IMG/VR virus record: IMGVR_UViG_3300025769_000353
Coordinates: 1-36,452 of that record
Source of the DNA: a virus
Strand: one strand, 5' to 3'
DNA: 36,452 nt
The notes under the pieces are model-generated. The model saw only the letters and a list, made by a program, of their open reading frames with translations, was not told where the DNA came from and made no database searches. Positions 1 through 36,452 of the stretch are shown here, in pieces. A program made the translations under genes and the position numbers. Each line of letters starts with the position of its first letter. Position 1 is the stretch's first letter.

Positions 1-1
1 T

Positions 2-154
2 TACACGCGTGGGATATCCTCGCAGCTGGCGTTGGAGTTCTCTATACGCCACTGGGTCAACAATTAGATTATAAGCAACAGCTTCCTCTAATCTCGCGTG
101 ATGGCTCTGTAAACTCCTTCGCCCGAATGGTTTGCTACTTGTTTCCTCTTGTTG
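2..154 (-). other. Open reading frame running off the left edge (possible 3' exon or gene fragment)
   Basis: On the minus strand a frame is open from just after a TAG (157-155) to the window edge, about 51 codons. It reads like real protein: Gln/Arg/Glu-rich and containing HHARLEEAVAYN and DPVAYRELQRQL. It has no in-frame ATG or TTG and only an internal GTG with no ribosome-binding site, so it cannot be an ordinary gene start. It may be the 3' exon of an interrupted gene, a fragment, or chance. Family not recognised. Confidence 0.3.
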
Positions 155-540
155 CTACCAAGCAAATTGGTTTGTTATCAAGAGTGCCAGCGTGGTTTCC
201 TCACTCTGCGTGATAGTTTGGTCGTTATCTACGCGTCAATTACCTTTGCCTCTTTCTGTTTTACTAGTGAACGTGCAAGAGAATCCTCTAGGTTTTATAC
301 TTTCGACAAAGTGCCGAAGGTGTGTAGGGTTATCACTCCGCTTACTGCTATCTGCCCGAAAAAGGGACTTAGTGATAGGCTGACTGGTAGAATTGCTACT
401 GCCTTATTAACTGACCGACTAATCAGATATGCACTTACTTTTATGTTCGCAAAATATGTCTGCATATGACTATCAAAACACGCACACTTATTCCTTAACG
501 AGCCCTCCAAGTGTGTAAGAACTAACGGCTATCTTTTATG
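155..540 (-). other. Non-coding, structured stretch
   Basis: No convincing gene is present on either strand; the frames here have poor, hydrophobic composition. The minus-strand transcript from the 687-715 promoter would cross it. It contains several good stems, for example CACACTT/AAGTGTG near 468-512 and AGAGTG/CACTCT near 181-210. Such structure fits an RNA element or an intron, but I found no group I or group II core motif that I would defend. Confidence 0.25.
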
Positions 541-624
541 TCATGCCTGACTTCCTACACTTGTGGCAGTAGGCTCCTTGAGTCGGCTAGAGTTAGGATT
601 ATTTTTTGGCCGAAGCTCAAACAT
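541..624 (-). CDS. Possible 27-aa peptide or first exon
   Basis: This is the first ATG downstream of the 687-715 promoter, with AAAGGA 8 nt upstream of it. The product begins MFELRPKNNP and ends at TGA (543-541). It is hydrophilic with no recognisable domain. It could be a leader peptide or a true short gene. It could also be the 5' exon of a gene whose continuation is the open frame at the left edge, about 390 nt further on. Real but unidentified at best. Confidence 0.3.
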   Translation of the reverse strand: MFELRPKNNPNSSRLKEPTATSVGSQA

Positions 625-686
625 TTATTTTTTCCTTTACAACTCTGCCGTTATTCTGTTTTTGTCTTTTTTCAAAATATAAGTAT

Positions 687-715
687 ATTATACTATGCCT
701 TTAAGGATTTGTCAA
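687..715 (-). promoter_or_regulatory. Sigma-70-type promoter, minus strand
   Basis: On the minus strand TTGACA (715-710) and TATAAT (692-687) are separated by 17 bp, a perfect consensus. Transcription would start near 680 and run toward the left edge. No long gene lies directly downstream, only the 27-aa frame and structured sequence. Confidence 0.75.
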
Positions 716-764
716 GAAAAATTTTAAACTATTTTTCTAATCCCTCCCCGAAGGGCGAAGCACA

Positions 765-1079
765 TTACTGTGCTTCTAGGTGGTCTACTAAGTTCTGTAA
801 ATCAGTTTTAGTAGCTTTGACAATGCTAGGAACTGAAATTCCAAGTGCTGTCTCAATTTGAGCAACGAGTTCTCCTTTTAGAACAACAGGCTCACCTGCT
901 TTTGTCACTCTTGGTTGTGCTTTGTAGACACCTTCTCTACTTAGCTTAGCAATTACACTTCTTGTGTTTTTGCCTAATTTTTCTGCTAGTGCCTCAACTG
1001 TGTCTCTTGTTGGGTTAGCTTCGTAAGCTGAAACCATCATGCTTACATCTTTTTCTGAATAATTTTTTACTGTTGCCAT
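765..1079 (-). CDS. Small helix-turn-helix-like protein of marine phage type
   Basis: A 104-aa protein starting MATVKNYSEKDV. I chose the ATG at 1079 because AAGGAGAAG sits just upstream; a longer frame to 1127 lacks such a site. Residues about 5-55 have the pattern of a resolvase or HTH-type helix bundle (ALAEKLGKNTRSVIAKLSREG), which suggests DNA binding. Similar short proteins are widespread in marine myo- and siphophages, from memory, and their function is unknown. It stands alone behind its own strong promoter, with the stop codon inside a perfect 8-bp stem (GAAGCACA/TGTGCTTC). A regulatory role is inference. Confidence 0.75.
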   Translation of the reverse strand: MATVKNYSEKDVSMMVSAYEANPTRDTVEALAEKLGKNTRSVIAKLSREGVYKAQPRVTKAGEPVVLKGELVAQIETALGISVPSIVKATKTDLQNLVDHLEAQ

Positions 1080-1136
1080 TTCTTCTCCTTTTGCTTTTGT
1101 AAATATTCTTAGTAAATTCCATTTCATAATATAAAT

Positions 1137-1165
1137 ATTATAATTGATTTTTAATCTTTTGTCAA
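1137..1165 (-). promoter_or_regulatory. Sigma-70-type promoter for the HTH-like gene
   Basis: On the minus strand TTGACA (1165-1160), a 17-bp spacer and TATAAT (1142-1137) form a perfect consensus. The start site would be near 1130, giving a leader of about 50 nt before the ATG at 1079. Confidence 0.8.
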
Positions 1166-1175
1166 GTAGTTTTTT

Positions 1176-1311
1176 AAAATACTTTGAGCAAGGTGTCAGA
1201 TTTGTACTGACTTTTACTGACAGAGGCAGGAGTTGAACCTGCTACTTCTCCATGATGAGTGTGCTTCCGTAGTCACTTCTCTGTCACGAGCTACCCTGCT
1301 CAAAGTATTTT
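1176..1311 (-). repeat. 15-bp inverted repeat enclosing the tRNA-like element
   Basis: AAAATACTTTGAGCA at 1176-1190 is the exact reverse complement of 1297-1311. In RNA this forms a 15-bp stem closing the tRNA-like fold. Its 3' side is followed by an A/T-rich run, so it may also act as a terminator or protect the RNA ends. Confidence 0.8.
1219..1285 (-). ncRNA. tRNA-like RNA element
   Basis: On the minus strand a 7-bp acceptor-like stem pairs GACAGAG (1285-1279) with CTCTGTC (1225-1219). The 3' side directly follows a perfect T-arm: GCAGG, loop TTCAACT, CCTGC. A D-arm-like GTG...CAC hairpin containing GG follows the 5' side. The element is only 67 nt because the anticodon-arm position is short (CTC/GAG with a 6-nt loop), and no CCA is encoded. 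I therefore call it tRNA-like rather than a functional tRNA. It could be a degenerate tRNA, a tRNA mimic or an attachment-site relic. Confidence 0.5.
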
Positions 1312-1336
1312 GTCTTTATTTCCAAAAGATACATAT

Positions 1337-1365
1337 ATTATACTGGGCTTTTATACATTTGTCAA
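1337..1365 (-). promoter_or_regulatory. Sigma-70-type promoter for the tRNA-like RNA
   Basis: On the minus strand TTGACA (1365-1360), 17 bp, TATAAT (1342-1337), a perfect consensus. The predicted start near 1330 lies just upstream of the inverted repeat that encloses the tRNA-like fold, so this looks like a dedicated RNA gene. Confidence 0.75.
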
Positions 1366-1742
1366 ACGTTAGCGTGAAAAATCATAAATTAACTGACGCG
1401 AATTCTCGGGGGCCGGACGCGAAACCTCGACGGGGTCGCCCAAAATTTCCTCTTTTTTCGTAGCAAAACTCTTGCAAACTTTAACAAATTATGATAAACT
1501 ATGAATAAGATTATTATACCCGCGCAAACTCTGCATAATTAGACTACTTCTCACTTTAGCACTCGCGCGGGGCGTTTTTCGTACTTTCACTACTTAGTTT
1601 CAGCACTGCACTCGGCGCAAGCGTCGCGAACCCCGACCAAAAGCCTCTGTTTATGCGGGGTTGCTCTACCTGTTTTGCAGCGCCCCCTACCTCGGTGAAA
1701 GACCTGTCTATCTAAAAAGAGGGATTAATTTGCGCGTACGTA
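1366..1742. other. Gene-free, GC-rich hairpin region
   Basis: No plausible gene on either strand. It is clearly richer in G and C than the coding regions and holds several stems: CCCGCGC/GCGCGGG (about 1519-1577, followed by CGTTTTT) and AACCCCG/CGGGGTT (about 1629-1662). Its composition resembles 2102-2280. Function unknown; it may belong to the replication or packaging control region. Confidence 0.4.
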
Positions 1743-1771
1743 TTGACAGGCGAGAAAAGGTGTGATAAAAT
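1743..1771 (+). promoter_or_regulatory. Sigma-70-like promoter, plus strand
   Basis: TTGACA (1743-1748), 17 bp, TAAAAT (1766-1771). It is followed at once by CGGCGC and a tight hairpin, an arrangement repeated at the 4717 promoter (TAAAATCGGCGC). No plus-strand gene lies directly downstream. Confidence 0.45.
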
Positions 1772-1783
1772 CGGCGCCAAAAT

Positions 1784-1799
1784 GGGGACAAGCGTCCCC
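1784..1799 (-). terminator. Hairpin after the 47-aa gene
   Basis: A perfect 6-bp stem GGGGAC/GTCCCC with a 4-nt loop lies just beyond the stop of the 1806-1949 gene and is followed on the minus strand by ATTTT. It may end that transcript. On the other strand it sits at the start of the 1743 promoter's transcript, so it could be an operator or attenuator instead. Confidence 0.5.
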
Positions 1800-1805
1800 G
1801 TTTGG

Positions 1806-1949
1806 TTATCTAAGTTTGCTTAGAACCCAGAGCATTGTGTCGATGTTTGCTCTTTGTAGAGAGTTGACAATTGTCTGCTCTACGCCTCTTGCTTCTAGCA
1901 TTTTGATAACTTCTTTTTTGGTTGGTTTTTTAGCTTTTTCGTTTTTCAT
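1806..1949 (-). CDS. 47-aa hypothetical protein
   Basis: A short gene with ATG at 1949, a strong AAGGAG 6 nt upstream, a good promoter and a terminator-like hairpin behind it, so I am fairly sure it is real. The Lys-rich N-terminus (MKNEKAKKPTKKEV) is followed by a predicted amphipathic helical part (IKMLEARGVEQTIV). No family recognised. Its promoter overlaps the left flank of the DnaA-box-like repeats, which makes a role near replication or early regulation plausible but unproven. Confidence 0.7.
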   Translation of the reverse strand: MKNEKAKKPTKKEVIKMLEARGVEQTIVNSLQRANIDTMLWVLSKLR

Positions 1950-1975
1950 TTCGTTCTCCTTAATTTGTATATACT

Positions 1976-2003
1976 ATTATAGGGATTTTTAAACGCGAGT
2001 CAA
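1976..2003 (-). promoter_or_regulatory. Sigma-70-type promoter for the 47-aa gene
   Basis: On the minus strand TTGACT (2003-1998), 16 bp, TATAAT (1981-1976). It diverges from the plus promoter at 2073, with the DnaA-box-like repeats in between. Confidence 0.75.
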
Positions 2004-2023
2004 GGAATATCTTGTGCAATTTC

Positions 2024-2054
2024 TGTGGAAATTCTGTGGAAATCCTGTGGATAA
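2024..2054 (+). other. Candidate replication origin: three phased DnaA-box-like repeats
   Basis: TGTGGAAAT (2024), TGTGGAAAT (2035) and TGTGGATAA (2046) repeat with exactly 11-bp spacing, one helical turn. The third is a perfect consensus DnaA box (TTATCCACA on the other strand). An AT-rich tract (2055-2072) follows, and divergent promoters flank the array. This is the classic layout of a DnaA-dependent origin or a DnaA-regulated promoter. That the host DnaA binds here is inference. Confidence 0.55.
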
Positions 2055-2072
2055 GTTTTTTTAAAATTTTTC

Positions 2073-2101
2073 TTGACACCCGATCAGATTCGTGTTATAA
2101 T
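2073..2101 (+). promoter_or_regulatory. Sigma-70-type promoter, plus strand
   Basis: TTGACA (2073-2078), 17 bp, TATAAT (2096-2101), a perfect consensus, immediately right of the DnaA-box-like repeats. It could supply an origin-activating or primer transcript, since no good gene follows. Confidence 0.75.
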
Positions 2102-2281
2102 AGACCTGGGACAGAACTTTTAAAAGCGCGCGGCGGGGCAAGAAAGACTTTGCTTTTGCACTTAGCTTTTGCACTGGCGCAGATGCGCACTTCATTTTAT
2201 CACTTCACTACTCTACTCGGCGCGCAAGCGCGCGGGTGTCTCTGAAAGTCGGGCAGGGGGTATTCCCCAAAATCATTGGCG
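2102..2281 (+). other. Gene-free transcribed stretch with direct and inverted repeats
   Basis: Downstream of the 2073 promoter I see no credible gene. There is a tandem direct repeat of GCTTTTGCACT (2152 and 2165, 13-bp period), a GC-rich hairpin around 2219-2236 (CGCGC/GCGCG) and GGGG-TATT-CCCC near 2256-2268. It may be a structured RNA or part of the origin. Confidence 0.35.
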
Positions 2282-2351
2282 AAAAAAAAGTGAGAGGGGA
2301 AGTCCAGCAATCAGTTTGATATAATCTCGCTGTATGAGTCCTTTCCCTCTC
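2282..2351 (-). terminator. Long-stem intrinsic terminator, minus strand
   Basis: On the minus strand GAGAGGGAAAGGACTC (2351-2336) pairs imperfectly with GACTTCCCCTCTC, followed by eight T's (2289-2282). It would end the transcript from the 2590-2618 promoter after about 300 nt. Confidence 0.6.
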
Positions 2352-2418
2352 GGGGTGGGTTTGGGGGTGTGTGTCCTCTGTTTCTTGCCCTTTCGCCCGT
2401 TATTGATTTTGAGTTCAT
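2311..2418 (-). CDS. Possible 35-aa protein within a short transcript
   Basis: A short transcription unit runs from the 2590-2618 promoter to the 2282 terminator. Within it one frame is open for 87 codons (2574-2311), Arg/Asn/Glu-rich and protein-like. The only in-frame ATG is at 2418, giving a 35-aa product that begins MNSKSITGERAR; its ribosome-binding site is weak and the stop lies in the terminator loop. The unit may instead be a non-coding RNA of about 300 nt. Confidence 0.3.
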   Translation of the reverse strand: MNSKSITGERARNRGHTPPNPPREGKDSYSEIISN

Positions 2419-2589
2419 TCTCTGTATTGCTCTTAGAAAGTTCGATTTCTCGGTTCTATCTTTTGAGCGTTGGAGGTGGTCGAATCTTCTAGCGTTCCTT
2501 TTCAGGTCGGTTGAGTCGGTTGCCCTTCTCGGTTGCCTTGCTTGGAGTTCCTTCCGATTTCGGTTGTTTCCCTCTCAATCAATATAAAT

Positions 2590-2618
2590 ATTATAAGGGT
2601 TTTTTGTTATCGTGTCAA
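2590..2618 (-). promoter_or_regulatory. Sigma-70-type promoter, minus strand
   Basis: On the minus strand TTGACA (2618-2613), 17 bp, TATAAT (2595-2590), a perfect consensus. It lies just beyond the end of the small membrane protein gene and starts a separate short unit. Confidence 0.75.
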
Positions 2619-2631
2619 CAATTATTTTAAA

Positions 2632-2802
2632 TTAATTTAAAAATATTTCTTCGATTATTATGCCACCCATAGCAACAAAAAAAGCGATAACAAAAAAAGA
2701 AATAACAAGGGCAGAAAATAAATCTTGTTTTTTATCTTGCATTAAAACAAGAGAAAAAAGAAAAATAATAATATAAAAAATAATCATTCCTAGCGTTTCC
2801 AT
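2632..2802 (-). CDS. 56-aa protein with two membrane segments
   Basis: The product starts METLGMIIFY. Two hydrophobic helices (about residues 5-21 and 30-51) are separated by a charged turn (MQDKKQD), and the tail is short and acidic. Size and hairpin topology resemble class II-type holins, but many small phage membrane proteins look like this. A TATAAT (2814-2809) ends 6 bp before the ATG, so the message may be leaderless; no ribosome-binding site is visible. It was too short for routine ORF calling but has clear membrane-protein composition. Confidence 0.6.
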   Translation of the reverse strand: METLGMIIFYIIIFLFSLVLMQDKKQDLFSALVISFFVIAFFVAMGGIIIEEIFLN

Positions 2803-2839
2803 ATTGCGATTATATCATAAAAAAATATTTTTAAAAGTC

Positions 2840-2868
2840 TTGACATTTTCGGCGTTTCGTGTTATGGG
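2840..2868 (+). promoter_or_regulatory. Promoter-like element TTGACA-17-TATGGG
   Basis: TTGACA (2840-2845), 17 bp, TATGGG (2863-2868). The same TTGACATTT...CGTGT...TATGGGGT pattern recurs at 5628. It reads into the left inverted-repeat arm. The -10 is poor for sigma-70, so this is either a weak promoter or a repeated phage-specific element. Confidence 0.4.
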
Positions 2869-2886
2869 GTTTAAGAAATCGTGCGT

Positions 2887-2974
2887 GGTTTAAGATATGT
2901 TTATTTGTTTATCTGTTTAGATATAAACATATCTTAAACCATGTTTCCCTTTTTGTCAAGTTTTGTGACAAATA
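2887..2974. repeat. Left arm of a long inverted repeat
   Basis: The arm contains an 18-bp perfect palindrome half (GGTTTAAGATATGTTTAT, 2887-2904) and its complement (2923-2940), then an inner part matching TTTTTGTCAA and TTTTGTGACAA. The whole arm, including the loop, is found in inverted orientation at 4568-4655 with only a few differences. Each arm is therefore itself a cruciform. Confidence 0.85.
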
Positions 2975-3027
2975 TTTTTAGTGATTTCTCATACCATAAA
3001 ATGAGCAAAAAGTCAAGTCTTTTTTTG

Positions 3028-3058
3028 AAAAAAAAATTTGGGGGATTTCTCCCCCAAA
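3028..3058 (-). terminator. Intrinsic terminator of the cassette operon
   Basis: On the minus strand a perfect 9-bp stem TTTGGGGGA/TCCCCCAAA (3058-3050 and 3045-3037) with a 4-nt loop is followed by a run of T's (3036-3028). It lies 20 bp after the last gene of the operon. Confidence 0.85.
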
Positions 3059-3077
3059 CCATCGCGGGATTATGCGA

Positions 3078-3317
3078 TTATGAAATTTCGCCTTTTGAGA
3101 ATTGGCAGTTTAATTGTTTATGCCATTCTGTATAGAGGAAATCCCAATTTTTGCGAATATATCGAAAAAGATTTTTATATGGTTTCTCCTTATAAATTCT
3201 TCTTTCTCTCCCATTCTCCGAATACATGATTTTACAAAAATCATAAAATAAATTTCTTTCCATTTCTGAATCAAAATATTTATTTTTAATATTAAAATTA
3301 AATTCTAGCTGTTTCAT
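3078..3317 (-). CDS. 79-aa hypothetical protein
   Basis: Last gene of the four-gene minus operon. Its ATG overlaps the stop of the phosphatase gene (ATGA), and AAGGGGGT serves as ribosome-binding site. The protein is charged and aromatic-rich (FRYIRKNWDFLYTEW), with no signal peptide or membrane segment. I do not recognise the family. Translational coupling to the HAD phosphatase suggests a shared job. Confidence 0.7.
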   Translation of the reverse strand: MKQLEFNFNIKNKYFDSEMERNLFYDFCKIMYSENGRERRIYKEKPYKNLFRYIRKNWDFLYTEWHKQLNCQFSKGEIS

Positions 3318-3838
3318 ATTTTACCCCCTTTTGAATTATAATAATCAGCGTCATAAACATGAGCATATCTTAAAGTCTGAATCTCATCTCTATTTTCTTT
3401 CGAATCATCAACAAAAGCAACAAAGGGATTTTTTATCTCATTGTGTCTTAAAATAAAATCAACAAGTTGAGATTTTTTCAATTTCCCTGTTGCTTGTGTG
3501 TTGCTTGGTGGTCTTTGTATTAAGTAATGATATTTAACACCCCTTAAAAATAAAACCAAAGGCAACCACCATTTTTTTGCCCTTGCTGTTTGAATAACAA
3601 CCATAAAATTTTTATCATAATAATAATTTTTTATGGAATAAAACAAAGGCAATTTTTTTGTTAAAAGATTTCTAAAAAATGAATTATCCTTAATGAATTT
3701 TTTTAAGTCATAATCTTTTTCATAAGTTCCCACCGATTCAAAAATTGTATTGTCAATATCAAAAACAATTATATTTGTTGGTGGCGATTCATTTTTCTGA
3801 ATCGCCCTTAATTTCCATCGTAATAAGTTATTTTTCAT
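3314..3838 (-). CDS. HAD-superfamily phosphatase
   Basis: A 174-aa protein with the HAD signature. The nucleophile motif I DxD is at D27/D29 in VFDIDNTI, the motif II Thr is T84 in VVIQTAR, a motif III lysine is near K121-K122, and the motif IV acidic pair is D144/D145 in FVDDSKEN. The small size with no large cap resembles the 3'-phosphatase domain of polynucleotide kinases and phage 5'-nucleotidase-like HADs; the substrate cannot be told from sequence. AAAAGGGG precedes the ATG. It overlaps the GIY-YIG-like gene by 11 nt, so the nuclease and phosphatase are probably made together. DNA or RNA end processing is a reasonable inference. Confidence 0.8.
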   Translation of the reverse strand: MKNNLLRWKLRAIQKNESPPTNIIVFDIDNTIFESVGTYEKDYDLKKFIKDNSFFRNLLTKKLPLFYSIKNYYYDKNFMVVIQTARAKKWWLPLVLFLRGVKYHYLIQRPPSNTQATGKLKKSQLVDFILRHNEIKNPFVAFVDDSKENRDEIQTLRYAHVYDADYYNSKGGKI

Positions 3839-4226
3839 TATTTACCCCTTTTAATTTAACGGATAAATAAGCATCTTCATTGTATAATTTTTTAAATGCC
3901 ACCCTTACAAGTCCAAGCATTGAATTTGGATTCATAAAGTACCATTCTGAATAACCTCGCCCTAAATTTTTGTCTTTGAGTTGGTTATCTTTCCAATTCT
4001 TTTGGAGTAGTCCTTTTACAATATCTTCGAGGGCTTTTCCTAAAAGTGTATCAAGTTCGAGAATTACCTCGACATCTTTTTCTCGCCCTTTCCATTTTCC
4101 ACCAAAGCCAAAACCTAAAATCCTTTTTTCTAGTTGGTCTTTAGTTTCTCCGATTTTAGAAATATAATCATCAGACCTATTTTTTAAAGCTAAAACATAT
4201 AATTTCTGTTTTTTTAATCTTTGCAT
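3828..4226 (-). CDS. GIY-YIG-like (T5orf172/MUG113-type) nuclease
   Basis: A 132-aa protein. Residues 9-36 follow the GIY-YIG pattern: Y10-V-L, then K24-I-G26, then the catalytic-type Arg in EKR35I. A later E94 in SEWYFMN matches the metal-ligand Glu of the T5orf172 subfamily (typically GEWF). The first Tyr is in YVLAL and the second motif is KIG, as often seen in this subfamily. It would cut DNA, either as a homing or restriction-type nuclease or in host-DNA breakdown. The start is supported by AAGGATAAGGGA upstream. It sits inside the inverted-repeat cassette, which fits a mobile or homing role. Confidence 0.65.
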   Translation of the reverse strand: MQRLKKQKLYVLALKNRSDDYISKIGETKDQLEKRILGFGFGGKWKGREKDVEVILELDTLLGKALEDIVKGLLQKNWKDNQLKDKNLGRGYSEWYFMNPNSMLGLVRVAFKKLYNEDAYLSVKLKGVNNEK

Positions 4227-4238
4227 AATCCCTTATCC

Positions 4239-4415
4239 TTATTTAGTAATTAATTTTAAAAAATCCATGTTTAGATTTCTATTTTTCTGTTCCCATTTAG
4301 GATAGCATTTGTTCAATTCAGCTATTGTAAATGTAATCGTTTTATTATCATCTAATTTTTCAACCTTTTCTATTAGTTGTGGTTTAGTGATTCTTTTTTC
4401 TTTTTTATCTGCCAT
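4239..4415 (-). CDS. 58-aa hypothetical protein, first gene of cassette operon
   Basis: I place the start at 4415 (MADKKEKRITKP) because AAGGAG lies 8 nt upstream; the longer frame to 4481 would run through the promoter. It is Lys-rich and helical, with no known domain. It could be a small DNA-binding regulator of the cassette, which is only a guess. Confidence 0.65.
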   Translation of the reverse strand: MADKKEKRITKPQLIEKVEKLDDNKTITFTIAELNKCYPKWEQKNRNLNMDFLKLITK

Positions 4416-4452
4416 TTTTATTTTCTCCTTATTTAAAATATTAGATGTATAT

Positions 4453-4481
4453 ATTATAAAAAAATGTTCCATGTAGAGCAA
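4453..4481 (-). promoter_or_regulatory. Promoter of the cassette operon
   Basis: On the minus strand TTGCTC (4481-4476), 17 bp, TATAAT (4458-4453), about 38 bp upstream of the first start codon. The -35 is weaker than in the other minus promoters. Confidence 0.55.
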
Positions 4482-4524
4482 TATTTTAAGGCGTTAAAAA
4501 GTGCATTTATTTTTAATTTTTCTA

Positions 4525-4553
4525 TTGACATTTTAGCAAAAATCGTGTAGGAT
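4525..4553 (+). promoter_or_regulatory. Promoter-like element TTGACA-17-TAGGAT
   Basis: TTGACATTTT (4525) and, 17 bp later, TAGGAT (4548-4553) preceded by TCGTG, sharing features with the elements at 2840, 4717 and 5628. It reads into the right inverted-repeat arm. Confidence 0.35.
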
Positions 4554-4567
4554 TTTTTGCATTTTTT

Positions 4568-4655
4568 CTTGTCACAAAAGTTGACAAAAAAGCGAACATG
4601 GTTTAAGATATGTTTATATCTTAAACAAGATAAACAAATAAACATATCTTAAACC
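4568..4655. repeat. Right arm of the long inverted repeat
   Basis: The 18-bp palindrome halves are at 4600-4617 and 4638-4655. Reading the reverse complement reproduces the left arm in order: half-palindrome, loop TTGTTTATC-TGTTTA-GAT with two extra bases, second half, ATGTT, then the TTTTGTCAA and TTTTGTGACAA blocks. Confidence 0.85.
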
Positions 4656-4716
4656 AAGCTTCCCAAAACAAACAGACCAAGCCAAAAATAGGCATTAAAT
4701 TAATTTGAAAAAACCC

Positions 4717-4745
4717 TTGACATTTTATGGCAGATAGTGTAAAAT
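4717..4745 (+). promoter_or_regulatory. Sigma-70-like promoter of the plus-strand early genes
   Basis: TTGACA (4717-4722), 17 bp, TAAAAT (4740-4745), followed by CGGCGC. The predicted start near 4752 puts a Fur box over the first transcribed bases. The first gene is about 165 nt downstream, at 4916; a closer promoter in the AT-rich run at 4863-4900 is also possible. Confidence 0.6.
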
Positions 4746-4755
4746 CGGCGCGGCT

Positions 4756-4776
4756 AAATGAGAATCATTCTCATTT
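4756..4776. promoter_or_regulatory. Fur box (ferric uptake regulator operator)
   Basis: A 21-bp palindrome with core AATGAGAATCATTCTCATT, a 10-1-10 inverted repeat. It contains the 7-1-7 Fur motif TGAGAAT-C-ATTCTCA of strong proteobacterial Fur sites. It starts about 10 bp after the -10 of the 4717 promoter, an ideal place for repression by iron-loaded host Fur. As an RNA it would also form a hairpin, so a structural role cannot be excluded. Confidence 0.7.
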
Positions 4777-4915
4777 GGAAATCTATCATATGTTGCCTAA
4801 AAAGTCAAGAAAAAAGCATAAAATAAAGTGTATATTTAACGCGTCAAATAGTTGCATTATGTGTTGATATTTTATATTATATATGTATGTTAATTAATAA
4901 GGAGATATAAATAAC

Positions 4916-5038
4916 ATGAAAAAATATAGTAAAGTAAAAAGAAATGAGCCCGATTATCTATTAAGCTTTTTCTTTGGTGGCGTGGCTGTCTTAGTTGCAG
5001 TTGCATTGTTTACATTAACTTATCATGGGGTGCTATAA
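4916..5038 (+). CDS. 40-aa single-pass membrane protein
   Basis: Product MKKYSKVKRNEPDYLL followed by one hydrophobic helix (about residues 16-36). AAGGAG lies 11 nt upstream of the ATG. The positively charged N-terminus predicts a cytoplasmic N-terminus with a C-terminus near the periplasm. The stop overlaps the next ATG (TAATG), so it is coupled to 5038. Holin-like size, but function unknown. Confidence 0.65.
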   Translation: MKKYSKVKRNEPDYLLSFFFGGVAVLVAVALFTLTYHGVL

Positions 5039-5229
5039 TGAAAAGATATGTAGTAAAAATGGAATTCTTTGTTTGGGCTGATAGTGATGAAGAAGCTATT
5101 GCAATCGCTGAGAGCAAAGCAAAAAAGGAAAATGAATATAATGATAATAGAGCAAATATAACAGAAGTATCAAGCAATAATTTTGGTAGCTTTATTATGA
5201 ATAAAATCTATCCATTAATAAGGGGGTAA
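5038..5229 (+). CDS. 63-aa hypothetical protein
   Basis: Product begins MKRYVVKMEFFVWADSDEEA. Its beta-strand plus acidic-helix pattern (DSDEEAIAIAESKA) resembles small phage proteins of the DpnD/PcfM-type fold, a loose resemblance only. Its start overlaps the stop of the upstream gene. Cytoplasmic. Second gene of the Fur-box-associated cluster. Confidence 0.65.
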   Translation: MKRYVVKMEFFVWADSDEEAIAIAESKAKKENEYNDNRANITEVSSNNFGSFIMNKIYPLIRG

Positions 5230-5232
5230 AAA

Positions 5233-5466
5233 ATGGAAAATTATATAACAGTAAAATTAAATGGTGGTAGTGAATATGAGCAAGATATTTATATTACCAA
5301 AGGCGAAGCGTTAGCGTTGGAGTGTAAAGGAAACGGAGCATTTCAAAATAAAATATGGGAAGTAATTGCTAGTCATATAAATTGGCGTGAGCAAATGGTT
5401 GTGAATGGTGGCGCTTTTCAAATCATGAGTTATACAATTAATGGTATAACAAAGGAGTGGCATTAA
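5233..5466 (+). CDS. 77-aa hypothetical protein
   Basis: Product begins MENYITVKLNGGSEYEQ. A GGGGG ribosome-binding site lies 6 nt upstream and the gene begins 3 nt after the previous stop. Predicted small alpha/beta protein with no signal or membrane segment, family not recognised. Part of the four-gene cluster at 4916-5627. Confidence 0.65.
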   Translation: MENYITVKLNGGSEYEQDIYITKGEALALECKGNGAFQNKIWEVIASHINWREQMVVNGGAFQIMSYTINGITKEWH

Positions 5467-5468
5467 TC

Positions 5469-5627
5469 ATGGCTAGAAGATTGACAGCACAACAAATAAG
5501 AAATCGTAGAGCAATGCGAAAATGGTGGCGTAGTTTTAAGAAAGAGGGCGAGTGGGCAATGCCTTTAATAGCGTTTATAATCTTGCTGGGAGTAGTAGCA
5601 TATATATCAATTAATATAAATATTTAA
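5469..5627 (+). CDS. 52-aa basic protein with C-terminal membrane helix
   Basis: ATG at 5469, 2 nt after the preceding stop. An Arg/Lys-rich N-terminal half (MARRLTAQQIRNRRAMRKWW) precedes one hydrophobic helix (about residues 32-49). A tail-anchored inner-membrane protein is likely. It could act in membrane perturbation or superinfection exclusion; neither is shown by sequence. Confidence 0.6.
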   Translation: MARRLTAQQIRNRRAMRKWWRSFKKEGEWAMPLIAFIILLGVVAYISININI

Positions 5628-5656
5628 TTGACATTTATCTCCTCGTGTGCTATGGG
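5628..5656 (+). promoter_or_regulatory. Promoter-like element TTGACA-17-TATGGG
   Basis: TTGACA (5628-5633) directly abuts the stop of the preceding gene. CGTGTGC and TATGGG (5651-5656) follow after 17 bp. It is the second copy of the pattern at 2840. It leads into a compact RNA fold. Confidence 0.4.
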
Positions 5657-5707
5657 GTAGGGGTTAGCAGACCTCTACCCGTCCAGCTCGCTGGACACCC
5701 CCACATG
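5653..5707 (+). ncRNA. Structured small RNA candidate
   Basis: Two adjacent stems: GGGTAGGGGT/ACCTCTACCC (5655-5664 with 5671-5680, one G-U pair) and GTCCAGC/GCTGGAC (5681-5687 with 5690-5696). An alternative outer pairing of TGGGGT (5653-5658) with ACCCCCA (5697-5703) would make a three-way junction. CTTTTT follows at 5713. No gene occupies 5628-5819. It could be an sRNA or an attenuator ahead of the terminase operon. Confidence 0.5.
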
Positions 5708-5783
5708 TACAACTTTTTAAAAAATCGCGAACTACTAAAAAACGCAACAAGTTGCATCATAATGATGCTCTTAAAAATAATTC

Positions 5784-5812
5784 TTGACTTAAGTTCAAAA
5801 TTTTGTTATAAT
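5784..5812 (+). promoter_or_regulatory. Promoter of the terminase-curli-cyclase operon
   Basis: TTGACT (5784-5789), 17 bp, TATAAT (5807-5812). The predicted start coincides with the A of the ATG at 5820, so the first message is probably leaderless. Confidence 0.8.
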
Positions 5813-5819
5813 TCAAAAT

Positions 5820-6281
5820 ATGAAGAATGAAATATCTACAAGAATCAGTCCAGAAGGACTTGAAGTCGCCAATGCATATTTAGAGCTGGGTAATATTCCA
5901 GCAGTTTGTGTAAGATTAAAAATTGATGAAGGTGAGTGCAGTGAAATACTTGGTAAGCGAGAAGTAAAAGCTTATGTCGATCAAGTATATCTAGATAGTG
6001 GATATCGTAACCGTTTTAAATTAGCGGAAGCACTCGATGATCTTATAGATAGAAAATTAGAAGAAGCTGAAGAATCAGAAGTATACTCTAATAAAGATTT
6101 AGCAGACTTAATTCAGATGGCACACAAGATGCGAATGGATGAAATTAAAGCCCAGGCAGAACTAGAAAAAGCAAAGGCATCAAATGTTAAAAATCAAATT
6201 AATATACAAAATAATGGCGAGGTTCCTTTTGGGCAAGGTAACTATGGCGAATTAATGAAAAAATTACTTAAAGATAAATGA
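5820..6281 (+). CDS. terS: Terminase small subunit (TerS)
   Basis: A 153-aa protein. An N-terminal helix-turn-helix-like part (residues about 8-60, EVANAYLELGNIPAVCVRLK) precedes a central helical oligomerisation part (LDDLIDRKLEEAEES, KDLADLIQMAHKM) and a C-terminal tail (GNYGELMKKLL). This order is typical of phage TerS, which binds the packaging site and presents DNA to TerL. The start at 5820 lies at the predicted transcription start with no room for a ribosome-binding site, hence leaderless. The next gene overlaps its stop (ATGA). TerL is 9 kb away; the curli-cyclase genes lie between. Confidence 0.7.
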   Translation: MKNEISTRISPEGLEVANAYLELGNIPAVCVRLKIDEGECSEILGKREVKAYVDQVYLDSGYRNRFKLAEALDDLIDRKLEEAEESEVYSNKDLADLIQMAHKMRMDEIKAQAELEKAKASNVKNQINIQNNGEVPFGQGNYGELMKKLLKDK

Positions 6282-6403
6282 AACTCAACGATTTAGAAAA
6301 AGTACACCCAATGAAGCAAGTAGCTGCAGCCTCCATAATACAGGTAGTTGTACTATTTGGCATGCTTGGCTGTATGCAGATTAATCAATGGATAATTGTA
6401 TGA
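6278..6403 (+). CDS. 41-aa single-pass membrane protein
   Basis: ATG overlaps the TerS stop. Product MKLNDLEKVHPMKQV followed by a hydrophobic helix (about residues 16-33). No signal-peptidase site is obvious. Translationally coupled to TerS and at its end to a tiny 18-codon frame (ATG at 6400) leading into 6444. Unknown function; its place before CsgF and CsgG suggests membrane work during late infection. Confidence 0.55.
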   Translation: MKLNDLEKVHPMKQVAAASIIQVVVLFGMLGCMQINQWIIV

Positions 6404-6443
6404 AACTCTTTTTTAAATATTGGATATTACCGTGGAGTTACCC

Positions 6444-6746
6444 ATGGAGGAGCTAGGCGTATTTGATGTAATTGCTCAGGTAGGAGCACCTATTGCAGCT
6501 GCCCTATTTATGGGTGGTTTTATATTTCTTATCATTCGTAAAATTATGGATGATGTAGTTGGAAATACTGAAGAAGTAAAAGGTATATCTAAAATGCTAA
6601 TTACTCGTATTAAGACTATGAATAACGACATGATTAAAATAGATATGAGTGTAAGTTCCGCACTAGGGCTTACACCAGACTTAGACAAGATAGCAAGAGC
6701 AGAAAATTTTGTTGAGTCAGGGAGCATAGATGCAAGACGTGATTGA
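6444..6746 (+). CDS. 100-aa membrane protein with coiled-coil tail (holin-like)
   Basis: I chose ATG 6444 (MEELGVFDVIAQVG) because TGGAG sits 8 nt upstream; a TTG at 6420 is the longer alternative. One membrane helix (about residues 14-36) is followed by a long helix with heptad-like spacing (SKMLITRIKTMNNDMIKI). The architecture matches that of the next gene, suggesting paralogs, and is similar in kind to BhlA/XhlA-type holin-associated proteins. They lie directly upstream of CsgF and CsgG. Confidence 0.6.
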   Translation: MEELGVFDVIAQVGAPIAAALFMGGFIFLIIRKIMDDVVGNTEEVKGISKMLITRIKTMNNDMIKIDMSVSSALGLTPDLDKIARAENFVESGSIDARRD

Positions 6747-6981
6747 TGCAATACAGCAATTTGGATTTCCAATTGTAGCAATGGTCGGACTTGGGTACTT
6801 CGTGTACTTTGTTTGGACTACAATCACTGAAAAAATCGACCCAGCAATCGAAGAAATGAAAATAACTATCTTACAGTTAATCGACCAGATAAGAATGTTA
6901 GATAATGATATGATTCGACTGCAAAAGAAACTGGATACAGTTTTACAATTAAAAGAAAATGAAAGAAGAAAAACTAAATAA
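6730..6981 (+). CDS. 83-aa membrane protein with coiled-coil tail (holin-like)
   Basis: A membrane helix at about residues 12-31 (FPIVAMVGLGYFVYFVWTTI) is followed by a charged coiled coil (LIDQIRMLDNDMIRLQKKLD). LDNDMIRL mirrors MNNDMIKI in the upstream protein. The layout of a short N-terminal helix then a cytoplasmic coiled coil resembles BhlA-type holins. It overlaps its neighbours by 17 and 23 nt. A lysis role is plausible but not shown. Confidence 0.6.
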   Translation: MQDVIDAIQQFGFPIVAMVGLGYFVYFVWTTITEKIDPAIEEMKITILQLIDQIRMLDNDMIRLQKKLDTVLQLKENERRKTK

Positions 6982-7453
6982 TAGAATTTCAAATGCCGTT
7001 GTAGGAGCAATATTTGTACTGTTTTTTGTAGCAGTAACACATGACTTAAAAGCAGATGAAATCAAATTTGGATTTAAAAGCCCATCATTTAGTGGTGTAG
7101 GCACATCTTCACACTACTTAACAATTGACTCTCAAGAGATGTCAAGAAAAGACGCACTTAAAGCTGAAATAAAAGCTTTGGCAGATGCAGCAAAAAGAGA
7201 AGAAGAAAATACAACTCTCGCAAGATTTATTAAAAACTTTGAATCAAGAGTATATGCACAGTTATCAAGACAACTAGTAGATCAACTATTTGGTGAGAAC
7301 CCTGCAACGGAAGGATCATTTCAATTATTTGATAGTCTGATTACATGGACATCAGATGGCATTTCAATTACAATGACCATATTTAACGAAACTACTGGTG
7401 AAACAACTACAATCACAATTCCTATTGGCGATTTTGGTTTCCCTACTGGCTAG
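6959..7453 (+). CDS. csgF: CsgF-like curli assembly protein
   Basis: A 164-aa protein with a signal peptide (about residues 1-32, cleaved after LKA). The mature N-terminus FGFKSPSFSG matches the CsgF N-terminal segment (FQFRNPNFGG in E. coli) that inserts into the CsgG channel. The C-terminal beta-rich part (WTSDGISITMTI, ETTTITIPIG) also follows CsgF, including the conserved run of Thr near the end. In bacteria CsgF docks on the CsgG pore and helps nucleate curli at the surface. It overlaps the upstream gene by 23 nt and CsgG by 56 nt. It is longer than E. coli CsgF because of a Lys/Glu-rich insertion after the first strand. Confidence 0.85.
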   Translation: MKEEKLNNRISNAVVGAIFVLFFVAVTHDLKADEIKFGFKSPSFSGVGTSSHYLTIDSQEMSRKDALKAEIKALADAAKREEENTTLARFIKNFESRVYAQLSRQLVDQLFGENPATEGSFQLFDSLITWTSDGISITMTIFNETTGETTTITIPIGDFGFPTG

Positions 7454-8258
7454 TTGTGCAAACTGGACGCATATAGAATATATATCGCCCTGTGTAACTA
7501 ATCCAGATGGAGACTATAAAGACCTATCTACAATTATCGGAAAAGCCGAGTGTTTTTCTGGTGACGCTATAATTGAAAAACCTGTCACAAAAGCAATTAC
7601 AGAACTACCTCTGCCTTCACGCTATCCTGTGGTGGCCGTATATAAATTCGCAGATTATACAGGACAAAGAAAGAGTGTAGATGGCATAGCAAGTTTTAGT
7701 ACTGCTGTGACTATGGCTCCAGAAGCATACTTAATTCGTGCATTAAAACAATCAAATTTTTTCAGAGTAGTTGAAAGAGGTGGATTAGATAACCTTACTC
7801 GTGAAAGACAATTAATAAGACAAACAAGACAAACATTTAATGATGATACTGAGCAAAAACCACTCATTTTTGCTGGGTTAATTATCGAAGGAGGTATTGT
7901 AGATTACAATACTAACTTACTAACTGGAGGTGTCGGAGCTAGGTATCTTGGTATCGGCAACTCTAAACAATATCGTGAAGATACAGTAATGGTTTCATTA
8001 AGATTAGTTTCTGTGAGTACAGGAGAAATCTTATTAGAAATCCTTACCTCAAAAACGATACTCTCAGTGGGAGTCTCTAATGACTATTTCAGATTTATTG
8101 CTGAAGGCACAGAACTTGTAGAATTCGAAAGTGGAAACGCTATGAATGAGAGCAAGTCTATTGCTGTACAAGCGGCAATGGAAACAGCTGTGGTAGAATT
8201 AGTACACCAAGGAAGAGAGAAAGGGTACTGGAAGTACTGGGGAGAGAACAGTGATTAG
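7398..8258 (+). CDS. csgG: CsgG-like outer-membrane curli secretion channel (lipoprotein)
   Basis: A 286-aa protein with GTG start 7398. The lipoprotein signal ends in L17-A-S-C20. The family core is well conserved: VAVYKFADYTGQ, SFSTAVT, ALKQSNFFRVVER, RERQLIR, GGVGARYLGIG (177-187), VSTGEILLE and SKTILS. CsgG forms a nonameric beta-barrel that lets curlin subunits cross the outer membrane. In the constriction loop F100 matches E. coli Phe56, but the Asn55 position is Ser99 and the Tyr51 position is not aromatic (D95). There is an extra N-terminal segment of about 40 residues with two Cys (C32, C52). It overlaps CsgF by 56 nt. No CsgE is present in the window. Confidence 0.92.
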   Translation: MKQLQSQFLLAILVSLLASCANWTHIEYISPCVTNPDGDYKDLSTIIGKAECFSGDAIIEKPVTKAITELPLPSRYPVVAVYKFADYTGQRKSVDGIASFSTAVTMAPEAYLIRALKQSNFFRVVERGGLDNLTRERQLIRQTRQTFNDDTEQKPLIFAGLIIEGGIVDYNTNLLTGGVGARYLGIGNSKQYREDTVMVSLRLVSVSTGEILLEILTSKTILSVGVSNDYFRFIAEGTELVEFESGNAMNESKSIAVQAAMETAVVELVHQGREKGYWKYWGENSD

Positions 8259-8970
8259 ATTTATAATCGCAATAATGTTCGCAGGGTCAATCTATGCAGA
8301 CAATGAAATCTATATAGACCAATCAGGCGACAACGTTAATATCGACCTCGAGCAATTAGGTTCAAGCAACATGATTGGTGGTTTACAATCTGTAAACGGC
8401 TCAATGACTGCTGCTATACTTACTGGAGGAACCTGGACGCTTGATATTAATCAAATCGGAAGCTCTAATAAGTTTCTTACTGATGGAATATTAGGAAGCA
8501 ATTTTACAGGTTTCTTTGAATTTGATGGTGATAGTAACGATTTTGAATTCTCTATGGATACTACAGGATTAAATGGAGCTGACTATGTTAACGCTTTTGT
8601 TGATATAACAGGTGGTTCAAACGCATTTGATTTTGATTTTGGTGAATCATCTGCAGTTGATTACTTAGACTTTGATTTAATCATGGACGGTGACAGTAAT
8701 GATCTAGATTTTAATATAGATTCATCTTACTACACTGCTTATATAGATATCTTTGGAGATAGTAATACAATGACCTTGGATAAAACAGGGTACGGAGCTT
8801 CCTCAAGTGATGCAGGGTATTTTTACTTAGACTTAAATGGCAGTACAAATACTATTAATATAGAGCAAAGCTCTACACTCGCACTTGACTGGCTAAAAAT
8901 AGAAAGTGATGCGTCAAACAGTAACATTTGTGTTATTCAGTCTGATGGTGGTACTACCACTAGCTGCTGA
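8251..8970 (+). CDS. Secreted curlin-repeat protein (CsgA/CsgB-like)
   Basis: A 239-aa protein with GTG start 8251 preceded by GGGGAGAG. Signal peptide at residues 1-16. Curlin motif Q-x-G-x2-N appears in canonical form at Q35-L-G-S-S-N40 and again in INQIGSSN, with Q24-S-G26 just before. At least five later repeats keep G-x-x-N (GDSN, GGSN, GDSN, GDSN, GSTN) on short beta strands. Most of their Gln are replaced by Asp or other residues, making the protein very acidic. It is the likely cargo of CsgG and could form an amyloid-like beta solenoid. It overlaps CsgG by 8 nt and the FecR gene by 65 nt. Two Cys lie near the end. Confidence 0.8.
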   Translation: MIRFIIAIMFAGSIYADNEIYIDQSGDNVNIDLEQLGSSNMIGGLQSVNGSMTAAILTGGTWTLDINQIGSSNKFLTDGILGSNFTGFFEFDGDSNDFEFSMDTTGLNGADYVNAFVDITGGSNAFDFDFGESSAVDYLDFDLIMDGDSNDLDFNIDSSYYTAYIDIFGDSNTMTLDKTGYGASSSDAGYFYLDLNGSTNTINIEQSSTLALDWLKIESDASNSNICVIQSDGGTTTSC

Positions 8971-10018
8971 TATAGGCGAAATCACAGAACTTCGTGGGAA
9001 CGGTGCTGTTATAAGAGATGACACCGTTCCTGCTTTTTTAGAACAAGACATTCAACAAATGGACGATGTTCGTACAGCTAATGGGCGACTAGGAATAACG
9101 TTTATTGACGATAGTCAGGTTCGACTCACAGAGCATAGCAAACTTATAATTGATGAAGTTATCTTTGACCCTGATCCAGATAAATCAAAGATGACTATGG
9201 AATTTGCAAGTGGCACTGCTCGATTTATAACTGGTAAAATAGGACAGATTAATAAACAAAATATAAATATATCTACTCCAACAGCACAGATAGCAATTCG
9301 TGGAACAGACTTTACTGTTACCGTTGACGAGTTTGGCAGAAGTCTTGTTATACTTTTACCAGATGCAGGAGGGTTACCTAGTGGTGAGATTGTAGTTTCA
9401 ACTGCCATGGGTAGCACAATATTAAATAAACCATACCAATCCACTGTTACTACCGTTTGGGAGCAGGCACCATCAAAGTCTGTAATCTTGGATTTAACAC
9501 TGGACTTGATAGACAATTTATTAATTGTCTCACCACCAAAAAGAAATGAAGAAATCGAACAAAATACAGGACAGACTGGAAGTGATGACACTAGTAGCAA
9601 TATTCTTGACGTCGACTATCTCGCTTACGGGGAACTAGAAATAGATTATCTAGCTTATGATGATTTAGAATTTAGCGAACTTGATATAGAATATTTAGAT
9701 GTAAACTTCTTAGAAGATTTATTAGAAGTTATCGAAGAACTTGACCTACTTACAGCAGAAGACCAGCTAAACGCTAGTGTCTTTTCGCCTATAAATATAC
9801 AAGGTACTGAGTATGGTAACGATCCAACTACTCAGATTACAACTTTCGGAGATGCAGAAACTGTAACACTTATACGACAGGTCAATCAATTTGTGCAGTT
9901 GGATCTAAATGGGCAGACTGCCTACAATATAATAATAGAACAAGATGGAAAAGCTTACAACGTTATTCTTAACTCTGGTAGTGACACTACAATTACAATC
10001 CGCCAATCTGGAGGTTGA
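8906..10018 (+). CDS. Secreted FecR-domain protein with curlin-like C-terminus
   Basis: A 370-aa protein (GTG 8906, or ATG 8909). A signal peptide (about 1-21) is followed by a FecR domain (about 24-150) with the typical strands GTARFITGKI and STPTAQIAIRGTDFTV. Next come a spacer, an acidic Leu/Tyr repeat region (about 235-285, twice DYLAY) and a C-terminal segment with curlin-like Q-x-G units (EQDGKAYN, IRQSGG). Bacterial FecR-domain proteins act in the periplasm, the founding member as a signal relay in ferric citrate uptake, and from memory they often neighbour CHASE2 proteins. The curlin-like tail suggests co-assembly with the upstream protein or export through CsgG. No transmembrane anchor or anti-sigma domain is present. 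Confidence 0.8.
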   Translation: MMRQTVTFVLFSLMVVLPLAADIGEITELRGNGAVIRDDTVPAFLEQDIQQMDDVRTANGRLGITFIDDSQVRLTEHSKLIIDEVIFDPDPDKSKMTMEFASGTARFITGKIGQINKQNINISTPTAQIAIRGTDFTVTVDEFGRSLVILLPDAGGLPSGEIVVSTAMGSTILNKPYQSTVTTVWEQAPSKSVILDLTLDLIDNLLIVSPPKRNEEIEQNTGQTGSDDTSSNILDVDYLAYGELEIDYLAYDDLEFSELDIEYLDVNFLEDLLEVIEELDLLTAEDQLNASVFSPINIQGTEYGNDPTTQITTFGDAETVTLIRQVNQFVQLDLNGQTAYNIIIEQDGKAYNVILNSGSDTTITIRQSGG

Positions 10019-10409
10019 TATACCTTGGGACTGGGAACAGATTCGAGCAGATGCAGAATTAATTAAAAACTCAAAAACAAATATATTGCCAGACTTTGAG
10101 TTTACTGAAATGGCAAACGATGCACAATACAATATTTTTTGGACACTACAAGCACTCGATGTTTATACTACTTATCGTGGACTTAAATATAGTTGTGTAT
10201 ACGAATCAAACCCTATAGTTGGAGATAATCCAGACTTGGCAAGGCTAGTAACACACAAGACTTTAGCCTTACACCCAATTGCAATTTTACAGCCACTACG
10301 AATACTAACAAAACAAGAAGTGCAAAATTATAATGTATTTTATACTACAGTAGTTTATAATAATTATACTGTTTGGAATAGAGCGAGGAAAGTATGCAAA
10401 AAACGATAA
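9945..10409 (+). CDS. Secreted or envelope protein, DUF5658-like
   Basis: A 154-aa protein with signal peptide MEKLTTLFLTLVVTLQLQSA. The core follows the pattern ALDVYTTYRGL then ESNPIVGDNP then HKTLAL, like DUF5658 membrane proteins, whose function is unknown. It overlaps the FecR gene by 74 nt and the cyclase by 16 nt, so it is tied to both. It may be an accessory to the FecR/CHASE2 sensing pair; this rests on position only. Confidence 0.6.
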   Translation: MEKLTTLFLTLVVTLQLQSANLEVDIPWDWEQIRADAELIKNSKTNILPDFEFTEMANDAQYNIFWTLQALDVYTTYRGLKYSCVYESNPIVGDNPDLARLVTHKTLALHPIAILQPLRILTKQEVQNYNVFYTTVVYNNYTVWNRARKVCKKR

Positions 10410-12175
10410 CAATAATAATATTTATGGGATTCTTAATTTGGAATCCTGGTATCATGCAAAGAGTCGAACTAATTGGTTATGACTATCTAATTATGAATAC
10501 CGAACCAGTACAAAACGAGAACATTCTTATAGTAGATATAGATGAAGAAACAGTAAGTACTTATGGGGGCTGGCCAGTACCAAGAAGTTATTATGGCGAT
10601 GCTATTATGGCAACTCAAGCAGTTGCTGGTATTACAGTACTTATGCCAAACAAAGACCTTCGAGGAATGAATCAAGATGAATACTTCACACGCAGACTTG
10701 AAGTAAGACCAACTGTCCTTGCTAGTGCAGCATCGACACAAGTAACTGGAACTAATCCTCATGTAGGAACTGCCCAGTTAGGAGAGGATCCACTACCATG
10801 GCTATATCAATACCCAGGAATTATACCTACAGAACCCACGCTGGAGTCAAAGGCAAAGGGACTAGGAGTAGTAACCGCTACACCGGAAATAGACGGGGTT
10901 ACTCGTCGTATTCCCCTAGTCGTAAACGTGCAGTCAAAACTTTACCCAACTTTCGCCTTGGAACTCTTAAGAGTCGCAGTAGGCGATCCTTCGTACCAGC
11001 TAAAAACAACACCAGAAGGCGTTTCTTGGGTTAGAATACCAAACTACCCATTAATGATTACAGATGCGAATGGTCGTATCTTTCTTAACTGGAATACTAA
11101 ATTTTACAAACAAACAGGACTGGAGTTTTTGGAGAATCCAATCGATGCTCCCTTTGTTATATTCGGCACGACTGCAGAGGGTATAACAAACCCTGTGCCG
11201 ACCCCTGCAGGGGCTAAATACCCACATGAAATACAAGCTAACATTCTTCATAATCTTATCACAGGTACTGCTCCTTCTATACCTACTTGGGTATTCGGGG
11301 CAGAAATCGCAGGAACATTCTTCGCCTTATTATTACTTGCATTTGCAACCAGATCCGTATGGTTCTCGTTGCCCTCATTGTTATTAATAGTTAGTGGGTC
11401 AATTTATGGAAGCCTAAAATTATATGAATCTTCTTATTTGTTTGACGTTAGCGGAATCGTAATACTCTCGGTTTTGTTTTGGGCATACCATTCATTCCTG
11501 AGTTTCCTTTCCGAGTATCGTCAGAAACTTCGAATCAAACAACAATTCGGGACATACGTAAGTCCAGACCTTGTCAAAAAATTACAAAAAGACCCAACAT
11601 TACTGAGATTGGGTGGGGAGACCAAACGACTAACTTTTCTTTTTTCTGATATTAGAGGATTCACTCCAATTTCAGAAAAATACCAAAAAGACCCACAGGG
11701 ACTTACAGCACTTATAAATAGATTCCTTGACAATCAAACACAAATTATACTAAAACATGGTGGCACCATAGATAAATATATGGGAGACTGTATAATGGCA
11801 TTTTGGGGTGCGCCACTTGATGATGAACAACAAGTTGAAAATGCAACTAAGGCAGTTCTTGAAATGAAAGAATCGCTTGGAGAATTAAATGAAACACTTA
11901 AAGAGGAGGGCCTTGATCAAATCAATACAGGCGCTGGAATCAATACAGGGCTATGCGTGGTTGGCAACTTTGGCAGTAGTAATCGCTTCGATTATAGTGT
12001 CCTTGGGGATTCTGTCAATCTTGCTGCTCGACTAGAATCTAGTTGCAAAGAGTATGATACTGATTTAATCATATCTGAGTACAGTTTAGTTGACGGTTAT
12101 GATTACAAATTCCTTGACGAAGTTACGGTCAAAGGAAAGTCGGAACCCGTCAAAATATATACCATACAAAAATAG
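10394..12175 (+). CDS. CHASE2-domain class III adenylate cyclase, membrane bound
   Basis: A 593-aa protein. N-terminal membrane helix (about 4-18), then a periplasmic CHASE2 sensor (about 25-295, with VDIDEETVSTYGGWPVPR), three membrane helices (about 299-370), a short linker helix and a class III cyclase domain (about 405-590). All catalytic residues are present: metal-binding D419 (FSDIRGFT) and D465 (YMGD), adenine-specifying K461 (DKYMGD) and D539 (VLGDSVN), transition-state N542 and R546. The K/D pair predicts ATP, hence cAMP. GAGGA precedes the ATG. It is the last gene of the operon, ahead of a terminator. A complete receptor-type cyclase in a phage late operon is very unusual. Host cAMP-CRP could be the target. 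Confidence 0.92.
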   Translation: MQKTITIIIFMGFLIWNPGIMQRVELIGYDYLIMNTEPVQNENILIVDIDEETVSTYGGWPVPRSYYGDAIMATQAVAGITVLMPNKDLRGMNQDEYFTRRLEVRPTVLASAASTQVTGTNPHVGTAQLGEDPLPWLYQYPGIIPTEPTLESKAKGLGVVTATPEIDGVTRRIPLVVNVQSKLYPTFALELLRVAVGDPSYQLKTTPEGVSWVRIPNYPLMITDANGRIFLNWNTKFYKQTGLEFLENPIDAPFVIFGTTAEGITNPVPTPAGAKYPHEIQANILHNLITGTAPSIPTWVFGAEIAGTFFALLLLAFATRSVWFSLPSLLLIVSGSIYGSLKLYESSYLFDVSGIVILSVLFWAYHSFLSFLSEYRQKLRIKQQFGTYVSPDLVKKLQKDPTLLRLGGETKRLTFLFSDIRGFTPISEKYQKDPQGLTALINRFLDNQTQIILKHGGTIDKYMGDCIMAFWGAPLDDEQQVENATKAVLEMKESLGELNETLKEEGLDQINTGAGINTGLCVVGNFGSSNRFDYSVLGDSVNLAARLESSCKEYDTDLIISEYSLVDGYDYKFLDEVTVKGKSEPVKIYTIQK

Positions 12176-12207
12176 TACTTGACTTTCGGTACTATTTTTG
12201 GTATAAT
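12168..12207 (+). terminator. Intrinsic terminator whose loop carries the next promoter
   Basis: A perfect 11-bp stem AAAAATAGTAC/GTACTATTTTT (12168-12178, 12189-12199) begins at the cyclase stop. The 10-nt loop holds TTGACT (12179-12184), and TATAAT follows 17 bp later (12202-12207). One element therefore ends the curli-cyclase operon and starts the next. Confidence 0.8.
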
Positions 12208-12255
12208 TTAGAAATAGTTGAGAGGAACTCAACAGCAGTTTTAGGGAGAAACTTA

Positions 12256-12453
12256 GTGAACGTGGAAGATGTAGCAGCAAATTTAGAAAAACACGAAGCC
12301 GTTTGTGCTGAACGGTGGAAGACCGCGTTTAGACGTTTCGACGATATAGATGAGAATGTCAAACGCATTGAAACAATAATGATAAGTGTAGCAGGAGCAA
12401 TAATAGTTGGCGGAGCTACCGTATTTTTAACGATATGGACAATGCACGGATAG
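12256..12453 (+). CDS. 65-aa holin-like protein (coiled coil plus C-terminal membrane helix)
   Basis: GTG start 12256 with AGGGAGAA 5 nt upstream. The N-terminal helix (VAANLEKHEAVCAERWK, RFDDIDENVKRIE) is followed by one membrane segment (about 42-62). This layout is that of XhlA-type haemolysin/holin partners common in phages. First gene after the 12202 promoter; its leader holds a GTTGAG/CTCAAC hairpin (12217-12233). Probable lysis accessory, function not proven. Confidence 0.6.
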   Translation: MNVEDVAANLEKHEAVCAERWKTAFRRFDDIDENVKRIETIMISVAGAIIVGGATVFLTIWTMHG

Positions 12454-12462
12454 GAGAAACAA

Positions 12463-12642
12463 ATGGAATTTGAATATAGTAAAAAAGATATTAAAAAAGC
12501 ACCAAAAGTAAAATCAGAAATAAAAATAGTAGAAAATAACGAACATAAATTACCTAGATGGGGATTTAATTTAAAAGGACAAGATTATTGGTTTAGTAGT
12601 GAAGAAAATGCAAAAATTGCATTGGGGAACATGAATGGCTAA
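12463..12642 (+). CDS. 59-aa hypothetical protein
   Basis: ATG 12463 with AGGAGA 6 nt upstream. A Lys-rich start (MEFEYSKKDIKKAPK) precedes a small beta-like end (RWGFNLKGQDYWFSSEENA). Too short for the usual ORF cut-off, but well spaced between its neighbours. Family unknown; the tail could be a compact beta hairpin domain. Confidence 0.6.
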   Translation: MEFEYSKKDIKKAPKVKSEIKIVENNEHKLPRWGFNLKGQDYWFSSEENAKIALGNMNG

Positions 12643-12784
12643 AGATATTGAACAAGCTCTAGAAGAAGCTGAGAAAAAAGAAAAAGTTGAACAAGCAGTA
12701 AATTCTAGATACAAAAAGTTACTAGCAAGAAAAATAAACTTGCAACGTAAAAAAAGGGCTAAATTACCGAGCTCTTTGAGATGA
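12635..12784 (+). CDS. 49-aa charged helical protein
   Basis: It overlaps the previous gene by 8 nt. An acidic-basic helix (MAKDIEQALEEAEKKEKVEQ) precedes a strongly basic tail (KINLQRKKRAKL). Probably nucleic-acid or virion associated. No domain recognised. Confidence 0.55.
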   Translation: MAKDIEQALEEAEKKEKVEQAVNSRYKKLLARKINLQRKKRAKLPSSLR

Positions 12785-12933
12785 AAAAGCTTCCTTATAA
12801 AGAGAGGCTTAAAATATGTGAGCAGTGTCCAAAATACTCAAAATTTTGGAAGACTTGTAAAGTTTGTCACTGCTTTATGCCCCTCAAAACAAAAATAAGA
12901 TGGGCAGAATGTCCCGATGGGAAATGGAGTTGA
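12781..12933 (+). CDS. 50-aa zinc-ribbon-like protein
   Basis: ATG overlaps the upstream stop (ATGA). Cys pattern C13-x2-C16, C26-x2-C29-x-C31, C44, typical of small phage zinc-finger proteins of the DUF6171 kind (CEQCPKY, CKVCHC). Likely a metal-stabilised fold binding nucleic acid or protein; role unknown. Confidence 0.65.
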   Translation: MKKLPYKERLKICEQCPKYSKFWKTCKVCHCFMPLKTKIRWAECPDGKWS

Positions 12934-12939
12934 CATATT

Positions 12940-12999
12940 ATGCCAATGCACAAAAAGAAAAAGAAAAAGAGTGGTAAGAAGAAAAGAAGTAGAGGTTAA
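12940..12999 (+). CDS. 19-aa Lys-rich peptide
   Basis: ATG at 12940, 6 nt after a stop; product starts MPMHKKKKKKSGKKK and is almost entirely basic. Its reading frame gives a sensible phage-type basic peptide, whereas the overlapping frame of the next gene is poor here. It could condense DNA or be spurious. Confidence 0.35.
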   Translation: MPMHKKKKKKSGKKKRSRG

Positions 13000-13366
13000 A
13001 TATAACTGGTTACAATATTTTCATAGTATTCGACATGTTTGTCCATGGAGTTATGAAAGTTATTTGAAAGGGAAAATTAAGATTGCTCCCTTTGATATAG
13101 AAATCCTCAAACTTACAGAGATGAACTGGGATATAGAAGACTGGGACGCAGTCGTTTATGTAGTGGATGACCTTACGCTTAATGCGATTGACGATATCGT
13201 GGCACATAGAAATGATAGCCAAGAGAAAATAGAATACTTATGGTCGCATCCTACGTATACGAAAGGTGGAGGTAATCAAGCACCTTTTCCAATAATTATC
13301 CAACAAGATCGGGCAAGACTTATGGAGTTAAGACATGGCATTAAGAAAAAGACGGCGAGTGGCTAA
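12971..13366 (+). CDS. Conserved marine phage protein, function unknown
   Basis: About 131 aa from GTG 12971 (VVRRKEVEVKYNWLQYF); an ATG at 12917 in the same frame is possible but lacks a ribosome-binding site and adds unlikely sequence. Conserved motifs are HVCPWSYESY, EYLWSHPTY and IIQQDRARLMELR, a family I recall from marine phages and cyanophages without known function. Cytoplasmic, mixed alpha/beta. It overlaps the next gene by 32 nt. Confidence 0.7.
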   Translation: MVRRKEVEVKYNWLQYFHSIRHVCPWSYESYLKGKIKIAPFDIEILKLTEMNWDIEDWDAVVYVVDDLTLNAIDDIVAHRNDSQEKIEYLWSHPTYTKGGGNQAPFPIIIQQDRARLMELRHGIKKKTASG

Positions 13367-13535
13367 GAAAAAGCCAGTACCTACTAATCCCGTACTTTAC
13401 GCTAGAGTTAAAGCGGAAGCCAAAAGAAAATTTAAGGTATATCCATCGGCCTATGCAAATGGATGGTTAGTTAAAACATATAAAGCCAGAGGCGGACGAT
13501 ACCGCATGGGAACTGGCAGAAAGAGGAAAAAATGA
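13335..13535 (+). CDS. 66-aa basic protein of marine phage type
   Basis: Product MALRKRRRVAKKKP, with the core YPSAYANGWLVKTYKARGG followed by a basic tail. The core is a recurrent motif in marine phages and cyanophages, possibly a DNA- or capsid-associated small protein. It overlaps its upstream neighbour by 32 nt and its downstream one by 4. Confidence 0.7.
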   Translation: MALRKRRRVAKKKPVPTNPVLYARVKAEAKRKFKVYPSAYANGWLVKTYKARGGRYRMGTGRKRKK

Positions 13536-13657
13536 TAGAGTATATTAAAATTAAATGTATTCAATTTTGGAATATTATCTCAGGAAAAGACAAAAACTGG
13601 GACGGCACTGTAGATATCAAAGATAAAATGATGGAAGCAGAAAATAAATCAAAATGA
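13532..13657 (+). CDS. 41-aa hypothetical protein
   Basis: ATG overlaps the previous stop; AGAGGAAAAA serves as ribosome-binding site. Product MIEYIKIKCIQFWNIISG followed by DKNWDGTVDIKDK, an EF-hand-like acidic loop (D-x-N-x-D-G-T). Too small to assign. It ends overlapping the next ATG (ATGA). Confidence 0.55.
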   Translation: MIEYIKIKCIQFWNIISGKDKNWDGTVDIKDKMMEAENKSK

Positions 13658-13899
13658 AAGGAAAATTATTAGGTAACGGAAAATTTATTATAGAAAAAGA
13701 TGGGCATACTGATGCAGCATCTGTGATTAAATCTTGTAAGACTATAATTTCACATTGTGAAATGATTATGAATAATCTTACAGACCCAGAAGCAAATTTA
13801 CCTACTTGGTTTACAAATAAAATTGCAATTTCAGAATATGAAGTAGTCTCAGCTGCAAATTATATTGCAGATGGGGATATGGATCATTCAGATGGCTAA
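13654..13899 (+). CDS. 81-aa conserved phage protein
   Basis: The N-terminal part has two Cys (C29, C35) in a helical segment. The C-terminal half carries the motif NLPTWFTNKIAISEYEVVSA, common in small proteins of marine phages and T4-like cyanophages. Function unknown. Coupled to its neighbours by overlaps. Confidence 0.65.
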   Translation: MKGKLLGNGKFIIEKDGHTDAASVIKSCKTIISHCEMIMNNLTDPEANLPTWFTNKIAISEYEVVSAANYIADGDMDHSDG

Positions 13900-14179
13900 A
13901 CCAAAAGGTGGATTAACTAAATGGTTTAAAGAAGGTTGGGTTGACCTTTCTCGTAAAAAGAAAGGTGGAGGTTATATGCCCTGTGGTCGAAAGTCCGCAA
14001 CAAAAAGTAAAAGAGGATACCCTAAATGCGTTCCTTCAGCTAAAGCAGCAAGAATGACTCCTAAACAAGTTCGCTCTGCTATTAGAAGAAAAAGAAAAGC
14101 AGGTAATCCTGGAGGTAAACCAACCTACGTTTCAACCTTTGTTAAAAGAAAGAGGAGAACTAGTAAGAAGAAACGCTAA
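13892..14179 (+). CDS. DUF5872-type basic protein
   Basis: I start at ATG 13892 (MAKPKGGLTKWFKEGWVDL), 95 aa. Residues 5-60 match the DUF5872 pattern: GLTKWF..GWVDLSRKKKGGGYMPCGR, then YPKCVPSAKAARMTP. The tail is strongly Lys/Arg-rich. The domain is widespread in viruses of aquatic hosts; a DNA-binding or packaging role is suspected, not shown. Confidence 0.75.
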   Translation: MAKPKGGLTKWFKEGWVDLSRKKKGGGYMPCGRKSATKSKRGYPKCVPSAKAARMTPKQVRSAIRRKRKAGNPGGKPTYVSTFVKRKRRTSKKKR

Positions 14180-14198
14180 TCTCCTAATAAGGGAGCAT

Positions 14199-14405
14199 AT
14201 GAAAAGAGACTCTTTCATAAAAGACTTATATGTAATAGGAAATCTTTTAGATCATCTTTCTAAAGTTACTCATAAAAAATTGGAAGAAAATAGAAAGATA
14301 CGCAAACTTTTAGAGTTGCCCAATACTGTACACAATAAAACAAGTTTAAAAAATTATTTAAATAGCACTATTAAGTGCAAGCAAATAGGAGAAAATCATG
14401 GCTAG
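14199..14405 (+). CDS. 68-aa hypothetical helical protein
   Basis: ATG 14199 with AAGGGAG upstream; the longer frame from 14139 lies within the DUF5872 gene and is not needed. Product MKRDSFIKDLYVIGNLLDHL, two amphipathic helices, basic overall. No family recognised. The stop overlaps the next gene's start. Confidence 0.6.
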   Translation: MKRDSFIKDLYVIGNLLDHLSKVTHKKLEENRKIRKLLELPNTVHNKTSLKNYLNSTIKCKQIGENHG

Positions 14406-14667
14406 ACAAGGCGGATTTTTAAGCGGAGCAAGTAGACATAATACATCTAAACTCCGTAAACACGTACTCAAAAGAGGAGTTACAAGAGATATGAACGCAG
14501 CTGCGGGAACCACTGTTAATAGCAAGAACCCTAACAGCTACGAAGCATTTAGATATTCGGCTGCACCTAAAGGTGTCGGACCCAGATACGGCAAAACTTT
14601 AAACCCAAAAAAAGCAAGATTTGGGAAAAGAACTGTAGGCAGAATATTACCAAGAAGAGGCAGATAG
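14398..14667 (+). CDS. 89-aa basic protein
   Basis: ATG 14398 with AGGAGAAAATC. It is Gly/Arg/Lys-rich and poor in hydrophobics (ASRHNTSKLRKHVLKRG, RYGKTLNPKKARFGKR). It ends in TAG, and the same frame stays open and protein-like for another 39 codons (see 14671). Likely virion or DNA associated. Confidence 0.65.
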   Translation: MARQGGFLSGASRHNTSKLRKHVLKRGVTRDMNAAAGTTVNSKNPNSYEAFRYSAAPKGVGPRYGKTLNPKKARFGKRTVGRILPRRGR

Positions 14668-14670
14668 CCT

Positions 14671-14787
14671 ATTACTAAAAAATTAGGCAAAGCTTACGCA
14701 GACTTATTTATCTGGAGCGGCATCGCTAAAGCGCGTAAGAAGAAAAATAAACATGGCACTGACAAAAGGAGAAAAGGCAAGGCTTAA
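14671..14787 (+). other. Possible 38-codon frame after an amber stop
   Basis: In frame with and directly after the TAG of the 14398 gene, the sequence reads KKLGKAYADLFIWSGIAKAR and ends basic at TAA. There is no ATG, GTG or TTG; an ATT (14671) or amber readthrough would be needed. The last 35 bases overlap the start of the next gene. It may be the remnant of a gene. Confidence 0.25.
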
Positions 14788-15094
14788 AAAAGCTGGACTA
14801 ACAGGGTTGAATAAACCTAAAAGAACACCTAAACATCGAACTAAAAAAGCTGTAGTAGCTGTAAAAGTTGGAGGAAAGGTAAAAATCATACGATTTGGTG
14901 CACAAGGAATGGGGCATAACTACAGTCCTGAAGCCCGTAAAAGCTTCAAAGCTCGACACGCAAAAAATATTAGAAAAGGTAAGTCTTCAGCGGCATACTG
15001 GGCTAATAAAGTGTTCTGGGCAGGTAAAGGTGGATCTAAAAAGATGCCACCAAAATCACAAAAATACGTTAGAGGAATAAAAAGAAGAAAATGA
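14753..15094 (+). CDS. DUF6321-type basic protein
   Basis: A 113-aa protein: MALTKGEKARLKKAGLTGLN then KPKRTPKHRTKKAVV, with the conserved block SFKARHAKNI...GKSSAAYWANK. This is a small DUF6321-like protein family of marine phages. Very basic; probably binds nucleic acid. It precedes the terminase genes; the stop overlaps the next ATG. Confidence 0.75.
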   Translation: MALTKGEKARLKKAGLTGLNKPKRTPKHRTKKAVVAVKVGGKVKIIRFGAQGMGHNYSPEARKSFKARHAKNIRKGKSSAAYWANKVFWAGKGGSKKMPPKSQKYVRGIKRRK

Positions 15095-15330
15095 CAATAC
15101 CAACAGTTGATAAAAGAAAAGCATGGCTAGACGAAATTTCGTTATTTACCAGTCAAGCTCTTATGAGAATTACACAAAAAGAATTAACTGGTACAGAAAT
15201 TTCCTCCACAGAGGCTAAGTATGCAAAACTATGTAGTGCTTACCTCTACCTCTACAAGCTGGCAGAAGAAAATCAAATTCTTAGACCAGATGACCCAGAC
15301 AACCCTTTTAATTTTGAGACACTCCATTGA
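15091..15330 (+). CDS. 79-aa hypothetical protein preceding TerL
   Basis: All-helical, acidic product beginning MTIPTVDKRKAWLDEISLFT and ending DDPDNPFNF. It overlaps its neighbours on both sides by 4 nt. Its position directly before TerL is where TerS often sits. The size and lack of HTH make it a weaker TerS candidate than 5820, though a TerL partner role is possible. Confidence 0.65.
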   Translation: MTIPTVDKRKAWLDEISLFTSQALMRITQKELTGTEISSTEAKYAKLCSAYLYLYKLAEENQILRPDDPDNPFNFETLH

Positions 15331-16628
15331 TTGAGATAAGTAGAGCAGATATAGAGTCTACTTATCTTATGGAGCTAGATTCAGAACAACGTTTTATCAA
15401 ACTTCCGATAGAAGGATACATGGACTTATTGGGCATAGACCCCAACACTTCACAGACTGCAATTATCAATGCAGTAAATAACCCTAAATATAGATTTGTA
15501 TGTGCTGCCGTTTCCCGAAGGCAGGGCAAAACTTATATATCAAATATAATCGGACAACTTGTTTGTCTAGTTCCTAATAGTCACGTACTATTAATGTCCC
15601 CTAACTATTCTCTATCGCAAATCTCTTTTGATTTGCAGAGAAGTTTGATAAAACACTTTGATTTAGAAGTAATTCGTGATAACGCAAAAGATAAAGTTAT
15701 AGAACTTAGTAATAATTCTACTATAAGAATGGGTTCAATCAATCAAGTAGACTCAGTGGTGGGTAGAAGTTATGACCTTATCATATTTGATGAAGCCGCA
15801 CTAACAGATGGAAGAGATGCCTTCAATGTGGCACTACGTCCTACACTAGATAAAGATAATTCTAAAGCAATCTTTATCTCTACTCCAAGGGGTAGAAATA
15901 ATTACTTTGCAGAATTTTATTACAGAGGTTTTTCAGACGAATTTCCAGAATGGGCAAGTATAAAAGCAACTTGGCATGAGAATCCTCGTGTTTCTGAAGA
16001 CGACATTAAAGAAGCAAAAAAGACAATGTCAGAATCTGAATTCCAACAAGAGTACATGGCGGACTTCAATGTGTACGAAGGACAAATCTGGGCATTTAAT
16101 CATGAGAAATGTATAGCAGATTTAACTGATTTTGATACTTCTAAAATGGATGTGTTTGCTGGGCTTGACGTGGGGTATAAAGACCCTACAGCTTTTTGTG
16201 TGATTGCTTATGATTGGGACGAAGAAAAGTACTATGTAGTAGATGAGTATTTAGACTCAGAAAGAACAACAGAACAACATGCTGCAGAAATACGAAAGTT
16301 AATAAATAAATGGGACATAGATTATATTTATATAGACTCTGCTGCACAACAAACAAGATATGACTTTGCACAAAACTATGATATATCCACTCTTAATGCC
16401 AAAAAATCTGTTCTTGACGGAATAGGACAAGTAGCAGGAGTAGTTGATAACGATCAACTTATAGTACATCAAGGATGTAGAGAAGTACAAATATGTCTTG
16501 ACCAATATCAATGGGATCCAAATCCGAATTTAATGAAAGAAAGACCGAAACATGATGGAGCATCGCACATGGCCGATGCTATAAGATATGCTATATATTC
16601 ATTTGAAACCTCAGCGACATCGTTTTAA
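15327..16628 (+). CDS. terL: Terminase large subunit (TerL)
   Basis: A 433-aa packaging motor. ATPase domain: Walker A-type S63-RRQGKT69, Walker B IIFD155-E156, coupling motif FISTPRG. RNase H-like nuclease: D281 in GLDVGYKDP, D337 in YIDSAA, D417 in HMADAIRYA. It pumps DNA into the prohead and cuts it. It is coupled by overlap to the preceding gene. TAA is followed at once by a promoter. Confidence 0.95.
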   Translation: MIEISRADIESTYLMELDSEQRFIKLPIEGYMDLLGIDPNTSQTAIINAVNNPKYRFVCAAVSRRQGKTYISNIIGQLVCLVPNSHVLLMSPNYSLSQISFDLQRSLIKHFDLEVIRDNAKDKVIELSNNSTIRMGSINQVDSVVGRSYDLIIFDEAALTDGRDAFNVALRPTLDKDNSKAIFISTPRGRNNYFAEFYYRGFSDEFPEWASIKATWHENPRVSEDDIKEAKKTMSESEFQQEYMADFNVYEGQIWAFNHEKCIADLTDFDTSKMDVFAGLDVGYKDPTAFCVIAYDWDEEKYYVVDEYLDSERTTEQHAAEIRKLINKWDIDYIYIDSAAQQTRYDFAQNYDISTLNAKKSVLDGIGQVAGVVDNDQLIVHQGCREVQICLDQYQWDPNPNLMKERPKHDGASHMADAIRYAIYSFETSATSF

Positions 16629-16650
16629 TAACACCTGTCAAAAATACTTC

Positions 16651-16680
16651 TTGACTTTTGGTGTGAACTTTTGTTATAAT
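16651..16680 (+). promoter_or_regulatory. Promoter of the head-gene operon
   Basis: TTGACT (16651-16656), 18 bp, TATAAT (16675-16680), 19 bp before the HNH start. ACACC just after the TerL stop can pair with GGTGT at 16660, a weaker version of the terminator/promoter overlap at 12168. Confidence 0.75.
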
Positions 16681-16698
16681 TCATATTAAGAGTTAGAT

Positions 16699-17073
16699 AT
16701 GAAATTTAAGAGAGATTTAGTTAAATACGTACGAGATAAAGCTAAATCACAGTATAAAAAAGGAAGCGAATGTTTTATTTGCGGAAATACTGACAACTTA
16801 GATTTTCACCATTTTTACGGATTAACCGAACTGCTAGAAACTTGGCTAAGTAAAAACAATATAAGTATAGAGAGTGAGCAAGACATACTAGATATTCGAG
16901 AGAAGTTTATAGGTGAGAACTATGATAAAGTTTATGATAAAACAGTTACTCTCTGCCATCAGCACCATTTAAGACTACATTCAATTTATGGTAAGCGACC
17001 CAAACTATTCACAGCAGAGAAACAAGCTAGGTGGGTCGAGAAACAAAGAGAAAAGACACATGGCATGGTATGA
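16699..17073 (+). CDS. HNH endonuclease
   Basis: A 124-aa protein with C25-x2-C28 and C86-x2-H89 zinc-type ligands, the H37/H38 core in LDFHHFYGL and the terminal H94 in HLRLH. HNH proteins next to terminase and portal often assist packaging cleavage in HK97-type phages; a homing function is the alternative. It overlaps the portal gene by 14 nt, which argues for a packaging role. Confidence 0.8.
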   Translation: MKFKRDLVKYVRDKAKSQYKKGSECFICGNTDNLDFHHFYGLTELLETWLSKNNISIESEQDILDIREKFIGENYDKVYDKTVTLCHQHHLRLHSIYGKRPKLFTAEKQARWVEKQREKTHGMV

Positions 17074-18277
17074 TTTTTTAATAGGCAGAAGTAACGAAGA
17101 GATTGAGGAAAAACTCAATCCTTCGCAATACGTCATTTCTAGAAATGAAGGAATGACAATAGACAGCCAAGAAGTTGTCACTAATTATAAAAATGCATAT
17201 GAACAACTAGAAATTGTAAATAGAGCTGTAAACATGATAGTAGATGATGTTGCAGAAATTCCATTTACAGTTGGCGAACAACGAATAAGTACTAACAATA
17301 TAATAAAAAATATTCGTAGAGTAAAAGTTGATCAACTACTAAATTTTGAACCAAATCCTTTTCAAGATGTAAGTACATTTAAAAGAAATCTGATAATTGA
17401 CTTACTAATTGATGGTAATATATTTATATACTTTGATGGTGCTCATTTGTACCATCTACCAGCGGATAAGGTAACAATTTATTCAGATGATAAAACATAT
17501 GTAGAAAAATACAGTTATGATAATAGCATTGATTACAGTGTCAATGAAATTATACATATAAAAGAGAACAGTTTTAAATCTATTTATAGAGGAGTTCCAA
17601 GATTGAAACCAGCTTTTAGAACTATGCAGTTACTAGGAAGCATGAGAAAGTTTCAAGATAACTTCTTTAAAAATGGAGCAGTTCCAGGTTTAGTACTAAA
17701 AAGTCCTAACACTCTTTCAGAAAAAATTAAAGAAAGAATGTTACAAGCTTGGAGTATGAGATATAATCCTAATACTGGAGGTAGAAGACCTCTTATTTTA
17801 GATGGTGGACTAGAAGTAGATTCATTATCAAAAGTAAACTTTAAAGAATTAGACTTTCAAGAGTCAATAAAAGCAAATGAAAGAATAATACTAGAGGCAA
17901 TGGGAATACCACCAATTTTATTAGACGGTGGTAATAATGCAAACATAAGACCAAATCATAGACTATACTATTTGGAAACAGTATTACCAATAGTAAGAAA
18001 AATAGGATATGCTTTGGAAAGATTTTTTGGATTTAAACTTAATGAGGACGTAACAGGTATTCCTGCTTTACAGCCTGAATTAAGAGACCAGGCAGCTTAC
18101 TACGCAACACTAGTGAATACAGGAATTCTTAGTGCAAATGAAGCAAGAGAAGCAATGGGTAAAGATCCAATAGAGGGATTTGATGAGCCTCGTGTTCCTG
18201 TCAACTTAGCAGGTTCATCAGTCAATCCTGAAGAAGGTGGCAGACCAGTAGAGACCCCACCAAGCGAGGAAGAATAA
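17060..18277 (+). CDS. Portal protein (HK97 family)
   Basis: I start at ATG 17060 (MAWYDFLIGRSNEEIE), about 405 aa; the frame extends back to 16988 inside the HNH gene without support. Typical portal blocks: NRAVNMIVDDVAEIPF, LINPF-like DQLLNFEPNPFQD, YRGVPRLKPA and EAMGIPPILLDG, with helical wing and crown regions. It forms the dodecameric ring through which DNA enters and leaves the capsid. Confidence 0.92.
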   Translation: MAWYDFLIGRSNEEIEEKLNPSQYVISRNEGMTIDSQEVVTNYKNAYEQLEIVNRAVNMIVDDVAEIPFTVGEQRISTNNIIKNIRRVKVDQLLNFEPNPFQDVSTFKRNLIIDLLIDGNIFIYFDGAHLYHLPADKVTIYSDDKTYVEKYSYDNSIDYSVNEIIHIKENSFKSIYRGVPRLKPAFRTMQLLGSMRKFQDNFFKNGAVPGLVLKSPNTLSEKIKERMLQAWSMRYNPNTGGRRPLILDGGLEVDSLSKVNFKELDFQESIKANERIILEAMGIPPILLDGGNNANIRPNHRLYYLETVLPIVRKIGYALERFFGFKLNEDVTGIPALQPELRDQAAYYATLVNTGILSANEAREAMGKDPIEGFDEPRVPVNLAGSSVNPEEGGRPVETPPSEEE

Positions 18278-18278
18278 T

Positions 18279-18560
18279 ATGACAAAAGATATGATGTTAA
18301 AAGCTTTATCAGACTTCTGTTCCAAACATGGAAAAGAAATCGATTTAGCTGAATATAAATCATTTGGGTCAGATGTTCCTGTTAAAGACTACCTTTTAAG
18401 AAGAGAGTTTGGAAACTGGACTAGAGTACTCAATTTTATGAAAAAAAGATATCCTATTTCTGTCGCGCCTGCAAAGGTTGAAAAACCAAAAGCAGCACCT
18501 AAAAAGGCAGCACCTAAAAAAGCTGCAGTGAAAGGGGAGAAAGAAGATGTCAAAGATTAA
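18279..18560 (+). CDS. 93-aa protein with HNR-like segment and Lys/Ala tail
   Basis: Residues 15-57 (SFGSDVPVKDYLL, FGNWTRVLNFMKKRYP) resemble the small helical 'homing nuclease associated repeat' fold, a DNA-binding element. The C-terminus is a flexible KAAPKKAA-type basic tail. It lies between portal and capsid fusion and overlaps the latter by 14 nt. Possibly a DNA-binding head accessory. Confidence 0.55.
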   Translation: MTKDMMLKALSDFCSKHGKEIDLAEYKSFGSDVPVKDYLLRREFGNWTRVLNFMKKRYPISVAPAKVEKPKAAPKKAAPKKAAVKGEKEDVKD

Positions 18561-20610
18561 TCAAAAAATATTTCATTGGACTAATACTTTTAAAACTCTG
18601 GGCGAAACCGATGATGGCGGAATAGACATCAAAGGTTCTGCAAGTACAAATGCACTAGATAGAGCTGGCGATATAATAGAACATGATGCGTGGACAAAAG
18701 GTGGATTAGAAAATTTTAAATCTAATCCAATTATTTTGTTTAATCATGACTATAATAAGCCGATAGGTAGAGCAACAGGTTTAGAAGTTTCCAAAAACGG
18801 TTTAGATATTTCGGCAAAAATATCAAAAGCTGCTGGAGACATAAAAGATTTAGTTAAAGATGGTGTCCTTGGAGCCTTTTCCGTCGGTTTCAGAGTCAAG
18901 GATGCTGATTATATGCCAGAAACTGACGGATATAAAATAAAGGACGCAGAACTTTTTGAAGTCTCTGTAGTATCAGTACCTTGCAACCAGGGAGCAACGT
19001 TCTCTTTAGCAAAGTCATTTGATAATATGGAAGATTACAACAAGTTTAAAAAGCAATTTATCAAGGCTAACTCGATAGACTCAGCAGACGCTGTGAAAGT
19101 TGAGCAGCCAAGTGGGGAGAAATCCCAAAAAATGGAGACTAATATGTCAGAAGTAAATAAAACTCCTGAAACTTCTCCTGAGTTCGATTTGAATCAATTT
19201 GCAGCAGAAGCAGCTGAAAAAGCTGTTGCTCAATATGCAATGAAGCAAGCCGAACTTAAAGCAGCTGAGGAAAAGGCTCAAGCTGAGCAGGCTGAAAAGC
19301 AAGCTCAAGTCGAGGCGGAAGAAAAGGCTGTTCAAGAAGCTAAGCAGGAAGAACAAAAAACCCTTATCGAAGTAGGGTTATCTGGTGCTGAAAGACTTAT
19401 GTCTGATGTTGAGAAAAGAGTTAAAGATGACTATTCTAATTTAGAAGCAGTTGTTAAAAATCTTGAATCACAACTAGCTGAAAAATCTGAAGAAATCATG
19501 AGTATTCGTGAGTCAAAAAGAGTTTTTAGTGATAGACAAGGTCAAGGCGACTGGAAAAAAGCTTTTGAGAACGACATCATTGATGCAAAATTTGCTGGTT
19601 TAGCTACTGGTAAAGGATGGGACAATGATTACGCAAAAGGCGTTATGCAGAAAGTAAATCAGCACTCAGGTGTTGAAGTATCTTCAGCAGACTTTGAGCA
19701 AGTCGTTTCAACAAACATCGAAAGAGATATTCAAAATGAGCTAGTTTTAGCACCTCTATTTAGAGAAATCGCTATGACTTCAGCTAATATGATTATCCCA
19801 ATTCTACCAGATGCAGGTTACGCTGAATTCGCTTCAGCTCAAACAGCCTCTGGTTCATCACCAAAAGGTAACTTAGATGCAAGAGGTGATGCATTAGGTG
19901 CACCATACAACGGTGTTGATTTAACAGAAAGAAATCTTTCAACTGTTAAACTAATCTCACAATCATACTTAGGTAATGAGACAGAAGAAGATGCAATTCT
20001 ACCAATTCTTCCTTTAATTAGAGAGTCTATGGTTAGATCACATGCAAGAGGTATCGAGAATGCAATCCTAGCAGGTAACCACGATAATGGTGTTTACTCA
20101 TCAGGCGCATTTGAAGGTCTATTAGCAGCAGCTGATGGAGATAACCACGAAACTTCAGCAGGTGCATCAGGCTTCGCTACAAGTGACTCTGTAGCAGCCG
20201 CTGACTTACTTGCAATGAGAAAGAACATGGGTAAATATGGTATTAACCCTTCAGAAGTTGTTTACATCGTTTCACAAGATGTTTACTATAACCTTCTTGA
20301 AGACCCAGAATTCCAAGATGCACAATTAGTTGGCGATATGGCAACTAAACTTAACGGTGAAATCGGCCAAGTATTCGGTTCAAGAGTACTAATGTGTGAC
20401 GAGTTCGCTTCTAAGGCAGCTGGAATCTACGGCGCAATCGCTGTATACCCAAGAAACTACGTAATGCCAAGATTAAGAGGTGTTACAATTGAGTCAGACT
20501 ACGAAGTAGCTAACCAAAGAAGAGTACTTGTGGCTTCACAAAGACTTGGATTTACTGACCTAATTGATAACGTAACTTCTAAGTGGGCATACGCTTATAA
20601 AGGAGCCTAA
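18547..20610 (+). CDS. Fused prohead protease-scaffold-major capsid protein
   Basis: A 687-aa protein. Residues about 15-160 are a U35 prohead protease with H67 (FNHDYNKPIG) and S112 (GAFSVGFRV). Residues about 205-330 are an Ala/Glu/Lys coiled-coil scaffold. From about 330 to the end is an HK97-fold major capsid protein (SGVEVSSADFEQVVSTNIERD, ending KWAYAYKGA). HK97 encodes protease and capsid separately; here they are one chain. A well-placed internal start at 19144 could yield scaffold-capsid alone, giving protease in minority. The terminator at 20629 follows. Confidence 0.9.
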   Translation: MSKINQKIFHWTNTFKTLGETDDGGIDIKGSASTNALDRAGDIIEHDAWTKGGLENFKSNPIILFNHDYNKPIGRATGLEVSKNGLDISAKISKAAGDIKDLVKDGVLGAFSVGFRVKDADYMPETDGYKIKDAELFEVSVVSVPCNQGATFSLAKSFDNMEDYNKFKKQFIKANSIDSADAVKVEQPSGEKSQKMETNMSEVNKTPETSPEFDLNQFAAEAAEKAVAQYAMKQAELKAAEEKAQAEQAEKQAQVEAEEKAVQEAKQEEQKTLIEVGLSGAERLMSDVEKRVKDDYSNLEAVVKNLESQLAEKSEEIMSIRESKRVFSDRQGQGDWKKAFENDIIDAKFAGLATGKGWDNDYAKGVMQKVNQHSGVEVSSADFEQVVSTNIERDIQNELVLAPLFREIAMTSANMIIPILPDAGYAEFASAQTASGSSPKGNLDARGDALGAPYNGVDLTERNLSTVKLISQSYLGNETEEDAILPILPLIRESMVRSHARGIENAILAGNHDNGVYSSGAFEGLLAAADGDNHETSAGASGFATSDSVAAADLLAMRKNMGKYGINPSEVVYIVSQDVYYNLLEDPEFQDAQLVGDMATKLNGEIGQVFGSRVLMCDEFASKAAGIYGAIAVYPRNYVMPRLRGVTIESDYEVANQRRVLVASQRLGFTDLIDNVTSKWAYAYKGA
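19134..19146 (+). promoter_or_regulatory. Internal ribosome-binding site and start for scaffold-capsid
   Basis: GGAG (19134-19137), a 6-nt gap and ATG (19144), in frame at M200 of the fusion, exactly at the junction between the protease domain and the scaffold coiled coil. Translation from here would give a 488-aa scaffold-capsid product. Confidence 0.6.
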
Positions 20611-20628
20611 GTTTAGGTTAATGGTTTT

Positions 20629-20657
20629 GGTGGGCTACCTTAAGCCCACCACTTTTT
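20629..20657 (+). terminator. Intrinsic terminator after the capsid gene
   Basis: A perfect 8-bp stem GGTGGGCT/AGCCCACC (20629-20636, 20643-20650) with a 6-nt loop, then ACTTTTT. It probably lowers expression of tail genes relative to capsid, since no new promoter is obvious before 20667. Confidence 0.85.
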
Positions 20658-20666
20658 AGGAGAATT

Positions 20667-21278
20667 ATGGCAAATTTAGTAACATTGAGAGAATACAAAG
20701 ATTTCGCAGGACTTACAGGAGTAAGTGAAGATGCGAAATTAAATGTTATTATACCTTCTATAAGCCAAGCAGTAAAAACTTATTGCGGCACTAGTATTGT
20801 AGATTACTACTCTAGTGATAAAGTTGAATACTTTGATATACATGACGATAGCACTTATCAGATAATGGTCGACGAAAGTCCTCTTGTCAGCGTATCAGAA
20901 GTACAAGAAAGAGATGGACAATCTGGAACATACACTACATTAATTAGTGAAAATTCAGATTCAAGTGGTAAATATGACTATGTAATAGATTTAGAAAAAG
21001 ATTTAATTACAAGAACAACTGCCACTAGTGACAAAGCTTTTCCAAAAGGAAGAAAAGCAGTAAAAGTTACATATAGAGCAGGATATTCGTCAACTCCAGC
21101 AGATTTAAAATTAGCATGTTTTGATTTGGTAAAATATTACTTAAAAGATGAAAGAAAAGCCTCTTTAACAATAGCAGGTGCTCAGGTTCAAAACCAAGTA
21201 TCTACTAGTTTAAGAGAAAATATAGATTTCCCAGACCACATAAAGAGAATCTTGGACTTCTATAAAGTTTATAAATAA
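20667..21278 (+). CDS. Head-tail connector (adaptor, HK97 gp6-like)
   Basis: A 203-aa protein with an N-terminal helical pair typical of gp6-like adaptors (VTLREYKDFAGLTGVSED, LNVIIPSISQAVKTYCG), a beta insertion and a C-terminal helix (ADLKLACFDLVKYYLKDER). It sits under the portal as first neck ring. The ribosome-binding site AGGAG lies just after the terminator. Confidence 0.8.
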   Translation: MANLVTLREYKDFAGLTGVSEDAKLNVIIPSISQAVKTYCGTSIVDYYSSDKVEYFDIHDDSTYQIMVDESPLVSVSEVQERDGQSGTYTTLISENSDSSGKYDYVIDLEKDLITRTTATSDKAFPKGRKAVKVTYRAGYSSTPADLKLACFDLVKYYLKDERKASLTIAGAQVQNQVSTSLRENIDFPDHIKRILDFYKVYK

Positions 21279-22789
21279 TGCCAGTAAGAATTCCTCGACA
21301 AGGAGAAATTAAGTTTGAAGAGCCTAAACGAAAGAAGGCTACAAGTTTAAGTGAAGCAAATAGAAATTTAAAATCTTATTTCTCAGAGAACGTTACACAA
21401 GTACTAAGACCTGAATTAAATAGATTAGTTAAACATGAATTAAAAATAATTGAATTAATTGATCAGGGAGCAAAACTTACTACTAGTATTCCAAGGATGG
21501 CGGCAACTTTAAGTAACTTCTATGCATTAGCAGCCAATCAAGGATATGGCATAGGCAAGGAAACTAGTGTAGAAGGTGGTGGTGGAGCTAAAGTTTTTGG
21601 ACGAGTTGAGTCTGCTTTTGATGAAGTAAAAAGAAAAACTAAATCTTTATTTGATGCAAGATTTTTTAATGGTAAAGAATTTGGGCACAAAGATGTTACT
21701 ATAGTTGGAACACGATTGGTAGGATTTATTGAAGCCTGTGAGTCCCTTGAACGAGAAATACGAAATGTACGTTCAAGAAGACCAGGAAGAAATCCTACTA
21801 GAGAAGAAACAATAGAAAAATTACCTGTAAAACAAGCAGGATTACAAGCAAAAACTATTGGAGAGTTGAGAAAAGCAAAAAGAGCAGCTCAAAAAATGTT
21901 AATAGGTAGTGAAGTTTTACAAAAATTACCTACGAATAATACTCTAAATTCTCAAACAAAGTGGATGAATTTAGCACAAGAAGTTAATAAAATAAATAAC
22001 TTACAAGAGTTTTTAACTTCTACTAAGAAAAAATATTTTGATGTTCTACAAGGTAAAGCATCAATTGAACTAACAGTAGAGTTAAAAAATGATAACCAAT
22101 TTAAAGCTTTTTATGAAAAAGCGTTTGGAGCAAACTTAAGTAAGATTGCAAGAGGTACTGTAACAAAATTAGATAAAAATTTACAAAAAGAATTTTTAAA
22201 TACAGTAGATGTAACAGGACTTAAAGGCTCTCCTTCAATAGAAGGAAAAATAGTAAAAGATTTAACAAAGATAGCTAGTGGACAAAAAGTACAAAAAGGA
22301 AAATACTCAGAGTCTGCAAGAACAAGAATGAAGCCTGCTACTTATAAAATGCAAAAGTTTACAAGTGGAAAAGGACTTAGTAAACTTGCTAAACAGGCAA
22401 AAGATGCTGCAAACTTTGTAAAAGGAACTAATTTAGTAGCTCCTGTAACTCGTGAAAGAGGTGGAAGCAACACCCAAAGAGAGATAAACAAATTAAGAAT
22501 GCAGATTAATCGCAGACTACCTGCAGAAGTAAGAAGAGAAATGGGCAGGCCTGCATTAATTAACAGAACAGGAACTTTTTCAAACAGTGTACAGTTAACA
22601 AGTTTAAGACAAGGACCTAAAACTTTAGTTGGTACTTATACTTATCAGGCAAACCCTTATAGAACATTTGAAAGTGAGGGAGCAAGACAATGGCCAGTAG
22701 GATATAATCCAAAGCCACTAATAGCAAGAAGTATTAGAAACTTGGCAGAACAGTATACAGTTGAAAAATTTACACTTAGGAGAGAGTAA
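21278..22789 (+). CDS. Neck/tail-completion protein with gp10-like C-terminus and long N-terminal extension
   Basis: A 503-aa protein. The last 90 or so residues (NRTGTFSNSVQLTSLRQG, YRTFESEGARQW, PKPLIARSIRNLA) look like HK97 gp10-type neck proteins, which are usually 100-150 aa. The first 400 residues are basic, helical and without a recognised domain, an unusual extension. ATG overlaps the adaptor stop. Confidence 0.65.
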   Translation: MPVRIPRQGEIKFEEPKRKKATSLSEANRNLKSYFSENVTQVLRPELNRLVKHELKIIELIDQGAKLTTSIPRMAATLSNFYALAANQGYGIGKETSVEGGGGAKVFGRVESAFDEVKRKTKSLFDARFFNGKEFGHKDVTIVGTRLVGFIEACESLEREIRNVRSRRPGRNPTREETIEKLPVKQAGLQAKTIGELRKAKRAAQKMLIGSEVLQKLPTNNTLNSQTKWMNLAQEVNKINNLQEFLTSTKKKYFDVLQGKASIELTVELKNDNQFKAFYEKAFGANLSKIARGTVTKLDKNLQKEFLNTVDVTGLKGSPSIEGKIVKDLTKIASGQKVQKGKYSESARTRMKPATYKMQKFTSGKGLSKLAKQAKDAANFVKGTNLVAPVTRERGGSNTQREINKLRMQINRRLPAEVRREMGRPALINRTGTFSNSVQLTSLRQGPKTLVGTYTYQANPYRTFESEGARQWPVGYNPKPLIARSIRNLAEQYTVEKFTLRRE

Positions 22790-23241
22790 TGGCAAGTACA
22801 TACAGAACAAATAGAACAAAAATTGTCCATGCTCTAGTAGATAAGTTAAAAGAGATTGATGGAAGTCACCCTTACAATATAAATGTATTTGATAATGTGG
22901 CTCCAAAAATGGTCTTTTTAGATGAAATAGAACAATATCCAAAAGTTTGTGTTGTTGCAGGTGACGAAACAAGACAATACCAACCTGGCGGATTTAAATG
23001 GAGATTTTTAACATTAACAGTTAGGGCTTATGTACATAATGCAGAAGACCCTCAAGAAGAATTAGCATTGCTACTTGAAGATATTGAAAGATTAATTGAC
23101 GAGAGCGATGCACTGGTGTATGACGACACTGTAGATCCAAACCTACTGACAACATCATTATCGATTGAGTCTATAGGAACTGACGAAGGAGTAATTGCTC
23201 CTCTAGGTATAGGAGAAATAGTACTCGAAGTACGATATTAG
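22789..23241 (+). CDS. Tail terminator protein
   Basis: A 150-aa protein. The initial helix (RTKIVHALVDKLKEIDG) and the mixed sheet with KVCVVAGDETRQYQ, WRFLTLTVRAYV and ALLLEDIERLID fit gpU/gp10-type tail terminators, which cap the tail tube and join it to the head. ATG overlaps the previous stop. Confidence 0.75.
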   Translation: MASTYRTNRTKIVHALVDKLKEIDGSHPYNINVFDNVAPKMVFLDEIEQYPKVCVVAGDETRQYQPGGFKWRFLTLTVRAYVHNAEDPQEELALLLEDIERLIDESDALVYDDTVDPNLLTTSLSIESIGTDEGVIAPLGIGEIVLEVRY

Positions 23242-23305
23242 GAAACGAAGACGCTGATTAAAATCATGCGAAATCCTTTCCATAGAAGTAAATAGGAGAG
23301 AAGCA

Positions 23306-24946
23306 ATGGCTTTAAATCTATCAAGAAATACCAAAGTATTTGTGAGCTCAGTGAATGGGGTAGTTGCAAATAGCAACGCTTCAAGAGGTGGAGTTAAAAG
23401 TATAACTACACTTGGTGGAACCACTAGTGGAACATATGCTGTAGGCGATGTTCTTACATTGCAAGGTGGAACCAACTCTGATGAAATGAAAGTTATCGTT
23501 AAAACAATTAGCGGTAGCGATGTTGAGTCAGTTTACATTCCAAATAACTTTAGAGGTAACAACTTTACAGATGCAGAAACACTATCTCAAACTGCTACTA
23601 CAGGTACAGCTACTGGTTTTACAGCAGTTGTAGACGGAGTATCAGCTAACGGTAAAACCGTAGATGGTAGTAGAAACGGTCTTGGAGTCTTTAAAGGAAA
23701 TGAGAGTAATGCAAATACTTTTAAAATTGGTGTATTAGATGGGTATAGTTTTTCTCAAGCTAGTGAAAATACTGACATTACAGTCAGTGAAGCGGGTGCT
23801 ACACCGAACAGGACTTCAAGAAGATTTAACGACTCCTTGGCTCCTGCAGAATGGTCATTCCAAACATATGCTAGACCTTTTGTTCATGGAACAAACTCTT
23901 ATAGAGATTCAGGTCAAGTAGATATGGTAGAGAACATTCTTTGGGCAGCTCTTGCTGGACAAAGTATAACAAAAGCAGAAGATGATGTAGATACAACACA
24001 ATCATCAGCATCAACTGCTGGTGCAACAACAAATGGTGCGATTCAATTCACATCAACTACAGCAGACGTAAACTTTGTTAGTTCAGATGCTCACGAGCTA
24101 TTAAAACTAAACATTTTCTTTGCACTAGAAAATACAACATATAGACTTAACGAATGTCAAGTCAACCAAGTAGAGATTGACTTCTCTATTGATGGTATAG
24201 CAACTTTAAGTTGGTCAGGTAATGCTACAACTATTGATCAAGTGTCTGAAATTATTGAAGATCCTTCAAAAGTATTATCAACAGATGGTACTACAGATAC
24301 TGGCAACACAGACGGAACATATGCAGAAAAATATAATTATGTAGATGTTACTGGTAGTTCAGATGCTGATTACTTAAAGAATAAACTATCACAACTATCT
24401 TTATCTACTGCCGAACAAGGTGGTGGAGTAAGTACTGGTGGTTTAGCAGCTAAAACTTATTCAGTTAATATAACAGGCGGAAGTATAACAATTGCTAATA
24501 ATATTACTTATTTAACTCCTGAAACATTAGGTATTGTAGATAAACCTATTGGTTCATTTACTGGAGCTAGAAATGTGACTGGTTCATTAACTTGTTACTT
24601 AGACACAAAAACAAATGGTTCAAATGATTTGTTAAAAGATTTAACATCTGCAACAAGTTTAATTCAGCCATCGTTTGATATGAGTTTATTTATGGGTAAT
24701 GCTTCTGGAACAGCTCCAAACATTGAGTTGGATATTCCAAGAGCTATGTTATCTATTCCAACAGTAGAAGTTGCAGACGTAATTTCTACAACAGTTGAAT
24801 TTGCAGCTCTACCGGCAGACACTTTAACAGCGGCTGGCGACTATGATATGCAAGTAAAATATAAAGGAAGCACCACTTTCAGTGACACAGGTTATGCTGA
24901 CACATCGGCTGGCTCTACACTAGCTGAAGAAAATGGCGGTTTCTAA
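23306..24946 (+). CDS. Major tail tube protein
   Basis: A 546-aa protein with GGAGAG upstream. The tube-protein core is visible in AEWSFQTYARPFV and in LNECQVNQVEIDFSIDGIATLSWSG; large Gly/Thr/Ser-rich regions (about residues 30-130) look like surface decoration or Ig-like insertions. It is long for a tail tube protein. Located between terminator and chaperone genes, as expected. A 64-nt gap before it holds no gene. Confidence 0.75.
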   Translation: MALNLSRNTKVFVSSVNGVVANSNASRGGVKSITTLGGTTSGTYAVGDVLTLQGGTNSDEMKVIVKTISGSDVESVYIPNNFRGNNFTDAETLSQTATTGTATGFTAVVDGVSANGKTVDGSRNGLGVFKGNESNANTFKIGVLDGYSFSQASENTDITVSEAGATPNRTSRRFNDSLAPAEWSFQTYARPFVHGTNSYRDSGQVDMVENILWAALAGQSITKAEDDVDTTQSSASTAGATTNGAIQFTSTTADVNFVSSDAHELLKLNIFFALENTTYRLNECQVNQVEIDFSIDGIATLSWSGNATTIDQVSEIIEDPSKVLSTDGTTDTGNTDGTYAEKYNYVDVTGSSDADYLKNKLSQLSLSTAEQGGGVSTGGLAAKTYSVNITGGSITIANNITYLTPETLGIVDKPIGSFTGARNVTGSLTCYLDTKTNGSNDLLKDLTSATSLIQPSFDMSLFMGNASGTAPNIELDIPRAMLSIPTVEVADVISTTVEFAALPADTLTAAGDYDMQVKYKGSTTFSDTGYADTSAGSTLAEENGGF

Positions 24947-24953
24947 ATAAATA

Positions 24954-25868
24954 ATGTCGGAGTATAACTTTCTTAGGCAAAGCCAACTCCACATAGTTTA
25001 CGGGAGTAATCGATACAATGTAAAGATTACTCCCGACCTTTCGTTCAATCAAACATTTGCGGAAGATGCGTACTCAGTAAAGACTTTGCACGATCAGACA
25101 AAAATGTTTCAAGGAACGAGTATAACTAAAGCAAACCCTGCCAACTTTAGTTTTTCGATTCATCTTACAGAAGAAAAAGATGAATCAATCGTGCTAGATC
25201 TTTTAACGGATTATGATACATCAACAGGAGAACAGTTACTGAAATCCTTTGACTTGTATATAGTCTCAAATGAAAGTACATTCAAATTAGAAGGATGTAT
25301 AATAACTCAAGGCGAGTTTAATTTTGCAAAAGATTCTCCACTACTGTTATCAGTTAGTGGACAAGCTAAAAAACTAGAAAGAGTAGGTGATGATAATTAT
25401 TCCCTTCCAGGTACTTTGCAATCTGCAAGTGCCACAAGAACTCCCACAAAGCCTTTGCTTGATGTGGAAGTGGATGGAACTGATGTACCAAATCTAGTTT
25501 CAGCTACATTAAGCGTGCAAAATAATATACAATGGACTCCTTACGAGACACTACAAAATAGTTTGTCAGTGACTTCCGCAAGTAATGCCATGTATCCTTC
25601 TGATTACAGTTTGACTGACAGAGTACTAAGTGGAAATATAACTCAATTCTTTTCATCTAGTAATTCTAGTTCAGCACAAACTTTTGATACTTCTGCTCGT
25701 ATAGCAGTAAAAACTTTAGTAGACAATTCTACTTTCTTCAATTTTACATCTGGAGCAAGTGATTGCATGTTTACAAAAAGAACTGGACAAGGAGAAGTAT
25801 TTACACAGACTTTTGACTATAGATTAGTTAATAGTCCAACAGATTTAGGAACATTAATTACATATTAA
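24954..25868 (+). CDS. Second tail-tube-like protein
   Basis: A 304-aa beta-rich protein with repeated tube-like blocks (YNVKITPDLSFNQTFAED, FKLEGCIITQGEFNFA, VSATLSVQNNIQWTPYETLQ). It begins 8 nt after the previous stop with a weak ribosome-binding site. Probably a tail tube or tube-adaptor protein made at a lower level than 23306. Confidence 0.6.
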   Translation: MSEYNFLRQSQLHIVYGSNRYNVKITPDLSFNQTFAEDAYSVKTLHDQTKMFQGTSITKANPANFSFSIHLTEEKDESIVLDLLTDYDTSTGEQLLKSFDLYIVSNESTFKLEGCIITQGEFNFAKDSPLLLSVSGQAKKLERVGDDNYSLPGTLQSASATRTPTKPLLDVEVDGTDVPNLVSATLSVQNNIQWTPYETLQNSLSVTSASNAMYPSDYSLTDRVLSGNITQFFSSSNSSSAQTFDTSARIAVKTLVDNSTFFNFTSGASDCMFTKRTGQGEVFTQTFDYRLVNSPTDLGTLITY

Positions 25869-25880
25869 AGGAGAAAATAA

Positions 25881-26324
25881 ATGGATTTAAAATCATTACT
25901 GGTGGACAGTAAAACAGCTTGGGTTGAATTCCCAGGATTAGAGGGATTTGAAGTAGAACTTGCTAATCTCTCAAGAAAAGAACTTATAAATTTAAGAAAA
26001 AAATGCACTACTAATAAGTTCGATAGAAAGACAAGAATGTTTAATGAAGAACTTGACGAAACAAAATTTGTTAAGCAATTTACCGAAGCAACTGTTAAAG
26101 GTTGGAAAGGTTTAAAACTTAAATATCTTGAAGACTTAATTTTAGTAGATTTAAAAGGGCAAAATCCTGACACAGTAATGGATTATAGTGCAGAAAATGC
26201 CCAGGTTTTAGTAGAGAATTCATCTGAGTTTGACAATTGGCTCAACGAGGTAGTCTTTGATTTAGAGAATTTTCGTAGCGAAGAGCCGAAGCCAGTTATT
26301 CAAAAGACTAAAGATATTTCTTGA
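25881..26324 (+). CDS. Tail assembly chaperone, first part (gpG-like)
   Basis: A 147-aa protein with an AAAGGAG site. Opens MDLKSLLVDSKTAWVEFPG, with an acidic helical body (SRKELINLRKKC, VKGWKGLKLKYL). Position between tube and tape measure, and the size, are those of lambda gpG. The next frame is open upstream of its ATG, so frameshifting to a G-T fusion is possible. Confidence 0.75.
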   Translation: MDLKSLLVDSKTAWVEFPGLEGFEVELANLSRKELINLRKKCTTNKFDRKTRMFNEELDETKFVKQFTEATVKGWKGLKLKYLEDLILVDLKGQNPDTVMDYSAENAQVLVENSSEFDNWLNEVVFDLENFRSEEPKPVIQKTKDIS

Positions 26325-26340
26325 TAATTTAGATTTAGGA

Positions 26341-26670
26341 ATGACCAAGGCACAGTACTTGGAAATGTGTGAACAAACTGGAGAAGAGATTGATTGGGAT
26401 AGATGCCCAGAAGATTGGGAGGACTTTCCTCCTTTTATTGTAGATTATTTTAATCTCTATCATTCTTTGGGTGATAGAATATATCCAGATGTAGGATATG
26501 TGGGAAAAGATTTTACAAATTTTGAATTTTTTATAGAACAATATGGTATAGAAGACCATCAAAAAGATTTATTAATAGAGTTTATTCTTTGGATGGAAAG
26601 TCGAAGAATACAAGAGTCTCAAAGAAAAATTAAAGAGGCAATGGATAAGGTAAAGAGAAAAAGTGGCTAA
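26341..26670 (+). CDS. Tail assembly chaperone, second part (gpT-like)
   Basis: A 109-aa protein opening MTKAQYLEMCEQTGEEIDW, an acidic helical protein with the usual chaperone T-part pattern (LIEFILWMESRRI). The frame is open back to 26266 and reads plausibly through RLKIFLDNLDLG, in the +1 (or -2) frame relative to gpG. Its ATG has only AGGA touching it. Both facts favour expression by frameshift. Confidence 0.7.
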   Translation: MTKAQYLEMCEQTGEEIDWDRCPEDWEDFPPFIVDYFNLYHSLGDRIYPDVGYVGKDFTNFEFFIEQYGIEDHQKDLLIEFILWMESRRIQESQRKIKEAMDKVKRKSG

Positions 26671-29600
26671 TAGTAAAGTTTTAATTGAAGTCATTGCGAC
26701 AAGCAAAGGCTTAAAAGTTGTTGCTAAAGATACTGAGCAGTTAGTAAAGTCTACTAAAAAATTAGACCAAAGTCAGCAACAGCAAACAAAAACTACACAA
26801 AGACAAACTGCGGCTCATACTAAATATGATAAGCAGAATAAATCTCTTTATCAAAATAATTTATCATCTGCTAAAAGTTTTTCAAAAATGAAGGAAACTA
26901 TGACTGGAGGAGGTTCTTCCAGTTTAGTTGCCGCATACGCTACCTTAGCTGCGAACGTCTTCGCGGCCACAGCTGCTTTTAATGCACTTAAAAGAGCTTC
27001 AGAAATCAATACCCTTATAGAAGGTTTTAGTTATATCGCTCGTGAGAGTGGTAGAAGTGCTATGCTTCTTGCTGAAGGATTGCGAGAGGCTACTGGAGGG
27101 GCTCTATCTTTAGATGCTGCTTTAAGAGCTGCTGCTATTGGTTCAACTTCTGGATTTACAGCAGATCAAATGGAAAGATTAGCTACTGTAGCAAAGAATG
27201 CTTCTATTGCTCTGGGTAGAGATTTAGCGGACGCTACAGACAGGCTCTTCCGAGGGGTTGCAAAAATAGAACCTGAAATTCTTGATGAATTAGGGATTCT
27301 TGTAAGATTGGATAGTGCAGCCGAAGCTTATGGAGCAACTTTAGGTAAAACTGCCACAGAACTTTCAGACTTTGAAAGAAGAACTGCATTCTTAAACGCA
27401 ACACTTTTACAAGGCGAATTAAAGTATGGAGGATTAGCAGGTATAATTGATCCTGATCCTTTCCAAAAACTCTCAGCTTCATTCACAGACTTAACCCGAG
27501 AATTATTAAACTTACTAAACGTAGCAGTTGTTCCACTTGCAAATGTATTAGCAAATAATACTGGATTATTGCTTGGAACTTTAATACTTTTTGCAAGTAC
27601 TATTGTTAAAACTATGTTTCCAGTTCTTACTGAGCTTGGGCAAAGGCAAGCATTTACTGCATCACAAACATTAAAATCTGCAAAAGCTGCAGAAGACGCA
27701 GCAAAAATAAAACTAGCCGCGGCTAAAAAAGAAATGGCTGCTATAAAAGCTCCATTAACAGCAAGACAAAAAGCTTTTAATCAAGATGCAGTAGCAGGTA
27801 AAACAACTCTTGATTATAAAAAACAAATAACTTCTTTAAAAATTTCAGAAACTAAAAGAGCAAATGCACTGAAAAAGTATTCTGGAGAGCATAGAGTTCA
27901 AAAACAAAGAGAGTTAGAAGAATTAAGAAGGTATAGAGCTGAAGTAGAAAGTGTTCAAAGAGCTGAGCAAGGAAGAAGTAAAGACTCCCTAAAAGTTAAA
28001 AGATTAGAGGGAACAGCAGGAGCTCAAAGAGGAATTGCGGGCGGACTAGAAAGAATAGGACAAAGTACTGGAGTTGGAGGGTTCAAAGAAGCCCAAAAAG
28101 AAGTAGATAGACTAGGAAAAAGATTAAAAGTTGTTTCTCGTACTCAAGGCGAGTTTATTAAAACAAATGGTAAATACTCTTTTACAAGTTTTGGAGCAAA
28201 AGCAAAATTTGGTTTTAAACTTGCTTCAGGAGGTGCTAGGTTGTTTGGAGCAGCATTGATTAATGCTATACCTTTAATTGGTCAAATCATATTTGCAATT
28301 GGCTTACTAATTGAGTTTGGTGGGAAATTAATAAAAAGAAATAGAGAACAGTACGCAGAAAATAATAGGCTTGCAGTTTCTTACAAAACCGTTACAAAAG
28401 GATTAGACGAATTAGCAGATAGAAATAAAAAAGTACAAGAAACACTTGAAAGTTACGGAATTACAGAAAATTCATATGTAAGGTCTAGTCAACTTGCAAA
28501 CTCTTTAAAATTTACTTCTGGTGCAATAGGTGAATTTGCTGATAATGTTAAAAAGGTAACTGAAGATTTAGAAAAACAAGACTTTGGAGTTTTTGATATA
28601 CTTTCTAATAAATTTGGCAATATGATAAAAAATATGGGGGAGGCTCTAAAGAATTCTGGAGTTGTTCAAGGCATAAAAGATTTCGGAAATACTATTGGAG
28701 AATTTTTTGTAAAAGGAGCACAATGGTTAGGAGAAACTACAGGTATAACTAAAGCAGTTGATGCTGTAACAGACACAGTAGATCAATTTGTTGAGGAAAA
28801 TCAAAGAGATTTAAAACTTGACAATCTTAAAAAACAAATTGGGGAAAATAACCCTATAAAGTTATTAGAGCAGGAATCAGTTTTAGGGGATAAAGTTAAA
28901 GCAGAATATGAAAAAGTTTTTGGAAAAGGGGGAATTGAGGGCTACATAGAAAGTTTACGAAATGAAATGAAGAACCCAATAATGTCAGAAGGATTTATAG
29001 GGCCTGCTGAGGGAGGACTTATGTCTTTCGGAGAGATTTCTGATGATGTAAATAAAAAAATTAGTAATTTTCAAAATACTTTTGCAGACGCAAATCAATA
29101 TGCAGAAGCTTTTTCTGCTAATTTTACAGAAGCAAGTAAAAAACTTTCAGAGTTTCAAAAGAAGGCAAGAAACAAAAATGAATTTGCTGTTATGTCGAAA
29201 TCTTTAAAAAGTGTATTTGATACTTCAAAACTTACAGAAAATGGATTACTTAGTCTAACGCAAGCCCAAAACTTTATACAATTCAAGTTAAAAACAGAAG
29301 GTGTAGGCTCACTAGAAACTTACGGAATTACAGCAGAAAATGTATTTGACAATGTAGCTAAAGCGGGCGAAAAACCAATTACTCGTATACAACAATTACA
29401 AGATAAAGTAGATAGACTGGCAGAACTTTCTGAAAGTATAGCAGACGAAAAGAAACTATCTGCTGCTTTACAACAAGTTTCTAAATCAGCTTTAGCCGCA
29501 AATTTAGCTATGAATAAACTAAATGCAGAAGTAGAAACATTTAGTAAAACAGGAAAATTTGAACTTACTCCAAAACAAGAATTAGACAACGCAATTAAAG

Positions 29601-30916
29601 CAGCTGAACTCAAAAAAACCGCAGCTACAGATGAATATAATGCAAAAATAAAAATTATTGAACTAGAAACAGAATTTTTACTACTACAAGCAGACCTTAA
29701 TAAAAAGATACTTGGAGATAGATACGAGAATACAGTAAAATTAATAAATGCAGTAGCTGCAGCACAAAGATCTGCTGCAGGGTCTGCATTAGCCAGTGCT
29801 AACGCAGGAGCAAATTCTGAGTTATTGGGTGCAGTTGCAGGAGCAGGTCAATCAGGTTCAATGATAGACAGAGCTGGATCACTTGGATTAGGTTTTGAAC
29901 AATTAGATAAAAAAGAAGGAGAAGATAAAACTTTTAGTGGAACACAAGCAAGAATAGAAGCAATTAAAGGTCTTATTACTCCAATGCAAGAAGAACTTGC
30001 TAAGTTAGGCCCAGAAGGTGAATTTGTAAATGCTGCAACAAGTGGTATACTAACAGTGGCTTCTGCTTTTACAACAATGGGAGAAGAAGGCCTTGCATCA
30101 GCTAAAGGACTAGAAGCTGCAGGAGCTATGATATCAGCAATATCAAATATAATGGCTTCACAAGCTAAAGCCCAAGTAGCAGAAGTAGATAAACAAATAG
30201 AAGCAGAGAAAAAACGTGACGGTAAGTCTGCAGAATCCATCTCAAAAATTAGAGCGATGGAAAAACAAAAAGAAGCTATACAGAAAAAAGCATTTGAAAG
30301 AAACAAAAAAATGCAAATGGCTCAAACAGTTATTAATACAGCTTCTGCAATAGTAGCAGTACTAGATGATGTACCCGCACCCTATAACTTTGCTTTAGCT
30401 GCTTTAGTGGGTGCTATGGGTATGGCTCAATTAGCAATTATTAAAAAGTCACAGTTCCAGTCAAGCGCAGGAGCAATAGAAGAGCCAAAAAATACTGCAC
30501 TATCCATAGGAAAAAGAAGTGAAGGTGTTGATATATCAAAAAGAGCAACTGGAGGAGAGCTTAACTACTTAAGAGGCGGAAGAACAACAGGATCAAATAT
30601 TGGAGGAGCTGGAGCAAGTTTCCCAGGAGCTGCTATGGGTCGAAGAGGTTATGCAGACGGTGGTGTAGTTGTAGGAGAAAGAGGCCCAGAAGTAATTACT
30701 CCTACTCGACAAGTAGACGTAACACCTAATTATGCATTAGGTACAGGAACAACAAATGTAAACTTCTCCATCAACGCTGTAGATGCTGCAGGAGTTGAAG
30801 ACGTACTTATGAATCAAAGAGGAAATATTATAAGAATGATTAGAGAAGCAGCAAATGAAAATGGAGAAAGATTTTTAGAGGATATTGATACACAGGCATA
30901 TGGGAGTAGCAAATAA
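26663..30916 (+). CDS. Tail tape measure protein
   Basis: A 1417-aa protein with GTG start 26663 overlapping the chaperone gene. Helical and Ala/Lys-rich, with hydrophobic stretches near residues 87-110, 299-322, 532-556 and 1222-1262. The C-terminal GGVVVGERGPEVITPT (about 1333) is typical of tape measures. It sets tail length and helps DNA cross the inner membrane. At roughly 0.15 nm per residue it predicts a long siphovirus tail. Confidence 0.92.
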   Translation: MANSKVLIEVIATSKGLKVVAKDTEQLVKSTKKLDQSQQQQTKTTQRQTAAHTKYDKQNKSLYQNNLSSAKSFSKMKETMTGGGSSSLVAAYATLAANVFAATAAFNALKRASEINTLIEGFSYIARESGRSAMLLAEGLREATGGALSLDAALRAAAIGSTSGFTADQMERLATVAKNASIALGRDLADATDRLFRGVAKIEPEILDELGILVRLDSAAEAYGATLGKTATELSDFERRTAFLNATLLQGELKYGGLAGIIDPDPFQKLSASFTDLTRELLNLLNVAVVPLANVLANNTGLLLGTLILFASTIVKTMFPVLTELGQRQAFTASQTLKSAKAAEDAAKIKLAAAKKEMAAIKAPLTARQKAFNQDAVAGKTTLDYKKQITSLKISETKRANALKKYSGEHRVQKQRELEELRRYRAEVESVQRAEQGRSKDSLKVKRLEGTAGAQRGIAGGLERIGQSTGVGGFKEAQKEVDRLGKRLKVVSRTQGEFIKTNGKYSFTSFGAKAKFGFKLASGGARLFGAALINAIPLIGQIIFAIGLLIEFGGKLIKRNREQYAENNRLAVSYKTVTKGLDELADRNKKVQETLESYGITENSYVRSSQLANSLKFTSGAIGEFADNVKKVTEDLEKQDFGVFDILSNKFGNMIKNMGEALKNSGVVQGIKDFGNTIGEFFVKGAQWLGETTGITKAVDAVTDTVDQFVEENQRDLKLDNLKKQIGENNPIKLLEQESVLGDKVKAEYEKVFGKGGIEGYIESLRNEMKNPIMSEGFIGPAEGGLMSFGEISDDVNKKISNFQNTFADANQYAEAFSANFTEASKKLSEFQKKARNKNEFAVMSKSLKSVFDTSKLTENGLLSLTQAQNFIQFKLKTEGVGSLETYGITAENVFDNVAKAGEKPITRIQQLQDKVDRLAELSESIADEKKLSAALQQVSKSALAANLAMNKLNAEVETFSKTGKFELTPKQELDNAIKAAELKKTAATDEYNAKIKIIELETEFLLLQADLNKKILGDRYENTVKLINAVAAAQRSAAGSALASANAGANSELLGAVAGAGQSGSMIDRAGSLGLGFEQLDKKEGEDKTFSGTQARIEAIKGLITPMQEELAKLGPEGEFVNAATSGILTVASAFTTMGEEGLASAKGLEAAGAMISAISNIMASQAKAQVAEVDKQIEAEKKRDGKSAESISKIRAMEKQKEAIQKKAFERNKKMQMAQTVINTASAIVAVLDDVPAPYNFALAALVGAMGMAQLAIIKKSQFQSSAGAIEEPKNTALSIGKRSEGVDISKRATGGELNYLRGGRTTGSNIGGAGASFPGAAMGRRGYADGGVVVGERGPEVITPTRQVDVTPNYALGTGTTNVNFSINAVDAAGVEDVLMNQRGNIIRMIREAANENGERFLEDIDTQAYGSSK

Positions 30917-31629
30917 TGGCATTTAGTAGCTTTGCGGATAGATTACCTGATCCGAATTACAAAATAACAGAAGCAGGAGAAAATTCTGGAAGTGGACTTG
31001 CAGGTCCAGGTTTTGCTTCGGTAAAATTTTCTAGTGACCAACCAGTAGGAATATCAAGAACAAATAGTGGAAGAGTGATAACTCGAGCAATAGTAGGACA
31101 TACTTGGAAAATTAATATAACATATAATCCAATGACTCGTGAGCAGTTTGAGCCCGTATACAGTTTTTTATTAGAGAAGCGTGGAAGGCTAAAACCATTT
31201 TACATTGTGCTACCGCAATATTCTTCTCCAAGAACTTCTACAAGTGGAACAATCTCTTTTCAGAGTGGAGAAAGTGCAGGCATAAATAATTTTATTACTT
31301 CAGGTCATGACAGTGTTACCGGCGGTTTAAGACCAGGAGATATGTTTACAATAACCGACTCACAAAATTCAAACCATAAAAAAACATATCAAGTAGTTCG
31401 TGTAAATGATAGTACAAATAAATTATCTTCTGATAGTGATTTAAACACTACTGATGAAAGAAGATATTATATAAGTCCACCTCTTGAAAAAAGTGTAACA
31501 AGTGGTTCTACACTCGTGTATACAAATCCACTTATACGAGTAATTCAAAACTCAGATGTTCAAGAGTATGATCTTGGTACTAATAATTTGTATCAATTTA
31601 GTTTAAATTTAGAGGAGGCTCAACCCTAA
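30916..31629 (+). CDS. Distal tail protein (DUF2460/Dit-like)
   Basis: A 237-aa beta-rich protein (TRAIVGHTWKINITYNPM, FLLEKRGRLKPFYIVLPQ, QEYDLGTNNLYQFSLNLEE), similar in pattern to minor tail or Dit-type proteins that lie between tape measure and tail tip. ATG overlaps the tape-measure stop and its stop overlaps the tail-tip ATG. Confidence 0.65.
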   Translation: MAFSSFADRLPDPNYKITEAGENSGSGLAGPGFASVKFSSDQPVGISRTNSGRVITRAIVGHTWKINITYNPMTREQFEPVYSFLLEKRGRLKPFYIVLPQYSSPRTSTSGTISFQSGESAGINNFITSGHDSVTGGLRPGDMFTITDSQNSNHKKTYQVVRVNDSTNKLSSDSDLNTTDERRYYISPPLEKSVTSGSTLVYTNPLIRVIQNSDVQEYDLGTNNLYQFSLNLEEAQP

Positions 31630-34600
31630 TGGCTAAACGTTCTATAAACAGTAATATTGAATCTCATCTTATAAATAATGAGCCGTTTGAATATGCCCAT
31701 TTAGTTAAGTTTGAGAGACCTTTTCATCCAAAAAATGGAGAGTTTCGTACAAATTCTGGTAGATATGTTTTTCTTACTGATGGTGCAAGAGATATATCAT
31801 TTGACGCAGATGGAGATGGAAACACAGAAACTTATAGAGCAAATGGAATATTAAGTGTAGGAAGTTATTCAGAAACTACTCAAGCTCGTGCAACTGGTAT
31901 GTCCCTTACTATTGCAGGGGAAACTCTTGGAACTTCGGTAACTGTAACAGGAAATTTAAATAGTAGTGGAACATTTACAACAACAGGAGATTTTGTAAAT
32001 GGAGAGATACTTGATTTCGTAGAGCAAGGATTTCGTGAAGGCGATAAGATAAAAATCGAAAAAGCCAATGGAACTAATTTTGCTGACGGAGCAAGTGGAA
32101 AAATTTATATAATTTCTGGTTTCACAGATAATAACCAAACTATAACTTTTGCAAGAACAGGTGAAGATATAGATGATAGTACATTTATCACTTTAAATAG
32201 TACAAGTTTTACTTTTACTATATTAAATGAAGAAGTACACGGAGCGTTACTAGATAAAGGAACAAAAGAATTTACATCAATTTCAGTTACAAATAATACA
32301 AATATAACACTTGAAAATTCAAATTCAAAAATACAAATTGGACAATTAGTTACTGGACAGGGAGTAGAAGAAGATAGTATAGTCACTTCTATAAATGGAA
32401 CCTCTCTTGTACTATCAAAAACGCAAAAAAGTATAGGAGCAGGTGAAAAACTAACTTTTACTAATCCAAGTTTTGTAAATCGTGAAGTATTTATCTACAA
32501 AGTATTTTTAGATACAGAGGGCAGTATTGTAGGAAGCAGTTCTGTTCTTGTGTTTAAAGGTATAGTAAACTCTACTAATATTCAAGAAAGTCCAACAAGT
32601 TCAAGAGTAAAATGGAATTTAAGTAGTCATTGGGGAGACTTTGACGCTGTAGTTGGAAGACTTACAACAGATGAGATTCATAGAGCACTTGACACAAATG
32701 GTAAACCAAGTATCGTAATGGCTGAAAGACCCGAATATGCTACAGATTTAGGATTTTTACATGCAGAAAGTTCTCTTAATACTATTTCAGTATATCAAAC
32801 AACTGAAACTCGATATGAGTTAGAAACTAAGAGAAGAGGAGGAGTAGCAGGACTTTTGGGTGGTAAAAAGCAAACCTTAAAAGAAATCCAAGAACAGGTA
32901 GATAACGAAGTAGACTTAAGTATATTTTTACAAGGTAAATATCTTCCTGTAGTTTATGGTGTTCAAAGAGTAAACGGTATTCCTGTTTTTGCTGATACAA
33001 AATCAAATAATTCAAAAGAAATATATGTAGTTTACGCAATTTCAGAGGGAGAAAATCATGGTATTTATAACCTTTATATAGATGGCGCACCTTTAATTTG
33101 TATAGATAAATCAGACTATGACGTTAGAAATACAAGTGCAATAGGTTCTGATAGTAACCAATTGCAGTGCTATGGAAGAGCTGACCAAGGAGGAACTCTT
33201 GGAGGAACAGTTGTTACAGGCTCTACAAATTATACAGACTTTGATATGGATGATTTTCATGATTACGACGGGGGAGAAAGGACTTATACTGGAACAAAGA
33301 GATCCATTGTAACTATTAATAGAAGATTTGAATCATATAATGAAAATAGCATACCTGAAGCCTCTGTAACAGATAGTGCTGAAGGATTACAACACAAAGA
33401 AACAGCTTCAATTTATCATCCTTTTAATATGCACTTTACTTTTTATTCGGGAAGAAGTTATCAAGCAGGAGACAATAATTTATCCGACATTGCAGCTTCA
33501 AACGGGTTCAAAAGACAATCAGATTATTATAGTGGAGATGAAGCTTATTGGTCTCCAGACCATAAACTATTAGATACTGCTTATGCAGTTATGAAGTTTA
33601 CTATTGATGCAGATCAAACTACAGTTCCAGATATTGAGTATGTAGTAAAAGGAAAAGTACTGGAGTGCCATAACTATGATGGAACTTATGTTCCTGATGA
33701 AGTTTTAGGCACATCGGATGCTCACACAAACTTTAATGAAGGCGATATTGTTGAAGTTCAATACTCTTCAAATGATTTCAGCACATCATCTTCAGCGGGT
33801 ACAAACTTCAGAATTTTAGATAAATACCAATTTACAACAGCAAGAGGAGAACAGCATTATAGATTTAGATTAGATTCTATTCCAAATATTGAAGATAATA
33901 CTCAAGTTAGACTGAAATCTGGTGCAAATTACTGGCATATGGTTACACATGACCATGCTGTAATAGGTACTTCAACTACTTTACCAAGTCAAAGTTTAAG
34001 CGTAACAAGTTTACAAACAAATGCGAATGGATTATTAACTGCAACACTACCAAGTGCAACAGTAACCGACTTACAAGCTCTTTATCCAAATATTAGTTCT
34101 TCAGCTTCTACTAGTGATGCAATGATTCAGTTTACTGGGGATACTGATGGTATTTTTACTTCTTTAAAAAATGCAGTATTTCAGGCCACTCTTTCAGGAA
34201 ATACTCTTACTTTTCCAGGTACTTCATTTAGTGCAAACCAATCTTCTACAGGAACTCTCTCAGGAATAAATATTCAAGCAGCAGAAGTTTTTGATTTTAG
34301 TACTATTTCAGATATAAGTGGAATAACAGACACAAACGAAATAGTTGGTTGCGATTTACAAATAGTAGAAACTGGAGAATCAAGAAGAATCACAGCATTT
34401 AATACTACAACTAATTACGCAACTATTGAAGCTCCTTTTATTACTCCTCCAACTTCAAGTAATACTTTTAAAATTACAGGCAGAGGAAAAGATTTAAGAA
34501 GTTCTATAAATCCAGCTATTCAAACTTTAGATTTATTAACAAATTCTCGTTATGGAAAAGGATTAGATTTAACAAATGACATTGATTTAGATTCTGTAAA

Positions 34601-36452
34601 AGCAGCCGCTTTATTATGTGACACTCGATCAGACGTAACTATACCTTTATCTTCCGCAGCTTCTTGTGGAGCAGGAGATGTTTATAAACTTACTGATGAT
34701 GGTACTTCTTCAGGAAATCACGTAGCTTCAGGTAAAGTTTTAAATGCAACATCATCTTCATCAAAAGTAATATTTACTGATGTTTCTGGTAAATTTATAA
34801 GAAATTATGAAAATTATATTTCTTATAAATTAGGAGATGTTGTTACAAATATAGTAAATGGACAAAGTGAATACTATCGAGTTACATCAGGAGATGGATA
34901 TAAAACAACAGCTCCAAGCCATACTACAGGTACAATAAATGGTTTTGAACATTTAACAACTTTAACCTTACATAAAGTATCAGGTTCTGGCCCTTCTACT
35001 CTTTCTGTAGCAAAAGACGGCAGACTTTTAACATATTCACTTTATGACTCAGATTTTGTAAAATACTGGAGATATATCGGTTGGGAAGAAAATAGACAAT
35101 GGTGTGTTACTCGTCATCAGACGAACTTCATATTCGATACTTCTCGATCAATTTTTGAAAATGTAAATGCACTGCTATCACACTACAATGGAATTTTATC
35201 ATATAGCAATGGAAAATATGTTCTTGACGTTGAAACTCAAGCAACTACTCCTACTGCAAGTATATCAAACGGTATACAAAGTAATCCTTTATATATTAGT
35301 AATGATGATATTATTGGAGATATTTCACTTGTAGATAATAGTCAGAGAAATTCAAAAAATACAATTAAAGCAAGTATAGCAGACCCACAAAATAATTTTA
35401 GTTCAAGAAGTGTTTCTTTCTTTAATTCAGATTTTCTAAAAGCAGATAGAAATAAAATAAAAACTGGAAGCTATCCTGTTACAGGAATCACAAGTTATTA
35501 TAATGCTCGTATTGGAATAGAGAAAGAATTAATACAAAGTAGATATACTAAAGAAATTTCATTTACAGTTGGCCCAAGAGGTTTATTATTAAAACCAGGC
35601 GAAGTTATTGCTCTTACTTATGCACCTTTTGGTTTTGAGAGCAAACTATTTAGGATTGAAAATTTAACGTACGCAGCAAATTGTAATACTCAAGTAAAAG
35701 CAAGAGAATACGACGACAGTATTTATGCAATAACTCCACAAGTATCTTCATCTGCACAAAAAGCAGCATCAGGAGGAAATTTACAACTTGTAACGCCTGG
35801 ACTTCCAACAAGTTTAACTGCTACAACAACTAAACCAGGTATTATAACACTAAACTGGACAAATACTACAGGCAATTCTGTAGTATCTAAAGATTATAAA
35901 GAAATAATAGACTCCACAGAAATATGGAGAGCATCGACCCAAGGAAGTAGTGGAAGCGTTCACCAGCATGCAAGCTTAATCGCCGTTGTAGATAATGCAA
36001 GCACCTATAATGATGCTTTAGCAGAGGCAGGTAATTTCTATTACTGGATACGTCATAGAAGATTAAGTAGTCAAACAAGTAGTAATGCTTCTGTTCTTTT
36101 AACAGGAGATTTTAACACAGCAATTACTGCAGGAGTAGAAGGAACTGCAAAAGTTTTATCTCCACAACTAGATGTTGATATCTCTAGTATACAAATTAAG
36201 TTTGATGATGCAAATGTTTTAAGTCCTACAGGAGCTGCGCAAGATGTTACTCTTACAGCAACAGTAAGAAACATTACTCCAAATGCAAGTGGAGTTATAT
36301 TTACTTTAGTAGACGCAGACCAAAGCTCACAAAATGATGTTCAATTTACAAATGGAAATTCAACAGTTACAGACACTAGTAGTCCATATCAAGCAACAGT
36401 AGATGCTTCTACTTTTGAACATGATACAACAAATAAATTTGTAAAAGTACAA
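31629..36452 (+). CDS. Tail tip/host-specificity protein (J-like), partial
   Basis: Open from ATG 31629 to the window edge, 1608 codons with no stop, so the C-terminus is missing. N-terminal beta-rich hub region, then YLPVVYGVQRVNG (about residue 437), and the J-type block LTNSRYGKGLDL followed by TRHQTNFIFDTSRSIFENVN, which resembles tail-tip proteins that organise the central fibre. FN3-like domains start near residue 1395 (TLNWTNTTG, IWRAS, FYYWIRHRR). It likely contacts the receptor or holds fibre subunits. It also contains many Thr/Ser-rich strands. Confidence 0.88.
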   Translation, partial: MAKRSINSNIESHLINNEPFEYAHLVKFERPFHPKNGEFRTNSGRYVFLTDGARDISFDADGDGNTETYRANGILSVGSYSETTQARATGMSLTIAGETLGTSVTVTGNLNSSGTFTTTGDFVNGEILDFVEQGFREGDKIKIEKANGTNFADGASGKIYIISGFTDNNQTITFARTGEDIDDSTFITLNSTSFTFTILNEEVHGALLDKGTKEFTSISVTNNTNITLENSNSKIQIGQLVTGQGVEEDSIVTSINGTSLVLSKTQKSIGAGEKLTFTNPSFVNREVFIYKVFLDTEGSIVGSSSVLVFKGIVNSTNIQESPTSSRVKWNLSSHWGDFDAVVGRLTTDEIHRALDTNGKPSIVMAERPEYATDLGFLHAESSLNTISVYQTTETRYELETKRRGGVAGLLGGKKQTLKEIQEQVDNEVDLSIFLQGKYLPVVYGVQRVNGIPVFADTKSNNSKEIYVVYAISEGENHGIYNLYIDGAPLICIDKSDYDVRNTSAIGSDSNQLQCYGRADQGGTLGGTVVTGSTNYTDFDMDDFHDYDGGERTYTGTKRSIVTINRRFESYNENSIPEASVTDSAEGLQHKETASIYHPFNMHFTFYSGRSYQAGDNNLSDIAASNGFKRQSDYYSGDEAYWSPDHKLLDTAYAVMKFTIDADQTTVPDIEYVVKGKVLECHNYDGTYVPDEVLGTSDAHTNFNEGDIVEVQYSSNDFSTSSSAGTNFRILDKYQFTTARGEQHYRFRLDSIPNIEDNTQVRLKSGANYWHMVTHDHAVIGTSTTLPSQSLSVTSLQTNANGLLTATLPSATVTDLQALYPNISSSASTSDAMIQFTGDTDGIFTSLKNAVFQATLSGNTLTFPGTSFSANQSSTGTLSGINIQAAEVFDFSTISDISGITDTNEIVGCDLQIVETGESRRITAFNTTTNYATIEAPFITPPTSSNTFKITGRGKDLRSSINPAIQTLDLLTNSRYGKGLDLTNDIDLDSVKAAALLCDTRSDVTIPLSSAASCGAGDVYKLTDDGTSSGNHVASGKVLNATSSSSKVIFTDVSGKFIRNYENYISYKLGDVVTNIVNGQSEYYRVTSGDGYKTTAPSHTTGTINGFEHLTTLTLHKVSGSGPSTLSVAKDGRLLTYSLYDSDFVKYWRYIGWEENRQWCVTRHQTNFIFDTSRSIFENVNALLSHYNGILSYSNGKYVLDVETQATTPTASISNGIQSNPLYISNDDIIGDISLVDNSQRNSKNTIKASIADPQNNFSSRSVSFFNSDFLKADRNKIKTGSYPVTGITSYYNARIGIEKELIQSRYTKEISFTVGPRGLLLKPGEVIALTYAPFGFESKLFRIENLTYAANCNTQVKAREYDDSIYAITPQVSSSAQKAASGGNLQLVTPGLPTSLTATTTKPGIITLNWTNTTGNSVVSKDYKEIIDSTEIWRASTQGSSGSVHQHASLIAVVDNASTYNDALAEAGNFYYWIRHRRLSSQTSSNASVLLTGDFNTAITAGVEGTAKVLSPQLDVDISSIQIKFDDANVLSPTGAAQDVTLTATVRNITPNASGVIFTLVDADQSSQNDVQFTNGNSTVTDTSSPYQATVDASTFEHDTTNKFVKVQ

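Follow-up and report, generated by a model that had tools for sequence, protein, structure and literature searches.

The locus and its phage

The window analysed here, a stretch of 36,452 bases taken whole, is an IMG/VR record of a marine phage that is T5-like, an assignment that follows from a terminase large subunit (TerL) ~48% identical and a portal protein ~40% identical to those of cultured T5-like phages. Between the gene for the terminase small subunit (TerS) and that for TerL, as the original prediction implied, lies an operon (5820-12175) that encodes, in order, TerS, a pair of small membrane proteins, CsgF and CsgG, proteins of curlin-like, FecR-domain and DUF5658-like type, and a CHASE2 cyclase (Table 1). 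All the genes named by that prediction are present, at or near the positions it gave, and its family labels for TerS, CsgF, CsgG, FecR, CHASE2 and the cyclase agree with profile matches that are far beyond chance. Starting at the first small membrane gene and ending at the cyclase, neighbouring genes overlap by 17, 23, 56, 8, 65, 74 and 16 nt, so the claim that each gene overlaps the next holds along the operon with a single exception, a 16-nt gap that separates a 41-aa ORF from the gene after it. A small gene at 13335-13535 matches DUF5872 (1.5e-10), and an Rfam search of the window gave no match.

Table 1. Genes and promoters of the curli-cyclase operon and the terminase genes, with window coordinates.
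Feature	Position	Strand	Match or remark
Promoter P1, sigma70-type (TTGACT-17-TATAAT, TG-extended), before TerS	5784..5812	+	11/12 consensus matches
Terminase small subunit, TerS	5820..6281	+	phrog_3802, 1.6e-40
41-aa ORF	6278..6403	+	overlaps TerS by 4 nt; no significant Pfam match
Small single-TM coiled-coil protein, first copy	6420..6746	+	phrog_18771, 6.3e-23
Small single-TM coiled-coil protein, second copy	6730..6981	+	phrog_18771, 1.4e-26
CsgF, pore-neck protein with signal peptide	6959..7453	+	PF10614, 1.5e-18, above cut-off
CsgG, outer-membrane pore lipoprotein	7398..8258	+	PF03783, 5e-49
Curlin-like secreted repeat protein (CsgA/B-like)	8251..8970	+	same position as HTVC008M gp016
FecR-domain periplasmic protein	8906..10018	+	PF04773, 4.6e-12
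Secreted or membrane protein, DUF5658-like; fills the variable slot that separates FecR from the cyclase	9945..10409	+	PF18902, weak
CHASE2 + class III adenylate cyclase	10394..12175	+	PF05226, 1.1e-30; PF00211, 2.4e-19
Promoter P2, sigma70-type, directly after the cyclase stop, facing the genes towards TerL	12179..12207	+	
Terminase large subunit, TerL, T5-like	15327..16628	+	PF03237; ~48% identity to cultured T5-like phages

The promoter that had been proposed ahead of the operon is present upstream of TerS (P1) and is conserved in most relatives; P1 and P2 are both near-perfect sigma70 sites, and strict sites of this type number 13 in the window against a mean of 2.2 in shuffled sequences. 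When the spacer is left free to vary, a site matching 11-12 of the 12 consensus positions stands beside the TerS start in 7 of 11 distinct sequences, the window included, while the remaining 4, in whose upstream sequences the start was chosen mechanically, have lower promoter scores. A P2-like site follows the cyclase in nearly all of the TerL-bearing relatives compared. Overlapping genes behind a promoter kept in most relatives bear out the claim of a single operon, and TerS and the module genes apparently form one transcription unit.

Several further elements were seen nearby. A third promoter like P1 and P2 (TTGACTT...TTTTGTTATAAT) lies on the plus strand at 16651-16680, just before the 16699 ORF and the portal gene, and a perfect sigma70 consensus is found on the minus strand within the cyclase gene (11991-12018). 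An inverted repeat of 13 pairs (12167-12200) overlaps P2 and is possibly an operator or a terminator. The left arm (window 687-2618), which by its sequence is divergently transcribed, carries on its minus strand five strict promoters of the sigma70 type (687, 1137, 1337, 1976 and 2590), several of them inside AT-rich direct repeats.

The export half

The two proteins encoded before CsgF have counterparts in the phages HTVC008M and Melnitz: the first is like HTVC008M gp011 and Melnitz 97 in sequence and position, and the second, which also weakly matches a holin (phrog_4898, 0.0084), corresponds to HTVC008M gp012 and Melnitz 98. The published module has a "histidine kinase" at this position, which we find to hold single-TM proteins of 83-115 residues; as none of these in the window, HTVC008M or Melnitz matches a kinase at E up to 1, we reject a histidine kinase before CsgF.

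The proposal of a CsgG/CsgF pore with a secreted curlin-like cargo is well founded as to the pore, for which both families are clear (Table 1). The CsgG lipoprotein has the lipobox LASC with Cys20 and matches E. coli CsgG structures at ~2.4e-44. The curlin-repeat label is weaker: the cargo protein has six regular G[DS]SN-type motifs, but it scores 16 bits against PF07012, below the cut-off of 20.7. The second-curlin genes of HTVC008M and Melnitz score above that cut-off.

No CsgE gate was found in 28 phage records, many of them fragments, and the published viral module is likewise without CsgE (PMC9599517). A CsgG pore standing open without its gate could serve import, admitting nutrients or cofactors while FecR and the cyclase adjusted host metabolism, as has been suggested (PMC7029224, PMC9599517), and the absence of CsgE from those records fits such a role. 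Import would nevertheless leave the curlin-like cargo and CsgF unexplained, and bacterial CsgG pores are known to secrete outward; we give this explanation very little credence.

The FecR-domain protein and the slot after it

The FecR-domain protein comprises an N-terminus that reads as a signal peptide, the FecR domain, an acidic linker and a C-terminal beta domain. A model built from a 67-row alignment has a pLDDT of 72, with the acidic linker at low confidence, and its N-terminal beta domain is similar to the domain with which PupR acts in cell-surface signalling (TM 0.52 of the target). Pfam at E up to 1 matches FecR alone, with no anti-sigma domain. The earlier description of this protein as a FecR-curlin fusion is rejected: no part of it matches curlin repeats, and all that it has is a conserved ITIxQ C-terminus, which is found in 70 of 78 distinct FecR tails.

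The gene that follows is present as described, but its DUF5658-like label is weak, the match of 17.9 bits lying below the cut-off of 25.2; homologues occur in T5-like and some other contigs. Among carriers the slot after FecR holds a second curlin gene, a DUF5658-like gene, a cell-wall hydrolase, a DNA methylase or nothing. A gene for a secreted cell-wall hydrolase lies between FecR and the cyclase in three of the loci compared (L135:7117-7569, L138:10219-10671 and L145:12602-13078), with a PF07486 match in L135 and L145 and an ORF in L138 identical to that of L135. The gene in this position at L160:4849-6543 encodes a C-5 cytosine DNA methylase (PF00145), to which the ORF at L164:6965-8659 is near-identical by eye.

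These genes bear on the suggestion that the module times release, with CsgG-CsgF and the small TM proteins acting in the manner of a pinholin or secretin to depolarise or open the envelope at lysis. Pinholin lysis acts at the inner membrane, whereas CsgG is an outer-membrane pore, and a lysis function leaves the curlin-like protein, FecR and the cyclase unexplained. The weak holin match of the second small TM protein, the hydrolase genes just described and the apparent co-transcription of the operon with TerS speak for release timing, which was proposed for Melnitz (PMC9004378), although the hydrolase is found in few contigs. We regard it as improbable.

The CHASE2 cyclase and its bacterial relatives

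The last gene of the operon encodes, as had been predicted, a CHASE2 cyclase, and its catalytic residues are intact: the CHASE2 domain is joined to a class III cyclase domain that has the catalytic metal, purine and transition-state residues (D419, K461, D465, S535, N542 and R546 in the window), which places it among the CHASE2 class III cyclases. Five of the six positions are near-invariant across 134 distinct phage cyclases, D419, K461, D465 and R546 being identical in 134/134 and N542 kept in 133/134, and the S535 position is S or T in all but one. Conservation of this kind, read from the alignment, implies selection for cyclase activity. The one sequence with S for N542 is that of Melnitz (L002), which by alignment is also the one sequence with D at the second purine position, and its activity may be altered.

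No cNMP-binding protein that might act as a phage-encoded cAMP receptor was found in the 28 phage records, many of them fragments, so any reader of cAMP would probably be the host's. Membership of Pycsar was rejected, since PADLOC matches only the cyclase domain and none of the other eight proteins. Two sets of apparent phage relatives were also set aside: the Acinetobacter "phage" cyclase matches (L004) sit amid bacterial housekeeping genes, and the Salmonella "phage" record with CsgG (OR851715.1) is an unverified fragment of 1,499 bases.

In bacteria without curli, FecR and CHASE2 genes are neighbours. In a single bacterial class, within genomes where both domains were sought, a FecR domain lies within 5 kb of 34 among the 99 CHASE2 genes listed, where 0.87 would be expected, and these CHASE2 proteins need not all be cyclases. 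Of the 80 bacterial cyclases closest to those of the phages, 17 have FecR within 1.5 kb and none has CsgG or curlin within the flank, up to 10 kb; the three CsgF loci in 289 genomes of the sampled class are without FecR and cyclase within 10 kb. Pairing without curli in bacteria suggests that phages took a FecR-CHASE2 pair already present in bacteria and linked it to curli. A broader proposal, that this is a general bacterial outer-membrane-to-cAMP signalling pair, wired by phages to the curli pore such that export is read as cAMP, seems to us unlikely. In S. meliloti, CHASE2 cyclases depend on NsrA, a beta-barrel of the outer membrane, to raise cAMP (PMC13001267, PMC7529298).

Distribution and history of the module

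CsgF and CsgG were reported in pelagimyophages in 2020 (PMC7029224) and, together with a lysis hypothesis, in Melnitz in 2022 (PMC9004378); Wittmers et al. (2022) described the full set, FecR and adenylate cyclase included, and its transfer between viral families, and phage curli modules are reported to be widespread in ocean viromes (PMC9599517). The original prediction was thus right that CsgG-type genes had been noted before in marine phages and mistaken that the linked signalling half appears new: HTVC008M and Melnitz carry it, the HTVC008M cyclase is already annotated as an adenylate/guanylyl cyclase, and FecR and cyclase are discussed together in PMC9599517. By tblastn, HTVC008M and four Melnitz isolates have matches to the window's cyclase and FecR (34-38% identity, 99% of the query) and to its CsgG (44-47% identity, 77% of the query); both phages share the module gene order of the window. 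What is new here is a third carrier lineage, T5-like, in which the curli-cyclase module lies between TerS and TerL. Further carriers are found among relatives of HTVC023P-type podoviruses (L087) and in a lineage of T4-like phages (L001, L002 and L082).

Three viral scans, each keeping the best 80 of 408-597 confirmed relatives, gave 240 loci, a sample that favours close relatives and under-samples distant carriers. We counted a CsgG locus as fully flanked when it had at least 1.5 kb upstream and at least 5.5 kb downstream. Within these best 80 relatives per scan, a cyclase accompanies CsgG in 71/71 fully flanked loci: 33/33 of those selected by cyclase, as selection would dictate, 34/34 of those chosen by CsgG and 4/4 of those chosen by TerL. 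CsgF, CsgG, curlin, FecR and cyclase are all held by the same 33/33, 34/34 and 4/4 loci, and the cyclase is retained even where it lies on the opposite strand. The TerL scan finds a cyclase upstream of TerL in 17 of the 18 loci that extend 4.5 kb or more upstream. The locus L225, whose TerL is closely related (83%), is without the module upstream and has other genes at 1442-4024, several of which read as secreted. Co-occurrence of CsgG with a CHASE2 cyclase is found throughout the fully flanked loci, and the concern that the two halves might be carried independently and in random places is answered only in part: their presence is coupled, but their histories are partly separate.

The separation appears in pairwise distances, which for CsgF, CsgG, curlin and FecR correlate at 0.89-0.92 with one another, whereas those of the cyclase correlate at only 0.66-0.68 with each of the four. 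It appears also in quick trees made on a subset of sequences. The cyclase tree places 17 of 18 T5-like cyclases in one clade (support 91); in the CsgG tree the T5-like proteins are not one clade, and five changes of the T5 label are required, of which starred branches force four. Taken together, these distances and clades suggest that the curli half, FecR included, was exchanged around a resident cyclase. On this evidence module presence is coupled, and descent is not fully so.

A cyclase with a history unlike that of the curli half, and on the opposite strand in some contigs, could be an independent gene for host reprogramming that happens to lie in the operon, the amyloid serving the cell surface alone, where its fibres would aggregate cells ("sibling capture") or bar superinfection. 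Both surface roles have been proposed (PMC7029224, PMC9599517). The cyclase is, however, never absent beside CsgG in the fully flanked loci listed, bacteria without curli also pair FecR with CHASE2 genes, and those who described Melnitz observed no clumping of cells in their cultures (PMC9004378). We think it unlikely that the operon makes a surface amyloid with an unrelated cyclase alongside.

A proposed function

Our preferred reading, to which we assign a probability of roughly 0.4, is that the phage combines type VIII (curli) secretion with a cAMP cyclase in one module, through which the infected cell would export amyloid while the cyclase may read the state of the periplasm. It starts from the gene content and order, the promoters, the conserved catalytic residues and the bacterial gene pairing, all established from the sequence. 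During infection, alongside the packaging genes, the curlin-like protein would leave through CsgG-CsgF and form amyloid on the infected cell, with the FecR-domain protein remaining in the periplasm and reporting the state of the pore or cargo to the CHASE2 domain. On receiving this signal the cyclase would alter host cAMP for as long as export continues. The likely benefit to the phage would be control of the surface and physiology of the infected cell, be it aggregation, a superinfection barrier or timing.

In favour of this joint model, the module gene set and order are conserved across the fully flanked loci, the modelled FecR protein is PupR-like, and the NsrA-CHASE2 route of S. meliloti sets, by analogy, a precedent for signalling from a barrel in the outer membrane by way of CHASE2 cyclases. 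The partly separate history of the cyclase argues against a finely co-evolved FecR-CHASE2 contact. Also against the model are the lack of a cNMP-binding protein and of CsgE in the phage records searched, curlin repeats that score below cut-off, the S at N542 in Melnitz and the absence of clumping in its cultures (PMC9004378).

A third phage lineage with the module, always with an intact cyclase in fully flanked loci, makes it relevant to ocean phages broadly. A FecR partner of the kind that pairs with CHASE2 narrows the question to whether the state of export controls cAMP, and if it does, the common and poorly understood bacterial FecR-CHASE2 pair would gain a likely job.

Comparison with known systems

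The nearest known system is the type VIII secretion (T8SS) module of pelagiphages (PMC9599517; HTVC008M gp011-gp019; Melnitz 97-104), which shares with the window the order of two small proteins, in place of the published kinase, followed by CsgF, CsgG, curlin, FecR, a variable slot and adenylate cyclase. The pelagiphage module belongs to a myovirus or an HTVC023P-type podovirus and has a second curlin gene after FecR, whereas that of the window belongs to a T5-like phage, lies between the terminase genes and has a DUF5658-like gene in this slot. With the bacterial curli operon csgBAC/csgDEFG the window has in common the CsgG lipoprotein pore, CsgF and a curlin-like cargo, to which it adds FecR and the cyclase; CsgE was not found. 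The FecR/PupR cell-surface signalling regulators share with the window's protein the FecR domain and, as modelled, a PupR-like fold, but the window's protein is secreted and Pfam detects no anti-sigma domain in it. Finally, NsrA and the cyclases CyaD1, CyaD2 and CyaK of S. meliloti likewise combine a beta-barrel of the outer membrane with CHASE2 cyclases in a single signalling route (PMC13001267, PMC7529298), with the difference that NsrA, a predicted beta-barrel, is a plant-signal receptor in a bacterium, whereas the pore of the window is CsgG.
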